From the NCBI RefSeq assembly GCF_002944315.1, contig NZ_CP024314.1, positions 1,116,001 to 1,180,000 on the forward strand: 64,000 nt of DNA, read 5' to 3'. The stretch is from Rhizobium sp. NXC24. Its GTDB lineage: Bacteria > Pseudomonadota > Alphaproteobacteria > Rhizobiales > Rhizobiaceae. Shown one piece after another: positions 1-64,000 of the stretch (within the stretch, counting starts at the first letter, position 1; every line of letters starts with the position of its first letter). The notes below the pieces were generated by a model. The model was not told the DNA's origin, ran no database searches, and saw only the letters and a program-made list of their open reading frames with translations. Both the position numbers and the translations under genes were made by a program.

Positions 1-452
1 AGATTATTGATGCGGTGTCCGAGTCCCACGCGGCTGAGCCAATGCTCGGCTATCTCCCGCGCCTCCTTCTTCGGCTTGCCCCGGACCTTCTGAAGGCCGA
101 GCATCACATTTTCCGCGGCAGTCAGATGCGGAAAGAGATTGAAGCTTTGGAAGACCATGCCCGTTTCGGCGCGCATGCGCGCCAGGTCCTTCTCGCCACG
201 GCGCTGCTGATTGGTGCCGTCCCGATAGCCGACCTCGGCGCCATCGATCTGGATCGAGCCGCTGTCATAGCTTTCGAGAAAGTTCACGCAGCGCAGAAGC
301 GTGGTCTTGCCGCTGCCCGAAGGGCCGATGACCGAGACCACCTCGCCTTTGGCGACATCCATATCGATGGAATGCAGAACCTGGACGGGTCCAAATGCCT
401 TGGCGACATTGCGTATTCTAAGGAGCGGCGTGGCAGCTTGTATATTGTTCAT
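1..452 (-). CDS. Amino-acid-type ABC importer ATPase (3' part missing)
   Basis: This is the N-terminal half of a polar-amino-acid (PAAT) ABC transporter ATPase; the gene runs off the left edge. The ATG at 452 opens about 150 residues. They include a Walker A motif GPSGSGKTT near residue 43 and a Q-loop segment (GMVFQSFNLFPH). The signature and Walker B motifs lie outside the window. It starts 5 bases after the stop of the upstream permease, so it is the last visible gene of an operon binding protein - permease - permease - ATPase. The protein would sit on the cytoplasmic face and power uptake. The substrate cannot be read from the ATPase. Confidence 0.93.
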   Translation of the reverse strand, partial: MNNIQAATPLLRIRNVAKAFGPVQVLHSIDMDVAKGEVVSVIGPSGSGKTTLLRCVNFLESYDSGSIQIDGAEVGYRDGTNQQRRGEKDLARMRAETGMVFQSFNLFPHLTAAENVMLGLQKVRGKPKKEAREIAEHWLSRVGLGHRINN

Positions 453-457
453 GACGG

Positions 458-1105
458 TCAATCCCTGATGTAGGAGTAGCGGCGCTCCATTCTCCGGCTC
501 AGGCTGGAGAGACTGTAGTTGATCGCGAAGTAGATGAAGGCTCCGAGAAGGTAGAGCGGCATGGCCTCATAGGTCCGGCCGATCACTTCGTTGATCGACT
601 GCATGAGGTCAACGATGCCGAGCAACGAAATCAGAGCACTTCCTTTGACCGCATCGGTCACGCCATTGATCCAGGGCGGCAGAAAGCGGCGTGTCGCCTG
701 CGGGAAAATGACATAGCGCAGGCGCTGAACAAAAGTCAGGCCGATGGCCATGCCGGCTTCCATCTGTCCCTTGGGAATGGAGAGAACGGCGCCGCGCACG
801 TATTCGACGACCTGGGCCGATTTGAACAGCGTCAAGGCGACCACACCGGCCCAAAAGGCAACGATATGCAGGCCGAGTGCTGGAAATCCATAATAGACGA
901 TGAAGATGAGAACGAGGATTGGAATGCCTCTGATACAATCGCTGAAGAAGCGCACCAGCAGCTTGATCGGCCAGGGGCCGTAGATCAGCCCGACCCCAAA
1001 GACGATGCCGATGCAAAGCGAAAGCGCGACGACAATTGCGGAGACCCAAAGCGTGATCAGCAGGCCCTTCAGAAGGAACGGCAGAGCATAGACGATCGCA
1101 GCCAT
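458..1105 (-). CDS. Amino-acid-type ABC importer permease
   Basis: A 215-residue inner-membrane permease of the PAAT family with about five hydrophobic segments. It carries the cytoplasmic coupling loop typical of the family (EAGMAIGLTFVQRLRYVIFP), which contacts the ATPase. The start follows the stop of the preceding permease by one base, and the ATPase gene starts 5 bases downstream, so the three are co-transcribed. Two different permeases of similar length are usual for this family, where they form a heterodimer. Substrate is unknown; the operon lies opposite an IclR regulator that probably controls it. Confidence 0.93.
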   Translation of the reverse strand: MAAIVYALPFLLKGLLITLWVSAIVVALSLCIGIVFGVGLIYGPWPIKLLVRFFSDCIRGIPILVLIFIVYYGFPALGLHIVAFWAGVVALTLFKSAQVVEYVRGAVLSIPKGQMEAGMAIGLTFVQRLRYVIFPQATRRFLPPWINGVTDAVKGSALISLLGIVDLMQSINEVIGRTYEAMPLYLLGAFIYFAINYSLSSLSRRMERRYSYIRD

Positions 1106-1106
1106 A

Positions 1107-1781
1107 CTAGCGCTCCACCCTGAAATGACCTTCCAGCCGTCGCAGGCCGAACAAGATGAGGTAACCGGTGACGAGATACATCAGGGTCGCGATGATGTAG
1201 ACCTCTACGATGCGGAAGGTGTTGAAATTGATCCATTGCGCTCCGTAGGTGAGCTCCGGAACCGCGATGACCGAGGCGACCGACGTATCCTTGAACAAAG
1301 AGATGAACGTGTTGGACAGCGCAGGCAAGGTGATGCGTGTCATCGTCGGCAGGCGGACGTAAAGGAGACGCTGCAACGGCGTCAGCCCGATCGCCTTGCC
1401 CGCATCGATCTGGCCCCGCGGCACGGCTTCGAGACCGGATCGGAACACCTCAACGAGATAGGCACCAGCATAGACCGACAAGGTGATGACGAAGGAGGTC
1501 GTCGCGCTATAGGCGATGTTCACAGCGGTCGGAAGTCCATAAAAGACGAGATAGACGAGCAGGATCAACGGCACATTGCGGATGAACTCGACGTAAGCGG
1601 CGATGAAACGGCGCACAATTTTGCCGGCCGATACGTACCAGATAGCGAGGACGAGCCCTATCAAGGCACCAATGGCAATGGAAATGACCGCCAGCTCGAG
1701 GCTGAGCAGAAGCCCGCCCCACAGCTTGTCGATGTGTCGCCAGATAAGATTGAAATTCAGGTGATAGCCCATGCCGGCCAT
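1107..1781 (-). CDS. Amino-acid-type ABC importer permease
   Basis: A 224-residue inner-membrane permease and partner of the next permease in the operon. Its coupling loop reads DAGKAIGLTPLQRLLYVRLP, close to the PAAT consensus. A GGGAG ribosome-binding site lies just before the ATG at 1781; a second in-frame ATG nine bases later is possible. It begins 71 bases after the end of the binding-protein gene. The order (binding protein, two permeases, ATPase) is the standard one for polar amino acid importers, but members of this family also carry opines and other small charged solutes. Confidence 0.93.
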   Translation of the reverse strand: MAGMGYHLNFNLIWRHIDKLWGGLLLSLELAVISIAIGALIGLVLAIWYVSAGKIVRRFIAAYVEFIRNVPLILLVYLVFYGLPTAVNIAYSATTSFVITLSVYAGAYLVEVFRSGLEAVPRGQIDAGKAIGLTPLQRLLYVRLPTMTRITLPALSNTFISLFKDTSVASVIAVPELTYGAQWINFNTFRIVEVYIIATLMYLVTGYLILFGLRRLEGHFRVER

Positions 1782-1852
1782 TATCTCCCGCTAAGCGATC
1801 GATGTCTGCGACGGAGCCAGCGCCAGCCGAAGCCGCGCTGGCTCCGTCCAGA

Positions 1853-2728
1853 TCAGATGGTCGGGAAACCCGGTTTGCGCACCGGCGCATCCAGGCCGAA
1901 ATATTCCTTGAAAGCAGCATCATAGAGCGCCGATTCATGGCCGAACATGGCGGTGTTGAACGTCGTATTGACGAAATACAGCCAGTCGAGATCGCCCTGA
2001 CGGACGCCGGCGCCGTAAAGCATGCTGTTCCACTGCTTGCCCGCATCGAAATAACGATCGGGATTGCGCGAGGAAAGCCAGCGCACGGTCGACAGATCGA
2101 CCGCGGCCGCATCGACACGCTTTGCTTCCAAAGCCTGTAGAACGTTCGCCTGGGTGTCGATCTGCATGACCTGCGCATCCGGCAGAACGAGGTGAATGGT
2201 CTTTTCCGCGTCGACGTTCTGGAGAATGGAAACGCGCGTGCTACTGCCCCCGGCCAGGAGCTTGTCAAAGGTCTTGTTGTCGGCGTCCGGACGGGTCAGC
2301 AGCGCGACGCCTTCGACATAGTAGGGCCGGGAGAAATTGATGAGCTGCGCACGCTGCGCCGACATCGTCATGAACTGGATGGTAATGTCGACCTTGCCGG
2401 TAACGATGTTCGGAATGCGCTGCTGCGCATCCTGCTTGACGAATTCGACCTTGGTTTCATCGTCGAACAGGCCCTTGGCAAGAATGCGGCCCATGGTGAT
2501 GTCCATGCCGACCAGCTCTCCGGCATCGTTCTCAAAATGCCAGGGAGCGTTGGTGCTGCCGGTGCCCACAATCAGGTGGCCTCGATCCAGCACCGTGCGC
2601 AGCAGGCTGTCGCTGGCTGCCTGCGCCGCCGCCTCTTCGCTGCTGGCCATCAGGCCAACGGCAGTACCGACCGCCAAGCCACCCAGGCCCAGCTTCAAAA
2701 AATCACGACGCTGCGAAATATCGTTCAT
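1853..2728 (-). CDS. Periplasmic solute-binding protein of amino-acid-type importer
   Basis: A 291-residue extracellular solute-binding protein (family 3). I chose the ATG at 2728 because GGAGG lies five bases before it; a longer reading frame to 2779 has no such site. The N-terminus contains RRDFLKLGLGG followed by a hydrophobic stretch and AAAQAA, which looks like a twin-arginine signal and would imply export of a folded protein. It is first gene of the operon and faces the IclR regulator across a short AT-rich region with two similar palindromes. The ligand is not identifiable from sequence alone. Confidence 0.92.
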   Translation of the reverse strand: MNDISQRRDFLKLGLGGLAVGTAVGLMASSEEAAAQAASDSLLRTVLDRGHLIVGTGSTNAPWHFENDAGELVGMDITMGRILAKGLFDDETKVEFVKQDAQQRIPNIVTGKVDITIQFMTMSAQRAQLINFSRPYYVEGVALLTRPDADNKTFDKLLAGGSSTRVSILQNVDAEKTIHLVLPDAQVMQIDTQANVLQALEAKRVDAAAVDLSTVRWLSSRNPDRYFDAGKQWNSMLYGAGVRQGDLDWLYFVNTTFNTAMFGHESALYDAAFKEYFGLDAPVRKPGFPTI

Positions 2729-2785
2729 GTAAGCCTCCGCGTTTGAGATAAAGTTCCCGTAGTCGAGCTTGTTTTTCAAGCTTCC

Positions 2786-2821
2786 GTCTTATATATAAGA
2801 CACGTTTCTTATATTTAGGAC
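2786..2821. promoter_or_regulatory. Tandem palindromic operator candidate between importer and IclR gene
   Basis: A perfect 16-base palindrome GTCTTATATATAAGAC (2786-2801) is followed, 20 bases centre to centre, by TTCTTATATTTAGGAC (2806-2821), which matches it at 13 of 16 positions. The pair sits between the divergent binding-protein gene (start 2728) and the IclR gene (start 2881). IclR proteins often bind tandem palindromes as dimers of dimers. I infer that this is the operator for the importer and for autoregulation. Confidence 0.6.
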
Positions 2822-2880
2822 GATATACCGATTTTGGCGCTGGCGCAATGCCAGAGCGGCAGCAATGGAGCATTTCTGGC

Positions 2881-3687
2881 ATGGTTTCGAACGACGAAGG
2901 TGCGCGAAAGACCCGGGAGGCCCATGGACCTCGTGAGCGCGGTATCGATAGAGTCTTGAAATTGCTCGCTTATCTGAACAGGGCCGGGCAACCGGTGCGG
3001 CTCGCCGATCTGCCGAAAGCAATCGACGCACCGCGATCGACGATCTACGATCTCGTTGGCATCCTCTCTGATGCGGGTATTCTGGAGACGAACGGCAGCG
3101 ACAATAGGGTCTATTTCGGCAAGCTGCTTTATCTCTATGGCACGCGTTACCTGCAGGAAAACGACATCATTATTCGCGGCAGGGAAGCAGTCGAGCGACT
3201 CTCGAAACAGACCGGCGAGACGAGCGAGCTCTGTGTGCGCCACAGGAACAAGCAGGCGATCGTCCATGCCGCCCCAGGTTCGCGCCCGCTCCGCATCAGC
3301 TCGGAGATCGGATCGCAGGTACCGATCCCCTGGACGGCATCGGGAAGGCTTTTGCTATCGCATCTGCCGAAAGAAGAAATCGGCAGATTGCTGGAGGAAG
3401 GCGACCTGACCCTTCCCGACGGACGCTCGGTCGACCTTGAGGATTTCGCCCGCGAATGCAGCGAGGCCAAGAAAAAGAAGCTGATCGTCACCACGGGCTT
3501 GATCAACAGCTTCACCCAATGCATGGCCGCCCCCATCTGGAACTCGAACGGCATCGTCGAAGCGACCATCTGCTTCGTCCTGCCGATCGATGTTTCGGAG
3601 GACCACAAAACGGCCCTGGGCGCAGAGCTCGTTCGCACCGCGGAAGGCCTTTCGATCGGCAACAACTATCTGACCGCGGCTCAATAG
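2881..3687 (+). CDS. IclR-family transcriptional regulator
   Basis: A 268-residue IclR regulator: an N-terminal winged helix-turn-helix (residues near 15-75, with RLADLPKAIDAPRSTIYDLV) and a C-terminal IclR effector domain (GETSELCVRHRNKQAIVH, then SGRLLLSHLPKEEI). The start at 2881 has GGAG ten bases upstream; an in-frame ATG at 2848 lacks a clear site. It is transcribed away from the importer operon, so it most likely controls importer expression in response to the imported solute or a breakdown product. Whether it activates or represses cannot be read from sequence. Confidence 0.92.
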   Translation: MVSNDEGARKTREAHGPRERGIDRVLKLLAYLNRAGQPVRLADLPKAIDAPRSTIYDLVGILSDAGILETNGSDNRVYFGKLLYLYGTRYLQENDIIIRGREAVERLSKQTGETSELCVRHRNKQAIVHAAPGSRPLRISSEIGSQVPIPWTASGRLLLSHLPKEEIGRLLEEGDLTLPDGRSVDLEDFARECSEAKKKKLIVTTGLINSFTQCMAAPIWNSNGIVEATICFVLPIDVSEDHKTALGAELVRTAEGLSIGNNYLTAAQ

Positions 3688-3700
3688 ATCCCAACGGGGC

Positions 3701-4300
3701 CTATTGTTCCCGCACCAATTTCAGCACGAGCTGCTGCAGATTGCCGCCGTCGCTGAGTTCGGTTTTGTCGAAATCCCGGGCTCGCTGACGCTGTCTGTCG
3801 GAAATCTCGGACAGGCGCTTCGTCAGATCACTCCTGATCTTCTGGCACTCAGGATCGTCGGCGGCACTGAGGCCGACGCTCACGGTCTCAATCTCCTTCA
3901 CCATGTCCTTGATCATCTCGCCATGCACGAGCTCATGTCTGTGCACGCCTGCGATAAACGTCTCCCAGCTTCTCTTGGTCGAGACCGGCAACTGCTCCGC
4001 AGGCTTGGGCAACGTGTAGGTGATTGTCAGCTTCGGTTGTGCGGAAACTAGGACGCAGGAATCGCCCTGCGGTTCGTATTTCCTCGTCCAGGTCAGCTTG
4101 AAACCCGTGTGTGCGATAGCGCGCGCTCCACCGCCAACCTCAGGCCCTTTCTCGCCGATCGATTCATAAAGATCCGCGCCAGACTTGCCAGCAATGGCAT
4201 AGGTCTTCACCTTCTCGACGGCCTGCCACTGGGCGTGCGCAACCATCGGCAATGATGCAAAACACACTGTCAGCACACAAAATCGAACGCCTGCCTTCAT
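3701..4300 (-). CDS. Exported DUF922 protein with HExxH zinc-protease motif
   Basis: A protein of 199 residues with an N-terminal signal peptide (hydrophobic core ending ...PMVAHAQ) and a DUF922 domain, a family predicted to be secreted Zn-dependent proteases. The sequence shows HELVHGEM, an HExxH metal-binding motif. I used the ATG at 4300, which has GGGGAT six bases upstream; an in-frame start at 4318 is also possible. It is convergent with the IclR gene (13 bases between the stops). Proteolytic activity is inferred from the motif only; no substrate is known. Confidence 0.8.
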   Translation of the reverse strand: MKAGVRFCVLTVCFASLPMVAHAQWQAVEKVKTYAIAGKSGADLYESIGEKGPEVGGGARAIAHTGFKLTWTRKYEPQGDSCVLVSAQPKLTITYTLPKPAEQLPVSTKRSWETFIAGVHRHELVHGEMIKDMVKEIETVSVGLSAADDPECQKIRSDLTKRLSEISDRQRQRARDFDKTELSDGGNLQQLVLKLVREQ

Positions 4301-4396
4301 GCAAATCCCCATGAACAATGCCCAATGCCGGCGAAACTACCGGGTGCAAATGCCGCTTTCAATCGGACGATGAGAATCCGAACAAACTCGTCCCGC

Positions 4397-4933
4397 TCAG
4401 ACGACCGGCGATGACTGCAGGAGTTCTTCGGCCTCCTGCCGGCTCATATGGAAAATCGCCTTGCCGATCTCGAAGCCAAATCCGTTGCGGGCGAATGCGG
4501 ACAGTTCTTTTGCCTTTCGCTTCTCATCGGGCTCATCTCTCCGAAATGGCCCGAAGCCGCGTTTGCGGGCAAAGATGATGGCCGCGAACAAGTCGTTCGT
4601 GGCGTCCAACGCCGTCATCACCGTGTTGCTGTCTATGCCTTTCGAAGCGAGCTTGTAGCCAATGGCCTTCCTTGATTTGCCGGAGCGCATCGCGGACCGC
4701 GTGCTGATCTCGGCAAAGGCGACGTCATTAAGGGCGTTCTGGTCATAAGCGAACTGGACCGCGAAATCAGCGACGGCCTTGATCTGCGCATCGCTGATGT
4801 CTTCAAACTTCTGTTTCGCTTTTCTCGTGATCGCATCGAACAACTGCTTCTCGGTCATCATCTTGCGTTCAAGGCGATAGATCGTCGAATTGCGTGCCCA
4901 GGCCAGCATTCGGGGCGTAGGAGTTTGATCCAT
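4397..4933 (-). CDS. recX: RecX-like regulatory protein
   Basis: A RecX-family protein (about 178 residues from the ATG at 4933; an upstream start at 5035 would add a poorly conserved leader). Family features are the N-terminal AWARNSTIYRLERKMMTEKQL, the middle AIGYKLASKGID repeat, and the C-terminal RRDEPDEKRKAKELSAFARNG. RecX modulates RecA filament formation in DNA repair. It stands alone here, not beside recA, so it may be an extra copy. No strong ribosome-binding site is visible at 4933, so the exact start is uncertain. Confidence 0.8.
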   Translation of the reverse strand: MDQTPTPRMLAWARNSTIYRLERKMMTEKQLFDAITRKAKQKFEDISDAQIKAVADFAVQFAYDQNALNDVAFAEISTRSAMRSGKSRKAIGYKLASKGIDSNTVMTALDATNDLFAAIIFARKRGFGPFRRDEPDEKRKAKELSAFARNGFGFEIGKAIFHMSRQEAEELLQSSPVV

Positions 4934-5034
4934 GGGCAGAGGATGTTCAGAATCAGAAAAACGGAGTTTCGAGGTGAAGGTGTCTACGTCATGCACCCTG
5001 TTTTCGCAACGAAATCCCCTTGCGCACCTGAACA

Positions 5035-5712
5035 CTATTCCGCGAAGAAATCTGCATTTTCCGCGGCGATCCGTTCGATGGCGGCAAAAGCGGTGCGCAA
5101 ATGGGCTTGCATCACCTTGGTCGCCCCATCCGGATCACCCGTGACGACGCGATGGACCAAATCCTCGTGTTGACGAAAGATCATCTCCAGCCAATCGATC
5201 CGCTCGAGCGATAGATAGCGAAGACGGTCGAGGGACACTTTTGCCGACGCGATCATGCCCCAGACATGGGGATGCCCGGCGATTTCCATCAGTGCCCGGT
5301 GCATCGCCTCGTCAGACAGGAAAAAGCCGATGTGATCGCCCTTGCCGATCAGCCGCCGTTGATCTTCCAAAAACCGGTGCAGCCGCGCTTCCTTGTCCGC
5401 CACGGGTGACGTGGCGGCTTCGGCGACGGCGCTGCATTCCAGCATTTCGCGCACGAACTGCGCGTCCCGAACCGCGCTGATTTCGATGGGTGCAACATAG
5501 GTGCCGACCTGCGGCACGACGACCAGAAAGCCTGCATCCGCCAGCCTTTGAAACACCTGCCGAACCGGCGTTCGGCTCAAGCCGACCTCGTCGGCGATCC
5601 GTGTTTCCGAAATAGCCGCGCCCGGCCGAAGTTCGCCGGTCAGTATCCGCATATAAAGGACGTCATAAAGGTCCTTGATGCTCATCCGTGGGCGGATTGG
5701 TGATACGACCAT
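5035..5712 (-). CDS. GntR-family (FCD domain) regulator
   Basis: A 225-residue regulator with an N-terminal GntR winged helix (SETRIADEVGLSRTPVRQVFQRLADAGF) and a C-terminal FCD ligand domain (helical, with the D..H..H metal-type pattern around FFLSDEAMHRALMEIAGHP). It is the last gene of the operon dehydrogenase - binding protein - permease - permease - ATPase - regulator, starting 4 bases after the ATPase stop, so it probably autoregulates the whole unit. A palindrome-like CTTGTATCCAAG upstream of the operon (9822-9833) is a candidate binding site. Ligand is probably the sugar acid or an intermediate. Confidence 0.92.
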   Translation of the reverse strand: MVVSPIRPRMSIKDLYDVLYMRILTGELRPGAAISETRIADEVGLSRTPVRQVFQRLADAGFLVVVPQVGTYVAPIEISAVRDAQFVREMLECSAVAEAATSPVADKEARLHRFLEDQRRLIGKGDHIGFFLSDEAMHRALMEIAGHPHVWGMIASAKVSLDRLRYLSLERIDWLEMIFRQHEDLVHRVVTGDPDGATKVMQAHLRTAFAAIERIAAENADFFAE

Positions 5713-5716
5713 CGGT

Positions 5717-6466
5717 TCAATGCGCCTCTGCTGTGATGGTGCTCAGGAAGCGCCGGGCTCGGTCACTGCTCGGATTTGCGATCAGCGCGCGAGGTTCCCG
5801 GTCTTCCACGATCTTGCCTTCGTCCATGAAAATCATCCGTGTGCCGACATCGGCGGCGAAACGGATTTCGTGCGTGACGACTAGCATTGTGCGGCCCTCG
5901 CGAGCAAGGTCGCGCATGACGCCGAGAACCTCGCCGACGGTTTCCGGGTCGAGCGCCGAGGTCGGCTCGTCGAACAGCAAGATGTGCGGCTCGGCGCAAA
6001 GGGCACGGGCGATCGCCACCCGCTGCTGCTCGCCTCCCGACATCTGTGCCGGATAGGCATTCATCCGGTGGGACAGGCGCACCCGTTCGAACAGAGCTTT
6101 TGCACGCGCTTCGACCGTCTTCCGATCCTGTTTATGCACGACCACTGAGGCGAGCACGACATTTTGCAGAGCGGTCAGATGCGGATAAAGGTTGAAGTGC
6201 TGAAAAATCATGCCGATCCGGCGGCGGACGCTGGTGATCGCGCCGCGTTCATGCGCAAGCACCGGCCGGCCCTCGAAGCGGATCTCGCCGCCCTGGATGT
6301 CTTCCAATCCATTAACACAACGCAGCAGCGTCGATTTGCCGGTGCCGGAAGGGCCGATGAAGCAGACGATCTCACCCGGCTGTACCTGCATGGAAATACC
6401 ATCGAGAATGGTGCGCTTGCCAAAGCGCTTCACCACATTGTCGAATTCGAGGACTGCCTGCGTCAT
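5717..6466 (-). CDS. Amino-acid-type ABC importer ATPase
   Basis: A complete 249-residue PAAT ATPase with Walker A GPSGTGKST (near residue 38), signature MSGGEQQRVAIARAL, Walker B ILLFDEPTSALD and the switch histidine in VVTHEIRFAAD. The start overlaps the stop of the preceding permease by four bases (ATGA), so translation is likely coupled. By family it would be called an amino acid importer, but its operon and the next genes code for sugar-acid enzymes, which makes a sugar acid or amino-sugar acid the more likely cargo. Confidence 0.94.
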   Translation of the reverse strand: MTQAVLEFDNVVKRFGKRTILDGISMQVQPGEIVCFIGPSGTGKSTLLRCVNGLEDIQGGEIRFEGRPVLAHERGAITSVRRRIGMIFQHFNLYPHLTALQNVVLASVVVHKQDRKTVEARAKALFERVRLSHRMNAYPAQMSGGEQQRVAIARALCAEPHILLFDEPTSALDPETVGEVLGVMRDLAREGRTMLVVTHEIRFAADVGTRMIFMDEGKIVEDREPRALIANPSSDRARRFLSTITAEAH

Positions 6467-7140
6467 TGTCCGCCTCCCGCGAGCATGAGCTTCGTTCCGA
6501 CGTTGTAGCGCCGCTCAAGCGCGCCTCCCGCCAGCGAGATTCCATAGTTGATGAGGAAATAAAGGACGCCGAGCATCAGCAGCGGCGCGAAACTGCCGCC
6601 CGTGCTTTCGCGGACCAGAAGACCGGTCTTGGTCAATTCGACATAGCCGATGATCGAGGCGAGCGAGGACTCCTTCAGCGTCGTCACATAGACACCGACC
6701 GAAGGCGGCAGGACGACCCTCAATGCCTGCGGGCCGACCACATGCCGCATGGTCTGAGCAAAGGTCATTCCCGAGGATTGCGCGGCTTCCCATTGGCCGC
6801 GTCCCACGCTCTCGATGCCAGCGCGCATGACCTCGGACATCGTGGCCGTGGCGTGCAGCGCCAGCGCAAGGGTCGCCGCCATAAAGGTCGAAATATCAAC
6901 CCCAAACATAACCGGCAGGCCGAAATAGGCAAAGAACAGCACAATCAGGATCGGAATGGACCGAAAGAATTCGACAAAAAGCAGAGCCACCACTCTTAGC
7001 GGCCACCAGCGGGACGTCCGCGCCAGCGCCACGAAGCCACCCGCGACGGCACCGATCATCAGAGCCAGCCATGACAACCAGATCGTGAGTGCGGCCGCCT
7101 TTAGAAAAAGCGGCAGAAAGGAAAACAGGTCGTGATTCAT
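6463..7140 (-). CDS. Amino-acid-type ABC importer permease
   Basis: A 225-residue PAAT permease with several hydrophobic segments and the coupling loop EAAQSSGMTFAQTMRHVVGP. Its ATG overlaps the stop of the previous permease by four bases, and its own stop overlaps the ATPase start in the same way, which points to tight translational coupling and fixed stoichiometry. It should form a heterodimer with its neighbour in the inner membrane. Confidence 0.93.
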   Translation of the reverse strand: MNHDLFSFLPLFLKAAALTIWLSWLALMIGAVAGGFVALARTSRWWPLRVVALLFVEFFRSIPILIVLFFAYFGLPVMFGVDISTFMAATLALALHATATMSEVMRAGIESVGRGQWEAAQSSGMTFAQTMRHVVGPQALRVVLPPSVGVYVTTLKESSLASIIGYVELTKTGLLVRESTGGSFAPLLMLGVLYFLINYGISLAGGALERRYNVGTKLMLAGGGQ

Positions 7141-7811
7141 CGGCGCGCACCATTATCCCTGAAAAGCATGCGGCCGATCGCAAGGCGCATGAGGTTCACC
7201 GCCTGGCAAAGAACCAGATAGACGCCCGCCGCCACCAAGAAAGTTTCAAAGAACCGGAAGGAGGTGGAGCCGACCGTCTGCATCCACGAGGCCACATCCT
7301 CCACGGCGACCGCGGAAGCGAGTGAGGAGGCAAGGATGACTGCGATCACCTGATTGCCGAGCGGGGCGTAGATGACCCGAAAGACCTGCGGCAGAATGAT
7401 ATGGCGATAGGTCTGGACGGGGTTGAAACCCTGCGCCCGCGCCGCTTCGAATTGGCCATGCGCGATGGCGACAAGCCCCGCGCGGATGATTTCTGCCATG
7501 TAGCCGGCGCTGTTGAGCGTCAATCCGATCAAGGCGGCGGTGAAGGAAGAGAACCGCAATCCCATGGCGGGAAGCGCGAAATAGACGATATAGAGAATGA
7601 CCAGAAGCGGCGTGTTCCGCATGATCTCGATATAGGTGATCGCCAAGACGCGCGAGAGGCGGCTCTGGCTGCGCCGCATGATTGCCAATCCGCAGCCGAT
7701 GATCACGCTGAGGACGATCGCGAGGATCGAAAGGTTCAGCGTAGTCTGCGCGGCATCCCAGAGAAGTGGCAGATATTCGCGAATGCTGCGAAACTGGAGC
7801 GTGTAGTGCAT
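7137..7811 (-). CDS. Amino-acid-type ABC importer permease
   Basis: A 224-residue PAAT permease. The start at 7811 has GGAGGGG five bases upstream and is preferred over the in-frame codon at 7826. The coupling loop reads EAARAQGFNPVQTYRHIILP. It lies 62 bases after the binding-protein gene and overlaps the next permease by four bases. Together with that permease it forms the channel of the importer linked to the hexonate enzymes. Confidence 0.93.
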   Translation of the reverse strand: MHYTLQFRSIREYLPLLWDAAQTTLNLSILAIVLSVIIGCGLAIMRRSQSRLSRVLAITYIEIMRNTPLLVILYIVYFALPAMGLRFSSFTAALIGLTLNSAGYMAEIIRAGLVAIAHGQFEAARAQGFNPVQTYRHIILPQVFRVIYAPLGNQVIAVILASSLASAVAVEDVASWMQTVGSTSFRFFETFLVAAGVYLVLCQAVNLMRLAIGRMLFRDNGARR

Positions 7812-7873
7812 GGTCCCCTCCGCCAAGTCCTCTCCGCGGGATGGTGGAGCGGCTCAAGGCCGCTCCCTTTGGA

Positions 7874-8683
7874 TCAATATTGTGCCTGCAGCGCCGGCTG
7901 GTCGAAGCCGAACCACGTCTTGAAAAGCGCCTTGTTGTCGCCGGACGCGTTGAACTGGTCGACGAACAGGTTGACGACCCGCAGCCAATCGGCATCGCCC
8001 GCCGGTACACCGATGGCAATTTCGGCGCGTGCGAGCGAACCGTCGACCTGACGAAGCTTGCCCGCGTTGTCGCTGATGGCCTTGCGGTTGTAGAAATCGT
8101 CTTCCGCCATTGCGTCGACCTGTCCGGACAGCAGAGCGCTGAGTTCGTCGGCTTGGGTGTTGAAACGGACGAGCTGGGCGTTGGGCATATGGGCCGGCAC
8201 GGCGCGCTCCGCCGTACCGCCGCGGGAAATAGCAACGCGAATCTTGGCGGCATTGGCCTCATCGATCGTCTTATAGGGCGCGCTTGCCGGCACAAGCAGC
8301 CGCATATTCGTCACCACATAGGGGTTCGAAAAAGCAACCGACGTCGAGCGCTCGACATTGCGGGTGAAGTCGGCGATCGTCACGTCGACCTTGCCGGTCT
8401 GCAGCGACGTTACGCGGCTTGGAATATCGGTAACGACGAATTCAGGATCGACCTTCAATGCCGCCGCCAGCTTTTTCGCGATTTCGATGTCGTAGCCGAC
8501 AGGCACGCCGTCAGCGCCGACGGTTGCATAAGGCGGCAGGCTGCCGAGCACGGCGACGCGAAGCTTGCCGTTGGAAAGAATCGACTGAAGAACACTGCCG
8601 GATTCCGCGAAGGCCGGAACCGAAACGGTTGCGGCGATCGCCAGACCACTAAGAAGACCCAAAAATGCGCGTCTCAAGAACAT
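7874..8683 (-). CDS. Periplasmic solute-binding protein (family 3) linked to hexonate genes
   Basis: A 269-residue binding protein with a Sec signal peptide (RRAFLGLLSGLAIAATVSVPAFAE). The ATG at 8683 is preceded by GGGAGGG at eight bases; a longer frame to 8824 runs into the upstream gene and is rejected. The fold is that of amino-acid binding proteins (VGYDIEIAKKLAAALKVDPEF; GKVDVTIADFTRN). It lies 52 bases after the zinc dehydrogenase, in the same operon. The usual arginine/carboxylate clamp of this family would also suit a sugar acid, so I infer a hexonate or amino-hexonate ligand; this is not proven. Confidence 0.92.
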   Translation of the reverse strand: MFLRRAFLGLLSGLAIAATVSVPAFAESGSVLQSILSNGKLRVAVLGSLPPYATVGADGVPVGYDIEIAKKLAAALKVDPEFVVTDIPSRVTSLQTGKVDVTIADFTRNVERSTSVAFSNPYVVTNMRLLVPASAPYKTIDEANAAKIRVAISRGGTAERAVPAHMPNAQLVRFNTQADELSALLSGQVDAMAEDDFYNRKAISDNAGKLRQVDGSLARAEIAIGVPAGDADWLRVVNLFVDQFNASGDNKALFKTWFGFDQPALQAQY

Positions 8684-8735
8684 GGATATACCCTCCCAGG
8701 TCATTGGGTTGAATGCTTCCGCTAAGCGGCGGTGA

Positions 8736-9758
8736 TTAGGCATCGAAGGCGAGCTGCACTTTGAGTGTCTGCTCGGGATGCTGTTCGATGAGATCAAAGG
8801 CGGCCGCCGCGTCGGCAGCGGCAAAGGTCTGCGTGATCATCGCATTCGGCTTGAGCGCGCCGCTTTCCAACCAGCCGACCACCTCTGGAATGAAACGGCG
8901 ATTGAGACGAGAACCGACGAGGCTCAGCTCCTTGCGGACGATCTCCTGTTGGCTGACATTGCAAGGCGCGGAGGAAAATCCGAGCAATCCGATCCTGCCG
9001 GCAGGCGCGGCGACACGGCATGCTTCCTCAAGCAGGTAAGGGATTCCCGCACCATCGATAACGACCGATGGGCCGAGCCCGTCCAGCTCGCCGGCAACCA
9101 TGTCCGGAACGGACTTTTCCAAAGAATTGAACACGAGGTCGGCGCCAAATTCACGAGCACGCTCAAGCCGCTTGTCATCGATATCGGCAACGATGCAGCG
9201 CGCGCCCTTCATTTTGGCGACCTGCAGCACAGTCAGGCCGACCGTGCCAGCGCCATAAATCAACACCGCATCTTCGGGGCCGCAGCCCGTTCTCGCCAGC
9301 ACATTCGCGGCAACCGCCAGCGGCTCGGCAAGAGCGGCTATGTCGAAACCGAGGGACGATGAAACCTTTACCGCATTGTCTTCCGGTACGACGGCCACCG
9401 ACCGGAAGCCGCCATCGCGGTGAACGCCGATCACCTGCAGATTGGCGCAGACATTCGATCGGCCGATGCGGCAGGGATGGCACTTTCCGCAGGAAATGAC
9501 GGGATCGGCGACCACATGATCCCCGACTGTAAGGCGCGAAACGCCGGCACCGATCGCTTCCACCGTGCCGGCAAACTCATGCCCAATGATACGGGGATAG
9601 ACGACGAACGGGTTCGAGCCGTGCAGGATGTGTATGTCCGAACCGCAAATGCCGGCGCGGCTGACGCGGATCGAAACTTCGCCCGGCGCCAATTCTCCGG
9701 AAGAATTTTCGTCCTCCAACGCCAGCCGATGAGGCGCGCGTACCGCTATCGCAACCAT
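8736..9758 (-). CDS. Zinc-dependent sugar-acid dehydrogenase (L-gulonate/L-idonate 5-dehydrogenase type)
   Basis: A 340-residue medium-chain zinc alcohol dehydrogenase. Catalytic zinc residues are visible in GICGSDIH and GHEFAG, and the structural zinc segment in CGKCHPCRIGRSNVC. The NAD(P) site is GAGTVGLTVLQ. The ATG at 9758 is chosen because GGGAGG precedes it. Next to a UxuB-like oxidoreductase and UxuA, the likely job is oxidation of L-gulonate at C5 to D-fructuronate, or of L-idonate to 5-ketogluconate. It is the first gene of the unit that also encodes the importer. The specific substrate is inferred from neighbours. Confidence 0.85.
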   Translation of the reverse strand: MVAIAVRAPHRLALEDENSSGELAPGEVSIRVSRAGICGSDIHILHGSNPFVVYPRIIGHEFAGTVEAIGAGVSRLTVGDHVVADPVISCGKCHPCRIGRSNVCANLQVIGVHRDGGFRSVAVVPEDNAVKVSSSLGFDIAALAEPLAVAANVLARTGCGPEDAVLIYGAGTVGLTVLQVAKMKGARCIVADIDDKRLERAREFGADLVFNSLEKSVPDMVAGELDGLGPSVVIDGAGIPYLLEEACRVAAPAGRIGLLGFSSAPCNVSQQEIVRKELSLVGSRLNRRFIPEVVGWLESGALKPNAMITQTFAAADAAAAFDLIEQHPEQTLKVQLAFDA

Positions 9759-9821
9759 GTATCCTCCCTGCTCCCACCACGGGCCACGCCTCAAAGAGGC
9801 GGCTTATGTGAAGCTTGCATA

Positions 9822-9833
9822 CTTGTATCCAAG
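9822..9833. promoter_or_regulatory. Candidate GntR (FCD) operator upstream of dehydrogenase-importer operon
   Basis: CTTGTATCCAAG matches the palindrome CTTGTATACAAG at 11 of 12 positions. Palindromes of this TTGTATACAA type are common for FCD-type GntR regulators. It sits 64 bases before the dehydrogenase start, in the 132-base gap after the uxuB-like gene. This suggests a second promoter here, controlled by the GntR protein at the end of the same operon. Confidence 0.45.
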
Positions 9834-9890
9834 AATGCTGGGAGGCGCAAGGCTGTTTTTTAGGCTGTCACCGACAAAGCGCCTCTCGTC

Positions 9891-11297
9891 TCAAAGAAAG
9901 GATTCCAGAAGCGAATTCACCAGGTCACGCCAGGCCCTGTTTGCCTGTAGTTCCCCCGGGAAAAGCCCCGGCACAGCAAAGAAGGAGGCTGTTTCGTCGT
10001 CCGGATGCCCCGTGTCCGCCGCGGCCTTCAACAGTTCGCTGGCGCGCGGATCGTCCAGAGTATCGGCCCGCTTGAGAAAGGCTATCCAGACAGCCGTAGC
10101 AAAGGCGAACTCCGCTCCGTCGCTCCCCGAAGAAAGGGCGTCGACGGCGGGCTGGAAAAGCCGCTGCGGCAGTTTCTGCGAGCCGTCCATGGCGATCTGC
10201 AGCGTGCGATGCGCGATGGCCGGGTTGGCGAAACGCTCCACCAACTGATCCATATAGTGGGCAAGATCGATACCGGGCACGGGATCGAGCGTGCGCACCG
10301 CCGCCTGCATGTGCCGCCGGACCAGCGCGACATTCTCCGGCACACTCATGACGTCGCGGACGAATTCGAGCTTCTGCAATTGCCCGAGATAGGCGATCAG
10401 GGAGTGCGAACCGTTGAGCAGCCGCAGCTTCATTTTCTCGTAGGGCTCGACATCCTTGACAAAGAGCGCGCCGCCCGCCTCCCAGACGGGGCGATCCGAA
10501 ACGAAATCATCCTCGATCACCCATTGCGAGAAGGTCTCCGCTTCGATCGACAGCCTGTCCTCCACTCCCAACAGCCTTTCGGCTCGGGCTCGGGTTTCCG
10601 CCGTTGCGGCCGGAACGATGCGATCCACCATGCTGCAGGGAAAGGACACTTTTTCCGTGATCCAGGCAGCAAGGTTGGGATCGCGCATTTGCGCCATCTC
10701 AGTCACAAGACGGCGGACGATGCGGCCATTGCTCGGCAGGTTATCGCAGCAAAGCACGGTGAACGGCGGCAGACCCCTATCCCGCCGCCGGGCAAGTCCT
10801 TCGGTCAAGTAACCGATAACGCCCCAAGGGCGGGCCGGCGATTTCAGATCGTTGGCAATTGCGGGATGGGCATGATCAATTCCGCCGCCGACGGGATCGA
10901 TGCCATAGGCCTTTTCGCTGACGGTCAGCGTCACGACATGGACGGCCGGATCGGCGAGCCTCGCAAGGACAGCCTCTCCATCTTCGCTGGCCGCAAGCGC
11001 CTCGACGATCGAGCCGACAACCCGGACGCTATCGCCGGAGCGGTCACGCGCAACAACGCTGTAAAGGCAGTCCTGCGCCTGCATATCATGGGCGATCTCG
11101 GTCGACCGCAGGCTGACGCCGACAATGCCCCAGTTTCCAAATGCGTGAGCCAGCGCCGCATCCGTATAAACCGCCTGATGCGCGCGGTGAAAGGCGCCAA
11201 GACCTATATGAACGATCCCGGGCTTCAAAACCTGCCGGTCATAAGCGGGAGACTGAATTGAATCATGTGGTTGCGTGCGGGCATTCAATCGTTCCAT
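9891..11297 (-). CDS. uxuB: Mannitol-dehydrogenase-family oxidoreductase, fructuronate reductase-like
   Basis: A 468-residue polyol-specific long-chain dehydrogenase. The NAD site appears as IVHIGLGAFHRAHQA and the family's catalytic segment as KMKLRLLNGSHSLIAYLG (Lys, Asn and His). Neighbouring UxuA makes D-fructuronate to D-mannonate reduction (UxuB) the most likely reaction; mannitol or arabinitol dehydrogenase are alternatives in the same family. Its ATG overlaps the uxuA stop by one base (TGATG), so the two are translated together. Confidence 0.88.
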   Translation of the reverse strand: MERLNARTQPHDSIQSPAYDRQVLKPGIVHIGLGAFHRAHQAVYTDAALAHAFGNWGIVGVSLRSTEIAHDMQAQDCLYSVVARDRSGDSVRVVGSIVEALAASEDGEAVLARLADPAVHVVTLTVSEKAYGIDPVGGGIDHAHPAIANDLKSPARPWGVIGYLTEGLARRRDRGLPPFTVLCCDNLPSNGRIVRRLVTEMAQMRDPNLAAWITEKVSFPCSMVDRIVPAATAETRARAERLLGVEDRLSIEAETFSQWVIEDDFVSDRPVWEAGGALFVKDVEPYEKMKLRLLNGSHSLIAYLGQLQKLEFVRDVMSVPENVALVRRHMQAAVRTLDPVPGIDLAHYMDQLVERFANPAIAHRTLQIAMDGSQKLPQRLFQPAVDALSSGSDGAEFAFATAVWIAFLKRADTLDDPRASELLKAAADTGHPDDETASFFAVPGLFPGELQANRAWRDLVNSLLESFL

Positions 11298-12496
11298 CAG
11301 CGGGCCAATCCATATTGAGGGTGTGACAAGGCACGCTCGATGCCCCGCAGTTCTGCGAGGCCTTTCAACCGGCCGATGGCAGGATAGCCCGGCTGGGCCC
11401 CGCGCGCCAAGTCATCCAGGATTTCCTGGCCGTGATCTGGCCGCATGAAAATCGTATGATCCGCGCGCCCCTCGGCTTTGCGCCGCCGCTCTTCCGAAAG
11501 GATCGCGGCGATCACCGCGACCATATCGGCATTTCCCTCAAGATGTTCGTCCTCGAAGAAGGAACCCGGCTGCGCCGTCGTTTCGCGGCGGACATTGCGC
11601 AGATGAACGAAATGGATTCGCGAGGCCAGCCGCGAGATCATCGCCGGCAGGTCGTTGTCTCCGCGCGCGCCGAGCGAGCCGGTGCAGAAGGTAACGCCGT
11701 TGGCCGGGGTGTCCACGGCCTTCAGGATGCGCGCATAGTCCTCTTCGGTCGAGAGAATGCGCGGCAGGCCGAGAAGCGGCCATGGCGGATCGTCTCCATG
11801 GGCGCAGAGCCGCATGCCCAACTCCTCGGCGACCGGCACAACCTCGGACAGGAAGTCGACCAGATTGCCGCGAAGGCGGTCAGCATCAATGGCGCTGTAG
11901 CGCGCGAGTTCGGCGCGTAATTCGGACAGGGTATAGGCTTCCGCCTGCCCGGGAAGTCCGGCCCCGACGCTGCGCGAAAGCACCGAGCGCTCTTCTTCCG
12001 GCATCTCGGCAAAGCGCCGGGCGGCAGCCTCCACCAATTCCGCGGAATAATCGGCCGCCGCATCCGGGCGCTGAAGAATATGCAGATCGAAGGCGATGAA
12101 ATCGACAAGATCGAAGCGCATGGTTTTTGCGCCGCTGGGCGTCGTCCAGCGTAGGTCGGTACGGGTCCAGTCGAGAACCGGCATGAAATTGTAGCAGACC
12201 GTTGAAATTCCTGCTTCGGCCAGACGTCGGAGAGTCTCCGCCCACGCCTTCACATGGCCTTTCCAATCGCCGGACATGGTCTTGATGCTTTCGGAAACCG
12301 GGATGCTCTCGACTAGCTCCCACTCTAATCCGCCCTGCCGGATCTCATCCTGCCGCTTGCGAATTTCCTCCAGCGGCCAGGCCATACCCGTCGGAATATG
12401 ATGGAGGGAGCTGACGATGCCATCCGCGCCAGCCTGAACGGCATCCCTGACGCTGACCTTGTCGATCGGTCCAAACCATCTCCACGTATGTCTCAT
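11297..12496 (-). CDS. uxuA: Mannonate dehydratase
   Basis: A 399-residue UxuA-type dehydratase (TIM-barrel) that converts D-mannonate to 2-keto-3-deoxy-D-gluconate. Conserved segments include MRHTWRWFGPIDKVSV at the N-terminus, CYNFMPVLDWTRTDL, LCAHGDDPP, GVTFCTGSLGARGDND, HFVHLRNV and FMRPDHGQ, which carry the His/Cys/Asp metal ligands of the family. It heads the leftward operon and is divergent from a GntR regulator at 12650. No KDG kinase or aldolase gene lies nearby, so the product must feed into genes elsewhere. Confidence 0.95.
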   Translation of the reverse strand: MRHTWRWFGPIDKVSVRDAVQAGADGIVSSLHHIPTGMAWPLEEIRKRQDEIRQGGLEWELVESIPVSESIKTMSGDWKGHVKAWAETLRRLAEAGISTVCYNFMPVLDWTRTDLRWTTPSGAKTMRFDLVDFIAFDLHILQRPDAAADYSAELVEAAARRFAEMPEEERSVLSRSVGAGLPGQAEAYTLSELRAELARYSAIDADRLRGNLVDFLSEVVPVAEELGMRLCAHGDDPPWPLLGLPRILSTEEDYARILKAVDTPANGVTFCTGSLGARGDNDLPAMISRLASRIHFVHLRNVRRETTAQPGSFFEDEHLEGNADMVAVIAAILSEERRRKAEGRADHTIFMRPDHGQEILDDLARGAQPGYPAIGRLKGLAELRGIERALSHPQYGLAR

Positions 12497-12562
12497 CCTG
12501 ACTTTTCCCTTGAAAACCTACGCCACCAAACCAGGCAACAATCGCTCTCGATTCAAATACAC

Positions 12563-12572
12563 TACCATGGTA
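12563..12572. promoter_or_regulatory. Candidate operator between uxuA and GntR gene
   Basis: TACCATGGTA is a perfect 10-base palindrome 66 bases before the uxuA start and 77 bases before the preferred GntR start. GGTATACC-like dyads are used by UxuR/ExuR-type GntR proteins; this one has the arms with a different centre. Location is the main support. Confidence 0.35.
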
Positions 12573-12649
12573 ACATGTCAATGAAGCTGGTCAGTGCGCG
12601 CCGTCACGCCTCTGTGCTAAAAGCGTTCCACCCGTACAGGAGAACATCA

Positions 12650-13351
12650 TTGGCTCTGACCGATAGAAAACCGTCATCCCTGCTTGCAATCGATCCGAAA
12701 CTGCCGATGGCGCCGCAGATCTATGGCAATATTCGCCAGTCGATCCTCAATCTCCGCCTCGCGCCCAAGCAGGCCTTGAGCGAAAAGGAGCTTGCCCTCA
12801 TGCTCGGCGTCAGCCGCACGCCCGTTCGTGAAGCGCTGATCAAGCTCGCCGAGGATGGGCTGGTCGATATCTTTCCCCAGCGTGGCACATTCGTTGCGCC
12901 GATCCGTGTTTCGGAAGTTCTGGAGGCACAGTTCATTCGCGAGGCGCTTGAGGTAGCCGTTGTCGCGCGCGTGACCGAAATGTCCGATCCCGCCGTCGTC
13001 GCTCGCCTGCATGAAAGCCTGGCGCGACAGAAGCGCGCGGTCGACAACAGCGACCTGGACGGATTCTTGGCGGAGGATGAAAATTTCCATTTCATCCTGT
13101 CCGTATCCGTCAATCTGACACGGGCCTGGAAGGTCATCCAGAATGTCAAAGGCCAGCTTGACCGCGTTCGTGTCCTAAGCCTGCCCGAGCCGGGGCACCT
13201 GGCCGAGCTCTACGAACAGCATCTGGCAATCGTGACCGCGATCGAAGCGGGCAATGCTTCGGCTGCCAAAAAACACATGGCCAAACATCTGCAGCAGGTC
13301 TTCCGCACCATCGACTCTCTGTTGGCGCGAAGACCTGAGATTTTTGATTGA
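12650..13351 (+). CDS. GntR-family (FCD domain) regulator, probable uxu regulator
   Basis: A GntR regulator with a winged helix (LSEKELALMLGVSRTPVREALIKLAEDGLV) and an FCD domain (EDENFHFILSVSVN...HLAIVTAIEAGNASAAKKHMAKHL). A TTG at 12650 with AGGAGA six bases upstream gives 233 residues and is the best start. In-frame ATGs at 12575 and 12398 would extend the protein over the intergenic operator and into uxuA. It is divergent from uxuA and likely controls the hexonate genes. It differs from the GntR at 5035, so the pathway seems to have two regulators. Confidence 0.88.
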   Translation: MALTDRKPSSLLAIDPKLPMAPQIYGNIRQSILNLRLAPKQALSEKELALMLGVSRTPVREALIKLAEDGLVDIFPQRGTFVAPIRVSEVLEAQFIREALEVAVVARVTEMSDPAVVARLHESLARQKRAVDNSDLDGFLAEDENFHFILSVSVNLTRAWKVIQNVKGQLDRVRVLSLPEPGHLAELYEQHLAIVTAIEAGNASAAKKHMAKHLQQVFRTIDSLLARRPEIFD

Positions 13352-13576
13352 TCCGTCCCGCCGAGAGCGGTGCGGCTTATTTTGCAGACCCACTTGGTCG
13401 CAGCGGTATGATTGGCTATTGTTCCGTGGCGGCCCTTGCGCTGAAGCGCAAAGCGTCGAATGTCATTCGATGGCCGGAGGCCGTCCCAAGCACAACATCG
13501 CTATAGATCACGGGGCTCTCGCTCTGCTGGCCGCTTTGCGGATCGGATGCAGGTGCTCCCACCAGAGGAGGCAGGA

Positions 13577-14608
13577 ATGGATTATCGCAAGCTCGGTCCC
13601 AGCGGGGCTGTCGTTACTGCATATTGCCTTGGCACCATGACCTTCGGTGCGGAGGCCGACGAAGCGGAATCTCACATATTGCTGGACGATTATTTCGCCT
13701 GGGGCGGCAATTTCATCGACACCGCCGATGTCTACAGTGCCGGCAAATCGGAGGAGATCATCGGACGCTGGCTGAAAGCGCGGCCGACCGAAGCGCGGCA
13801 GGCAATCATCGCCACCAAGGGACGCTTTCCGATGGGCAACGGGCCGAACGATATCGGTCTGTCACGCCGGCATCTCAACCAAGCTCTGAATGACTCGCTT
13901 CGGCGCCTCGATGTTGAACATATCGACCTCTATCAAATGCATGCCTGGGACGCACTGACGCCGATCGAAGAGACGCTAGGCTTCCTCGATGACGCCGTCT
14001 CTGCCGGCAAGATCAGCTATTACGGTTTCTCCAACTATGTCGGTTGGCACATCGCCAAGGCCGTCGAAATTGCCAAGGCGCGCGGCTATACGCGGCCGGT
14101 TACGCTTCAGCCGCAATACAACCTGCTTGCTCGCGATATCGAGCTTGAAATCGTCGCGGCCTGCCAGGATGCCGGCATGGGCCTGCTCCCCTGGTCGCCA
14201 CTCGGCGGCGGCTGGCTGACCGGCAAGTACAAGCGTGACCATATGCCGACCGGCGCAACTCGCCTCGGTGAAAACCCCAACCGCGGCAGCGAATCCTACG
14301 CGGCACGTAATGCGCAGGAACGGACCTGGGCGATTATCGCCGCCGTCGAAGAGATCGCCAAGGCACGCGGCGTCAGCATGGCACAGGTAGCGCTCGCCTG
14401 GACGGCAGCACGGCCCGCCGTGACCTCCGTCATCCTCGGCGCCCGCACGCCCGCACAGCTTGCCGACAATCTCGGTGCGGCGGAACTGACTCTATCGGAG
14501 GCGGAGATGGGCAGGCTCAACGAGGTCAGCGCACCGCAGCCGTCTGACTACCCCTACGGCAAGGGCGGCGCCAATCAGCGTCATCGCAAGATCGAAGGCG
14601 GCCGATAA
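13577..14608 (+). CDS. Aldo/keto reductase
   Basis: A 343-residue NADPH-dependent aldo/keto reductase (TIM barrel). The catalytic tetrad is visible: Asp and Tyr in FIDTADVYSAGKSEEIIG, Lys in ATKG, His in YQMHAWD. The cofactor-binding end reads PAVTSVILGARTPAQLADN. The ATG at 13577 has AGGAGG seven bases before it; upstream extension is not supported. It follows the GntR gene but after 225 bases, and may be a separate unit. Substrate is unknown; a role in reducing a sugar-derived aldehyde is possible. Confidence 0.9.
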   Translation: MDYRKLGPSGAVVTAYCLGTMTFGAEADEAESHILLDDYFAWGGNFIDTADVYSAGKSEEIIGRWLKARPTEARQAIIATKGRFPMGNGPNDIGLSRRHLNQALNDSLRRLDVEHIDLYQMHAWDALTPIEETLGFLDDAVSAGKISYYGFSNYVGWHIAKAVEIAKARGYTRPVTLQPQYNLLARDIELEIVAACQDAGMGLLPWSPLGGGWLTGKYKRDHMPTGATRLGENPNRGSESYAARNAQERTWAIIAAVEEIAKARGVSMAQVALAWTAARPAVTSVILGARTPAQLADNLGAAELTLSEAEMGRLNEVSAPQPSDYPYGKGGANQRHRKIEGGR

Positions 14609-14684
14609 TATATGGTGTGACGTCGGAAGAGCATTGCTTCTCCGCCAGCCGTGGCCGAAGTGAAGTGCCTGGGTCATTGCCCCA

Positions 14685-14718
14685 AGAGCGCCCGCCTCCC
14701 GGCGAGCGCTCTCTTTTT
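14685..14718 (+). terminator. Rho-independent terminator after aldo/keto reductase
   Basis: Arms AGAGCGC (14685-14691) and GCGCTCT (14706-14712) form a GC-rich hairpin followed by CTTTTT. It lies 77 bases after the aldo/keto reductase stop and 11 bases from the convergent peroxidase gene. Confidence 0.8.
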
Positions 14719-14728
14719 CTGAGGATCG

Positions 14729-15703
14729 TTACGCCTTGAAGAAGGCAAGCAGGTCGGCGTTGATGACGTCAGCATGGGTGGTCGCCATGCCGTGTGGAAG
14801 GTCCTTGTAGACCTTCAACGTCGCATTCTTGAGCAGCTTGGACGACAGAAGCGCCGAATCCGCGATCGGGACGATCTGGTCGTCGTCGCCGTGCATCACC
14901 AGCACCGGCACATCGATCTTCTTCAGGTCTTCCGTGAAGTCGGTTTCCGAGAAGGCCTTGATGCAATCGTAGTGAGCCTTGGCGCCACCCATCATGCCCT
15001 GACGCCACCAGTTATCGATGATGCCTTCAGAGACAGTCGCACCCGGACGATTGAAGCCATAGAACGGGCCGGCCGGAATATCGTGAAAGAACTGGGCGCG
15101 GTTGGCGGCAAGTGCGGCGCGGAAACCGTCGAACACCTCGATCGGCAAACCACCCGGATTTTTCTCGGACTTGACCATGATCGGCGGAACCGCGCCAATC
15201 AGCACCGCCTTGGAGACCCGGCCGTTGCCGCCATGTTGGGCCACATAGCGGGCGACTTCGCCACCGCCGGTCGAATGACCGACGTGGATGGCGCCCTTCA
15301 GGTCGAGGTGAGCTGCGAGCTCTGCGACATCGGCGGCATAGGTATCCATTTCGTTGCCGGTCGCCGTCTGGCTCGATCGGCCATGACCCCGACGGTCATG
15401 GGCGATGACACGGAAGCCCTGGTGCAGGAAAAACAGCATCTGCGCGTCCCAATCATCGGCGCTCAGCGGCCAGCCATGATGAAAGACGATCGGCTGACCT
15501 GTGCCCCAGTCCTTGTAGAAGATCTGCGTTCCATCCTTGGTCGTAATCGTGCTGCTGCTCATGATGTCCTTACCTTTCGAAGATTGTTTTACGGGAGAGG
15601 CTTGTGCAGTTTGCGCGAAGGGCATGACAACCGCTGTAGCGGCCAGGCCAAGGCCGGCCGTCATAACGCCTCGGCGGGTAGCTTGATTGATCGACTGGCT
15701 CAT
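14729..15703 (-). CDS. cpo: Exported non-heme chloroperoxidase / perhydrolase-type alpha/beta hydrolase
   Basis: A 324-residue alpha/beta hydrolase with a twin-arginine-like leader ([21 protein letters not shown]). The catalytic Ser is in GHSTGGG, Asp in GDDDQIVP and His in LPHGMATTH, the pattern of cofactor-free haloperoxidases. The start at 15703 is chosen because GGAG of the preceding codon acts as ribosome-binding site. It is divergent from an OhrR-like regulator, and a secreted Cpo-type peroxidase beside such a regulator is known from Sinorhizobium. A role in dealing with organic peroxides outside the cytoplasm is likely; the true substrate is open. Confidence 0.87.
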
Positions 15704-15738
15704 TTCAATCTCCATTTAATTTATATCGCACTATTTAT

Positions 15739-15801
15739 TATCGCGATATCTATATGCTTAAAGCCATTTCGAATCCTTGTCCATAAAAATTTATCGCGAT
15801 A
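15739..15801. promoter_or_regulatory. Paired TATCGCGATA operators between cpo and OhrR-like gene
   Basis: The perfect palindrome TATCGCGATA occurs twice, at 15739-15748 and 15792-15801 (53 bases apart), in AT-rich DNA between the divergent peroxidase and MarR genes. A related half, TATCGCACTA, lies at 15724-15733. MarR/OhrR dimers bind such short AT-rich palindromes, so this is the likely operator pair for both genes. Confidence 0.65.
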
Positions 15802-15847
15802 TAATTTTTCGTAATATAGAAAGGATGAGCGCAATTGGAAGATGTCT

Positions 15848-16288
15848 ATGTCAGAACCCACGCCTGTCCCGTTGGACAATCAGCTTTGCTTTTCGCTGTA
15901 TTCTGCAAGCATAGCTATCAATCGAACGTACAAGCCGATGCTGGATTCGATGGGCATCACCTATCCGCAATATCTGGTCTTATGCACCTTGGGTGAAAAT
16001 GATGGGCTGACGGTCGGCGCGATCGCCGACCGTCTCGCACTAGAGTCGAGCACCATCACCCCCCCGGTGCAGCGCCTGGAACAGGCGGGCTTTGTCGAAC
16101 GCCGACGCAGCAAGATCGACGAACGCCAGGTCCATGTTTGGCTGACGGGAGCCGGCGGCGACCTCTTCGCCCGGAGTCGCTGCCTGGGCGAAACCTTGAT
16201 GGCGCGCTCGGGCATGACGCCTGAGCAGTTGGACGCATTGAACCAGCAAATCCGGGAACTACAGAAGATGCTCGGCGGAGAGCAATAG
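15848..16288 (+). CDS. MarR-family OhrR-like peroxide-sensing regulator
   Basis: A MarR regulator of about 146 residues. The N-terminal QLCFSLYSAS keeps the reactive cysteine of OhrR proteins, which is oxidised by organic hydroperoxides and releases the protein from DNA. The winged helix is in VGAIADRLALESSTITPPVQRLEQAGFVERR. GGAAG lies six bases before the ATG at 15848; an ATG at 15842 is also in frame. Unlike classic OhrR, the partner gene here is not ohr but the exported Cpo-like hydrolase. Confidence 0.88.
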   Translation: MSEPTPVPLDNQLCFSLYSASIAINRTYKPMLDSMGITYPQYLVLCTLGENDGLTVGAIADRLALESSTITPPVQRLEQAGFVERRRSKIDERQVHVWLTGAGGDLFARSRCLGETLMARSGMTPEQLDALNQQIRELQKMLGGEQ

Positions 16289-16299
16289 CCGGCATCGAA

Positions 16300-16434
16300 T
16301 TGCCCAACAACGGCTCCATCGAGTCCGACATTCCGGAACATTTCGCCAGCGCCCCAGTTGAAATCGCGGAGAACAAGCGGAAGTGTAAGCAGCAAAGCCC
16401 GGATGACATGAAGAAAGGTAATCTGCTTCGATGA
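16300..16434 (+). CDS. Possible 44-residue ORF overlapping the HAD gene
   Basis: A TTG-started frame of 44 codons fills most of the gap between the MarR gene and the HAD phosphatase, and its TGA overlaps the HAD ATG (ATGA). The product would be charged and soluble (ends KKGNLLR). No good ribosome-binding site is visible, and I do not recognise a family. It could be a small coupled ORF or non-coding sequence. Confidence 0.25.
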   Translation: MPNNGSIESDIPEHFASAPVEIAENKRKCKQQSPDDMKKGNLLR

Positions 16435-17204
16435 TCAGCGGAGTGCTTCTTGATCTAGTCGGCGTCATTTACGATGGCGAGGACCTCATAACGGGCGCAA
16501 CATCTGCTGTCGCCCGCCTGCACGAGGCCGGCCTTCCCGTGCGCTTCGTGAGCAACACGACACGCTCAAGCAAGCAGGCCATTCTGGACCGACTTGCCCG
16601 GTTCGGACTTTCAATCAAAAGCGATGAGTTGTTCACTCCCGCGCAAGCGGCCCGCGAGTGGCTTGGTCGACATGAGCAATCGCCCCACCTCCTAGTCCAT
16701 CCCGATCTTGTGCCGGATTTTCATGACCTGACGGGTAGCAAAGGCAAGGCTGTTGTTGTTGGCGATGCAGGCGAGATTTTCGATTACCGGACGCTGAATA
16801 GGGCATTTCGAGAATTGATTGAGGGCGCGGACTTCCTGGCGCTCGCACCGAACAGGGCTTTCAAAGATGCGGACGGAAAACTTAGTCTCGATGCGGGCGC
16901 GTTTGTGACGGCGCTTGAGTTCGCAAGTCAGAAGCGTGCCGTCATCTTGGGGAAACCCTCACCCGATTTCTTTCTGTCCGCGCTCAACAGCATGCATTGC
17001 TCGAAAACGGAAGCGGTGATGGTGGGCGACGATGCGGAAAACGACGTCGCGGGAGCCTTGCAGGCCGGAATCTCCTGCGCGTTGCTGGTCCGTACGGGCA
17101 AATACCGTCGTGAGGACGAGAATCGTTTCAAGCCTTCTCCAACCGCAACGGTGGATGATATTTCCCCAGCGGTCGATTGGATCATCGCCAAGCGCGGCAT
17201 TTAA
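16431..17204 (+). CDS. HAD-superfamily class IIA phosphatase (LHPP/HDHD2-like)
   Basis: A 257-residue HAD hydrolase. Motif I is LLDLVGVIYDG, with the nucleophile Asp but Val where most HAD phosphatases have the second Asp; LHPP/HDHD2 relatives have Ser at this place. Motif II is VSNTTRSSK, and motifs III/IV are ILGKPSPDFF and MVGDDAENDVAGALQAG. The cap is the class II type. Substrate is unknown; relatives act on phospho-amino acids or pyrophosphate. It may be transcribed with the MarR gene 142 bases upstream. Confidence 0.85.
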   Translation: MISGVLLDLVGVIYDGEDLITGATSAVARLHEAGLPVRFVSNTTRSSKQAILDRLARFGLSIKSDELFTPAQAAREWLGRHEQSPHLLVHPDLVPDFHDLTGSKGKAVVVGDAGEIFDYRTLNRAFRELIEGADFLALAPNRAFKDADGKLSLDAGAFVTALEFASQKRAVILGKPSPDFFLSALNSMHCSKTEAVMVGDDAENDVAGALQAGISCALLVRTGKYRREDENRFKPSPTATVDDISPAVDWIIAKRGI

Positions 17205-17240
17205 CCAGGGTCATATACGTGCCGTGAACGTGAGCTGCTT

Positions 17241-17471
17241 CTACATCGCCGGTACAAATTTCCAAAACACGCCCTCAGAGCGTTCTGGATAATATTTGAA
17301 TTCGCATTCGAAGCGCCGGCCATAGGCTTCGGCATTGTCGAGGGCCGCCTTGCTCACCGGGTTCATGCCGGTCCCCGGGGCAAACCAATCTTCAAGCAAG
17401 TCTTCGGGCACATAGGCACCGATCCGGAGCGGCAGCTTCGTCAGCACGTCGTTCATCTCTTCGGGAGGCAT
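17241..17471 (-). CDS. Small conserved-looking hypothetical protein
   Basis: A 76-residue protein starting at the ATG at 17471, which has GGAGA seven bases upstream. It is rich in Pro, Glu and aromatic residues and ends in VFWKFVPAM. No membrane segment or known motif is seen. It is convergent with the HAD gene. I do not recognise the family. Confidence 0.6.
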   Translation of the reverse strand: MPPEEMNDVLTKLPLRIGAYVPEDLLEDWFAPGTGMNPVSKAALDNAEAYGRRFECEFKYYPERSEGVFWKFVPAM

Positions 17472-17605
17472 TGTCTTCTCCAACCTGTAACGTCGATGAT
17501 ATCGGACATCGCCAACCGGAGAGATTTTGCTCCGTTCGTTGGGCGTTTAACGGTGATACCTGTACCCGCTGCTCAGAACTCCGCCCTCAGGCGGAGCCAT
17601 CTGCC

Positions 17606-17923
17606 TCAAATCCTGGTGGAGCGCATTGGCCGCGAAGGTCCGGAAGCCAGTTGCGGCATCGCCTTGCGAGGCGAAATGACCGCCGGCATATCTGCCTCCA
17701 GGCACGCTGCGAGAAACGCCTCACGTGCGACGATCGAGGGGATCACGCCATTCAACGCTCCGTGGCATGACTTGATTGCGCGATCATACCGCTTTCCGTG
17801 TCGGAGTGGCCATTCATTTTCGAGGAAATCCAAAGCATCGTATGCGCCGGAGAAACTCCGCTCCAAACCGCATTGCAACCGGATGCTGACGGACCGTATC
17901 CAGGGAACGTTGTTGTTCAACAT
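17606..17923 (-). CDS. DUF982 protein
   Basis: A 105-residue protein that fits DUF982, a small family abundant in Rhizobiales: GAYDALDFLENEWPLRHG, then the cysteine-containing AIKSCHGALNG and REAFLAACLEADMP. The ATG at 17923 follows GGAGGAAGAAA, a strong ribosome-binding site. The first residues contain the conserved Trp and Val of the family. Function is unknown; such genes are commonly scattered in many copies in rhizobial genomes. Confidence 0.82.
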   Translation of the reverse strand: MLNNNVPWIRSVSIRLQCGLERSFSGAYDALDFLENEWPLRHGKRYDRAIKSCHGALNGVIPSIVAREAFLAACLEADMPAVISPRKAMPQLASGPSRPMRSTRI

Positions 17924-18148
17924 TTTCTTCCTCCAGTCGAATGCCGTCCCAATCGCTCTGAACTATGAATATTGCCCAGTCCCCTTCATCTTCAAGGGAG
18001 CGCCGACGGCATTTGGAGATGCGGCGGCCCTAACCCAAGCGCGCCCGGCAGAGTCCAGCACGATCGAAACCGCCGCTTGTAAAGACTCGGCGCCTGTGGG
18101 TAAGCTGAGAGCGTTCACACATGCCGTCACGCCAATAGCTCTCAACAT

Positions 18149-18901
18149 ATGCTCGTAAGACAGGGTTCTCATCGTAACGAAAAGATCGATCGCGGCCTTG
18201 CGGCTTCGCTTGCCGCCATCGCCGGCGCCTTGAACGCATCGGCTTTCTATGCCGTCGGCTTCTTCTCCGCCAATATGACGGGCAACGTCTCCACGCTTTC
18301 CGATGATCTGGCGATTGGCCAGTGGCTCTCCGCCCTGTTCTATGGCGGGATCGTGGTGGCGTTCATACTTGGCGCGGCAGTCTCGACGCTGATCATCAAC
18401 GAAGGCCGCCGCCGTAACGTCTATGCCATTTACGCCTATAGCATCCTGACCGAAGCGGGACTGCTTGCCCTCCTCGGCTGCGCGGATCTCTGGCTGCTGG
18501 CCATCTGGCGTGTGCCGGTTCTCGTTCTCGGCCTTGCGTTCCTGATGGGCGTGCAAAATGCCGTCGTCACCCGCATCTCCGATGCCCGCGTGCGCACCAC
18601 ACATGTCTCAGGCATGGCCACCGATCTCGGAATCGAGCTCGGGATCGCCTTCGACATTCTATGCGGACGCGAGCCCAAGACCGAGGCGCGGCACAATCTG
18701 ACCAAGCTCCGGCTGCATCTCTACACCATTGCCGCTTTCCTGATCGGCGGCATTCTGGGCGTCGTCATCTATCGCGCCGTCGGCGGCTACCTTCTCATTC
18801 TGGCCGCAGCGTTGTTGACGATGATTGCACTGGATGCAATTCGGCGGGCGAAATCGACCCTCTCCGCTCCTGGCACCTTTCCATCTGACATAAATCGGTG
18901 A
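18149..18901 (+). CDS. DUF1275 (YoaK-type) membrane protein
   Basis: A 250-residue integral membrane protein of the DUF1275 family with about six hydrophobic segments. Family hallmarks are GALNASAFYAVGFFSANMTGNVS near the N-terminus, LAFLMGVQNAVVTRISDARVRTTHVSGMATDLG in the middle, and a hydrophobic C-terminal helix pair. Function is unknown; transport has been proposed for the family. No clear ribosome-binding site is seen before the ATG at 18149, so the start is less certain. Confidence 0.85.
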   Translation: MLVRQGSHRNEKIDRGLAASLAAIAGALNASAFYAVGFFSANMTGNVSTLSDDLAIGQWLSALFYGGIVVAFILGAAVSTLIINEGRRRNVYAIYAYSILTEAGLLALLGCADLWLLAIWRVPVLVLGLAFLMGVQNAVVTRISDARVRTTHVSGMATDLGIELGIAFDILCGREPKTEARHNLTKLRLHLYTIAAFLIGGILGVVIYRAVGGYLLILAAALLTMIALDAIRRAKSTLSAPGTFPSDINR

Positions 18902-18915
18902 GCCCGCGAGGCGCC

Positions 18916-18939
18916 CGGAAAGCTAAATTCGGCTTTCCG
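18916..18939 (+). terminator. Hairpin after DUF1275 gene
   Basis: CGGAAAGC (18916-18923) and GCTTTCCG (18932-18939) form a perfect 8-base stem with an 8-base loop, 14 bases after the stop. There is no T-run, so it is either a weak terminator or a 3'-end stabiliser. Confidence 0.4.
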
Positions 18940-19092
18940 CATACGCAGCTATCATGAAAATCATTCAATAACAGCGCAATACAAGAAATTTCTATTGTTA
19001 AACAAGAACATTAAATAGGGAGCGAATTGGCGACCCCTCGATGGAATGGGAACGCGGCTCAGATCGAGCCGACGTTCCCGGATGCGGGCCGC

Positions 19093-19752
19093 TTAGGCCG
19101 ACGGCTGCTTCGTCTTGCGAAGATAGGGCAGAACCGTATCGAACGAGCCAAAGCGTGTGATGGCGTCCTCGTTGGAAACGGCGGCCGTGATGATGACATC
19201 TTCGCCCTGCTGCCAGTTCGCCGGCGTGGCGACCTGATGCTTCGCCGTCAATTGAATGGAATCGATAGCACGCAGGATTTCGTTGAAGTTGCGGCCGGTC
19301 GTCATCGGATAGGTGAGGATCAGCTTGATCTTCTTGTCGGGGCCGATGACGAAGACCGAGCGCACGGTGGCGTTGTCGGCGGGCGTGCGGCCCTCCGAGC
19401 TTTCACCCGCGCCGGCAGGCAGCATGTCATAGAGCTTGGCGACGTTGAGGTCCTTATCGCCGATCAGCGGATAGTCGACATCGAAGCCGGTCGCCGTCTT
19501 GATGTCGCCCTTCCACTTGCTGTGGCTCTCGACCGGATCGACGGAAATGCCGATGATCTTGACGCCGCGCTTGGCAAAATCCTGCTCAAGGCCCGCCATT
19601 GCTCCGAGCTCGGTCGTGCAGACCGGCGTGAAGTTCTTGGGATGCGAGAACAGCACTGCCCAGCCATTGCCAATCCAGTCGTGGAATTGGATCGGCCCGC
19701 GGGTCGTCTCGGCGGTAAAGTCGGGTGCGATATCATTGATACGCAGGCTCAT
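19093..19752 (-). CDS. 1-Cys peroxiredoxin (Prx6 type)
   Basis: A 219-residue peroxiredoxin that reduces hydrogen peroxide and alkyl hydroperoxides. The peroxidatic cysteine is in HPKNFTPVCTTELG, and the catalytic Arg in DNATVRSVFVIGPDKKI. There is no resolving cysteine, and the long C-terminal domain (TPANWQQGEDVIITAAVSNEDA) is typical of the 1-Cys Prx6 group. GGAGGATCC lies just before the ATG. It is monocistronic and adds to the peroxide-defence genes near 14.7-16.3 kb. Confidence 0.94.
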   Translation of the reverse strand: MSLRINDIAPDFTAETTRGPIQFHDWIGNGWAVLFSHPKNFTPVCTTELGAMAGLEQDFAKRGVKIIGISVDPVESHSKWKGDIKTATGFDVDYPLIGDKDLNVAKLYDMLPAGAGESSEGRTPADNATVRSVFVIGPDKKIKLILTYPMTTGRNFNEILRAIDSIQLTAKHQVATPANWQQGEDVIITAAVSNEDAITRFGSFDTVLPYLRKTKQPSA

Positions 19753-19865
19753 GGTGGATCCTCCAAATAGGGGCTCGTCGTCTCTTGCAAATTTTTGGCG
19801 GCGAACGTTGGGTTAAAATCTAATCGCAGGATGCCGCCTAATGCATCCGAAGAAAAGTCCTCCTT

Positions 19866-20450
19866 TTAGGCGGTCGCGGCAGTCGTGGACATAGACCTTC
19901 GGGGTCTCCAGTGTTTAGCCCGCGCCTTCAGCATCTCCAGCAAGCCGTATCCGCTCGGCCAGCGCCCGAAGCCGCTCGCGACATTGATATGGCCCGCAAG
20001 GCCGATATTCCGGATATCGGAATTCCAGAGGTGCCCGAACATCGTAAGGCGGTCAAGCGTCATGTATATGTCGTTCAGACTGCCGATCGTCATGCTGGGA
20101 AAAGGCAAGGCCTCGGTGGGCATGGCTCCGAAAGAAATATGTCCCGCATGCAGCGCCTCGGTTGCCGGAAGATCGCAAGGCGCAACGAGCAGCGCGCCTT
20201 TGACGTGTCGCGCCGCCGTCCGGCCCGCCAGCCGCGCTGCCAGGAGGCAGCCGAGGCTGTGGGCAACGATGTAGGCTTCTCCTGCCTCTTCAAGCGCTGC
20301 CTCAAGCCTCGCCATCCAATCGCAAAAGTTCGGGTGATCCCAATCGTCCTGATCCACCAGGCGCCCGTCCGGCTGATCCTGCAGCCAGTAACGCTGCCAA
20401 TGCCCTTCCTCCGATCCGAACAGACCCGGCAAGATCAGCACTCTGCTCAT
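19866..20450 (-). CDS. RBBP9/YdeN-family alpha/beta hydrolase
   Basis: A 194-residue serine hydrolase. The sequence shows LILPGLFGSEEGHWQRYW near the N-terminus, the nucleophile elbow AHSLGC, and a C-terminal HINVASGFGRWPSGYGLLE with the catalytic His; these fit the RBBP9/YdeN family. I used the ATG at 20450; a frame extending to 20591 overlaps the upstream small gene. It is the last of three leftward genes with gaps of 13 and 28 bases. Substrate is unknown. Confidence 0.85.
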   Translation of the reverse strand: MSRVLILPGLFGSEEGHWQRYWLQDQPDGRLVDQDDWDHPNFCDWMARLEAALEEAGEAYIVAHSLGCLLAARLAGRTAARHVKGALLVAPCDLPATEALHAGHISFGAMPTEALPFPSMTIGSLNDIYMTLDRLTMFGHLWNSDIRNIGLAGHINVASGFGRWPSGYGLLEMLKARAKHWRPRRSMSTTAATA

Positions 20451-20478
20451 CGCATGTCCATGATTATGCTTTGAGGCA

Positions 20479-20622
20479 TCAGAATACGCCCGCCACAAAC
20501 GCGAACAAAAACAGGAAGGACGAAATAACGGAGAAAACTTCGATACCATGAACAAGATGGGATCGAATGTCGCTCGGAAACCGGTTCGCAACCGGTCGTC
20601 GCAGATCGAAGGCTAATGCCAT
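20479..20622 (-). CDS. 47-residue single-pass membrane protein
   Basis: A very short ORF starting at the ATG at 20622, with AGAGGAAA about eight bases upstream. The first half is basic and soluble; the second half (VFSVISSFLFLFAFVAGVF) is one hydrophobic helix that ends the protein. It lies 13 bases after a 61-residue gene and 28 bases before the hydrolase, so the three probably form an operon. Family not recognised. Confidence 0.55.
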   Translation of the reverse strand: MALAFDLRRPVANRFPSDIRSHLVHGIEVFSVISSFLFLFAFVAGVF

Positions 20623-20635
20623 AGCGGGTTTCCTC

Positions 20636-20821
20636 TCAATACCAGGGCGCCGGCGTGGAGCACCAATAATAGAGCTCGTAATCGCGCGCCGATGGATCGT
20701 GGCTTTCACCCGACGTGATCGTTCTTTCGACAGATGTCCTCAGAGCGCCAGGCTTGCCCGACTGGTGAGGTGCAAGACGGCGGAAAACTATCTTCAAGCG
20801 GCTGATGAAATCGAATTTCAT
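20636..20821 (-). CDS. 61-residue small protein with aromatic C-terminus
   Basis: The ATG at 20821 has GGAGG six bases upstream, a strong site. The product starts MKFDFISRLKIVFRR and ends YELYYWCSTPAPWY, an unusual aromatic tail. No signal peptide or full membrane helix is present; the N-terminus could form an amphipathic helix. An in-frame start further upstream (21043) is rejected because it lacks a ribosome-binding site and has a poor composition. Function unknown. Confidence 0.55.
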   Translation of the reverse strand: MKFDFISRLKIVFRRLAPHQSGKPGALRTSVERTITSGESHDPSARDYELYYWCSTPAPWY

Positions 20822-21489
20822 GCGATCCTCCATCTCGTTGATCTCGTCACGCAGAACCAAGCCGTCTGCCCTATCGGTCATCCAAGACCGCTCACCAATA
20901 TTCTCTATAAGAATAGTAGATAAAAGGAACGAGCATCTTTCCTTGCTACGAAAGGGGGAAATCTGTTCTCGAACTGCGCCACCCCGAGTAGCCGTCCGAC
21001 GCAGGGCTTCGACGTGCGGCCGCCGCGCGGTTGATTGGACCAACCATCGGTACCCCGATTGAACCGAACGCGCTAATACCTATTAGCGACTGTTTGGATG
21101 CCCCGGCATGTGGCAAGTATTCTGCGGAATTCGGGGCGGTGCTGAGTCGAAGAATTTCGTGCAGCCACAAAGCGGAAAGATGAGTGCTTTGCGGCGGACT
21201 GAATGAAGAGAACTCGCCGCTATCCGCCAGAGGGCAGCGAGTTCTTTTCATGTTCCGTGCCCCTCATGTCATACACCGAGCGACAGCCGGAAGGCCTTGA
21301 TCCTCCAAGTAGAAATAAGCTTGCCAGCGCGCCCGTGAAGGAGCGGCGTTTCGTGCATCGCCGTCCTCGATATTGCTCAGGGCTAAGCTTCGCCTCGACA
21401 GAAACCGCAACATCTCGGTTGAAAACGGGGGTAACGAACTATTTCAGACCCAATCAAAGTCGACACTATCTCGGAAGGATGCTTTTCCG
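20822..21489. other. 668-base intergenic region with one strong hairpin
   Basis: No convincing coding frame is seen on either strand. The region holds the promoters of the leftward small-protein operon and of mscS, and a long hairpin at 21205-21249 listed separately. The first part is AT-rich around 20905-20935, a plausible promoter for the small-protein operon. Confidence 0.5.
21205..21249 (+). terminator. Long hairpin with U-rich 3' arm, terminator or small-RNA end
   Basis: The arms GAAGAGAACTCGCCGC (21205-21220) and GCAGCGAGTTCTTTTC (21234-21249) pair at 15 of 16 positions including one G-U, with a 13-base loop. The rightward arm ends in TTCTTTTC, as at an intrinsic terminator, yet no gene ends nearby on the plus strand. 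It may end an unannotated small RNA. Confidence 0.5.
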
Positions 21490-22299
21490 ATGGAAAATCA
21501 GCCGGTCAATCTCATTCTCGCCGCCCGCGCCGCCTTCAGCCAAGCAGCGGCACTGATTGTACAATATAGCTTCTCCATCCTCGGCGCCGTCATTCTTCTC
21601 GTCGCCGGCTGGATTCTGTCCGGCGTTTTAAGTCGGTGGGCCTATGAAGGTCTGTCGAGAATACATGGGATCGATGAGACGCTTGCGCGCTTTTTCGAAA
21701 ACCTGCTGCACTACAGCATTCTCATTTTTGTCTTTGTCGCAGTACTGGCGCAATTCGGCATCCAGACCGCATCGATCGTTGCTGCTCTGGGCGCTGCAGG
21801 CTTGGCGATCGGCTTGGCGCTGCAAGGCACGCTTCAAAACATTGCAGCCGGCATCATGCTTCTGGTGCTGAGGCCGCTGCGCGTCGGTGAGTATATCGAG
21901 ACTGCCAACGTCGAAGGACGCATTCTCGAAATAGGCTTGTTCGCCACCGAGATGAAGACGGCCGACGGCCTCTACCTGATGGCTCCAAATTCCACGCTCT
22001 GGAATACACCGATCAAAAATCATAGCCGCGAGGTCAGCCGGCGCCAGCAATTATCGGTAGCGGTCGGCAACGATGTCGATATCGACATCGTAATGCAGAC
22101 GATCCTCGAACTCGTCAGATCGGACGAACGGGTGCAAAAGGATCCGCTGTCCCGCGTTTATTCGGACGATCTTACCGCCGATAAGACGGTCCTGATGATC
22201 GAATACTGGGCGAAAACGAGGGAATGGTCGGAGACGCGCCACGCCATGATCGAGCGGCTGAGACGAGGCCTTGCCGCCAAAGGCATCTTGCTCAAGTAG
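21490..22299 (+). CDS. mscS: Small-conductance mechanosensitive channel (MscS family)
   Basis: A 269-residue MscS-type channel. It has three N-terminal membrane helices; the pore helix TM3 reads ASIVAALGAAGLAIGLALQGTLQNIAAG with the Gly/Ala packing of MscS, followed by the beta domain (LRPLRVGEYIETANVEGRILEIGLF) and the alpha/beta cage. The length is close to E. coli MscS. It opens under membrane tension to release solutes during osmotic down-shock. I chose the ATG at 21490, with AAGGA upstream; the longer frame to 21373 has no support. Confidence 0.92.
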   Translation: MENQPVNLILAARAAFSQAAALIVQYSFSILGAVILLVAGWILSGVLSRWAYEGLSRIHGIDETLARFFENLLHYSILIFVFVAVLAQFGIQTASIVAALGAAGLAIGLALQGTLQNIAAGIMLLVLRPLRVGEYIETANVEGRILEIGLFATEMKTADGLYLMAPNSTLWNTPIKNHSREVSRRQQLSVAVGNDVDIDIVMQTILELVRSDERVQKDPLSRVYSDDLTADKTVLMIEYWAKTREWSETRHAMIERLRRGLAAKGILLK

Positions 22300-22429
22300 A
22301 TCGCGGAGCGCGTTTGCCGCCAGTCGACGACCTGCCGTCGCAGAAATCTGCCGTGAACGAGCAAAAGGCAAGCGTGGGCACGGAACATACTCTCCTTACG
22401 TCGATTTGATAGGCAAAAGGAGATGACCG

Positions 22430-22771
22430 ATGGCAGACAACGCACCCATCAATTCACCAGCAGCCGATCAATCAAAAGCGGCGGAACCGGCAACAAGAGA
22501 CCTTGAAAAGGAAATCAGAGAGCGAGCTTACGCCATCTGGGAGAACGAAGGCAGACCGGAAGGTCGAGCCGTCGAGCACTGGGAACGTGCGGAAAGACAG
22601 ATCAGCGGCGAGTTCCATCTCGATAAGATCGAGATCGAGGGCGACGACGTGCCGAAACTTGATGCATTACGGGAAGCCGCCCGCAAACATACCGACGCAT
22701 TTCTGGTAAAAAGCGATCTGGAAGAAGCGGACGAACGGACGGCCGCGCCGGGGACGCAAGAGCAGCCTTAG
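22430..22771 (+). CDS. DUF2934 protein
   Basis: A 113-residue, highly charged protein. Its central part IRERAYAIWENEGRPEGRAVEHW is the DUF2934 core, frequent in rhizobia and often linked to stress conditions. It has AAGGAGATGACCG before the ATG. No membrane segment. A GGAAC box lies upstream at 22382-22386, but the matching -10 element is poor (GATT), so EcfG control is uncertain. Function unknown. Confidence 0.82.
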   Translation: MADNAPINSPAADQSKAAEPATRDLEKEIRERAYAIWENEGRPEGRAVEHWERAERQISGEFHLDKIEIEGDDVPKLDALREAARKHTDAFLVKSDLEEADERTAAPGTQEQP

Positions 22772-22973
22772 GACGACGGCCCCGCAACATTCACCTCTAG
22801 CTCGACCGCAGCTTCGTGACTGGCCGATGGAGTTCTATATCGACGCACGGCCTCGTGCAAACGCTCGCCGTTTGGCGCAAATAGGAATGGTATGATCGGC
22901 CGCAAATTCTTTCGGCCCCGGCGGCTGCAGCTCTCGGGTTCTCCTCAGGCATGTCTCGGACATCAGGCATTCT

Positions 22974-23249
22974 TCAGGATGATTTGCCGACTGCCTCCGC
23001 ATATTCGGCAAATGTCCTGGATCTCCCCAAATCGTCCTCATTGGCAAGCAGCAGAAGGCGAATGGGAAAGAGCATGGCCTTTCGATTGGCTTCTGAAAGG
23101 CCTCGGGCCTCGCCATTGACGCCTTGCTGTGCTCGTTCCAACGCCTGCTGCATCTCTCTGCGAGAAACGATGCCGCTGTCGACGAGAAGGGCGTTGATTG
23201 AAGCGACTGCGGTGAGGAGACCTTCGAGTTGGAGGTTGGCAGTATTCAC
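22974..23249 (-). CDS. 91-residue hypothetical protein, GTG start
   Basis: The GTG at 23249 is preceded by AAGGAG and overlaps the TGA of a 26-codon ORF (GTGA), so translation is probably coupled. The product is helical (LEGLLTAVASINALLVDSG; SRREMQQALERAQQG) with a hydrophobic patch FPIRLLLLAN. No known domain recognised. It sits downstream of a perfect EcfG-type promoter (23354-23378), so it is probably a general-stress protein. Confidence 0.6.
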   Translation of the reverse strand: MNTANLQLEGLLTAVASINALLVDSGIVSRREMQQALERAQQGVNGEARGLSEANRKAMLFPIRLLLLANEDDLGRSRTFAEYAEAVGKSS

Positions 23250-23326
23250 AGTTTGACTCCTTCGCCGATGAATTCCACTGGAGCGGTCGCCCCATTGAAC
23301 GCGATAGCTATGTCGGTGAATTGCAT
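23246..23326 (-). CDS. 26-residue coupled ORF in EcfG-type operon
   Basis: The ATG at 23326 has GGAGG five bases upstream. The frame codes for 26 residues starting MQFTDIAIAFNG and ending VKL, and its stop overlaps the GTG start of the 91-residue gene by four bases. It directly follows an EcfG-type promoter. It may be a functional microprotein or a leader that loads ribosomes onto the next gene. Confidence 0.5.
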   Translation of the reverse strand: MQFTDIAIAFNGATAPVEFIGEGVKL

Positions 23327-23353
23327 GATGTCCTCCGATGAGAGATGGTTATA

Positions 23354-23378
23354 AACGGCAGACTGTTCATCAAGTTCC
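23354..23378 (-). promoter_or_regulatory. EcfG-type general stress promoter (GGAAC-N16-CGTT)
   Basis: On the minus strand GGAAC (23378-23374) and CGTT (23357-23354) are separated by exactly 16 bases, matching the alphaproteobacterial EcfG consensus at all nine positions. It lies 28 bases upstream of the 26-residue ORF. Confidence 0.75.
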
Positions 23379-23494
23379 GGCCGTCAGCGGTGCCTTCGGT
23401 GGCAGCCATTTATTGCTTATCACTAATCTTGCCACGATGATGACGGAATTGCGTGGTGTTCCCTTCTCCTCCGGCAAATGGGACGACTTACGCA

Positions 23495-24019
23495 ATGGAA
23501 TGGATCAATCGTTACATCGATCAGCCACTGCTCGATGGCGCAGCCAACTGGCTTCGAGCCTGGCACATTTATTCCGGTCAACCTCCAGAGCGGCTCGAGC
23601 CGACTTGGCACCTTGCCGTACTCCTGTTTCTTTTGATTGCCGCTGAACACTTTCTACACGGCTCGGGATTCCTCGTCAGCGCTGCAGCGCTCATCATGCT
23701 GGCACTTCCTTCCGTTTGGAAGCTCCATTTGTCGATGAGAAAAGCCGATACATATGGCCGGCGGGAATATGCGCGCCTTAGGACACATGCCTTCGCAAGA
23801 CGGGAAACAGAATGGTCAGTGAGAATGACTGTCTTGTTCATGTCCGCCAGCCTTCCGTTTTTCGCCGGCTCCGGCGATTCCGTGGGCGCGTATTTTTTGT
23901 TCGGCGCAAGTATTTGGTTCGTTCTGACGGCGCCTGTCAAATTCTACCTTCAGGCGGCGGAACCGCCGGAGCCCAATGAGGGTGACAGATCATTCCAGCA
24001 TGCCGTCGGATTTGGATAG
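23495..24019 (+). CDS. Hypothetical membrane protein
   Basis: A protein of about 174 residues from the ATG at 23495. Hydrophobic stretches ([17 protein letters not shown]...[39 protein letters not shown]) suggest about four membrane helices, with a charged loop [24 protein letters not shown] between the pairs. An in-frame start at 23453 is possible but less likely. No family recognised. It lies in the stress cluster, without an obvious EcfG promoter of its own. Confidence 0.65.
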
Positions 24020-24124
24020 CCAACAAATAGTCGCTCCCGCCCCGGTCGCCGCCGGCGTCCATCTGTGGTTTGAACGATCGATAGCCATGCTCGAAAGGTT
24101 AGATTGGCGCGGGCATGACCTTTC

Positions 24125-24149
24125 GGAACTAATACCGAAGCGCTCCGTT
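24125..24149 (+). promoter_or_regulatory. EcfG-type general stress promoter (GGAAC-N16-CGTT)
   Basis: GGAAC (24125-24129) and CGTT (24146-24149) are separated by 16 bases, an exact match to the EcfG consensus, 30 bases before the DUF1328 start codon. Confidence 0.8.
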
Positions 24150-24179
24150 ATCTCCTACATCAATCGAAAGGAGACCACG

Positions 24180-24344
24180 ATGCTTTACTATGCTCTCGTG
24201 TTTTTGGTTGTGGCAGTGATTGCCGGTGTTCTCGGATTCGGGGGCATTGCAGGCGCCTCTGCCTCGATCGCACAGTTTCTATTCTTCATCTTCCTGGTTT
24301 TGTTTATCGTCTCGCTGGTCATGCGGGTCGTGCGGCGACCATAG
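24180..24344 (+). CDS. DUF1328 (YtjA-type) small membrane protein
   Basis: A 54-residue protein with two hydrophobic helices ([20 protein letters not shown] and [21 protein letters not shown]), the full length of the DUF1328/YtjA family. AAAGGAG lies six bases before the ATG at 24180. It is inserted in the inner membrane. The exact EcfG-type promoter just upstream fits the known presence of DUF1328 genes in the alphaproteobacterial general stress regulon. Molecular function unknown. Confidence 0.9.
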
Positions 24345-24758
24345 AACCAAGAAAGAAGCGGTCAAACAATGGCTCGGCTGGGGAACTACGCCTTTTGTAA
24401 CAACGTCTAGGTCTTTAGCCGGGCTTTCAGAAAATACCCTGGAACTTTCCCAGATTATCGTGGTTTGAACGCGGGTGGCAGGGGGCGCCACTGGGTATCG
24501 CATGAACCAAGCAGCGATGCCCTGGCCCGTCGCGTGCTTGCCCAGCTTCGCGGCGGGCCTAAATATCTGCGGGCTTCCGATGATCGTTCTGTACGTCACT
24601 TGACCCTACTGGGATGGGGTTGCGGCCCATCCTGGCCGATCTCTCGTAAGTCTATTTAGCCTGTCATTTTCGCTCCTCGTCGCAGGCCTTTTTCCCGAAC
24701 AAAGACAGCCAAGCAGCGTTATCTCCCCATGAACAACCGAGATAACGAGGAGAAAATC
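24345..24758. other. 414-base intergenic region with two EcfG-like sites
   Basis: It contains a good EcfG-type promoter for csbD (24696-24720) and a weaker one at 24441-24465 (GGAAC-N16-GGTT) that points into 290 bases without an obvious gene. A 33-codon frame at 24502 lacks a ribosome-binding site. The weak site could drive a small RNA or a long csbD leader. Confidence 0.4.
24696..24720 (+). promoter_or_regulatory. EcfG-type general stress promoter of csbD gene
   Basis: CGAAC (24696-24700) and CGTT (24717-24720), 16 bases apart, match the EcfG consensus at eight of nine positions. The csbD ATG is 39 bases downstream. Confidence 0.7.
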
Positions 24759-24965
24759 ATGGACTGGAATAGAGTCGAAGGAAACTGGAAGCAGGTTAAA
24801 GGCAAGGTAAAGGAGCAGTGGGGTAAGCTCACGGACGACGACCTCGATCAAATCGACGGCCGCCTGGATCAGCTCGAAGGCAAAATCCAGGAACGCTATG
24901 GTTTGGAAAGAGATCGCGCGCGGCGCGACATTGATAGCTGGTATAACAGGCAGACCTGGCACTAA
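24759..24965 (+). CDS. CsbD-family stress protein
   Basis: A 68-residue CsbD-like protein: MDWNRVEGNWKQVKGKVKEQWGKL followed by a DLDQIDGRLDQLEGKIQERYG helix. The whole length fits the family. GAGGAGA lies six bases before the ATG at 24759; an in-frame ATG at 24729 is less well placed. CsbD proteins are small, hydrophilic and stress-induced, with unknown mechanism. An EcfG-like promoter lies upstream and a strong terminator follows. Confidence 0.93.
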   Translation: MDWNRVEGNWKQVKGKVKEQWGKLTDDDLDQIDGRLDQLEGKIQERYGLERDRARRDIDSWYNRQTWH

Positions 24966-24983
24966 CAGGTCGTATTAGCCAAT

Positions 24984-25009
24984 TGCCCCGCGCCGCGGGG
25001 CATTTTTTT
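24984..25009 (+). terminator. Rho-independent terminator after csbD gene
   Basis: TGCCCCGCG and CGCGGGGCA form a GC-rich stem with a one-base-to-three-base loop, followed by seven Ts (25003-25009). It lies 18 bases after the csbD stop. Confidence 0.9.
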
Positions 25010-25138
25010 GATTCCCGGCACCGAGTCGAATGCCACCCTTCAAAGCCGCAACGACGCTCTGGACGAAGATCAGGTCGACGAAGGCGCCGACCCGACCCAA
25101 TGGAAATCATTGAATGTCCCCCGCCCAGGTTTCGTCAT

Positions 25139-25402
25139 TCAAGGATGAGGTAGGACGAGCAGGTTCTCTCGGCCGTTCCTCATCGCGATCCGTGCTTTTT
25201 CGCGAACGAGTCCTCCGAGATCGATATCGGGGTCACGTTCCGGGTCCAGACCATCCCAGTCCAATGCCACCTGCAGCAGTGCCATGTTCGTCAGGTGGAC
25301 AAGGTTGCGAAGCTGTAGCGCTTCGGCCGCCTCCTTCGCCGTGGAAATCAGCCTGAACATTCTGACAAATTCACGCACTCTCAGACTATCGTCTTCGGGC
25401 AT
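25139..25402 (-). CDS. Small protein downstream of LuxI synthase, candidate CinS
   Basis: An 87-residue protein starting at the ATG at 25402, with GGAGG five bases upstream. It begins 37 bases after the synthase gene and is surely co-transcribed. It is acidic and helical (REFVRMFRLISTAKEAAEAL; LVREKARIAMRNGRENLLVL). In Rhizobium leguminosarum a small antirepressor, CinS, is encoded directly after cinI and acts on PraR; position and size suggest the same here, but I cannot verify similarity. Otherwise it is a hypothetical quorum-sensing-linked protein. Confidence 0.6.
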   Translation of the reverse strand: MPEDDSLRVREFVRMFRLISTAKEAAEALQLRNLVHLTNMALLQVALDWDGLDPERDPDIDLGGLVREKARIAMRNGRENLLVLPHP

Positions 25403-25439
25403 GAGCACCTCCTAATTCGAAACACGAAGGTCACGTTTC

Positions 25440-26105
25440 TTACGCCGCGATCTCCAACAGTCGGGTCGTAACGGATCGGATCGGCTTCGGGCGAACATAA
25501 AGGGGAGCCGAGACTTTGAGCATGCGCCGCATGTTTGCGAGCACACGCTGCGAGACCTCGAACGCACCGCAGCAAACAGGATATTTTCCATATCCGTCGC
25601 AGCGGCCGAGTTCCTCAACTTCGGCACCTGCCCGCTTGTACACGCGCTTGAGATAGGGTTCGTAGTTGGAAATCATAGTGTGGATGCCATGATCGAGCGC
25701 GCATTCGCAAAGCGCGAGCAGCAACAGGCTGAATGCCCGGCCTGCATCGATGTCGGGAAACTCGCTCGCAATGGCAGCTTCATCGATGCACATGCGCGTT
25801 CCTTCCCAAATCCCCGGGGCAACGAGGTCCGTTGCGGCCGGAAACGTGTCTCTGAAGACGTCGTAAAGAAGCGTCGGCCCTGTCGTCGGCATGAGCCGTA
25901 TCCCGCCGTAGAACCGCATGCGGCGCTCATCGCACCAAACAAGATAGGCGGGGCCGAGCGCATCATAGCTGTCGCGCTCGTAAGGTCCGATGACGTTTAC
26001 GTCCCAGCCGAGCGTATCTGCGAAGATTGTCTTACGAAGGCGGAACATCTGATCGAGGATGTTCGCATATTTATGATATTCATGAGCCTGAATAACTATG
26101 AACAT
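25440..26105 (-). CDS. cinI: Acyl-homoserine lactone synthase (LuxI family, CinI-like)
   Basis: A 221-residue LuxI-type synthase that makes an N-acyl homoserine lactone from S-adenosylmethionine and acyl-ACP. Conserved residues are visible: Arg, Phe and Trp in RLRKTIFADTLGW, the two Asp in ERDSYDALGPAYLVW, Arg in GGIRLMPTTGP, and Glu/Arg in WEGTRMCID. The ATG at 26105 follows GGAGG. Length and context (LuxR directly upstream, small gene downstream) fit CinI of rhizobia, which makes a long-chain 3-hydroxy signal. The actual acyl chain cannot be told from sequence. Confidence 0.88.
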   Translation of the reverse strand: MFIVIQAHEYHKYANILDQMFRLRKTIFADTLGWDVNVIGPYERDSYDALGPAYLVWCDERRMRFYGGIRLMPTTGPTLLYDVFRDTFPAATDLVAPGIWEGTRMCIDEAAIASEFPDIDAGRAFSLLLLALCECALDHGIHTMISNYEPYLKRVYKRAGAEVEELGRCDGYGKYPVCCGAFEVSQRVLANMRRMLKVSAPLYVRPKPIRSVTTRLLEIAA

Positions 26106-26179
26106 TTTCGCCTCCAACAGTTGCTGTCGTAAGGCGAGAATGGGCCGGAAAACCGCTGTCGGAAATCCCGCAAATGGAG

Positions 26180-26195
26180 CCCCTCATTTGAGGGG
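26180..26195. promoter_or_regulatory. Candidate lux box upstream of cinI-like gene
   Basis: CCCCTCATTTGAGGGG has perfect 7-base arms and a 2-base centre. It overlaps the stop codon of the luxR-type gene and lies 75 bases before the synthase start. A near-identical palindrome precedes the luxR-type gene, so both are likely sites for the same regulator. Confidence 0.7.
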
Positions 26196-26927
26196 ATTGG
26201 TCAGGGGCGTGATGATGCGAAGCTGGACGGCTTTGGTGGTGGCAGCCGAGAGGGTGGCGCAGCCCAGCTTGAACCGCGCCGTCTTCAGATAATCGCGTGT
26301 CGTATGTTCGGAAATGTCGAGGATCAGCGCGATGTCCTTATAGTCCTTGCCAAGCGCTGTCCAATGCAGGCACTCGATTTCCCTTGGGCTCAAGGATGGC
26401 ACCGGATCATGTTCGCCATAAAGTTCCAACACGGCTTTGCCGTGGATGAGATGTGCAAGTTCCGTCCATTCCTCTCGGCAACTAACGACCAATTCCTGCC
26501 ACTTATCGGCCGGCAAGCCTGAATTGATGGAAAGCAACGACCGGCGTCTGGCCTTGTCGGCAACCGGAATGGAATAACCGTTGCCGCCGAGACCATGTTT
26601 CTGCGCGTCGACCAATAGTGCATAGGCCTCCGGCGTCGGCTCCACCTCGCTCCAGTCGAACGGAAGTTGACGGAGAAAGCCTTCCCTAACGACGGGATCG
26701 ATCTTGACGTAGCCACTGAGAAGATATCGGGAAACCCAGGCGTCCGGATAGGTGGTACGCACAAATGGCGCGTCGATCGTATCCATGATGGTCTGCGCAA
26801 GATGGTAAGTCACGTAGTCGACGTGATATGCCCCCTGCAGAGACCGAATGGCGCTGTCGACATTCGGCGCCGCTTTGATCTCATTGAAGGCGTGCTCGAA
26901 TCTTGGGCTGTCGGAAGTTCCCCGCAT
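26184..26927 (-). CDS. cinR: LuxR-family quorum-sensing regulator (CinR-like)
   Basis: A 247-residue LuxR regulator with an N-terminal autoinducer-binding domain ([10 protein letters not shown]...[21 protein letters not shown]...FDWSE) and a C-terminal LuxR helix-turn-helix ([37 protein letters not shown]). It lies 78 bases upstream of the synthase gene on the same strand, the cinR-cinI order known from rhizobia. It should bind the lactone made by its neighbour and activate the synthase. The palindromes at 26180 and 26988 are likely targets. Confidence 0.87.
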
Positions 26928-26987
26928 GATGCACCACCTCGCTTCAATACCATCTTACCGCGAGATTGCTTCCACAAACAAGGGGAT

Positions 26988-27003
26988 CCCCACATATGAG
27001 GGG
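26988..27003. promoter_or_regulatory. Candidate lux box between cinR-like gene and divergent small ORF
   Basis: CCCCACATATGAGGGG differs from the box at 26180 in one arm position and at its centre. It is 60 bases before the luxR-type start and 48 bases before the ATG of a divergent 69-residue ORF, so it could control both. Confidence 0.65.
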
Positions 27004-27051
27004 AATGACGTTAGGAAAGGCGGTCGTATATCCTCACGTTAGGAGAGCGAG

Positions 27052-27261
27052 ATGGGCCAATCGGACGAAGCCGAGGAGGCGGTGAGCCAAGCCGCCACTG
27101 GATTAAAAACGAGCTGGCACGATATGGCCGGCTCGGAAGCGTTGATACGGGCGCTGATTGCCGAACGCAGCCAACGAACAAGCGAAGCGTTGTTTTGGAT
27201 TAGGGTCTATCGTGCTCTATCCCCCGAGACGATCGATCCAATCCCTTCTTTTTTTCGATGA
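27052..27261 (+). CDS. 69-residue protein divergent from cinR-like gene
   Basis: The ATG at 27052 has AGGAGAG six bases upstream. The product is soluble, with the acidic start MGQSDEAEEAVSQAATG and the helix ALIRALIAERSQRTSEALFWIRVYRAL; no known domain. It shares its promoter region, including the lux-box-like palindrome, with the divergent cinR-like gene, so expression may respond to cell density. The stop is followed at once by a T-rich stretch and a short CGAT/ATCG stem. Confidence 0.6.
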   Translation: MGQSDEAEEAVSQAATGLKTSWHDMAGSEALIRALIAERSQRTSEALFWIRVYRALSPETIDPIPSFFR

Positions 27262-27768
27262 AAATCGCGTTCCGGTCAGAATTGCGAACTGAGCTGCACA
27301 CCTGCCTCTCATGCCATTCACAGGTCCTCGGCCTGCCTGTAACAGCCACCGGATGGCGAACCGATAATCCCATCACATGAAAATTGAAGCGATCCTCTCA
27401 ACCTTTGATGCATAGGTTGAATGCCTCGTCTCGAAAAAACACCTTAAAAGACATAATAATCAAATCACCGACAAGATTGCTTGAAGCATAAAGAGATGCC
27501 CCGCTTAACAAAGCGACGGCGGAATTTCCCGCGATTTCCTGCGACTTTAAGCAAAACGTCACAAGCCATGTGATCTTGTTAGTTTATGCTGTTATGAATT
27601 TTGATGGAATGCTATGAGGCCTTCCACGAAGTTTTCGGGAGGTTCCAGCTATCTTCGATCTCGCATCCGGCTACGACCTGTAGCCAATCTCCGGTGCAAT
27701 CGAAATGACATCCCGATAAGTATCAAAATGATCGCAGTCGCTCACAATGGCAAAGGGAGAGAGCTTGA
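27262..27768. other. 507-base intergenic region upstream of fructose-bisphosphate aldolase
   Basis: No coding frame with a ribosome-binding site is seen on either strand. The part 27430-27620 is relatively AT-rich and probably holds the aldolase promoter with a leader of 100 bases or more. I see no clear riboswitch, repeat or RNA gene. Confidence 0.4.
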
Positions 27769-28833
27769 ATGGCACGCATCACGTTGAGGCAGTTGCTCGA
27801 TGACGCAGCAGAACATGGCTATGGCGTACCCGCTTTCAATATCAACAATATGGAGCAGGCGCTCGCCATCATGGAGGCTGCCGACGCTGTCAATGCGCCC
27901 GTCATCATGCAGGCATCACGCGGCGCCAGAGCCTATGCCAACGACATTATGCTGAAGCACATGATGGACGCGGTCGTCGAGATCTACCCGCATATTCCGG
28001 TCTGCGTGCATCTTGACCATGGCAACGATCCCTCGAGCTGTATGACGGCGATTCAGGCCGGCTTCACCTCGGTCATGATGGACGGTTCGCTGAAGGCAGA
28101 CGCCAAGACGCCGGCCGATTGGGATTACAATGTCGGCGTGACGAAGACGGTCACCGACATGGCGCATCTCGGCGGCATTTCTGTCGAGGGTGAGCTTGGC
28201 GTGCTGGGCTCGCTGGAAACCGGCATGGGCGAGGCCGAAGATGGTCATGGTGCCGAAGGCAAGCTGTCGCATGATCAGCTTCTCACCAATCCTGACGAGG
28301 CGGTCAAGTTCGTTCGCGAGACCAAGGTCGATGCGCTTGCCATCGCCATGGGTACTTCGCACGGCGCCTATAAGTTCACGCGAAAGCCCGATGGCTCGGT
28401 GCTGGCAATGAACGTGATCGAGGAAATCCATCGCAAGCTGCCCAATACGCACCTCGTCATGCACGGCTCTTCCTCGGTTCCGGCCGAACTGCAGGAGATC
28501 ATCAACAAGTATGGCGGCCAGATGAAGCCAACCTGGGGCGTGCCGGTCGAAGAGATTCAGCGCGGCATTAAAAACGGTGTGCGCAAGATCAACATCGACA
28601 CCGATGGCCGCATGGCGATGACCGGCCAGATTCGCCGCGTATTGCAGGAAGACCCGAGCGAATTCGATCCGCGCAAATATATGAAGCCCGCCATGGCGGC
28701 GCTGACGAAGCTTTGCAAGGAGCGGTTCGAGCAGTTCGGAACGGCCGGTCACGCCGTCCGCATTCAACCGCTTTCTGTCGCCGAAATGGCCAAACGCTAC
28801 AAGTCCGGCTCGCTCGATCCGGTCTTTTCGTAA
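27769..28833 (+). CDS. fba: Class II fructose-bisphosphate aldolase
   Basis: A 354-residue zinc-dependent aldolase that splits fructose 1,6-bisphosphate into two triose phosphates (glycolysis/gluconeogenesis, Calvin-type CbbA group). Metal and phosphate residues appear in [50 protein letters not shown] and [24 protein letters not shown] precedes the ATG. It is monocistronic and convergent with a LysR gene. Its triose products connect with the ery pathway only through central metabolism. Confidence 0.95.
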
Positions 28834-28883
28834 AAGCTGATGTCGGACGATAGACCGACTCCGGCACAAACGTAAAATGTCGA

Positions 28884-28919
28884 TCCACAAAGCCTGCCGC
28901 GGATGGCAAGCTTTGTGGA
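28884..28919. terminator. 15-base-stem hairpin between fba and LysR gene
   Basis: TCCACAAAGCCTGCC (28884-28898) and GGCAAGCTTTGTGGA (28905-28919) form a 15-base stem (14 pairs plus one G-U) with a 6-base loop, in the gap between two convergent genes. There is no long T-run on the plus side; on the minus side CATTTT follows. It is probably a bidirectional terminator. Confidence 0.65.
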
Positions 28920-28950
28920 CGCTCCTTCCGGATATGCGAACGGCCGCTCC

Positions 28951-29862
28951 TCAGGCCGAAGCGCCGACGCCATTGCCGCCGTTTCCGAGGCCTATGATCC
29001 ACTCCGTCAGAAGCCGCACCGCCTCCCCGCGCTCCGACGTCGTGGGAGAAACGAGGAAGAAGGCTTCCTTGGGATAATAGGCAGTCTCGCCAAACACCAC
29101 GAGCCTCCCCTCGCGAACGAGATCTCCCGCATTCGACTCCCATCCGAGCAGGACGCCCTGCCCCGACAAGGCAGCCTGAGTTGCCTGAACATAGTTGGTG
29201 AAGTAGCGGCCCAGCGCCCGATTTTCGGGCAATCCATTGAGACTGAGATAATCCTTCCAAGTGAGCCAGCTATTGTCGTCGCTTCTGACATGCAGCAAGG
29301 TCGCGGTCGACAGGCCGCCTTCGGCTTCGATCCGTTTAGCAACGAGGGGACTGCAGACGGGAACGACCCTTTCGTCAAAGAGCTTAACGCTTCGACCGTC
29401 CGTCCATCTGCCCGTGCCGTAGCGAATGACAAGGTCCACGCCGGGCTGGAACTCCGGCGCGCCGGCGGTCGTCAGCACGTTCACGGCGATGTTCTGGTGC
29501 TCACTGTAGAAATCCGCCAGCCGCGGCATGAGCCAATAGGTCGCGGTGCCAACGCTGCAGGCGACGGTGACAGATTGTTCGGCAGCATTCTGAAGCGAGC
29601 GTATCTGCACGAAGGCCTCCGCAATGCGCCCAAGCCCTTCTGAAACACCGGCCTGTAGAATCCTGCCCGCTTCCGTGAGTGTTGCCGGGCGCTTGCTCCG
29701 GTCAAGCAGGCGTGTGCCGACGTAGTCTTCCAGGGTCTTGAGCGCTTGGCTCACGGCCGGTTGCGTAACATTCAGGTCCGACGCAGCCTTCTGGACGCTG
29801 CCTGTCCGTAGTACGGTCTCGAAGACCGTTAGCAATCGAAGGGGTGGAAGACGAGCGCCCAA
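28951..29862 (-). CDS. LysR-family regulator (GcvA-like)
   Basis: A 303-residue LysR regulator with the N-terminal helix-turn-helix (GSVQKAASDLNVTQPAVSQALKTLEDYVGTRLLDRS) and a C-terminal substrate-binding domain with the GcvA-type pattern (YWLMPRLADFYSEH, VDLVIRYGTGRW, LGRYFTNYVQATQAALSGQGVLLG). The start is a TTG at 29862 with AGGG upstream. It is divergent from the dioxygenase-aldolase operon and probably controls it. A TACAT-N8-ATGTA dyad lies between them. Confidence 0.9.
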   Translation of the reverse strand: MGARLPPLRLLTVFETVLRTGSVQKAASDLNVTQPAVSQALKTLEDYVGTRLLDRSKRPATLTEAGRILQAGVSEGLGRIAEAFVQIRSLQNAAEQSVTVACSVGTATYWLMPRLADFYSEHQNIAVNVLTTAGAPEFQPGVDLVIRYGTGRWTDGRSVKLFDERVVPVCSPLVAKRIEAEGGLSTATLLHVRSDDNSWLTWKDYLSLNGLPENRALGRYFTNYVQATQAALSGQGVLLGWESNAGDLVREGRLVVFGETAYYPKEAFFLVSPTTSERGEAVRLLTEWIIGLGNGGNGVGASA

Positions 29863-29871
29863 TATAATCCC

Positions 29872-29889
29872 TACATTATACTAGATGTA
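29872..29889. promoter_or_regulatory. Candidate LysR binding site
   Basis: TACAT (29872-29876) and ATGTA (29885-29889) flank eight bases in an AT-rich stretch between the divergent LysR and dioxygenase genes, consistent with the dyadic T-N11-A core of LysR operators. Confidence 0.45.
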
Positions 29890-29993
29890 TTTTTTCCAGT
29901 ATTCAGATTAGCGCCTACCCTCTCTATTGTCCACAAACAAGGGCCTTTCGAGATGAAGGCCAACGGTAAAACATAAGCTAGCAAGAGGGTAGG

Positions 29994-31130
29994 ATGGGCA
30001 CGAGTCTTTTGAACGAACCACCGGTAAAACTGGGCGAGCTGGGTCTTCATCTCTGCCTGTCAGGTGGAACGGCAAGCTATTTCAACTACTATTGGTTGCG
30101 GGATAATTGCCCGACATCGTTCGACAGTCAGACGCGCGAGCGCGTGTTCGATATCTTCCATCTTGATAGTGCACCCGTACCGGAGCAGGCCACGATGGTC
30201 GAAAATGCCTTAGAAATCGTCTGGACGGGAGACGGGCACAAGAGCCGTTATCCGCTGAGCCTGCTGGCGCAGTATAGCAACGGCAAGCGCCGGCATGATC
30301 CTGCAGACCTTCCGCGACGCCCATGGTATTCGGATCACTATCCCGCCATTGCCAGATTCTCACAGCCGGAGCTTCTGGCCGACAAATCCATCGTCGCCAA
30401 TTGGCTGGAGGCGCTGATCGTCGAAGGTGTCGCGATCGTGACGGACATGCCCGACTGCAACGAGGGGCTGACGGAGCTGGTGCGCCTGATGGGACATGTA
30501 CGCCCGACATTCTTCGGCGATTATTTTGACGTGCGCACGCATATCAAACCGACAAACCTTGCCTATACGGCAAAGGCTCTGGAACTGCATACCGACACTC
30601 CCGCGGAAGAAATGGCGCCGGGCATGCAATTCCTGCATTGCCGGGCCAATAGCGTCGAGGGCGGCAGGAATCTCTTTCTCGATGGCGTCGCCGTCGCGAA
30701 CGATCTGAAAAAGGAGTTTCCCGAGGACTTCAAGCTCCTGACGGAAACGGAAATTCCCTATTACTGCGAGCACGACGCCTATGACGTGCGCTCCCGTCAG
30801 AGGGTCATCGAACTGGACGAGCACGGCGAGGTGTCCGGCGTCACCATCAGCCAACACATGGCCGATATATTCGACCTGCCGCAGACTTTTCTGGATCGGT
30901 ATTATCCGGCCTTCTGCCGTTTCGGCCGCATGTTGCAATCCGACAAGTACCTCACGCGCTTCACGCTGAAGGCGACGGAATGCATCGTCTTCGACAATCA
31001 CCGCATCGTGCACGGGCGGGCGGCCTATTCGGCAAACAGCGGCGAACGCTATCTTCGCGGTTGCTACGCCGATCGCGGCGAGATGCGCAGCACTTATCGC
31101 GCGCTGACATCCGAAGGACGGTTCAAATGA
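29994..31130 (+). CDS. 2-oxoglutarate-dependent dioxygenase, gamma-butyrobetaine hydroxylase-like
   Basis: A 378-residue Fe(II)/2-oxoglutarate dioxygenase with the two-domain layout of gamma-butyrobetaine hydroxylase: an N-terminal domain with YWLRDNC, and a TauD-type double-stranded helix. The iron ligands are His and Asp in ELHTDTPAEE and the distal His in FDNHRIVHGRAAY; the 2-oxoglutarate Arg is in GERYLRGCY. The N-terminal domain lacks the Cys cluster usual for its zinc site. It overlaps the next gene by four bases. It could hydroxylate a betaine or other quaternary or acid substrate; carnitine synthesis is only one option. Confidence 0.85.
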   Translation: MGTSLLNEPPVKLGELGLHLCLSGGTASYFNYYWLRDNCPTSFDSQTRERVFDIFHLDSAPVPEQATMVENALEIVWTGDGHKSRYPLSLLAQYSNGKRRHDPADLPRRPWYSDHYPAIARFSQPELLADKSIVANWLEALIVEGVAIVTDMPDCNEGLTELVRLMGHVRPTFFGDYFDVRTHIKPTNLAYTAKALELHTDTPAEEMAPGMQFLHCRANSVEGGRNLFLDGVAVANDLKKEFPEDFKLLTETEIPYYCEHDAYDVRSRQRVIELDEHGEVSGVTISQHMADIFDLPQTFLDRYYPAFCRFGRMLQSDKYLTRFTLKATECIVFDNHRIVHGRAAYSANSGERYLRGCYADRGEMRSTYRALTSEGRFK

Positions 31131-31888
31131 ACGGACAGGCTTCCCATGCCGATGTTACCGGCGATGATCTCGCACAGTTGCGGATCGATCTGGCGGCCGC
31201 CTTTCGTCTCTGCGTCGAATTCGGCTGGAGCGAATCCGTCGGTAATCACTTCAGCGCAGCCGTGTCTGCGGATGGCAAACGGTTCCTGATGAACCCGAAG
31301 TGGAAACACTTCGGATCAATCCGGGCAAGCGATCTCTTGTTGCTTGATGCGGATGATCGGACGGTTATGAGCCGCCCAAATGCACCAGATCCGTCTGCAT
31401 GGACTGTTCATGGCACAATCCATCGCGAATGCCCTGCGGTCCGCGTGCTGCTCCACTGCCATCCGCCCTATGCGACGGCACTTTCCACCCTCAAGGACCC
31501 GTCGATGAAGCCGATCGACAACAATACGGCGCGCTTCTTCGGCAGGCTCGGCATCGATCTCGGTTTCGGAGGGATCGCTGATGATGCCGAGGAAGGCGAA
31601 AGGCTGGCTCGCTCTCTCGGCAGCAACAAGACCCTGCTGATGGGGAATCATGGCGTTACCTGTACCGGCGATACCGTAGCGGAGGCATTCGAGGATCTCT
31701 ATTTCTTTGAAAAGGCTGCGAAAACCCTGATGTTGGCCTATTCCAGCGGCCAGGCATTGAACATCCTCTCCGACGAGATCGCCCGCAAGACCGCCGAGGG
31801 CTGGCATGCCTACAAGGGCATGGCGTTCGCACATTTCGATTATCTCAAATCGACGCTCGACCGCAGCGACGCGTCCTACAAAGAATAA
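31127..31888 (+). CDS. Class II aldolase/adducin-family protein
   Basis: A 253-residue class II aldolase/adducin protein. Zinc ligands are seen in VLLHCHPPYATAL (HxH) and GNHGVTCTGD; GNHFSAAVS is the phosphate-loop region of the family. Its ATG overlaps the dioxygenase stop (ATGA), so both are translated together. That coupling suggests that the aldolase cleaves or epimerises the hydroxylated product of the dioxygenase. Family members act on sugar phosphates or non-phosphorylated hydroxy acids, so the substrate is open. Confidence 0.87.
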   Translation: MNGQASHADVTGDDLAQLRIDLAAAFRLCVEFGWSESVGNHFSAAVSADGKRFLMNPKWKHFGSIRASDLLLLDADDRTVMSRPNAPDPSAWTVHGTIHRECPAVRVLLHCHPPYATALSTLKDPSMKPIDNNTARFFGRLGIDLGFGGIADDAEEGERLARSLGSNKTLLMGNHGVTCTGDTVAEAFEDLYFFEKAAKTLMLAYSSGQALNILSDEIARKTAEGWHAYKGMAFAHFDYLKSTLDRSDASYKE

Positions 31889-31916
31889 GGTGGGCGGAAA
31901 CAGAGGCTGGGCTGGT

Positions 31917-33656
31917 TCATATCCGCGCTTCCGCGGGCTGCTGGCCAGACGTATCCGTCAGCCGGCCGTCGTGGAATTTCGCCAGCGCATTCACCACGTC
32001 TTCGATCTCGGCTTCTAGCCCTTGTTCGGTCCACCCAAGCGCTTCGGCGGCAATTGCGGCGATGTCGCGCAAGCCTTGCATGGTCAGCGCGCCCTCGATC
32101 GCAAGCGTCGTGCGCCGGAACACCACGTCCGAAAGATGGACGACGAGCTCTTGCTGCACGATCCAATCGATTTCGAGAGCACTGTAATGTGAAGCCCCGG
32201 AGAGGCGCACGGTATCAGTATGCACCGATGGATATTCGAGGATCGCCGTCGCGGTAGTGCCGTAGCGGCTCAAGAGTTGGTCGATCCGCCCCGGCGTCGC
32301 ACCCGTTCGTTTCGCCACGGCGCGCACCCATTCTGCGCGCGCCGTCGAATTCGCAGGGAAATCGCGGCCGCCGCCGATCGCGATATGCTTTGTGGATTGG
32401 CTCCGCGCTCGATTCAGGCGCTGGAGCGCAAGATCCGCAACTTCCTCGGCAAAGCCTCGAAAGGTTGTCCACTTGCCACCCACGAGCGAGACGATCGCAA
32501 AGGGGCGATCCGCCTGCGGCTCGATCACCGGAGCGGAATGGTCGCGGCTGATCAGCCCCGGCGACGATGCATCCGAAGCCGGCAAGGGACGAATGCCGCT
32601 ATAGCTATAGACCACCTGGTCCCGCCCGAAGCGAAGACCCGGCAGCAATGCCTGGACGCTTTCGAGGAAATAGTCGATCTCCGGTTCCTCACACCGGACA
32701 TTGTCGGGATCGTCACAGGGAATATCGGTGGAGCCGACCAAAGCGAGGCCAAGATAGCCATAGACGAGGCAAATACGGCCATCATCTGCCTCGAAATAGA
32801 TCATATGGCCATTGAGGCCGCGCACGAGCTCGGGGTGATCGAGCAGGATATGCGAACCTTTCGTGCCGCCGATCAAGTGCGAGGGCGCGCCGAGCGTATC
32901 GTTGACGCGGTCAATCCAGGGGCCGGCGGCGTTGACGACAAGCTTCGGAGCAACCGAAAACGTCGTGCCGTCGGTTCGCTCGAAGCTGAGCTTCCCACCC
33001 GCCGATGACGTCAGCATGGTGAAGTTTGCCGCCAGCGCATTCTTGTTGGCCTGAAGCCCGTCCATAACCAGTTCGTAAACGAGCCGTTCCGGCCGGCTGA
33101 TCTTGGCATCGTAGTAAATGCCGCCCGCTACGATATCGGGGGTGACATACGGCATTTCCTTGAGCGCGCGCTTCTTCAATATGAACCGGTGACGCGGCAT
33201 GACGCGGTTGCGTGATCCGAAGAAGTCATAAAGCGCAAGCCCGATTTTGATAAGAACGGCGCCGCGGCTGCGGGGTGCCGTCGCCGAGCCCGTCAGCGTG
33301 CGCAAAGCCGCCCATATGCCCCGCGTCCATGAGAAAATCGGGATGAAGGTTGGCAGCGGCTCGACGCAATGCGGCGCGTTCTGAAGCAGGAGATTGCGTT
33401 CCAGCGTCGATTGGGCAACCAGGCCGAACTCACCCGTCTCCAAATATTTCAAGCCGCCGTGGATGAGGCGCGACGGCGCCGCGCTCGTTCCAGACCCGAA
33501 ATCGGCCTTATCGACGATGAGACAATTGACGCCCTGGGCGGCAAGATCGCGAAAGAGTCCCGCGCCGTTGACGCCGGCACCGAGAATGACGACGTCTATG
33601 TCCTTGTCCGGCAACGTCGCAAAGCGTTGTTTCAGATCGGCGGCGATATCGGTCAT
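31917..33656 (-). CDS. GlpD-like FAD-dependent polyol-phosphate dehydrogenase
   Basis: A 579-residue FAD protein of the glycerol-3-phosphate dehydrogenase family. The FAD site is DVVILGAGVNGAGLFRDLAAQG; GTSAAPSRLIHGGLKYLE and a C-terminal DAO_C domain complete the fold. It oxidises a polyol phosphate at the membrane and feeds electrons to quinone. It is last in a leftward row after an FGGY kinase, a DeoR regulator and a CUT2 importer, so a phosphorylated polyol other than glycerol is likely. A second enzyme of the same family, EryB, is encoded 9.5 kb away. Confidence 0.88.
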   Translation of the reverse strand: MTDIAADLKQRFATLPDKDIDVVILGAGVNGAGLFRDLAAQGVNCLIVDKADFGSGTSAAPSRLIHGGLKYLETGEFGLVAQSTLERNLLLQNAPHCVEPLPTFIPIFSWTRGIWAALRTLTGSATAPRSRGAVLIKIGLALYDFFGSRNRVMPRHRFILKKRALKEMPYVTPDIVAGGIYYDAKISRPERLVYELVMDGLQANKNALAANFTMLTSSAGGKLSFERTDGTTFSVAPKLVVNAAGPWIDRVNDTLGAPSHLIGGTKGSHILLDHPELVRGLNGHMIYFEADDGRICLVYGYLGLALVGSTDIPCDDPDNVRCEEPEIDYFLESVQALLPGLRFGRDQVVYSYSGIRPLPASDASSPGLISRDHSAPVIEPQADRPFAIVSLVGGKWTTFRGFAEEVADLALQRLNRARSQSTKHIAIGGGRDFPANSTARAEWVRAVAKRTGATPGRIDQLLSRYGTTATAILEYPSVHTDTVRLSGASHYSALEIDWIVQQELVVHLSDVVFRRTTLAIEGALTMQGLRDIAAIAAEALGWTEQGLEAEIEDVVNALAKFHDGRLTDTSGQQPAEARI

Positions 33657-33717
33657 ACCATTATTTCCTACGGAAGTACCGTCAGTGCGAGCTATCCGCG
33701 CGCGGCGGCCTATTGTC

Positions 33718-35247
33718 CTAATCTTGCGATTCAGCGGAGGCGAGGCGGCCGATCTTCGGCCAGATCGGGGTCATTGCCTCGGCGATTTCACGGAACAGAT
33801 CGTATCTCTCGCGATAATGGAGGCTGCGGGATGCATCCGGATGGAAGGTTGTAGCGATCTTGCGGACATCGCGAGGGTCGCTCTGCGGATCGGCATAGAG
33901 ACCGACACCCGCACCTGCACAGAGAGCCGCGCCCCAAGCCGCTGCCTCATCCGTCTCCGTTACGGTCACCGGCATCTCGAGTACGTCGGCAAACATCTGG
34001 ACGACCCTCGGATTGCGGGAAATGCCGCCAGCAAGCCTTGCCTCCCCAAAGGCGAAGCCATCACTCAAAGCATCGACATGGATCTTGTGATTGAAGGCAA
34101 TTCCCTCGAGAACTGCCCGCAGCATGTCACCGCGATCATGCCAGCCGCCCAGACCGAAGAAGCCGGCGCTTGCGGAAGCGCCGTAGGGCGAACCGAACAG
34201 ATAAGGGTGGAAAAGCGCCGTCGAGAAACGCGCGAACGCCGCCTCTATCTCCGGCGCCAACAGCGCATGGATCGATCCGCCAGACGCTTCGCTGCTTACG
34301 CGTTCGCTGGCGCAAAGGCGATCGAGGAACCAGTCGTAATTCGCCGTCGAAGCCGGCGAGATCGACATGTTGTTCCACTGGCCGGGCGCAATGGCATTGC
34401 GGCAGAACCATCGCTTGTCGACGCGCGGTTCGGAGGACAGGGTTTCGTTGATCGAGTACGTGCCGGCAATCACGGCAACCACGCCGGATGCGTAACCGCC
34501 AGCACCGAGCGCCGATGCGGTGACATCGTGCAGCCCGGCCACGACAGGCGTTTCCTCGGCAAGGCCGGTACGCGCCGCAGCGGTCCGCGTCACATGACCG
34601 ACGATCTCGTCGGAACGTGAGGCCGGCGGCAGGGCATCCGCCAGCGCTTCCAGTCCGAAGAGCCTGAGCGCATCCTGCGAATAGTCCTGGCTGGCGACAT
34701 CGGTGAAGGAGGTGCTTGCTTCCGTCCTGTCCGTTCCGATCACCCCGGTCAGGCAGAAGCGAAGCCAGTCCTTGCAGCTCATGATATGGCCGATCTCCGC
34801 AAAACGGGCCGGTTCCTTCTCCTTGATCCAGCCAAGCAGCGCCGACGGCGCCGAGACATGCGGCAATTGCCCAGTAAGCCTTATGGCTTCGTCTGCGACC
34901 GGGCTTTCCAGCCAGCGATCGACAACGGCCCCTGCCCGGCTGTCGAGCGACAGGATCGCGCGCCCCAGCGGCCTGCCGGAGCGATCGAGCATGTAGATGC
35001 CGTCGCCGTGGGCGGTTGCCGCGACCGCCTGGATATCGGAGGCAGGACGCGTGCTGAGGCTGATCGCCTCGGCGATCGCATCCGCCGTCGCCGACCAGAG
35101 CTCATCCATATCGCGCTCGATGTGGCGGGCCCTGGGTATGAACTGCGTGACGCGCCGCCGTGCCACGGCAATCGGCGTGCCGTCGATATCGAAGATGACG
35201 GCCTTTGTGACCGTCAGACCACTATCAATTCCGAGCAGACTCGGCAT
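33718..35247 (-). CDS. FGGY-family carbohydrate kinase
   Basis: A 509-residue kinase with the two actin-like domains of the FGGY family: LLGIDSGLTVTKAVIFDIDG (ATP phosphate 1), the catalytic-Asp segment VAGLHDVTASALGAGG, and the C-terminal RLAGGISRNPRVVQMFADVL with DEAAAWGAALCAG. GGAG lies eight bases before the ATG at 35247. It is 61 bases upstream of the GlpD-like gene. It probably phosphorylates a polyol or ketose taken up by the adjacent importer. It is clearly different from EryA, so it is not a simple duplicate. Confidence 0.9.
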   Translation of the reverse strand: MPSLLGIDSGLTVTKAVIFDIDGTPIAVARRRVTQFIPRARHIERDMDELWSATADAIAEAISLSTRPASDIQAVAATAHGDGIYMLDRSGRPLGRAILSLDSRAGAVVDRWLESPVADEAIRLTGQLPHVSAPSALLGWIKEKEPARFAEIGHIMSCKDWLRFCLTGVIGTDRTEASTSFTDVASQDYSQDALRLFGLEALADALPPASRSDEIVGHVTRTAAARTGLAEETPVVAGLHDVTASALGAGGYASGVVAVIAGTYSINETLSSEPRVDKRWFCRNAIAPGQWNNMSISPASTANYDWFLDRLCASERVSSEASGGSIHALLAPEIEAAFARFSTALFHPYLFGSPYGASASAGFFGLGGWHDRGDMLRAVLEGIAFNHKIHVDALSDGFAFGEARLAGGISRNPRVVQMFADVLEMPVTVTETDEAAAWGAALCAGAGVGLYADPQSDPRDVRKIATTFHPDASRSLHYRERYDLFREIAEAMTPIWPKIGRLASAESQD

Positions 35248-35337
35248 TCTCATGACTCCGGAAAGTGGAAAGGCCGCAGGCATGATCCGGTCCGCGAACA
35301 GACTGGCCGCTTTTGGCCCCGTCTATCCTCGCCACTC

Positions 35338-36180
35338 TCATGACCGACCCCCATCGCCCTTGGCGATGACGACGTTGATATCTTTGGACCGCATGCGGTC
35401 GATGTGGATGGCGGGCGTCTTGTCATCGACGACCACGGCATCAAACTCACCGAGCGCCGCGAAGCTGTGCAACGCACGCCGCTCGAATTTCGTGTGATCG
35501 GCAAGCAGGATGCGCTTAACGGCGCAGTCGAACATCGCCCGTTTCGTGTCGACTATCTCAGGCGACTGATGGAAGACGATGTCGCCGGTGATCGCCGACA
35601 TCGAAATGAAGGCGATATCGGCCCGCAGCCTAGTGATCTCGTTGATCGTCATGCGGCCCATGAAGGCGTTGCACCAGCTATAATACTGGCCGCCAAGGGC
35701 TAGAAGCGTCACGTCATGCATCCCCTTGAGCGTGTTCATCAGGGTCAGCGAGTTGGTGATCGCCGTCAGCGGCACCTTGGCAGAAAGATGGGCTGCCATC
35801 TGCAGCACGGTCGTGGAGTCATCGAAGAAAATCGCCTGGCCAGGCTCAACGAACTGCATTGCCGCGGCCGCAATCGATTTCTTTTCGGCCGCTTGCCGGT
35901 TTGAACGGTAGACGTCGCTCGATTCAATAAGGCTGGTGGCGGCGGCCGTGACGATTCCGCGCGTCTTGCGGAAAAGACCGCGGCTGACGAGTTCGTCGAC
36001 ATCGCGATGAGCGGTCATCAGACTGATGCCGAATCTCTCTGTCAGATCCTCGATACGCATGGAGCCTTCCGTCATCACCGCCTCGGCAATCATCTGCCGG
36101 CGAGCGAGCTGGCGGGTGTGCCGGCTGTCGCTTGGCAATTCGTCCAAAAGGGATGTTCCTAAGCTTGTCTTCTGTGTCAC
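35338..36180 (-). CDS. DeoR-family regulator
   Basis: A DeoR regulator of about 280 residues. The helix-turn-helix is MRIEDLTERFGISLMTAHRDVDELVSRGLFRK, and the sugar-phosphate-sensing domain includes IFFDDSTTVLQMAAHL and ADIAFISMSAITGDIV. A GTG at 36180 with AGGGGCC upstream gives a sensible N-terminus; an ATG frame to 36279 crosses a stretch of poor composition. It lies between the importer and the kinase-dehydrogenase genes and probably answers to the phosphorylated polyol. Confidence 0.88.
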   Translation of the reverse strand: MTQKTSLGTSLLDELPSDSRHTRQLARRQMIAEAVMTEGSMRIEDLTERFGISLMTAHRDVDELVSRGLFRKTRGIVTAAATSLIESSDVYRSNRQAAEKKSIAAAAMQFVEPGQAIFFDDSTTVLQMAAHLSAKVPLTAITNSLTLMNTLKGMHDVTLLALGGQYYSWCNAFMGRMTINEITRLRADIAFISMSAITGDIVFHQSPEIVDTKRAMFDCAVKRILLADHTKFERRALHSFAALGEFDAVVVDDKTPAIHIDRMRSKDINVVIAKGDGGRS

Positions 36181-36318
36181 TTTGGCCCCTGCCGCTGAAT
36201 CTCGTCGTTGTCGTTTTCGTACAGCGAATGCAGTGCGAAGGCAAAAAGAGGAGATGGAACAACCCTTTGCATTGCGCATGTCCTGGCCGCCTTCCGCAAA
36301 CTGCCGGCGGCCGAATGG

Positions 36319-36340
36319 GGGGCGCCGCGACCGGCGCCCC
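36319..36340 (-). terminator. Hairpin after the polyol-binding-protein gene
   Basis: GGGGCGCCG and CGGCGCCCC form a perfect 9-base stem with a 4-base loop, starting 9 bases after the binding-protein stop. There is no T-run. Such hairpins after binding-protein genes often protect the upstream message and give partial termination. Confidence 0.55.
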
Positions 36341-36348
36341 TGTTGTCA

Positions 36349-37296
36349 TCACTGCGACAGCACGAACGGAGCGGTGTATTTGTCGACATTGTCCTTGGTG
36401 ATCAGAATGCAATCGAAGAGCTGCTTCTCGCTCTTGGCGCCGGTGCTGCCCGTCTTGATGACGTTGTCGGCCTGCTTGACGGCTTCCGCGGAGAAGGTCG
36501 CGACCGGCTGCAGCACGGTGTACTGCAGTTCGCCAGCCTTGATCGCGGCAACCGCATCCGGCGAACCGTCGAAACCGCCGACCTTGATCTTGGCGAGCTT
36601 GCCGGCTTCCTTCAGCGCGGCGATCGCGCCGAGCGCCATTTCGTCGTTACCGGAAATGACGCCGACGATGTCGGGATTGGCCTGCAGCATGGACTGCATC
36701 TTGTCATGGCCCTGGGTGCGGTCCCAATTGGCGACTTCCTGCGCAACCTTCTTCAGGTCCGGATACTGCGTCAGCACCGTTTCGTAACCATTGGAACGGG
36801 TTGCGGCATTGTTGTCGGAGGGGGCGCCGAGCAGCTCGGCATACTTGCCCTTGTCGCCGACGCTTTCGACCCATTGCTGCGCGCCAAGTGCTGCGCCCTG
36901 CGCATTGTTGGAAACGAGCTGAGCCTTGGCGAGACCTTCCTGGTTGATTTCAGCGTTGACCAGGACAACGGGAATGCCAGCAGCCACTGCCTTCTTCACC
37001 GCGCCGACCGAGCCGTCGGCATTGGCCGGATCGAGGATGATGGCGACAGACTTGTTCGTGATTGCCGTGTCGATCAGATTGCTTTCAGTATTGGTATCGC
37101 CTTTGTGGGCGCTGACGGTCGCCGTATAGCCCAGCTTCTCGGCCGTTGCCTTGGCGATATTGCCTTCCGTCAGCCAGTATGGGTTGGCCGGATCGTTGAC
37201 GATGATCGTCATCTGACCGGCGGCCCATGCCGCCCCGGTCAAAAGCGGCGCCACCGCGACAGCCGTCATAACAATGCGCAATCCCTTTTTAAACAT
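36349..37296 (-). CDS. eryG: Sugar/polyol-binding periplasmic protein (RbsB-like, EryG-type)
   Basis: A 315-residue CUT2-type binding protein with a Sec signal (KKGLRIVMTAVAVAPLLTGAAWA). Family signs are MTIIVNDPANPYWLTEGNIA, AIILDPANADGSVGAVKKAV and GVISGNDEMALGAIAALKEAG. The ATG at 37296 has GGGAGAG seven bases upstream. It belongs with the permease and ATPase upstream; the set lies opposite eryABCD, as eryEFG does in Rhizobium leguminosarum. Erythritol is the expected ligand. Confidence 0.88.
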   Translation of the reverse strand: MFKKGLRIVMTAVAVAPLLTGAAWAAGQMTIIVNDPANPYWLTEGNIAKATAEKLGYTATVSAHKGDTNTESNLIDTAITNKSVAIILDPANADGSVGAVKKAVAAGIPVVLVNAEINQEGLAKAQLVSNNAQGAALGAQQWVESVGDKGKYAELLGAPSDNNAATRSNGYETVLTQYPDLKKVAQEVANWDRTQGHDKMQSMLQANPDIVGVISGNDEMALGAIAALKEAGKLAKIKVGGFDGSPDAVAAIKAGELQYTVLQPVATFSAEAVKQADNVIKTGSTGAKSEKQLFDCILITKDNVDKYTAPFVLSQ

Positions 37297-37411
37297 TGGT
37301 CTCTCTCCCATTTGATGAGCTCAGATAATGCCGGCGAACCGGCGGTGCTTTCCGCAATCGGCGGGCTGTTCGAAGCAGGTCTGCCGTCGTGGACAAGTTC
37401 TGTCGCGATCG

Positions 37412-38464
37412 TCAACCCGACTTGGTCCGACGTCCGTATTGGATGCTGTTCATGAGGACCGCGAGCACGATGACTGCGCCGGTAAACACGGTCTGCCAGT
37501 AGGCGGACACGCCGATGATCACGAGGCCGTCAGACAGGAAGCCGATGACGAAGGCGCCGAGCATTGTGCCGCGGACGGTGCCGCGGCCGCCGGTCAGCGC
37601 CGCGCCGCCGATCACGACAGCCGCGATTGCGGTCAGTTCATAGGTCGTGCCCGCTGTCGGACCGGCCGAAGTGAGCTGCGATGACAGGACCAGGCCGGCG
37701 ATCGCGGCGCAGACGCCGGAAAGAACGTAGACGATGATCTTCACCCGCTTGACCGGCACGCCCGAAAGGTCGGCGGCGCGTTCATTGCCGCCGGAGGCAT
37801 AGAGCCAGCGGCCGAAGGCGGTGCGGCTCAACACCAGACCGCAGATGATGGCGAGCGCCGCCAATACGATGACGCCGATTGGAATGCCTACCAGGCGGTT
37901 GAAGCCGAGCCAGTCAAAACCGGTATTGCCGAGTTCCGGACGGCCGCCGAGATTGTTGTAGGTCAGGCCGTTGGTCATCAGCAGCGCGACGCCGCGCGCT
38001 ACGTAGAGAACGCCGAGCGACGCCACGAAGGCTGGTACGCGCAAATAAGCGATCAGCACGCCGTTCACAGCGCCCACGACCGCGCCGAGCGCGCAGGTGA
38101 TCACGACGACGGCCCAGACCGGCGGATACAGGATGACGCCGAAACTCGACAGCGTCACACCTTGCATCAGGAAGCCGGCGATGCAGCCCGCAAGGCCAAG
38201 TGTCGAGCCGACGGAGAGGTCGATGCCGCCGTTCAGGATCACCAGAAGCATGCCGATCGCCAGAATGCCGAAGATCGCGACATGCGAGGCCATGATCAGG
38301 AAGTTGTTGAGCGTGAAATAATAGGGCGACAGAAAGGAAAAGACTGCGACGATGACGATCAGCGCGAAGAACGCGCGGCCTTCGAGGATCAACCGGATGA
38401 CATTGGTGTTCCGCCTCTGCCCGTTCGCAACCACTTTCTTTTCAGTGACATTCGTGACTGACAT
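37412..38464 (-). CDS. eryF: Sugar/polyol ABC importer permease (RbsC-like, EryF-type)
   Basis: A 350-residue CUT2 permease with about eight to ten membrane helices. The family motif appears in NGGIDLSVGSTLGLAGCIAGF and the C-terminal VVIGGAALTGGRGTVRGTMLGAF. I chose the ATG at 38464 (MSVTNVTEKK); the longer frame to 38611 overlaps the ATPase gene. It starts 23 bases after the ATPase stop. Works as a homodimer in the inner membrane with the neighbouring ATPase. Confidence 0.9.
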   Translation of the reverse strand: MSVTNVTEKKVVANGQRRNTNVIRLILEGRAFFALIVIVAVFSFLSPYYFTLNNFLIMASHVAIFGILAIGMLLVILNGGIDLSVGSTLGLAGCIAGFLMQGVTLSSFGVILYPPVWAVVVITCALGAVVGAVNGVLIAYLRVPAFVASLGVLYVARGVALLMTNGLTYNNLGGRPELGNTGFDWLGFNRLVGIPIGVIVLAALAIICGLVLSRTAFGRWLYASGGNERAADLSGVPVKRVKIIVYVLSGVCAAIAGLVLSSQLTSAGPTAGTTYELTAIAAVVIGGAALTGGRGTVRGTMLGAFVIGFLSDGLVIIGVSAYWQTVFTGAVIVLAVLMNSIQYGRRTKSG

Positions 38465-38487
38465 AATCAGTGCTCCATAATTGCCGG

Positions 38488-40032
38488 CTAGTGCGCGACC
38501 ACTGCTTCGCCCGAGGCGGCCATGATTTTTTCTTTGGTGACGTCGGGACCGAATTCGGCGGATATCCTGCCGCGATGCATGACGATGATGCGGTGAGCGA
38601 TGCTGAGGCATTCGCCGACCTCCGAGGTCGAATAGATCACCGCCAGGCCCTGCTTGGCGCGTTCGGCCAAAAGCTTGAAGACTTCCGCCTTCGCGCCGAC
38701 ATCGATGCCGCGGCTCGGCTCGTCGAGCAGCATGACCTTGGGTTCGGTCGCGAGCATCTTGCCGATCACGACCTTCTGCTGGTTGCCGCCCGAAAGGGAG
38801 CCGATCGCCGCCTCGCCACCGTCAGTCTTGATATGAACCTTGCGGATCGAGTTGTTCACCAGCTCCCGCTCGCGTCCGCCGGAGGTAAGCAATCCCTTGG
38901 TGAACGCAGCGATGCTGGCCAGCGAAAGATTGGAGCCGACTGTCATCGTTTGGACGAGGCCGTCGCGCTGGCGGTCTTCAGGCACCAGCACCAAGCCGCT
39001 GGCGATACGTCCGGCGATGTTGAGATTGCCGATATCACGGCCTTCGAGCAGGACTTTGCCGCCGCTCGAGCGAAGACGTCCCGCGACGCATTCGAGCAGT
39101 TCGGTGCGCCCTGCCCCCATCAAACCGTATATGCAGACGATCTCACCGGCACGGACTTGCAGCGAAAGACGATCCACCGCGTTATAGGCAGCGCCCGAGG
39201 GGCCAGGAACCGTCAATTTCTCAAGTGCAAGCGCAACCTCGCCGATCTCATGGCCGATCGGCGTACTTCCGAGGTCGAAGTTTTCGCCGACCATGTTACG
39301 GACGATCCATTCGAGATCGATGTCCTTGCGTTCGGCATAAGCGGTCATGTTACCGTCGCGAAGCACGACGGCATGGTGGGTGATCTGAAGCGCCTCTTCG
39401 AGATGGTGCGAGATATAGACGATGGAGACGCCCCGGCTCGTCAGGTCGCGAATGACCTTGAAGAGAACCTCCACCTCGCTGGCGCTAAGCGCTGAGGTCG
39501 GCTCATCCATGATGAGGATACGCGAATTGACCGACAGAGCGCGCGCGATCTCGACGATCTGCTGCTGGCCGAGGCGCAGATCCTCGACGGGGGTCAGCGG
39601 ATCGATCTCCTCTTCAAGCTCCGCCATCAGGGCGCGCGTCTGGCGTTCTTCCTCGGCAAAGTCCACGCTGCCGCTCCTGATAATCTCGCGGCCCATGAAA
39701 ATATTGTCGCGGACATTGAGGTTGGGAGCGAGGCTCAATTCCTGGTGAATGATCGAGATGCCGCATTCGCGGGCATGGGTAGAGGAAGAAAACGAGACCG
39801 GCTGACCGTCGAGGACAATCTCGCCGGAACTCGGCTGGACAACGCCGGAGAGGATCTTCATCAGCGTCGATTTCCCCGCGCCGTTCTCCCCGAAGAGAGT
39901 GGTCACCTGGCCGCGATGAATGTCGAAATTGACGCCCTTCAGGGCATGGACACTGCCATAGGATTTCGTGATGTGGCGGGCGGCAAGAACCACCTCGCCG
40001 CGTGCGCCCTCATTTTGCAGCGCTGCACTCAT
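38488..40032 (-). CDS. eryE: Sugar/polyol ABC importer ATPase with two nucleotide-binding domains (RbsA-like, EryE-type)
   Basis: A 514-residue ATPase with two fused ABC domains. The first has Walker A FGENGAGKST, signature LRLGQQQIVEIARAL and Walker B LIMDEPTSAL. The second has YGLMGAGRTELLE in place of a strict Walker A, and SLSGGNQQKVVIGKML with LLDEPSRGIDVGAK. This degeneration of the second site is normal for CUT2 ATPases. Its start overlaps the stop of the DUF2291 gene by four bases. It powers erythritol (and perhaps other polyol) uptake. Confidence 0.92.
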   Translation of the reverse strand: MSAALQNEGARGEVVLAARHITKSYGSVHALKGVNFDIHRGQVTTLFGENGAGKSTLMKILSGVVQPSSGEIVLDGQPVSFSSSTHARECGISIIHQELSLAPNLNVRDNIFMGREIIRSGSVDFAEEERQTRALMAELEEEIDPLTPVEDLRLGQQQIVEIARALSVNSRILIMDEPTSALSASEVEVLFKVIRDLTSRGVSIVYISHHLEEALQITHHAVVLRDGNMTAYAERKDIDLEWIVRNMVGENFDLGSTPIGHEIGEVALALEKLTVPGPSGAAYNAVDRLSLQVRAGEIVCIYGLMGAGRTELLECVAGRLRSSGGKVLLEGRDIGNLNIAGRIASGLVLVPEDRQRDGLVQTMTVGSNLSLASIAAFTKGLLTSGGRERELVNNSIRKVHIKTDGGEAAIGSLSGGNQQKVVIGKMLATEPKVMLLDEPSRGIDVGAKAEVFKLLAERAKQGLAVIYSTSEVGECLSIAHRIIVMHRGRISAEFGPDVTKEKIMAASGEAVVAH

Positions 40033-40676
40033 TTGACTTCGACCTTGACCGGAGTGATCAGCCAGTTTTTCGGATTGATGAGCTTGAAGACGCCGACGAC
40101 GGATGCGGTCTTGCCCGAGAGATTGTCGACGTCGAGACCCGCAAGAACGTTCTTCTTCATCTCGTTGTTGATTGCCGAACCGGCATCCTGATACTCGATC
40201 TGATTGGTGAACTGGCCGAACTCGATGGTGCCCGTGGCATCGCGCAGGTCCGTGCCGTTGACGGCCGGACCCGTCTGGACGCGGACAACGACATCGTCCG
40301 GCAATCCATCCACCTTGATCTCGTTGTAATTGGCTTTTCGGGCGCCGAAGACGCCGGTCAGCGAAACCGGCATGACCGGGCCGGTGCTCGTGGCAACACC
40401 GTATTTGTCGCCTGCCGCCTTCTTGTCAGCCGCGATCGCATTGGCCAGATCGACGGCACCGACGGCGCGCTGCTCGACATTCGCCACTACCTTCGGGTAC
40501 TCCTGGGCGCCGTAAGCCTCTGGCGAGAACGCCTGTTCGCGCACGTCATGTTTGGAGCCGATCCTTACGACGGTCGTATCGAAGCCGATCGCCGCGATGA
40601 CGATCACCGCCGCCGCCACGCTCGCCCACAATGTAATTTTCGGCTTGGAGGCCGCGTTTTGAATTTGTGCACTCAT
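40029..40676 (-). CDS. DUF2291 lipoprotein/periplasmic protein of erythritol importer operon
   Basis: A 215-residue protein with one N-terminal membrane anchor (ITLWASVAAAVIVIAAIGFDTTVVRI) and a DUF2291 domain in the periplasm. It is the first gene of the importer operon and overlaps the ATPase start by four bases. DUF2291 genes are regularly found in CUT2 polyol importer operons, and a hypothetical membrane protein is known in the Rhizobium ery transporter operon. Its role in transport is not established. The ATG at 40676 is preferred over 40751. Confidence 0.82.
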   Translation of the reverse strand: MSAQIQNAASKPKITLWASVAAAVIVIAAIGFDTTVVRIGSKHDVREQAFSPEAYGAQEYPKVVANVEQRAVGAVDLANAIAADKKAAGDKYGVATSTGPVMPVSLTGVFGARKANYNEIKVDGLPDDVVVRVQTGPAVNGTDLRDATGTIEFGQFTNQIEYQDAGSAINNEMKKNVLAGLDVDNLSGKTASVVGVFKLINPKNWLITPVKVEVK

Positions 40677-40923
40677 ATTCGAAAGACCTTCGGCGCTATC
40701 GGCCGGATTGCTCTGTTGACAAGGAAGGGAACCGCGAGCCGCGGCCGGCAATCATCGAAGCCGCTGTCGGCCTGCGCGAACGGAACGGCGCGTGCCTCGT
40801 TCACAGACGCGATCGCCTTGGCACGAAACCGGACCGTATTCTGAAACGAAATAGCTCATCGAAACTCCTCCTCGGTTGCCGGCGCTTGTCTCCCCCAATC
40901 ACCTGACCTCATCATCACAGCTA

Positions 40924-40976
40924 TGACGTTAGCTACGATAGATATATGTTATTAACGTCATCAACCATGTTATAAA
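40924..40976. promoter_or_regulatory. Operator cluster upstream of erythritol importer operon
   Basis: Perfect 8-base arms TGACGTTA and TAACGTCA enclose a 21-base spacer that includes CGATA-N4-TATGTTAT; AACCATGTTATAAA follows at 40963-40976. The last sequence recurs with one change at 46746-46759, before the DeoR gene of the same locus. EryD or one of the two DeoR proteins is the likely binder. Confidence 0.55.
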
Positions 40977-41334
40977 TTTTCCGATGTGTCAACAGCCTCT
41001 CTTGATCCTACTGGCTTCCTGGCGCATTCGCCGTCGATGAGATAGGGCCGGCAACGATAGTCATCGCGCTTGCCGCCATCGCCAGCCTTTCGGCATTCAC
41101 CAATGCTCGGCTTAGCGTCCATAAATCAACAGAGGCCAAAAATACCGTTGAAAACCAATAGTTTTTAGCGTCAATTTGCTGATTGCTCAATTGACCGCAT
41201 CCTGGCTGCGGCCACTTCAAGGCCAAGCCATGCAATGCCCGCCAACCAAGCGCCGCTTGGCTCGCGGGATATCCGAAACAATTGACACCATCCATTTTAT
41301 ATGAAAAAAATTACATTGCTAGAAAAATATTACG

Positions 41335-41361
41335 GACGTTACGATATCTCTATGTTATAAT
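41335..41361 (+). promoter_or_regulatory. eryA promoter region with ery-type motif
   Basis: GACGTTA, CGATA and TATGTTAT follow one another here as in the importer operator. The last overlaps TATAAT (41356-41361), a consensus -10 element 87 bases before the leader ORF. Binding here would block or position RNA polymerase, as expected for control by EryD. Confidence 0.5.
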
Positions 41362-41447
41362 CTGATCGAGCATTTCGGCAGCGAATGCAGTCGTTGAGAT
41401 GGCGCCGCAGGCGCGGTTCAATGAAAGCGATTGGGGAGGAGCGAAGA

Positions 41448-41519
41448 ATGGATGGGACACAAGGATTGACCGCCGTGGATGCAGGTCTTGGCGCGCCGGA
41501 GCTATTGCGCAATGCCTAG
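41448..41519 (+). CDS. 23-residue leader ORF overlapping eryA
   Basis: An ATG at 41448 with the very strong site GGGGAGGAG six bases upstream opens a 23-codon frame (MDGTQGLTAVDAG...) that ends at TAG 41517-41519, eight bases inside eryA. The eryA ATG (41512) has only a weak, distant GGAG. The arrangement suggests that translation of the leader delivers ribosomes to eryA. Confidence 0.5.
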   Translation: MDGTQGLTAVDAGLGAPELLRNA

Positions 41520-43065
41520 CAACGAAACGCTCATCATTGGCATTGATGCGGGAACCTCCGTCATCAAAGCCGTGGCCTTCGAGCTTTCGGGCCGGCAGAT
41601 CGCGTCGGCCTCGGCGCGCAATCAGTACACGATGGGAGATGACGGCTCCGCTACGCAGCCGCTCGGCCGTACGTGGACGGACTGCGTCAGCGCCTTGCGC
41701 GGGCTCGCCGACATGGTCAACGACCTTGCCGCGCGTACCGCCATCATTGCCGTGACCGGCCAGGGAGACGGCACCTGGCTCGTCGGCTCCAATAACGAGC
41801 CCGTCGGCGATGCCTGGCTATGGCTCGACGCACGGGCCGCCCCGACCGTCAATCGCCTGACTAGCCATCCGGACAATCGCGCGCGTTTCGAGGCGACCGG
41901 CACCGGGCTCAACACCTGTCAGCAGGGCTCGCAGCTCGCGCATATGGACCGCTATATGCCGGAGCTTCTCGATCGCGCCGAAACGGCGCTGCATTGCAAG
42001 GATTGGCTCTACCTCAATCTCACCGGCATTCGCGCGACCGATCCGTCCGAGGCAAGCTTCACTTTCGGCAATTTCCGCACGCGTCGCTACGATTCCGTCG
42101 TCATCGACGCGCTCGGCCTCAATCACAGAACATCCCTTCTGCCCGAGATCATCGAAGGGACCGAGCTCACGCATCCGCTATCGGCCGATGCGGCAAGCGC
42201 GACCGGGCTGCTGGCCGGCACGCCCGTCTGCCTTGGCTATGTCGATATGGTCATGACGGCGCTCGGCGCGGGAGTGCGTACCGCCGGCCAGAATGCCGCT
42301 TGCTCGACGATTGGCTCGACAGGTGTGCATATGCGCGCCAAGGCGGTCTCCGATGTCCAGCTCAATGCCGAGGGCACCGGCTATATCATCACCCTGCCGA
42401 TCCCCGGCATCGTCACCCAGGTTCAGACCAATATGGGTGCGACGATCAATATCGACTGGATTTTGCAGATTGCCGCCGATCTGATGTCCGAAGCGGGCAA
42501 GCCTGTAGCCGCCTCGGATCTCATCTCCCGGATCGACGCCTGGTTCGCTCAAAGCCGTCCCGGTTCCATTCTCTACCACCCTTATGTTTCCGAGGCGGGA
42601 GAACGCGGCCCCTTCGTCAATGCCCATGCGCGGGCCGGCTTTACCGGGCTCTCCATTCGCCACGGCTTTCCGGACTTGGTTCGCGCCGTGGTCGAAGGGC
42701 TCGGCATGGCGACGCGCGATTGTTACGCGGCGATGGGCGATATGCCGCTCGAGCTGCGGATGACGGGCGGAGCGGCACGGAGCCGCGCACTGCGGCAATC
42801 GCTCTCGGCCGCCGTCAATGCGCCGGTCAGAGTCTCTGAACGCCAGGAGGCGGGAGCCGCAGGTGTTGCCATGATGGCCGCGGTCGCAATCGGCGCCTAT
42901 GCGACCATGGACGACTGCATTGCCGAATGGGTGACGCCGCTGCTTGGTGAAACCGAAGCGCCCGACGCGGACGAGGCTCGCCGTTATGACAGACTATTTG
43001 CGGCCTATCTAGAGGTGCGGCAGGCGATCGCACCCGCGTGGGACAAGCTCGCTTCGCAGCCATAG
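41512..43065 (+). CDS. eryA: Erythritol kinase
   Basis: A 517-residue FGGY kinase: LIIGIDAGTSVIKAVAFELSG at the N-terminus, the catalytic region LGYVDMVMTALGAGVRTAG, and LRMTGGAARSRALRQSLSAAV with QEAGAAGVAMMAAV at the C-terminus. It phosphorylates erythritol to D-erythritol 1-phosphate (also called L-erythritol 4-phosphate). Order eryA-eryB-eryC-eryD matches rhizobial and Brucella erythritol operons. I start at 41512 (MPSNETLI); an in-frame ATG at 41479 has no ribosome-binding site. A leader ORF overlaps the start. Confidence 0.93.
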   Translation: MPSNETLIIGIDAGTSVIKAVAFELSGRQIASASARNQYTMGDDGSATQPLGRTWTDCVSALRGLADMVNDLAARTAIIAVTGQGDGTWLVGSNNEPVGDAWLWLDARAAPTVNRLTSHPDNRARFEATGTGLNTCQQGSQLAHMDRYMPELLDRAETALHCKDWLYLNLTGIRATDPSEASFTFGNFRTRRYDSVVIDALGLNHRTSLLPEIIEGTELTHPLSADAASATGLLAGTPVCLGYVDMVMTALGAGVRTAGQNAACSTIGSTGVHMRAKAVSDVQLNAEGTGYIITLPIPGIVTQVQTNMGATINIDWILQIAADLMSEAGKPVAASDLISRIDAWFAQSRPGSILYHPYVSEAGERGPFVNAHARAGFTGLSIRHGFPDLVRAVVEGLGMATRDCYAAMGDMPLELRMTGGAARSRALRQSLSAAVNAPVRVSERQEAGAAGVAMMAAVAIGAYATMDDCIAEWVTPLLGETEAPDADEARRYDRLFAAYLEVRQAIAPAWDKLASQP

Positions 43066-43134
43066 GGGCATACACATCCCGCGCGCGGTCGAGACAGATG
43101 ATTTTGATGCGCAAGGCATCCTAAGGAGCGTGAA

Positions 43135-44646
43135 ATGACTGAATCCGAAATCCTCGATCTCTTCGTGATCGGCGGCGGCATCAACGGCGCCGGCATCGCG
43201 CGGGACGCAGCCGGTCGGGGTCTCTCCGTCATGCTCTGCGAGAAGGACGATCTGGCGGAAGGCACGTCATCGCGATCGGGGAAGCTCGTCCACGGGGGTC
43301 TGCGTTATCTTGAATATTATGAGTTTCGCCTGGTACGCGAAGCCTTGATCGAGCGCGAGGTGCTGCTGAATTCCGCAAGCCACATTATCTGGCCGATGCG
43401 TTTCGTGCTGCCGCATAGCCCGACGGACCGGCCCGCCTGGCTCGTCCGCCTCGGCCTCTTCCTCTACGATCATCTGGGCGGCCGCAAGCGCTTGCCCGGC
43501 ACCCGCTCCCTCGATCTCAGCCGCGATCCGGAAGGCACGCCGATCGTCGATCAATATACCAAGGGCTTCGAATATTCCGACTGCTGGGTCGACGATGCAC
43601 GGCTCGTGCTGCTGAACGCCCTCGATGCCGCCGAAAAGGGCGCTCAGATATTGACGCGCACGGCCTGCGTTAGCGCACGGCGCGACAATGGCAGTTGGAT
43701 CGTTCAGATGCGCGACCAGCGCTCCGGCGACCTGCGCACAGTGCGGGCGCGCGTCCTTGTGAACGCCGCAGGCCCATGGGTCAATGACATCATCGGCCGC
43801 GTCGCCGGCTCTAACAGCCATCGCAAGGTCCGGCTCGTCAAAGGCAGCCATATCATCGTTCCGAAATTCTGGAGCGGGCAACATGCCTATCTGGTTCAGA
43901 ATCATGACCGGCGCGTGATCTTCATCAACCCTTATGAAGGCGACATGGCCCTCATCGGCACAACGGATATTCCCTACGAAGGCCAACCGGAGGAGGTGAA
44001 GGCCGACGAGCAAGAGATGGATTATCTGATCGCCGCCGTGAACCGCTATTTCAAGGAGAAGCTGCGCCGTTCCGACGTGATCTCAAGCTTCTCCGGCGTT
44101 CGGCCGTTGTTCGACGACGGTCAGGGCAATCCTTCCGCCGTGACGCGCGACTACGTTTTCGATCTCGACGAAACCGGCGGCGCGCCGATGCTCAACGTTT
44201 TCGGCGGCAAGATCACGACGTTCCGCAAACTGTCCGAACACGCGCTGCAAAGGCTCGCCAAATTCTTCCCCAAGATGGGCGGCGATTGGACCCGTGCGGC
44301 GACATTGCCGGGCGGTGACATTCCGAACGCGGACTACACCAGCTTCGCAGACACGTTGCGCGAGGCCTATCCCTGGATGCCGCGCGTGCTCGTGAACCAC
44401 TACGGGCACCTCTATGGGGCGCGGACCAAAACCATCATCGGCGACGCCACGTCACTTGCCGGCCTCGGGCGCCATTTCGGCGGCAATCTCTACGAGGCGG
44501 AGGTGCGTTACCTCGTTGCTTACGAATGGGCGCAGACCGTGGACGATGTTCTCCTGCGGCGCACCAAAGAAGGCCTGCATATGACCGCGAAGGAGAAGGC
44601 GGATTTCTCGACTTGGTTCAAGAGCGAACTGGCTCTGGCCGCCTGA
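43135..44646 (+). CDS. eryB: Erythritol-phosphate dehydrogenase
   Basis: A 503-residue FAD-dependent dehydrogenase of the GlpD family: FVIGGGINGAGIARDAAG (FAD site), SSRSGKLVHGGLRYLEYYE and a C-terminal DAO_C domain. It oxidises D-erythritol 1-phosphate to D-erythrulose 1-phosphate. AAGGAG precedes the ATG, 69 bases after eryA. It is shorter than the GlpD-like protein at 31917 and has a different N-terminus, so the two probably have different substrates. Confidence 0.93.
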   Translation: MTESEILDLFVIGGGINGAGIARDAAGRGLSVMLCEKDDLAEGTSSRSGKLVHGGLRYLEYYEFRLVREALIEREVLLNSASHIIWPMRFVLPHSPTDRPAWLVRLGLFLYDHLGGRKRLPGTRSLDLSRDPEGTPIVDQYTKGFEYSDCWVDDARLVLLNALDAAEKGAQILTRTACVSARRDNGSWIVQMRDQRSGDLRTVRARVLVNAAGPWVNDIIGRVAGSNSHRKVRLVKGSHIIVPKFWSGQHAYLVQNHDRRVIFINPYEGDMALIGTTDIPYEGQPEEVKADEQEMDYLIAAVNRYFKEKLRRSDVISSFSGVRPLFDDGQGNPSAVTRDYVFDLDETGGAPMLNVFGGKITTFRKLSEHALQRLAKFFPKMGGDWTRAATLPGGDIPNADYTSFADTLREAYPWMPRVLVNHYGHLYGARTKTIIGDATSLAGLGRHFGGNLYEAEVRYLVAYEWAQTVDDVLLRRTKEGLHMTAKEKADFSTWFKSELALAA

Positions 44647-44667
44647 GACATCCGAGGAGGCGATCCC

Positions 44668-45600
44668 ATGGCATTGACACTTTCACTCAACACCAATCCG
44701 CTTGTGAACCGCTTCGCCGAGCCGGACGATCTCATCGAGACGGTTGCGCGCGACCTCAGAATCCGCGATCTGCAATTGACGCATGAATTCATCAATCCGA
44801 GCTGGCAAGCATCGGCAATCCGACGGCTGACCCGCAGGATGCGAGCCGCGTTGGAGCGCACCGGCGTTCGCGTAACCTCGGGGATGACCGGCCCCTATGG
44901 GCGCCTCAATCATTTCGGCCATCCCGACGCCGATGTCCGGCGCTACTATGTCGACTGGTTCAAGACCTTCGCCGATATCATCGCCGATCTCGGCGGCCAG
45001 TCTGTCGGCACGCAATTCGCCATCTTCACCTACAAGGATTTCGACGATCCGGCGCAGAGGGAGAGCCTCACCCAGATCGCGATCGATTGCTGGGCTGAGG
45101 TTGCCGAGCATGCCCGTTCGGCCGGTCTTTCCTATGTGTTCTGGGAGCCGATGAGCATCGGCCGCGAATTCGGCGAGACGATCAGCGAATGCATTGCGTT
45201 GCAGGATCGCCTGATGGCCGCCGATCTCGCGGTGCCGATGTGGATGATGGCCGATATCGATCATGGCGATGTCACGTCGGCAAATCCCGACGATTATGAT
45301 CCCTATGCCTGGGCGCGCGCCGTTCCCCCGGTTTCTCCGATCATCCACATCAAGCAAAGCCTGATGGACAAGGGCGGGCATCGGCCCTTCACGGCGGAAT
45401 TCAATGCCAGGGGCCGTATCCAGCCCGCCCCGTTGCTGCAGGCCTTCGCCGAGGGCGGTGCCGAGGACAACGAGATATGCCTAGAGCTGTCGTTCAAGGA
45501 GCGCGAACCCAATGATCGCCAGGTCATATCGCAGATCGCTGAAAGCATCGCCTTCTGGGCGCCTCATATCGACACTGGCGCAGGCAGCCTGCGCCTCTAG
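44668..45600 (+). CDS. eryC: Erythrulose-phosphate epimerase EryC
   Basis: A 310-residue TIM-barrel protein of the xylose-isomerase-like/AP-endonuclease 2 family, with metal-type residues in LTHEFINPSW, FWEPMSIGREFGET, WMMADIDHGDV, IHIKQSLMDKGGHRPF and ICLELSFKERE. In the Brucella pathway EryC epimerises D-erythrulose 1-phosphate to L-erythrulose 1-phosphate. It lies 21 bases after eryB with GAGGAGG upstream. Full length for the family. Confidence 0.92.
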   Translation: MALTLSLNTNPLVNRFAEPDDLIETVARDLRIRDLQLTHEFINPSWQASAIRRLTRRMRAALERTGVRVTSGMTGPYGRLNHFGHPDADVRRYYVDWFKTFADIIADLGGQSVGTQFAIFTYKDFDDPAQRESLTQIAIDCWAEVAEHARSAGLSYVFWEPMSIGREFGETISECIALQDRLMAADLAVPMWMMADIDHGDVTSANPDDYDPYAWARAVPPVSPIIHIKQSLMDKGGHRPFTAEFNARGRIQPAPLLQAFAEGGAEDNEICLELSFKEREPNDRQVISQIAESIAFWAPHIDTGAGSLRL

Positions 45601-45766
45601 TTGCAAGAACCCGGCAAGGCTTTAGGACATCAACGTTGCGGCATTACATTTGATTCTTGGTCGAGCACCGATGCCGCAACAGCAACGAAGCCTGCCGCTG
45701 GCCACCATCGAAAGGCACCGATGGCGAAAGCGCGATTTGGGGTGAAAGAATGGAAGGGGACAATCG

Positions 45767-46723
45767 ATGGCCGATGCGGATGAGTCGCTCGCCGTGCGCG
45801 CCGCCTGGCTGCACTATGCCGGCGGACTGACACAGTCGGAGGTCGCCAAACGCCTTGGCGTTCCGTCGGTCAAGGCGCACCGCCTGATCGCACGGGCGGT
45901 CGCCGACGGCGTCGTCAAGGTGACGATCGACGGCGATATCGTCGAATGCGTGGAGCTTGAGACCCGGCTGGCGGAACGTTTCGGCCTGCAATATTGCGAG
46001 GTGGCGCCGGATCTCGGCGAGGAGGGCTTGGAGTTTCGCGCCCTCGGCCAGGCCGGTGCCGGCTTCCTGAAGCGGGAGATCGAGCGCGGCGACAACAAGG
46101 TTATAGGCCTCGGCCACGGTCGAACGTTGTCATCGGCCGTGCACCATATGCCGCGGTTGAACGCCAAGGGGCTGCGGTTCGTCTCGATGCTGGGTGGCCT
46201 GTCGAGAAACTATGTGGCCAATCCCTATGACGTGATGCACCGCATCGCCGAAAAGACCGGCGCGCACGCCTATATGATGCCCGTGCCTTTTTTCGCCAAT
46301 ACCGGCGAGGACCGCGAAGTGATGCTTGCGCAGCGCGGCGTCAAGGAGGTGTTCGATCTCGCCAACAATGCCGACCTGAAACTGGTTGGTCTCGGCACCG
46401 TCGATACCGACGCGCAGCTTGTCCTATCCGGGATGGTTGAGCCGCGTGAAATCGCGGAGATCGCGGCCGCAGGCGGCGTTGGCGAGATACTCGGGCATTT
46501 CTTCGATACTGACGGACACATTCTTGAGACGACGCTGACGGCGCGAACCCTGTCGGCTTCCTTGCCGCGGTCGAAGAAGGAAAGGCTGGTCGCCTTGGCC
46601 GGCGGCGTTGCGAAGGCCGAGGCCATCCGCGCGGTCCTGAAAAGCCGATGCCTCTACGGCCTGATTACCGACGAACGAACCGCCCAGGCGCTTCTGGGGC
46701 CTTCCTCGCCACATGAATTATAA
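45767..46723 (+). CDS. eryD: SorC-family regulator of erythritol catabolism
   Basis: A 318-residue SorC regulator. The N-terminal helix-turn-helix is AAWLHYAGGLTQSEVAKRLGVPSVKAHRLIARA; the C-terminal domain is the sugar-binding fold related to phosphosugar isomerases (IGLGHGRTLSSAVHHMP; LVGLGTVDTDAQLVLSGMV). EryD represses the ery operon until erythritol is present. The ATG has AAGGGGA upstream. It lies 166 bases after eryC, long enough for an internal control site. Confidence 0.92.
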   Translation: MADADESLAVRAAWLHYAGGLTQSEVAKRLGVPSVKAHRLIARAVADGVVKVTIDGDIVECVELETRLAERFGLQYCEVAPDLGEEGLEFRALGQAGAGFLKREIERGDNKVIGLGHGRTLSSAVHHMPRLNAKGLRFVSMLGGLSRNYVANPYDVMHRIAEKTGAHAYMMPVPFFANTGEDREVMLAQRGVKEVFDLANNADLKLVGLGTVDTDAQLVLSGMVEPREIAEIAAAGGVGEILGHFFDTDGHILETTLTARTLSASLPRSKKERLVALAGGVAKAEAIRAVLKSRCLYGLITDERTAQALLGPSSPHEL

Positions 46724-46745
46724 CAAAATAACAAAATTAATGTGG

Positions 46746-46759
46746 AACCATGTGATAAA
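46746..46759. promoter_or_regulatory. ery-type box before the DeoR gene
   Basis: AACCATGTGATAAA matches AACCATGTTATAAA of the importer control region (40963-40976) at 13 of 14 positions. It lies between eryD and the DeoR gene, 49 bases before the latter's start, next to an AT-rich stretch with two AACAAAAT repeats. Confidence 0.45.
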
Positions 46760-46807
46760 CGTGTTACATTCCCAGGCATCCGATCCGGAGAGAACCGGAG
46801 CACCAAG

Positions 46808-47584
46808 ATGAAACGCGAAGAACGCCAACAATTGATCGTCAATCTGCTCGTCGAGCACAAAAGCGTCGACCTCGACGACTTGGCCGACCGCTTTGCCGTG
46901 TCCAAGATGACCATCCATCGCGATCTCGACGATCTCGAACAGTCCGGCGTCCTGCGCAAGATCCGCGGCGGCGCGACGATCGACGCGGGCATGCAGTTCG
47001 AAAGCGACTTCCGCATCCGCGAACGCCAGGGACATGAGGCCAAGGTCAGCATGGCGCGTCGTGCGCTGGAGCTTGTCGAGCCGGGCATGACGGTCATGGT
47101 CAACGACGGCTCCATGGCCGCCGTACTCGGCGAGATGCTGTTGCAGAAGCGGCCGCTGACGCTGATCACCAACAATGCCGCGATCATCGAGAGGCTGAAG
47201 AACGAAAGCGGCATCACGTTGATTGCGCTGGGTGGCATATATTCGCCGAAATTCAACGCGTTTCTGGGCGTGGTGACGGAGGAAGCGCTGTTTCGCCTCA
47301 GGGCGGATATCGCCTTCATCTCGACGCCAGCCGTTTCCGGCACCCTTGCCTATCATATGGATGACAATGTCGTACGCGCGAAGCGGGCGATGATCGCGTC
47401 CGCGAGCAAGACATGCCTGCTGGTCAACCACCAGCGCATCGGACATACCGCCCTGCATGTCATGGCCGACCTTGCCGATTTCGACACCATCATCACCGAC
47501 GACACCCCCGAGCCTGCCGCCCTGAAGCAGCTCGAACGCGCCAACATCAACCTGACCATTGCCTTGAACTGGGAGACGACATGA
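46808..47584 (+). CDS. eryR: DeoR-family regulator of the ery operon (EryR-like)
   Basis: A 258-residue DeoR regulator: helix-turn-helix VDLDDLADRFAVSKMTIHRDLDDLEQSGVLRKIRGG and the sensing domain (VNDGSMAAVLGEML; LRADIAFISTPAVSGTL). The ATG at 46808 has GGAG seven bases upstream. It stands between eryD and tpiB as in the Rhizobium leguminosarum ery locus, and its stop overlaps the tpiB start. It likely controls tpiB-rpiB or the whole locus. Confidence 0.9.
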   Translation: MKREERQQLIVNLLVEHKSVDLDDLADRFAVSKMTIHRDLDDLEQSGVLRKIRGGATIDAGMQFESDFRIRERQGHEAKVSMARRALELVEPGMTVMVNDGSMAAVLGEMLLQKRPLTLITNNAAIIERLKNESGITLIALGGIYSPKFNAFLGVVTEEALFRLRADIAFISTPAVSGTLAYHMDDNVVRAKRAMIASASKTCLLVNHQRIGHTALHVMADLADFDTIITDDTPEPAALKQLERANINLTIALNWETT

Positions 47585-48366
47585 GCGCCGCACCTCGATT
47601 CTGGATTGGAACCAGTTGGAAGATGAATAAGACGCTGGCGGAAGCCAGCAGCTATGCCGAGGCGCTGCGCGCTGCCAATGTCGGCCGGGACGCGGCCATT
47701 CAGCGCTTCATCATCCCGCCGTTTACGGCGGTGCGGGAGGTCAAGGCCCTTCTTGCCGGCACCTCCGTCAAGGTGGGTGCGCAGAATATGCACTGGGCCG
47801 ATGAGGGTGCTTGGACCGGCGAGATCTCTCCCCTCATGCTCAAGGATTGCAATCTCGATATTGTCGAGCTTGGCCACTCCGAACGCCGCGAACATTTCGG
47901 CGAGACTAACGAGACCGTCGGCCTGAAGACCGAAGCCGCCGTCCGCCACGGTCTGATCCCGCTCATCTGCATCGGCGAGACGTTGGCCGACCGGGAAAGC
48001 GGCCGGGCAACGGATATTTTGAAAGCTCAGGTTCTCGGCGCTTTTTCGAAGTTGTCCGAGGCGCAGAAGGGCGCACAAATCCTTCTGGCTTACGAACCTG
48101 TCTGGGCAATCGGCGAAAGTGGAATTCCCGCCTCGCCAGACTATGCCGATGCACGCCATGCCGAGATTGTATCGGTCGCGCAAGATGTGCTCGGCCGCCG
48201 CGTCCCCTGCCTGTACGGGGGATCGGTCAATCCGGGGAACTGTGAAGACCTCATATCGTGCCCGAATATCGATGGGCTTTTCATCGGTCGTTCGGCCTGG
48301 AGCGCTGAAGGCTATCTCGGCATCCTCGCCCAATGCACCGCCAAACTCCAAGGAGATAGACGTTGA
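47581..48366 (+). CDS. tpiB: TpiB/EryH isomerase of the erythritol pathway
   Basis: A 261-residue triose-phosphate-isomerase homologue. The catalytic Lys (GTSWKMNKT), His ([15 protein letters not shown]) and Glu ([10 protein letters not shown]) and the phosphate loop ([10 protein letters not shown]) are all present. In the ery operon this paralogue (EryH/TpiA2) isomerises L-erythrulose 1-phosphate to D-erythrulose 4-phosphate instead of acting in glycolysis. ATG overlaps the DeoR stop by four bases. Confidence 0.93.
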
Positions 48367-48818
48367 AGATTGCAATTGCAGGAGACAGTGCGGGCGAAGG
48401 CCTCGCAAAAATTCTCGCCGACCACCTGAAGGACCGCTACGACGTGCAGGAAGTGTCGCGCACGGACGCCGGTCCGGATCCGTTCTACGCGAACCTTGCC
48501 GATCGCGTCGCCTCGGGTGTCATCGGCGGCACCTATGACAAGGCGATCCTCGTCTGCGGCACCGGCATCGGCGTCAGCATCTCGGCCAATAAGGTCCCCG
48601 GCATCCGCGCGGCACTGACGCACGACACCTATTCGGCCGAACGTGCCGCACTTTCGAACAACGCGCAGATCATCACGATGGGCTCCCGTGTCATCGGGCC
48701 GGAACTTGCCAAGGCCATCGCCGACACCTTCCTTGCGCACACATTCGACGAAGAGGGCCGCTCGGCCGGAAACGTCAAGGCAATCAACGAAGTCGACGCG
48801 AAATATAACGCCCGCTGA
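48363..48818 (+). CDS. rpiB: RpiB/EryI isomerase of the erythritol pathway
   Basis: A 151-residue RpiB-type sugar-phosphate isomerase with [14 protein letters not shown] and the active-site Cys in [15 protein letters not shown]. The start is TTG at 48363, with AAGGAGATAGACG before it, overlapping the tpiB stop. In the erythritol pathway it converts D-erythrulose 4-phosphate to D-erythrose 4-phosphate, which enters the pentose phosphate pathway. Last gene of the operon. Confidence 0.93.
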
Positions 48819-48835
48819 TCTGGGCTATGCAGACA

Positions 48836-48873
48836 TCGCCGTGTGACCTAGCTCTCAAAGCGACACACGGCGA
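48836..48873 (+). terminator. Hairpin after rpiB
   Basis: TCGCCGTGTG (48836-48845) and CACACGGCGA (48864-48873) form a perfect 10-base stem with an 18-base loop, 17 bases after the stop. No T-run follows, so termination may be partial or factor-assisted. Confidence 0.5.
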
Positions 48874-49090
48874 TAATGTGGCATTATCAGCGCCCGTCAT
48901 AGCACCAATTTGCCGTTGGGGATGACAACGTCTGGTTCGTCAGTTATAAGATCCCTGCGACTCATGAGGGAGATCAGTTAGATGAGACATTTCGGCACCA
49001 ATCAGCGCTGAACAGCGCCGCCGAATGCGGGCTGCTGTTCAGTCCATCCTTGTCTAACAATATGATCTCTCGTGCCCTTGGAGGGCATTC

Positions 49091-50812
49091 ATGTTTCGTC
49101 GCTTTTTTTCCTATTATGCGCGCTACAAGACCCTGTTTTTTCTCGATTTCGGCTGCGCGGTTGTCGCTGGTCTTCTCGAACTGGGCTTTCCGCTGGCGGT
49201 CAAGCTCTTTGTCGATGAGTTGCTGCCGAGCCGTAACTGGGGTCTGATCGCCGCGACTGCCGCGCTGCTGCTGATCGTCTATGCGCTGAACACCGGCCTG
49301 ATGGCCGTGGTCAACTATTGGGGTCATGCGCTTGGCATTTCGATTGAATCGGACATGCGCCGCCAGGCCTTCGACCATATCCAGAAGCTCTCGTTCCGCT
49401 ATTTCGACAACAACAGGACCGGGCATCTGATCACCCACGTGACCAAGGATCTCGAAGAGGTGGGCGAAATCGCCCATCACGGACCCGAGGATGTCTTCAT
49501 CGCCATCATGACCTTCATCGGCGCTTTCCTGCTGATGTTCTCGGTGCACTGGAAGCTGGCGCTGCTGACGACGATCATCGTGCCTTTCATGACCTGGCTG
49601 GTCAGCCGCTACGGCGCCAAGATGACACTGAACTGGCGCAGCCTGTTCACCAAGGTGGGTGACTTCAACATTCGCGTGCAGGAGAGCGTTGGCGGCATCC
49701 GGGTCGTCAAGGCTTTCGCCAACGAGGATTACGAAAGCCGGCTTTTTGCCCGCAACAACGAGGACTACAAGGCCACAAAGCTCAATGCCTATGCCTATAT
49801 GACGGCGAGCATCGCGCTCAGCTATTTCAGCACGCGCCTCGTGCAGCTCGTGGTCATGGTGGCCGGAACTTGGTTCGTGGTGTCTGGCGAACTAACCTAT
49901 GGTGGTTTCGTCAGCTTCCTGCTCCTGATCAACGTCTTCTTTCACCCGATCGACAAGATCACCTCGGTGCTCGAAATGTATCCGAAGGGCATCGCCGGCT
50001 TCAAACGTTTCCTGTCGCTGATCGATACACAGCCCGACCTTGCCGACCGGCCGAACGCGTTTGCGGTCGATCATCTCAAGGGCGATATCGTCTATAAGGA
50101 TGTCAGCTTCGGCTATTCGAATCAGGGTACGATCTTCGATGCTCTGAATCTGACAATATCGGCCGGAGAGACGGTCGCTTTCGTCGGCGCTTCGGGAACA
50201 GGCAAGACAACGATCTGCTCGCTGCTGCCGCGCTTCTACGACGTGACCGGCGGCAGCATCACCATTGACGGCATCGACATCCGCGATATGACGCAGGCCT
50301 CGCTGCGCAGCCAGATCGGCATCGTGCAGCAGGACGTGTTCCTGTTCGGATCGACCATTCGCGAGAACATCGCCTATGGAAAGCTCGGCGCGACCGATCA
50401 GGACATCATGGAGGCGCTGCGCCGCGCATCGCTCGATGAATTCGTTCGTTCGCTGCCCGACGGCCTGGACACGCCGACCGGCGAACGCGGCGTGAAACTG
50501 TCGGGTGGGCAGAAGCAGCGTCTTGCCATCGCGCGCATCTTCCTCAAGAACCCGCCGATTCTCATCCTCGATGAGGCAACGTCTGCACTCGACACGGCAA
50601 CCGAATTTGCCATCCAGCAGGCATTGGCGGATCTTTCGAAGGGGCGCACGACCCTGGTGGTAGCGCACCGGCTGACGACCATCCGCAACGCCGATCGCAT
50701 CATTGTCATGGGGCCAGACGGCATTGTCGAGCAGGGAGCGCATGCCGAGCTGCTGGCGCGCGGCGGTAGCTATGCCAGGCTTCACAACGCTCAGTTCGAT
50801 ACGCTTCCATGA
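49091..50812 (+). CDS. ABC exporter half-transporter (MsbA/MDR type)
   Basis: A 573-residue half-transporter: six membrane helices (residues about 15-300) fused to an ABC domain with Walker A GASGTGKTT, signature KLSGGQKQRLAIARIF, Walker B ILILDEATSALD and the H-loop VVAHRLTTI. It should act as a homodimer to expel lipids, peptides or drugs. GGAGGG lies five bases before the ATG. It stands alone with its own terminator. Cargo cannot be deduced. Confidence 0.93.
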   Translation: MFRRFFSYYARYKTLFFLDFGCAVVAGLLELGFPLAVKLFVDELLPSRNWGLIAATAALLLIVYALNTGLMAVVNYWGHALGISIESDMRRQAFDHIQKLSFRYFDNNRTGHLITHVTKDLEEVGEIAHHGPEDVFIAIMTFIGAFLLMFSVHWKLALLTTIIVPFMTWLVSRYGAKMTLNWRSLFTKVGDFNIRVQESVGGIRVVKAFANEDYESRLFARNNEDYKATKLNAYAYMTASIALSYFSTRLVQLVVMVAGTWFVVSGELTYGGFVSFLLLINVFFHPIDKITSVLEMYPKGIAGFKRFLSLIDTQPDLADRPNAFAVDHLKGDIVYKDVSFGYSNQGTIFDALNLTISAGETVAFVGASGTGKTTICSLLPRFYDVTGGSITIDGIDIRDMTQASLRSQIGIVQQDVFLFGSTIRENIAYGKLGATDQDIMEALRRASLDEFVRSLPDGLDTPTGERGVKLSGGQKQRLAIARIFLKNPPILILDEATSALDTATEFAIQQALADLSKGRTTLVVAHRLTTIRNADRIIVMGPDGIVEQGAHAELLARGGSYARLHNAQFDTLP

Positions 50813-50835
50813 TGTCGACGAGCACGTAAAGGTTG

Positions 50836-50861
50836 AGCCCGGGAGACCATCCTTCCGGGCT
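50836..50861 (+). terminator. Terminator-like hairpin after ABC exporter
   Basis: AGCCCGG (50836-50842) and CCGGGCT (50855-50861) form a 7-base stem, followed by TAAATTT, 23 bases after the exporter stop. Confidence 0.6.
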
Positions 50862-51020
50862 TAAATTTCTTCCGACAAAACGCGCAGCCTTTGTGACGGA
50901 GGTGGTCAAATCGCATGTGGACGGGTTCCAGAAAGAGCCCGTCTAGCCTACCATCAAGGTTGCTGGCACTCGGCAATTCTGCCCGAGCCAGAAACGGCCT
51001 GCGCGCCGGAAGAGAAGACA

Positions 51021-51614
51021 ATGGATGATCTGTTCCCCGCGACCTCCATGCCCGACCGAGATTGGTGGGCGGCACTTTGGCCGCGACCGGCGGAGGTCCT
51101 GGCTGATCTCGGCATTCAGCCCGGCATGACCGTGCTCGACCTGTGTTGCGGCGATGGTTATTTCACCGCGCCGCTTGCCGGTCTCGTCGATGGCCGTGTC
51201 TATGCCCTCGATCTGGATGCGGAAATGATCGAGCAGGCAAGAATCGAGGTCGAGCGCCTCGGCGGGACTGTGCGCCAATGGATCAACGCCGATGCGCGCG
51301 AAATCGCGTCGCTTCTGCCCGAACCGGTCGATTACGTGCTGATGGCCAACACCTTTCATGGCGTGCCGGACAAGCCGGATCTGGCGCGGGCAGTCTGGCA
51401 TGTCCTGCGGCCCGGAGGCTTGTTCGCGATCGTCAACTGGCATGTGATACCCAGAGAACAAACGGTCGTGCTGGATCAGCCACGTGGACCGAAGACGGAC
51501 ATGCGCATGTCGCCCGACGCGGTGCGAAGGATCGTCGAACCTGCCGGATTTGTCACTGCCCGCGTCGAGGAACTGCCGCCCTATCACTACGGCATCATCC
51601 TGGAGCGTGTGTAG
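51021..51614 (+). CDS. Class I SAM-dependent methyltransferase
   Basis: A 197-residue methyltransferase of the Methyltransf_11/25 type. Motif I (SAM loop) is VLDLCCGDGYFTAPLA; motif II is VYALDLDAEMIEQAR; the post-motif region VDYVLMANTFHGVPDKPDL and LRPGGLFAIVNWHV follows. No substrate-specific domain is recognisable. GAAGAG lies upstream of the ATG. It is convergent with the universal stress gene; whether it joins the exporter transcript is unlikely because of the hairpin between them. Confidence 0.88.
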   Translation: MDDLFPATSMPDRDWWAALWPRPAEVLADLGIQPGMTVLDLCCGDGYFTAPLAGLVDGRVYALDLDAEMIEQARIEVERLGGTVRQWINADAREIASLLPEPVDYVLMANTFHGVPDKPDLARAVWHVLRPGGLFAIVNWHVIPREQTVVLDQPRGPKTDMRMSPDAVRRIVEPAGFVTARVEELPPYHYGIILERV

Positions 51615-51647
51615 CGGCGAAGGCCGTCCGAGAATGCCCGCGAACTC

Positions 51648-52550
51648 CTAATGCTTCATCATCAAGGGAAGCGTGGAATGCGATAGAAGGTGGCGCGTAA
51701 TGCGGCCGAGAAGCAGCTCCATAAAATATCCGCGCTTGAACGCACCGATCAGCAGGCATGTCGCGCTCGTGGATCTGGCAAACTCGAGGATAGTTTCTCC
51801 GACCGGCCGGCCTCCGGCGCTGACCGCGACGACGTCGCCCCTAAGGCCGAGCTGATCAAGCAATTCGCTGGCCGTGCGCTGATAGTTTCCGTCCGCTCTA
51901 TCGTCGATGCATAGAACGGTGATGCGATTGGCCACAGCCAGCCAGCGTCTTGCCGCAACGACGGTGCGCAGCGCATGTTTGTGCGGTTTCCAGCCGATCA
52001 GGACATGGCCCAGCAGATTGCCGGAGTAAGCCCCCGCAGGCGGCACCAGCACCAGCTTATGCTTCTTGAACAGAAGATCATAGAATGTGTCTTGCGCATC
52101 CATGTTGCCGTGACAGGGAGCGACGACAAGCGCCGTCTCATGGCATTCGGTCATCACGCAGCGCTCGATATCGCCCCGGCAATCATCCAGGAAAAGGCTC
52201 GCACGATCCGGCCGCTCCCGCTTCCAATCCTCAAAGGCATCGGCAATCCGCTCGAATCTTTGGTGCGGAGAGTTCTCGTCCATGTCCCGCAGGATCTGCA
52301 GGTCAATTTCCTCAGGCGCGGCAATCATCCTTTCGGGATCGGCCCCGATATGCGCTGCAGCCATGCTGCCATGTATGGCACCCGCGGCATCCTCGGCGAG
52401 ATCCAGGCAGTTTCGGACGATGGCGGGATCGGGCAGCAAAGCGAGAACATCGGCATGGACAGTCAATTCACGCAGGGTGCCGGCCAACAGGAGACTTGTC
52501 TTTCCGAGTGGCGGTTTGGTGTCGCTTTCATGTGCGGGCGGGCCCATCAT
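51648..52550 (-). CDS. Universal stress protein, two-domain form
   Basis: A 300-residue protein with a C-terminal UspA domain (VLIGWKPHKHALRTVVAARRWL; LLIGAFKRGYFMELLLGRITRHLLSHSTLPLMMKH) that has the G-2x-G-9x-G-S/T type nucleotide loop in modified form. The N-terminal half is a diverged second Usp domain. AAGGAGG lies upstream of the paired ATGs at 52550. Such proteins help survival under stress or low oxygen. No FNR-type box is clearly visible upstream. Confidence 0.82.
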   Translation of the reverse strand: MMGPPAHESDTKPPLGKTSLLLAGTLRELTVHADVLALLPDPAIVRNCLDLAEDAAGAIHGSMAAAHIGADPERMIAAPEEIDLQILRDMDENSPHQRFERIADAFEDWKRERPDRASLFLDDCRGDIERCVMTECHETALVVAPCHGNMDAQDTFYDLLFKKHKLVLVPPAGAYSGNLLGHVLIGWKPHKHALRTVVAARRWLAVANRITVLCIDDRADGNYQRTASELLDQLGLRGDVVAVSAGGRPVGETILEFARSTSATCLLIGAFKRGYFMELLLGRITRHLLSHSTLPLMMKH

Positions 52551-52698
52551 ATCGGACCTCCTTCCGCGATGCTCCGTACCTCTCGTGGCACGGTTGGCGG
52601 ATTCTACTCTGAGATCGAACGGCCCGCAACGCGGCAGGCATTCTCCCTTGATCCGAAGCTCAAGCCCGCGATCGCCAATGTAAACAAGCTTAACCGCA

Positions 52699-53121
52699 CT
52701 AATGGCGCGGATGCATGCACTGCCCGTGGTCGGCCAGAACTTCGATCACCCGGCACTGGTCGATACGGCCGTGGCCGCAACCTTCGACCATCGTCTCCAG
52801 CTCGGCTTTCAGGGCCGTCAGGCTGCGTATCTTTTGTTCGACTTCGATCAGGCGGGCCTTGGCGATGGCGTCGGCGGAGGCGCAGGATTGATTTGGATCG
52901 TCCTGGAGCGCCAGAAGCGTCCTGATCGCATCGACCTCGAAGCCCAATTCGCGGGCGTGGCGAATAAAGGCCAGCCTGTGAAGGTGCGATTGCTCGTAGG
53001 AACGCTGGTTGCCCTCGCTCCGGTCCGGTTCAGCCAGAAGTCCGATGCTTTCGTAGTAGCGGATCGTCGGCACCTTCACGCCGCTTTGCCGGGCCGCTTC
53101 GCCAATCGTGATCTTTTTCAT
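52699..53121 (-). CDS. MerR-family heavy-metal regulator (ZntR/CadR-like)
   Basis: A 140-residue MerR regulator with TIGEAARQSGVKVPTIRYYESIGLL as DNA-binding part, a dimerisation helix, and metal-site cysteines: one in NQSCASADAIAKA and a C-terminal loop with Cys in EGCGHGRIDQCRVIEVL and GQCMH. This pattern fits Zn/Cd/Pb sensors. AGAGGAAAA precedes the ATG. It is divergent from the P-type ATPase gene, with a typical MerR operator between them, and should activate that gene when metal is bound. Confidence 0.92.
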   Translation of the reverse strand: MKKITIGEAARQSGVKVPTIRYYESIGLLAEPDRSEGNQRSYEQSHLHRLAFIRHARELGFEVDAIRTLLALQDDPNQSCASADAIAKARLIEVEQKIRSLTALKAELETMVEGCGHGRIDQCRVIEVLADHGQCMHPRH

Positions 53122-53136
53122 GATTTTCCTCTTGCA

Positions 53137-53153
53137 CCTCTAGCCACTAGAGG
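53137..53153 (+). promoter_or_regulatory. MerR-type operator within the P-type ATPase promoter
   Basis: CCTCTAG-CCA-CTAGAGG is a perfect 7-base inverted repeat. It begins at the end of a TTGCAC -35 element (53132-53137); TAGGAG at 53157-53162 could be the -10 element with a 19-base spacer, the overlong spacing that MerR activators correct. Confidence 0.8.
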
Positions 53154-53192
53154 ATGTAGGAGAGATGCCACGGTTTGACAAGGAAACGGATC

Positions 53193-55481
53193 ATGGCAGC
53201 GACAGGGGAAGCACGGTATAGGGTGAGCGGCATGGACTGCGCCTCATGCGCGGCCAAGATCGACACGGCTGTGAGACGCATGCCGGGCGTAGAGGATGTC
53301 TCCGTTTCCGTCACTGCGGGAACGATGACCGTTCGTCACGACGAGACCAGCAATCTCACCGCGATCGAAAAGAAAGTGACGGGCCTCGGCTATTCCCTCG
53401 CGCCGCTGGCTGGCAAGGCTGAGCGCGCGCTCTCCGAACATCGACATGACCATCATGACCATGATCATGATCATCATCACAATCACGATAGCCATGATCA
53501 TTCATCGCACGACCACGCCGATCATGATCATCACGACCACGCCGTAAAGGAAATCGAGGGGCTGCATGGTCACGACCATACGCCCACGGATGGCCCCTGG
53601 TGGGCGAGCAGGAAGGGCCGGCTGACGATCGTATCCGGCGCGGCACTGGTCGCCGCCTATGCCATCGGCCATCTCGTGCCCTCGATTTCATCCTATGCCT
53701 TCGTTGTCGCCATGCTGGTCGGTCTCGTGCCGATCGCGCGCCGCGCCGTGATGGCGGCGCTGGCGGGCACGCCCTTCTCCATCGAGATGCTGATGACGAT
53801 TGCGGCCATCGGCGCGGTGATCATCAATGCCGGTGAAGAGGCGGCGACCGTGGTCTTCCTCTTCCTCGTCGGCGAATTGCTGGAAGGTGTCGCCGCCGGA
53901 AAGGCGCGCGCAAGCATCCAATCATTGACGACCCTGGTCCCGAAAACCGCCTTGATCGAAGACAACGGCGAGACCCGCGAAGTGCAGGCCGAAAGCCTTA
54001 AGGTGGGTGCGGTCATTCTCGTGCGTCCGGGCGACCGCATCGCAGCCGACGGCACGATCGTCGAAGGCGAAAGCGCCATCGACGAAGCGCCGGTCACCGG
54101 AGAAAGCACGCCGGTACGCAAGGGCGTGGAGGCCAAGGTTTTCGCTGGCACCATCAACACGGATGCCGTGCTGCGTGTCAGAGTGACCGCGGCCGCGGCC
54201 GACAACACGATTGCCCGCGTGGTGAAGCTGGTCGAAGAGGCGCAGGAATCCAAGGCACCGACCGAACGCTTCATCGACCGCTTCTCGCGCTATTACACGC
54301 CCGGCGTGGTCGCCGTCGCGGCACTGGTCGCGGTGACGCCCCCGCTGGTGGCCGGCGCAAGCTGGCTAGAATGGATATACAAAGGCCTCGCTATCCTGCT
54401 GATCGGCTGCCCCTGCGCGCTGGTGATCTCGACGCCCGCCGCGATCGCGGCCGCCTTGTCGGCAGGCGCCCGCAGCGGCCTGCTGTTGAAAGGCGGCGCT
54501 GTTCTCGAAACAATGGGCAAGGTGACAAAGGTTGCCTTCGATAAGACGGGCACCCTGACCGAGGGCAAGCCCAAGGTGACGGACGTCCTGGGCTTCGGTC
54601 TCACCGAGGCACAGGTTCTCTCACGGGCGGCAGCTCTCGAAAACGGTTCGAGCCATCCGCTTGCTCTCGCAATTCTGGAGCGGGCGAAATCCGATGGTGC
54701 TCCGGTCCCGCCTGCGGCCGAAGCCAAGGCCTTGCCCGGCAAAGGCGTCAGCGGCCGTGTCGGAGGCGAGACCCTGTCGCTTCTCTCTCCGCAGGCGGCT
54801 CGGGAGAGTGAGCCATTGTCGGCCGAACAGGACGCCCGGATCGAAACCATGAACGACGAAGGCAAAAGCGTCTCCGTTCTCTTGGTCGACGGCAAGATCG
54901 CCGGCCTGATTGCCATGCGCGACGAACCCCGCGCCGATGCGCGCGCCGGAATCGAGGCGCTGCGGACAGCCGGCGTCGGTTCCGTCATGCTGACCGGCGA
55001 CAATGCCCGCACGGCCGGTGCAATCGCGAAGGGTCTCGGGATCGAACCTCGCGCGCAGCTCCTGCCGGAAGACAAGCAGCGCATCGTGCGCGAACTGCAG
55101 GCGCAAAAACAGATCGTCGCCAAGGTCGGCGACGGCATCAACGATGCACCCGCCTTGGCGGCCGCCGACGTCGGCATCGCCATGGGCGGCGGCACCGATG
55201 TGGCGCTGGAAACGGCGGATGCCGCCGCTCTCCACGGCCGCGTCACCGATGTCGCCAACATGGTCGCGCTGTCGCGGACGACGATGAGCAACATCCGCCA
55301 GAACATCAGCATGGCGCTTGGCCTGAAAGCGGTGTTCCTGGTGACCACGATTGCCGGCATCACCGGTCTCTGGCCGGCGATCCTCGCCGATACCGGCGCG
55401 ACGGTACTTGTCACTGCCAATGCGATGAGACTGTTGCGGTGGAAGGGCGTGTTCAGCGGTCGTTTGATGAGCGCGCGCTGA
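53193..55481 (+). CDS. zntA: Zn/Cd/Pb-exporting P1B-type ATPase with His-rich domain
   Basis: A 762-residue heavy-metal P-type ATPase. Residues 1-75 form an HMA domain with GMDCASC; residues 83-129 are a long His/Asp-rich stretch (more than 25 His); then come the membrane helices with the IGCPCALVIST (CPC) site, DKTGTLTEGKPK phosphorylation site, HP motif SSHPLA, and GDGINDAPAL. The last helices contain DTGATVLVTANAMRLL, the Asp of Zn/Cd/Pb pumps. It pumps metal out of the cytoplasm. The ATG at 53193 has AAGGAAA upstream. Control is by the divergent MerR protein. Confidence 0.94.
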   Translation: MAATGEARYRVSGMDCASCAAKIDTAVRRMPGVEDVSVSVTAGTMTVRHDETSNLTAIEKKVTGLGYSLAPLAGKAERALSEHRHDHHDHDHDHHHNHDSHDHSSHDHADHDHHDHAVKEIEGLHGHDHTPTDGPWWASRKGRLTIVSGAALVAAYAIGHLVPSISSYAFVVAMLVGLVPIARRAVMAALAGTPFSIEMLMTIAAIGAVIINAGEEAATVVFLFLVGELLEGVAAGKARASIQSLTTLVPKTALIEDNGETREVQAESLKVGAVILVRPGDRIAADGTIVEGESAIDEAPVTGESTPVRKGVEAKVFAGTINTDAVLRVRVTAAAADNTIARVVKLVEEAQESKAPTERFIDRFSRYYTPGVVAVAALVAVTPPLVAGASWLEWIYKGLAILLIGCPCALVISTPAAIAAALSAGARSGLLLKGGAVLETMGKVTKVAFDKTGTLTEGKPKVTDVLGFGLTEAQVLSRAAALENGSSHPLALAILERAKSDGAPVPPAAEAKALPGKGVSGRVGGETLSLLSPQAARESEPLSAEQDARIETMNDEGKSVSVLLVDGKIAGLIAMRDEPRADARAGIEALRTAGVGSVMLTGDNARTAGAIAKGLGIEPRAQLLPEDKQRIVRELQAQKQIVAKVGDGINDAPALAAADVGIAMGGGTDVALETADAAALHGRVTDVANMVALSRTTMSNIRQNISMALGLKAVFLVTTIAGITGLWPAILADTGATVLVTANAMRLLRWKGVFSGRLMSAR

Positions 55482-55503
55482 TCCCAAATTTGCCCTGCAA
55501 TGC

Positions 55504-55552
55504 GGCCCGGTATGCGGATTTCAAGGAATCCACAGCCGGGCCTTTGTTTTTT
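55504..55552 (+). terminator. Rho-independent terminator after P-type ATPase gene
   Basis: GGCCCGG (55504-55510) and CCGGGCC (55536-55542) enclose an inner GGATT/AATCC stem and are followed by TTTGTTTTTT. It lies 22 bases after the stop. Confidence 0.9.
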
Positions 55553-55630
55553 AACCAGTTCGGTAGTGGCCTTGCCGTTACCGCGTGTCGGGCTTGATCC
55601 CCTAGAGGGTGAGACCGCAATCCCCATGTG

Positions 55631-55662
55631 AAAAATAGATTGATATATAAAAAATAGATTGA
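55631..55662 (+). promoter_or_regulatory. Two direct repeats before GntR-PLP-importer operon
   Basis: AAAAATAGATTGA occurs at 55631-55643 and again at 55650-55662, 19 bases apart, in an AT-rich stretch ending 11 bases before the GntR start. The copies are identical. Two sites on nearly the same helix face suggest an operator for the GntR protein. Confidence 0.55.
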
Positions 55663-55673
55663 CCTGATAGCAG

Positions 55674-56402
55674 ATGTCAGACCAATTTAAGGTCATGACG
55701 AAAGCAATGCTAACCCCTCTCCCGTCAATCGACCGGACGCAGCAAGTTATCGACGCGCTGTCCGACTTTATCGAGTCTTCGAAGCTCCAGGCCGGTGACC
55801 GGTTGCCGACGGAGCGCGAGCTGATGGCGGCCCTTTCGGTTGGGCGCTCGACGATCCGGGAAGTCGTCACGCATTTTCAAGCCCTGGGTGTCGTGGAAAC
55901 CCGCAAGGGCAGCGGCACGTATCTGCTGAAACCCGTTTCCAAAGCAACCATCCATATGCCCTTGTCGCTCGATACCGCGCATCTGCGCGATGCGCTGCTG
56001 CAGACCCTGGAGGTTCGCCGCGGTATCGAATGCGAGGCCGGAATGGTCGCCGCCAAGAGACGCACGACCAAGGATATTGCGATCATCGAGGAGAAGCTCG
56101 ATGAAATGGAGCGCGTCCATATCGCAAAGGGCACGTCCGGGCCGGAGGATCTGGCGTTTCACCTCGCCGTCTACGACGCCACGCACAATCCGCTGTTCAA
56201 GCAGCTCCTCGAACAGATGCGTGGCAGCTTCGAGCGGTTTTGGACCCACCCCTTCGACCGGCAGGATTTTGCCCGCCGGTCCTTCCCCTTTCACCGCACG
56301 CTGTTCAACGCGATCGTTGCCCAGGATCCCGAGGCGGCGCGCGCCGAAACATTGAAAATTCTCGACGTCGTCGAGGAAGACATCAAGGAAATGTCCAAAT
56401 GA
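55674..56402 (+). CDS. GntR-family (FadR-type) regulator of the PLP-enzyme/sugar-importer operon
   Basis: A 242-residue GntR/FCD regulator: winged helix LQAGDRLPTERELMAALSVGRSTIREVVTHFQALGVVETRKGSGTYL and a C-terminal FCD domain (EDLAFHLAVYDATHNPLFKQLLEQM; FHRTLFNAIVAQDPEAARAETLKIL). In-frame ATGs at 55695 and 55707 are alternatives because no strong ribosome-binding site marks 55674. Its stop overlaps the PLP-enzyme start by four bases, so it belongs to the same operon and probably controls it from the direct repeats upstream. Confidence 0.9.
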   Translation: MSDQFKVMTKAMLTPLPSIDRTQQVIDALSDFIESSKLQAGDRLPTERELMAALSVGRSTIREVVTHFQALGVVETRKGSGTYLLKPVSKATIHMPLSLDTAHLRDALLQTLEVRRGIECEAGMVAAKRRTTKDIAIIEEKLDEMERVHIAKGTSGPEDLAFHLAVYDATHNPLFKQLLEQMRGSFERFWTHPFDRQDFARRSFPFHRTLFNAIVAQDPEAARAETLKILDVVEEDIKEMSK

Positions 56403-57565
56403 CTGACGGGCTAGAGCCGTTCGATCTCGCTTCCCTCATCACGGCCCATGACGACGGCAACTATGCCGATGCCGTGGTGCCGCCGATTTTTCAGACATCG
56501 CTTTTCACCTTTGCCAATTACGACGACATGATCGCTTCCTATCGCGGCGAGAAGGTGCGGCCGATCTATACGCGCGGCCTCAATCCGACCGTGCGCATGT
56601 TCGAGGAAATGCTGGCAAAACTCGAAGGTGCAGAGGATGCGCTCGGCTTCGCGAGCGGCATGGCGGCGATCTCTTCGGCCGTTTTGAGCTTCGTCGAACC
56701 CGGCGATCGGATCGTCGCGGTCAAGCATGTCTATCCGGACGCTTTCCGCCTCTTCGGCACGGTGCTGAAACGCATGAAGGTCGAGGTGACCTATGTGGAT
56801 GGCCGCGACGAGGAAGCCGTTGCCAAGGCACTTCCCGGCGCGAAGGTTCTCTATCTGGAAAGCCCGACGAGCTGGGTGATGGAAGCCCATGATGTCGGCG
56901 CGCTCGCCGCACTCGCCAAGAAGCATGGCGCCGTTTCCATGATCGACAACAGTTGGGCCAGCCCCTATTTCCAGCGGCCGCTGACGCTCGGCGTCGATCT
57001 CGTCATCCATTCCGCCTCCAAATATCTGGGCGGTCATAGCGATGTCGTTGCCGGCGTTGTTGCCGGCTCGAAGGCGATGATTGCGCGGCTGAAAGCCGAG
57101 GCATATCCTTATCTCGGCGGCAAGCTTTCGCCTTTCGATGCCTGGCTTTTGATCCGCGGCCTGCGCACCCTGCCGATCCGCATGAGGGCGCATGAGGCAG
57201 CCGCAATGACGATCGCCAAGCGGCTGCAGGAGCTCGATGTCGTCGAGCAGGTCTGCCATCCGGGCCTTGCCAACCGCTTGCCCGCCGGGCTCAACGGCAC
57301 CTCGGGCCTGTTTTCATTCATCTTCCGCGAAGACGTCGATATCCGCGCCTTCGCCGATCACCTCAAGCTCTTCAAACTGGGTGTGAGCTGGGGTGGGCAC
57401 GAAAGCCTGATCGTACCGGGCGAGGTCGTGCTTCAGCAGAAGGCACAGCCGAATTCCGCGCATACCTTTGGTATCAACCCGCGGTCCGTACGTCTCCATG
57501 TCGGTCTCGAAGGAACCGAGGCGCTGTGGAGAGATATCGAGGAAGCGATCGCCGCCGCCTCATAA
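56399..57565 (+). CDS. Cys/Met-metabolism PLP-dependent enzyme (cystathionine lyase/methionine lyase family)
   Basis: A 388-residue fold-type I PLP enzyme. Family motifs are PIYTRGLNPTVRMFEEMLAKLEGAEDALGFASGMAA, ESPTSWVMEAHDV, DNSWASPYFQRPL, and the Schiff-base Lys in HSASKYLGGHSD, with GGHESLIVP near the C-terminus. Possible reactions are beta- or gamma-elimination on sulfur amino acids (MetC, CGL, MGL) or a gamma-replacement. It is translationally coupled to the GntR gene and followed, 42 bases later, by a sugar-type importer. That setting suggests catabolism of an imported amino-acid conjugate instead of methionine synthesis. Confidence 0.9.
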   Translation: MTDGLEPFDLASLITAHDDGNYADAVVPPIFQTSLFTFANYDDMIASYRGEKVRPIYTRGLNPTVRMFEEMLAKLEGAEDALGFASGMAAISSAVLSFVEPGDRIVAVKHVYPDAFRLFGTVLKRMKVEVTYVDGRDEEAVAKALPGAKVLYLESPTSWVMEAHDVGALAALAKKHGAVSMIDNSWASPYFQRPLTLGVDLVIHSASKYLGGHSDVVAGVVAGSKAMIARLKAEAYPYLGGKLSPFDAWLLIRGLRTLPIRMRAHEAAAMTIAKRLQELDVVEQVCHPGLANRLPAGLNGTSGLFSFIFREDVDIRAFADHLKLFKLGVSWGGHESLIVPGEVVLQQKAQPNSAHTFGINPRSVRLHVGLEGTEALWRDIEEAIAAAS

Positions 57566-57607
57566 GACCATCAACCCGAGAGAAACACCTAAACAGGGGG
57601 AACTGAC

Positions 57608-58867
57608 ATGAAAACACTGATCACGGCAGCACTCTTCGCCACCATGATGGCGGGTACGGCGTTTGCCGATACCACGCTGAAGCTCGTCGAAGTCATTACC
57701 AGCCCGGAACGCACCGAGACACTAAAGTCGATCGTCGCCAAGTTCGAAGCAGCCAATCCGGGCACGAAGGTCGATATCATTTCCCTGCCCTGGAACGAGG
57801 CCTTCCAGAAGTTCGCTACCATGGTTTCGGCGGGTGACACGCCGGACGTGATGGAAATGCCCGATACCTGGCTGTCGCTCTATGGCAATAACGGCATGCT
57901 CGAAAGCCTCGAACCCTATCTCGCGAAATGGGATCAGACCAAAGAGCTGACGCCGCGGGCGCTCGAACTCGGCCGCGATGTGAAGAATACGGCCTATATG
58001 CTGCCCTACGGCTTCTATCTGCGCGCCATGTTCTACAACAAGAAGATCCTGAAGGACGCCGGCATCGCCGAACCGCCGAAGACGATGGACGATTTCGTCA
58101 AGGCATCCGAAGCAATCTCCAAACTGCCCGGCAAATACGGCTACTGCATGCGCGGCGGCCCCGGCGGTCTAAACGGCTGGATGATCTTCGCGGCCTCCAT
58201 GGCCGGCGACAACAAGTACTTCAAGGATGACGGCACCTCGACGATGAACAGCCCCGGCTGGGCCAAGGGCATTGAATGGATGGTCGATCTCTACAAGAAG
58301 GGTTATGCGCCAAAGGACAGCGTCAACTGGGGCTTCAATGAAGTCGTCGCCGGTTTCTATTCCGGTACCTGCGCTTTCCTCGATCAGGATCCGGATGCCT
58401 TGATTGCGATCGCCGAACGCATGAACAAGGACGACTTCGGCGTCACTCCGCTGCCGAAGGGTCCGGACGGCAAGTCCTTCCCGACGATCGGTTATGCCGG
58501 CTGGTCGATGTTCGCGACGAGCCAGAACAAGGATCTGTCCTGGAAGCTGATCGCAACCCTTGAAGGCAAGGAAGGCAATCTTGAATGGAACAAGAAGATC
58601 GGCGCCTTGCCGGCCTATACCTCGGCTGAGAAGGACCCCTTCTATGCCGGCGACCAGTTCAAGGGTTGGTTCGAGGAACTGGCCGACAAGAACACGGTTC
58701 CGACTGTCATGCCGACCTATCTCGAGGAATTCGCCTTCTTCAAGGATTCGCTCGCCATCAAGACGTCGCAGCAGGCGCTGCTCGGCGATATCTCGGCCAA
58801 GGATCTGGCTGATCAATGGGCCGATTATCTGACCAAGGCGCAGCAGAAATTCCTTGCCAAGAAATAA
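57608..58867 (+). CDS. Sugar-type ABC importer binding protein (family 1)
   Basis: A 419-residue CUT1 binding protein with a Sec signal peptide (MKTLITAALFATMMAGTAFAD). It shows the family-1 pattern: KFEAANPGTKVDIISLPWNEAFQKFATMVSAGDTPDVMEMPDTW, LPYGFYLRAMFYNKKILKDAG, and GYAGWSMFATSQNKDLSWKLI. GGGGGA lies six bases before the ATG. Members bind sugars, polyols or glycerophosphodiesters. The ligand here is unknown, but the operon includes a Cys/Met-type PLP enzyme. Confidence 0.92.
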   Translation: MKTLITAALFATMMAGTAFADTTLKLVEVITSPERTETLKSIVAKFEAANPGTKVDIISLPWNEAFQKFATMVSAGDTPDVMEMPDTWLSLYGNNGMLESLEPYLAKWDQTKELTPRALELGRDVKNTAYMLPYGFYLRAMFYNKKILKDAGIAEPPKTMDDFVKASEAISKLPGKYGYCMRGGPGGLNGWMIFAASMAGDNKYFKDDGTSTMNSPGWAKGIEWMVDLYKKGYAPKDSVNWGFNEVVAGFYSGTCAFLDQDPDALIAIAERMNKDDFGVTPLPKGPDGKSFPTIGYAGWSMFATSQNKDLSWKLIATLEGKEGNLEWNKKIGALPAYTSAEKDPFYAGDQFKGWFEELADKNTVPTVMPTYLEEFAFFKDSLAIKTSQQALLGDISAKDLADQWADYLTKAQQKFLAKK

Positions 58868-58878
58868 GATCGCCTGAC

Positions 58879-58902
58879 CGGCGGCCGAGCGATCCGCCGC
58901 CG
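58879..58902 (+). terminator. Hairpin between binding-protein and permease genes
   Basis: CGGCGGC (58879-58885) and GCCGCCG (58896-58902) form a 7-base stem with a 10-base loop, 11 bases after the binding-protein stop. There is only a short T-run (CTTT). It probably stabilises the upstream message and allows excess binding protein. Confidence 0.45.
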
Positions 58903-58912
58903 CTTTCCGCAC

Positions 58913-59893
58913 ATGACACAGACGGCGTCCGAACGCCGCGAATGGGAACATTGGCCGATGACCATGACCGCCGACACGCTCGACAGGCGTCACGACCGCA
59001 GGCCGTGGCTGAAGCGCTTTGCCGATGCCTCGGAGCCCTATCTCTACAGCGCTCCCGCGCTCATCCTCATTATCGCCGTCATGCTGGTGCCGCTGGTGAT
59101 CGGCATTTCCTATGCGTTTCGGGATATTCAACTGCTCAATCCGTTTTCCGGCGGCTTTGTCGGCCTGGAGCATTTCCGCGATCTTTCAAAGGATGCCGCC
59201 TTCTATTGGGCACTGAAGAATACGCTCTGGTGGACTGGCGCCTCGGTGGTTTTGCAGTTCATCTTCGGGCTGATCCTTGCCCTCTTGCTGGACAAGCCGT
59301 TTTTCGGCAGGGCGATCGTCCAGGCGCTGGTTTTTCTGCCATGGGCGGTCCCCTCCTTCCTTGCCGGCCTCAACTGGTCATGGCTCTTCAATCCCGTGAT
59401 CGGGCCTATCCCGCACTGGCTCTTCGGCCTCGGCCTGATGAAGGAGCCCGGCAACATTCTCTCCGATCCGCAATATGCGATGTGGGGCCCGATCGTCGCC
59501 AATGTCTGGTGGGGCATTCCCTTCTTCGCCATCACGCTGCTGGCCGCTCTCCAGGCGATCCCCAGGGATCTTTATGAAGCAGCTTCGATCGACGGTGCAG
59601 GCTGGTTCCAGCGCTTCCGCTCGATCACGCTCCCATTCCTGGCTCCGACTATTGCTATCACGGTGCTCCTGCGCACGGTCTGGATCTCAAACTTCGCCGA
59701 TTTGATCGTCGTCATGACCGGCGGCGGACCTGCCGACCGCACCCAGATCGTCGCAAGCTATATCTTCACCCAGGCCTTCAAGCGGCTGGATTTCGGTTAT
59801 GCCTCCGCCATTGCCCTCGTCCTGCTCCTGCTGCTGCTTGCCTATTCCATGCTGATCATCCTGCTGCGGCAGACCCTGCTGAACAAGGATTGA
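58913..59893 (+). CDS. Sugar-type ABC importer permease (MalF/UgpA-like)
   Basis: A 326-residue CUT1 permease with six membrane helices and the coupling loop EAASIDGAGWFQRFRSITLPFLAP. A charged N-terminal stretch of about 40 residues precedes the first helix (YLYSAPALILIIAVMLVPLVIG); in-frame ATGs at residues 16 and 18 could be the true start. It is third in the operon and is followed after 3 bases by the second permease. Confidence 0.92.
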   Translation: MTQTASERREWEHWPMTMTADTLDRRHDRRPWLKRFADASEPYLYSAPALILIIAVMLVPLVIGISYAFRDIQLLNPFSGGFVGLEHFRDLSKDAAFYWALKNTLWWTGASVVLQFIFGLILALLLDKPFFGRAIVQALVFLPWAVPSFLAGLNWSWLFNPVIGPIPHWLFGLGLMKEPGNILSDPQYAMWGPIVANVWWGIPFFAITLLAALQAIPRDLYEAASIDGAGWFQRFRSITLPFLAPTIAITVLLRTVWISNFADLIVVMTGGGPADRTQIVASYIFTQAFKRLDFGYASAIALVLLLLLLAYSMLIILLRQTLLNKD

Positions 59894-59896
59894 GCC

Positions 59897-60727
59897 ATGA
59901 GACGATCCGTCATCCCCACCATCGCGCATCGCCTGGCAATCCTTTGTTATGTGGTTTTTGCGCTCTTCCCACTCTTCTGGCTGTTGAAGGTCTCGGTCAC
60001 ACCAAACGACCTGCTCTATACGGAAGGCGTGCGCATGTGGCCGTCGCGCACGACATGGGAGCACTATGCTTTCGTGCTGCAACACAGCGATTTCCCGACA
60101 TTTTTTGAAAACAGCCTGATCGTCTCTGCTTCGACGGCGGTCGCGGTGACCGTCTGCGCGTCGCTCTCCGGCTACGCGCTCTCGCGCTTCACCTTCCGCG
60201 CCAAATACTGGATCGTGGCCTTGATGCTGCTGACGCAGATGTTTCCGCTGGTCATGCTGGTCGCGCCGATCTTCAAGATCCTGACGCCGCTGCATCTCAC
60301 GAACAGCCTGACCGGACTTGTCATCGTCTACACGGCTTTCAACGTGCCCTTTGCCACCTTTCTGATGCAGTCCTTCTTCGACGGCATCCCGAAGGACCTT
60401 GAGGAGGCGGCGATGATCGATGGCGCGACGCAGTTCACCGCGTTCCGGCAGATCATTCTGCCGCTGACGCTGCCCGGCATTGCCGCGACGCTCGGCTTCG
60501 TCTTCACGGCCGCCTGGAGCGAGCTGCTGTTCGCGCTGATGCTCATCAACGGCAATCAGGCAGCCACCTTCCCCGTAGGCCTTCTCACCTTCGTTTCGAA
60601 ATTCTCCGTGGATTTCGGGCAGATGATGGCGGCGGGCGTGATGGCGCTTATTCCGGCCGGCCTCTTCTTCCTGCTCATTCAGCGTTATCTCGTGCAGGGC
60701 CTGACGGCCGGCGCGGTCAAGGGTTAG
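59897..60727 (+). CDS. Sugar-type ABC importer permease (MalG/UgpE-like)
   Basis: A 276-residue CUT1 permease, partner of the preceding one. Six helices; coupling loop EEAAMIDGATQFTAFRQIILPLTLPGI. The N-terminus (ILCYVVFALFPLFWLLKVSVTP) and C-terminus (PAGLFFLLIQRYLVQGLTAGAVKG) are typical for MalG-type subunits. The ATPase gene starts 4 bases downstream. Confidence 0.93.
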   Translation: MRRSVIPTIAHRLAILCYVVFALFPLFWLLKVSVTPNDLLYTEGVRMWPSRTTWEHYAFVLQHSDFPTFFENSLIVSASTAVAVTVCASLSGYALSRFTFRAKYWIVALMLLTQMFPLVMLVAPIFKILTPLHLTNSLTGLVIVYTAFNVPFATFLMQSFFDGIPKDLEEAAMIDGATQFTAFRQIILPLTLPGIAATLGFVFTAAWSELLFALMLINGNQAATFPVGLLTFVSKFSVDFGQMMAAGVMALIPAGLFFLLIQRYLVQGLTAGAVKG

Positions 60728-60731
60728 TCAA

Positions 60732-61790
60732 ATGGCATCGATCGATATCCAGAACGTCAAGAAAGCCTATGGCCATGTGCAGGTGCTGCACGACATCGAC
60801 CTCAGGATCAAGGATGGCGAATTCGTCGTCCTCGTCGGCCCCTCCGGCTGCGGCAAGTCGACATTGCTCAGGATGATCGCCGGCCTCGAAGACATTAGCG
60901 GCGGCGAGATCCGCATTGCGGACAACCGGGTCAACGAGCTGCATCCGAAAGACCGCGACATCGCCATGGTGTTCCAATCCTATGCGCTCTATCCCCACAT
61001 GAATGTCGCCGGCAACATGAGCTACAGCCTGAAGCTCCGGAAGATCGCGAAAGACAAGATTTCGCGTGCCGTCGCGGGTGCGGCCTCGAAGCTCGGGCTT
61101 GACCCATTGCTCGAACGCCGCCCAAAGGCGCTTTCGGGCGGCCAGCGCCAACGCGTCGCCATGGGTCGCGCCATCGTGCGCCAGCCGAAGGCCTTCCTCT
61201 TCGACGAGCCGCTTTCGAACCTCGACGCGCGCCTGCGCGAACAGATGCGGGCCGAAATCAAGAAACTACATGGCGACCTGAAGGCGACCTCAATTTATGT
61301 GACGCATGATCAGATCGAGGCGATGACGCTGGCGGACCGGATTGTTGCCATGCATGGCGGCGTGGTTCAGCAGGTCGGCAGTCCGCTCGAGCTATACGAC
61401 CGTCCCGCCAATCTCTTCGTTGCCGGCTTCATCGGTTCTCCGGGGATGAATTTCCTCGACGCGACCTATGAAACCGGCGGTGTTAGGCTCAAGGACGGAA
61501 CGGTTGTTCCACTTTCGGCAGCGCCGAACCTGCCGGACGGCGCCAAAGTGACGCTCGGCATCCGGCCGGAGCACGTGATTTTGTCCTCGGACGACTCCGG
61601 CATCAGCGCCGATGTGGAGCTTATCGAGCCGACCGGTTTCGGCATCATTCTCCACCTTTCGCTTCATGGTCTGCCATTCAAGGTCTTCACGCTCAATCGC
61701 GATGTGCTGAAGGCGGGGCCGACGGTAAATGTGATATTCCCGCCGCAGCATCTGCATGTCTTCGATAGCGACGGAAAACGCGCGGGATAA
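60732..61790 (+). CDS. Sugar-type ABC importer ATPase (UgpC/MalK-like)
   Basis: A 352-residue CUT1 ATPase: Walker A GPSGCGKST, Q-loop MVFQSYALYPHM, signature LSGGQRQRVAMGRAI, Walker B FLFDEPLSNLD and H-loop YVTHDQIEAMTLAD, then a C-terminal TOBE/OB regulatory domain (LGIRPEHVIL). It completes the importer in this operon. The C-terminal domain suggests it could be shared with other CUT1 importers, as UgpC-type ATPases often are. Confidence 0.94.
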   Translation: MASIDIQNVKKAYGHVQVLHDIDLRIKDGEFVVLVGPSGCGKSTLLRMIAGLEDISGGEIRIADNRVNELHPKDRDIAMVFQSYALYPHMNVAGNMSYSLKLRKIAKDKISRAVAGAASKLGLDPLLERRPKALSGGQRQRVAMGRAIVRQPKAFLFDEPLSNLDARLREQMRAEIKKLHGDLKATSIYVTHDQIEAMTLADRIVAMHGGVVQQVGSPLELYDRPANLFVAGFIGSPGMNFLDATYETGGVRLKDGTVVPLSAAPNLPDGAKVTLGIRPEHVILSSDDSGISADVELIEPTGFGIILHLSLHGLPFKVFTLNRDVLKAGPTVNVIFPPQHLHVFDSDGKRAG

Positions 61791-61855
61791 CAATGGCAGC
61801 AAATTGCCGCATTGAGCTTGCGCGCCGAACATCCTAAAGGTTGCGCGCTAGAGGG

Positions 61856-62272
61856 ATGAGGACGGCCGTGGGGAAGAAGCACTTCTGCACAACACAGTGG
61901 ATGGTGCGCATCATGTGCGCCCTCGCGCTGGTGCTTGTCGGCTTCGCCCATCAGCCGCCGATTTCCGATGCCGATGAGCTCACCCCTGCGAAGCTGGTGC
62001 AATACCGGTTGCCGGACGGGACCCTGCCGATCCTTTGCGTCACCTACAAGGGCACCGACGGTAAGGAACACAGCAAGACACATGCGCCGGGATGCGAAGC
62101 ATGCCGGATCGCCACGGCAGTCCTGCTTCCCGCGCCGCCGACGGATGTCTGCGAACGTCTTGCCTCTTCCGATCAGGATGTGCTCGCGCCAAGAGCCGAA
62201 GCTTTCCATCGCCAGCTCTATCCGCCGAATACCGGCCCCCGCGCTCCGCCCATCCTCCAGATCACTGCTTGA
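61856..62272 (+). CDS. DUF2946-like protein near copC
   Basis: A protein of about 138 residues with one hydrophobic segment near the N-terminus (WMVRIMCALALVLVGFAH), which could be a signal or anchor, then a short domain with LCVTYKGTDGKEHSKTHAPGCEACRIA. The CxxC and His suggest metal binding, and DUF2946-type proteins accompany copper genes. The start may be the ATG at 61856 or the GTG at 61868, which has AGGA at better spacing. The next gene is copC. Confidence 0.65.
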   Translation: MRTAVGKKHFCTTQWMVRIMCALALVLVGFAHQPPISDADELTPAKLVQYRLPDGTLPILCVTYKGTDGKEHSKTHAPGCEACRIATAVLLPAPPTDVCERLASSDQDVLAPRAEAFHRQLYPPNTGPRAPPILQITA

Positions 62273-62566
62273 GCCTGCGTTGCGGCACAAGCCGTGACGC
62301 TTGTCGTCAACGGCGGCCGGACCATGCACGAGAACTGATCGTGCCGGCTGCGGGCAGATTGCCTCCATGCTGAACATCGCGACGCGAAACGGGCTGCCTC
62401 GGCATCCCAAACGCGCGTGCACATCCGCATAAGGCTGCGACCGGAATGGCCGCTCCTCCCCGCAGCGTATCGCTCTACCACGATATGATATCTGCCGCGA
62501 CCGGCACCGGTCTCGGAAAACCACTCCACAGAAACTGTCGATTACCAACAAAGAAGGAAGACCAAC

Positions 62567-62935
62567 ATGCCCATGATGAAGAAGCTTGCTTTTATCACCG
62601 TCGCAGCCAGCATTGCATTTGCCGGCCAGGCATTCGCCCATGCCCACCTTAAGTCCGCCGTTCCCGCCGCTGACAGCACGGTGAAGCAGGCACCTTCGGA
62701 ACTCGATCTTACTTTCACCGAAGGACTAAACCTCAAGTTCAGCGGGGTGAAGGTTACCGGTCCGGAGAAGATGGCGGTGAAGACTGGTGAAACCATGCTG
62801 ATGAACGGGGACACCACACTGATGGTGCCGGTTACTGACAAGCTGACGGCTGGCAAGTACACTGTGGAGTGGCATGCCCTTTCAGCCGACGGCCATAAGA
62901 CCGAAGGGACCTATACCTTCACCATCGCGCCATAA
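62567..62935 (+). CDS. copC: CopC periplasmic copper-binding protein
   Basis: A 122-residue CopC protein. A signal peptide (KKLAFITVAASIAFAGQAFA) is followed by HAHLKSAVPAADSTVKQAP, so the mature protein starts with the His of the Cu(II) site; EWHALSADGHKTEGTYTFTI provides the other His and Asp. The length is usual for stand-alone CopC. GAAGGAAGA lies before the ATG. No copD gene follows; it carries copper in the periplasm, but its partner is not in the window. Confidence 0.93.
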   Translation: MPMMKKLAFITVAASIAFAGQAFAHAHLKSAVPAADSTVKQAPSELDLTFTEGLNLKFSGVKVTGPEKMAVKTGETMLMNGDTTLMVPVTDKLTAGKYTVEWHALSADGHKTEGTYTFTIAP

Positions 62936-63006
62936 GCCTACCGATACGGCGGCAACTTATCTGGGGCGCGCAATCCTTTCTGCTGGCCAAAAAGGTTCTG
63001 GATCGC

Positions 63007-64000
63007 TCACCGAGCAATTGAACTCTGGTCGGCAGGAGCGGCGCGGCCATAGACCGTAAACCGCTCATCCCTAGCAATGGGATGATATGCGGAAAGCAGC
63101 GCGGCAAAACGTGCTTGACCAAGCACGTAATCGGTCCAAAGCGGCTCGTCCTGCTGGATGACGATCAGATCGTAGCTGTGGCTGGCGAACTCGGCATATT
63201 TGGTGTCCAGATAAGCATCCGATCGCTTCTGGTAGCGAGCGGCATCCGCCACCTCTCCTTTTGCTGACGCCTTCCGAGCCAGAACATACGCAAGGGCGCC
63301 GAACCAGTCGCTGTTATTGGCAGACAAAAAGCGGGCCCCGACAATCCTGGCGAGCGGATGGGCAGCGGCGATGTCGCTGCCGATGACGCCGAGCGTCGGC
63401 TCTCCCTTCGATGCCGCTTTCACTGCCGCGACGAAAGCGTCGCTCGGCTTCTCCGTCTGTAAAAACGGCAGCCATGCAAACATGACGACAATGACACAAA
63501 GAATGCCACGTCCGAGCGTTTCACGGTTGTAACGCCAGCCGGAAGACGCTGCGACCCTACAAAGCACAGCAACAAGGGCCAGCGAGATCGCAGCGAAAGC
63601 ATGGTAGGCCCACCCCTTACCCTGATAGAGCAACGGCGCGACGGCAGCGAGTGAAGCCAGAAGCGTCACTGCGCAAAGCGGCGTCACTGGTGCCTTGGGT
63701 GCAACAATCCGGAACAGAAGCAAAATCAACAGGTACGACGGCCCACAGCTCAGTGCGACCCTGACCGGATCACCTATCTTCATGTAGACATCCGCTACCT
63801 GCGGGAGGAGATCTCGCATAAATTCGGGCGTCAGCAAAAAAACGAGCGCGATATAGGCGACACCGACAATGCCGATGATGCAGTTCTCGGGCGCCAGAAG
63901 TAGCCACGGGTTTCGCCGCCGCCAGGCCACATAGAGCGCGGGCACGATGTAAGCCACGACATAGTAGGCCTTCACCAGAACAAGAATACTGCCGCAAAGC
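63007..64000 (-). CDS. Large membrane protein, N-terminal part outside window
   Basis: The C-terminal 330 residues of a polytopic membrane protein; the frame stays open to the right edge, so the start is outside. Six or more hydrophobic helices (YYVVAYIVPALYVAW, NCIIGIVGVAYIALVFLL, SYLLILLLFRIV, ISLALVAVLCRV, ILCVIVVMFAWLPFL) are followed by a soluble periplasmic tail (residues after TEKPSDAFV) ending VYGRAAPADQSSIAR. The layout resembles membrane glycosyltransferase-like (GT-C) or polysaccharide-assembly proteins, but no catalytic motif is in the visible part. Confidence 0.7.
   Translation of the reverse strand, partial: LCGSILVLVKAYYVVAYIVPALYVAWRRRNPWLLLAPENCIIGIVGVAYIALVFLLTPEFMRDLLPQVADVYMKIGDPVRVALSCGPSYLLILLLFRIVAPKAPVTPLCAVTLLASLAAVAPLLYQGKGWAYHAFAAISLALVAVLCRVAASSGWRYNRETLGRGILCVIVVMFAWLPFLQTEKPSDAFVAAVKAASKGEPTLGVIGSDIAAAHPLARIVGARFLSANNSDWFGALAYVLARKASAKGEVADAARYQKRSDAYLDTKYAEFASHSYDLIVIQQDEPLWTDYVLGQARFAALLSAYHPIARDERFTVYGRAAPADQSSIAR

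Follow-up and report, generated by a model that had tools for sequence, protein, structure and literature searches.

Which compound is taken up by a CUT1 importer whose operon encodes a single PLP-dependent enzyme of the Cys/Met type, and what does this enzyme do with it? This question is raised by a locus of Rhizobium sp. NXC24 (genome size 7.3 Mb), located in a stretch of 64,000 nucleotides that was analysed as a whole and is called the window below. An earlier reading made from the letters alone (the sequence-only reading) had described a GntR regulator, a PLP enzyme and a complete CUT1 importer arranged head to tail, and this arrangement was confirmed for all six genes, which lie on one strand at 55674-61790 (Table 1). 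The GntR and PLP genes overlap by ATGA. The regulator belongs to the FadR/FCD class, with both the GntR and FCD domains above their cut-offs, and the importer has the composition of the CUT1 class: an SBP_bac_1 protein, two BPD_transp_1 permeases, and a MalK-type ATPase with OB/TOBE domains. The models of the Ugp glycerol-3-phosphate importer stayed below their cut-offs, with 116.6 bits for UgpA (cut-off 335) and 97.4 bits for UgpE (cut-off 297). The ATG at 55674 sits within the putative operator, and thus the true start of GntR is probably 55695. Permease 1 probably starts at 58958, not at 58913, as judged from the annotated Rhizobium leguminosarum orthologue. The locus looks like a self-contained uptake operon with one enzyme.

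Table 1. Features of the operon, in window coordinates.
Feature	Position	Strand	Assignment
Putative operator GATGTCAGACCAATT	55673..55687	+	Core of TTGTC(A/T)GACAA-like palindrome, 5' of GntR
GntR-family regulator, FCD subfamily	55674..56402	+	Pfam GntR 60.4 bits (cut-off 27), FCD 82 bits (cut-off 24.3)
PLP-dependent enzyme, Cys_Met_Meta_PP, PRK05968 subfamily	56399..57565	+	Pfam PF01053 338 bits; NF004627 720.4 bits
CUT1 solute-binding protein (SBP)	57608..58867	+	SBP_bac_1
CUT1 permease 1	58958..59893 (open frame from 58913)	+	Pfam BPD_transp_1 72.5 bits
CUT1 permease 2	59897..60727	+	Pfam BPD_transp_1 74.1 bits
CUT1 ATPase, UgpC/MalK type	60732..61790	+	NCBIfam NF008653 500.6 bits (cut-off 432); OB_MalK, TOBE_2

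Directly upstream, at 52699-55481, a MerR-type regulator (minus strand) and a His-rich heavy-metal P-type ATPase (plus strand) were named by eye from their translations, and a small CopC-like open frame was recognized by eye downstream at 62567-62935. The megaplasmid of Rhizobium sp. CB3060 from Leucaena encodes a protein with 100% identity to the PLP enzyme of the window.

The enzyme was searched in 297 family genomes and 385 class genomes, and every listed match except the window's own was taken with its flanks (90 loci). A second set consists of 80 named loci from GTDB genomes, the best 80 of at least 586 stretches; it was ranked against the far-clade enzyme L132 and therefore leans toward that clade. 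The two sets overlap and the counts are not deduplicated. The order GntR-PLP-SBP-permease-permease-ATPase is complete in 78 of the 90 loci and in 66 of the best 80 of at least 586, and it is retained down to 47% enzyme identity, in both alpha- and gammaproteobacteria. The carriers include roseobacters, Thalassospira, Mesorhizobium, Rahnella, Pantoea including Pantoea dispersa, and Erwinia rhapontici. The 12 incomplete loci of the first set are 10 siderophore-cluster paralogues, L094, in which the permeases are displaced by an insertion, and L092, in which the transporter is lost. Among the best 80 of at least 586, 14 loci are incomplete: L138, L152, and L191 end at contig ends, only the ATPase is missing from its place in L142, L189, and L190, only the regulator is missing in L154, and L147, L148, L151, L156, L157, L179, and L184 have no importer despite at least 4 kb of downstream sequence (7 kb in L156). 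No flanking-gene cluster was kept with the operon in more than 10 of the 90 loci.

The solute-binding protein (E 1e-90) was found in 76 and the enzyme in 78 of the 297 family genomes, with both in 75. The enzyme occurs without the SBP in three of them; G189 and G266 have only a siderophore paralogue, and G289 has a paralogue plus a transporter-less copy. The one genome with the SBP and no enzyme, G056, has it at a contig end. In the class sample, enzyme and SBP were found in the same 6 of 385 genomes. The expectation of the sequence-only reading that the PLP enzyme adjoins CUT1 genes elsewhere thus holds in most loci, and the association of enzyme and importer is real and old, far above chance.

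Several individual loci deserve description. The Rhizobiaceae locus L092 keeps GntR and the PLP enzyme, and the transporter is gone at that place. The orthologue of R. johnstonii 3841 (L292, NC_008384.1 391476-397592) is on pRL11 as RL_RS31585-31610, with genes for a metallophosphoesterase and peptidase T coming after it on the same strand. A second importer copy, with no PLP enzyme of the PRK05968 type, was seen at L295:2891-10725 (SBP 53%, permeases 66-67%, ATPase 61%); it converges with genes for a class-V (kynureninase-like) PLP enzyme, RidA, two glyoxalase-family proteins, and an FCD-GntR.

A TTGTC(A/T)GACAA-like motif, GATGTCAGACCAATT in rhizobia, was found 5' of GntR in 104 of 152 loci, compared with a mean of 0.68 and a maximum of 3 in 100 mononucleotide shuffles, for a pattern framed after viewing the same 152-locus sequences and a set that includes near relatives. 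The exact 15-mer was counted in whole genomes as an independent test. A single copy was present in each of 26 of the 41 genomes, in all 26 beside this GntR and enzyme; 25 of 25 sampled same-genus genomes (the host's own included) have it, and 1 of 16 others. The backward control of the 15-mer gave zero occurrences in the 41 genomes. The regulon looks to be this operon alone, as no further gene was seen at the exact putative operator. From a single-site regulon it follows that the products of the enzyme should fit into general metabolism.

The PLP enzyme scores well above the cut-off of 508 bits for the PRK05968 model NF004627, which is named 'hypothetical protein'. Three curated models of defined function stayed below their cut-offs: the Ala/Glu racemase NF041088, the second best of all models (365.8 bits vs 629), methionine gamma-lyase TIGR01328 (292.4 vs 549.7), and cystathionine beta-lyase TIGR01324 (254.7 vs 365.9). 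When solved structures are ranked by sequence, TM1270, which we take from its locus name to be a Thermotoga maritima protein, comes first with 251 bits and a methionine gamma-lyase second with 248.6, a gap of 2.4; in the ranking by predicted structure, methionine gamma-lyases come first.

The active site was compared among 39 operon-type and 8 VbsL-type enzymes, TM1270, MetC, MetB, two methionine gamma-lyases (MGLs), and L007, a cystathionine beta-lyase (CBL)-like paralogue in the host genome. All 39 operon enzymes have K207, Y111, and R364, and likewise S157, W185, and W330. S157, W185, A186, W330, and P339 are invariant in both the operon and VbsL groups and are also present in TM1270. Escherichia coli MetC has S157, W185, A186, and W330 in common with them, so that the operon enzymes carry the Ser157, Trp185, and Trp330 of a MetC-like cystathionine beta-lyase. 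In MetB and both MGLs, position 157 is Asn, 185 is Phe or Tyr, 330 is Leu, and 339 is His. The Asn-Pro that follows ESP in the MGL and cystathionine gamma-synthase type is absent, with Ser at position 157 in all 39 operon enzymes. A sulfur-amino-acid gamma-lyase reading is unsupported. A cystathionine/methionine lyase proper is likewise not supported, as no such curated model reached its cut-off and the active site is of the beta-lyase/racemase type, close to VbsL. This kind of site near an epimerase also makes homoserine- or homocysteine-linked substrates less likely.

TM1270 (PDB 9iz5, an L-Ala/L-Glu racemase) shares the ESPTS, DNTWASP, and SWG motifs and P339 with the operon enzyme, but it has W and K in place of D113 and R116, and its branch is deep and poorly placed in the tree. 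D113 and R116 are fixed in the operon enzymes and VbsL. Only S204->A, F324->I, and Q346->I are fixed differences between these two groups, and position 333 changes from mostly His/Phe in operon enzymes to Pro in VbsL. Positions 324, 333, and 346 belong to the side-chain pocket. The chemistry thus looks to be of the beta-lyase/racemase kind, with the side-chain pocket re-cut in VbsL.

The assignment of VbsL is based on gene neighbourhood. All 10 paralogues, which are about 50% identical to the operon enzyme, are located with an NRPS, a Lys/Orn monooxygenase-type protein, and a GNAT-type protein, and their loci include a MATE exporter in 7 of 10 and a sigma factor in 6 of 10; neighbours were grouped by clusters, and one member of each was named by Pfam. 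The vicibactin cluster is given as vbsLDAGSO with rpoI in the accessible portion of PMC6421345, and VbsL is called an acyl-hydroxyornithine epimerase in the available text of PMC12971057. Because the neighbourhood matches the cluster as far as these sources describe it, the paralogues are taken as VbsL, the N5-acyl-N5-hydroxyornithine epimerase of vicibactin. VbsL belongs to the same PRK05968 subfamily (L115 635.8 bits, cut-off 508) and has the same active-site residues, but it is biosynthetic and encoded in an NRPS siderophore cluster that has neither a CUT1 importer nor GntR at the corresponding place. Members of the NRPS family (cluster 8) are present in the 10 paralogue loci of the 90 and in no operon locus. 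In the window, the open frames between 52000 and 64000 include no NRPS recognized by eye, and the window enzyme is not part of a vicibactin-type cluster.

In the tree, VbsL is placed inside the operon family, beside Mesorhizobium-type enzymes (98/93 and 100/97), and this placement recurs in two further trees; in the AU test, the alternative to the nesting was not rejected (p 0.096). The nested VbsL-type loci are L115-L124, L214, and L217. The transporter-operon enzyme family is thus a possible origin of VbsL. By sequence, the closest characterised relatives of the operon enzyme are VbsL, a siderophore epimerase, and TM1270, a multifunctional racemase.

This kinship raises a first alternative, which is possible but on the unlikely side, that the enzyme is a racemase or epimerase. 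The cargo of the importer would be a sugar-like amino acid or a conjugate of D configuration, whose alpha-carbon the PLP enzyme would invert for use by general enzymes. The identity and common active site with VbsL of vicibactin-type clusters favour it, and phylogeny taken alone would also favour epimerisation. TM1270 leads the solved structures with an MGL close behind, and the racemase profile leads that of methionine gamma-lyase more clearly. P339 is common to the operon enzymes, VbsL, and TM1270, where MetB and the MGLs have His, but it is not exclusive, as the CBL-like L007 also has it. Epimerisation by itself would leave catabolism incomplete, whereas the operon encodes a single enzyme and the exact putative operator occurs at a single site. 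VbsL acts on a substrate without a beta leaving group, and therefore its activity would say nothing on that of the ancestor. The same active site can also do both reactions: L. sakei MalY is, in the available part of PMC5845896, a racemase and a beta-lyase, both with one Lys and one Tyr. One site could likewise serve both activities here, and sequence by itself does not decide between beta-lyase and racemase.

The partners of the enzyme across relatives include both sugar-related and amino-acid-related proteins. A gene for an AGE-family isomerase lies close to the enzyme gene and in the same orientation in 5 of the 90 loci and in 7 of the best 80 of at least 586 loci, all in the far clade; 2 more of the latter have it in the opposite orientation. 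The 12 same-strand copies include a C-terminal remnant in L147, one matching residues 8-107 only in L153, and one in two frames in L132. The nearest solved relatives are YihS-type entries, one of them named sulfoquinovose isomerase (215-219 bits). An AceE-like E1 protein is encoded directly 3' of the ATPase in 2 of the 90 loci and in 5 of the best 80 of at least 586; on a Tritonibacter plasmid, this gene is annotated as transketolase and stands alongside AGE. Members of the E1-like family are widespread, occurring in 98 of 289 genomes. Of the 30 best loci of the family, viewed with only 1.5 kb of flank, 10 have an Lrp-type gene as neighbour and 4 a methionine gamma-lyase, which suggests 2-oxo-acid rather than sugar metabolism. 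A methionine gamma-lyase and such an E1 also lie just past the operon in the Roseibium and Labrenzia loci L143 and L145 (754.6 bits, cut-off 666, in L143; the L145 copy is 91% identical).

Loci without CUT1 genes have other partners. In Defluviimonas (L147:6356-10558 and L148:6433-11456), genes for a GCS2-family (glutamate-cysteine-ligase-like) protein, an amidase, and the PLP enzyme form a row with no importer, followed by AGE, which is whole in L148 and a remnant in L147. In Roseibium sediminis (L151:19-10188), an M20 peptidase, a Dpp-type importer, an aldehyde dehydrogenase, an SDR, GntR, and the PLP enzyme are in a row. In marine Pseudomonadales (L179 and L184), an NhaC-type antiporter gene comes shortly after the PLP gene (split over two frames in L184), and an SNF-type symporter is encoded close by. 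On the importer side, the SBP has the fold of proteins that bind di- and oligosaccharides; it retains W62 and W88, counterparts of mutated residues in a glycoside-binding protein, and has an invariant D263 where the GPW motif of a homologue has Trp.

The YihS-like sugar isomerase and the E1-like enzyme of some roseobacters, the latter possibly acting on 2-oxo acids, point to a conjugate of sugar and amino acid. Such a conjugate had been proposed in the sequence-only reading; as a substrate class it is backed independently by these two enzymes and by the amidase and peptidase of other relatives. An amino-acid-sugar conjugate is the best-supported substrate class of the importer operon, and its source is probably plants or algae. 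Tentatively, the operon is considered to take up and convert an alpha-amino acid that bears a sugar or polyol and has its alpha-amine free, most likely by beta-elimination. The FCD-GntR would repress its own operon from the putative operator. The importer, CUT1 by its composition, would bring the conjugate in, and the PLP enzyme, as expected from its family, would form an aldimine with the alpha-amine and remove the alpha-proton. The sugar-bearing group would then be beta-eliminated, for instance from serine, cysteine, or threonine with an O- or S-linked glycosyl moiety. The products would be the free sugar, ammonia, and either pyruvate or 2-oxobutyrate, and core metabolism could use them without more operon-specific enzymes. 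In some roseobacters, the YihS-like isomerase and the E1-like enzyme would handle the two halves. Beta-elimination is preferred over epimerisation for two reasons: a regulon of one enzyme and one site has to lead to core metabolites, and the extra genes of some roseobacters look as if their products handle a sugar and a 2-oxo acid.

Improbable as it is, a 2-amino-2-deoxy-aldonate such as D-glucosaminate would unite a polyol and an alpha-amino acid in one molecule, and its dehydration by the PLP enzyme to 2-keto-3-deoxygluconate, for the Entner-Doudoroff route, would reach core metabolism in a single step. This substrate leaves the AGE isomerase and the E1-like enzyme unexplained, and a hydroxyl is a poor leaving group for this PLP family.

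MalY of E. coli belongs to another fold-type-I family, and MalI is a LacI-type repressor. In the portion of PMC5845896 that was available, the PLP beta-lyase MalY is encoded together with malX, a sugar PTS gene, and interacts with MalT; malXY/MalI thus resembles the operon in that one operon encodes a PLP beta-lyase and a sugar transporter, with the gene of a repressor nearby, but it has a PTS where the window operon has an ABC importer. With this precedent and the SBP fold, import of a plain oligosaccharide could be imagined, with the PLP enzyme being regulatory as MalY is in repressing the maltose system, but this is highly unlikely: the operon already has its own GntR and putative operator, the residues K207, Y111, and R364 are fixed, and the enzyme is found without CUT1 by an amidase, an NhaC-type antiporter, or a peptide-type importer. 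There is equally little reason to expect a phosphodiester such as glycerophosphoserine, in spite of the glycerophosphodiester importers in the CUT1 class, an ATPase above the cut-off of the UgpC model, and products of beta-elimination (glycerol-3-phosphate, pyruvate, and ammonia) that would require no extra enzyme.

Two other systems can be compared with the operon. The SmoF-type sulfoquinovose import operon of Agrobacterium has different downstream enzymes and, to our knowledge, no PLP enzyme. In Pseudomonas mdeAB, the methionine gamma-lyase MdeA is encoded beside the E1-like MdeB, so that a PLP lyase stands next to an E1-like enzyme, and the Lrp-MGL-E1 arrangement is seen in L143 and L145. 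MdeA differs from the operon enzyme in catalysing gamma-elimination of methionine, and MGLs have Asn instead of S157; we know of no sugar importer in the MdeA/MdeB system.

No published description of an operon like the present one was found in the literature searched. It is conceivable, if doubtful, that these operons represent an undescribed catabolic route in plant- and algae-associated bacteria, in which O- or S-glycosylated amino acids would be imported by a CUT1 system and split to free sugar and 2-oxo acid by a PLP beta-lyase, not a glycosidase, and from whose enzyme family VbsL would have been recruited later. The apparent nesting of VbsL, if true, would explain the origin of a siderophore-tailoring epimerase. 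The strong conservation, the exact operator match in all sampled same-genus genomes, and the presence in other bacteria from roseobacters to Rahnella imply that this single-enzyme operon serves a common compound, probably of plant or algal origin, that nobody seems to have named.
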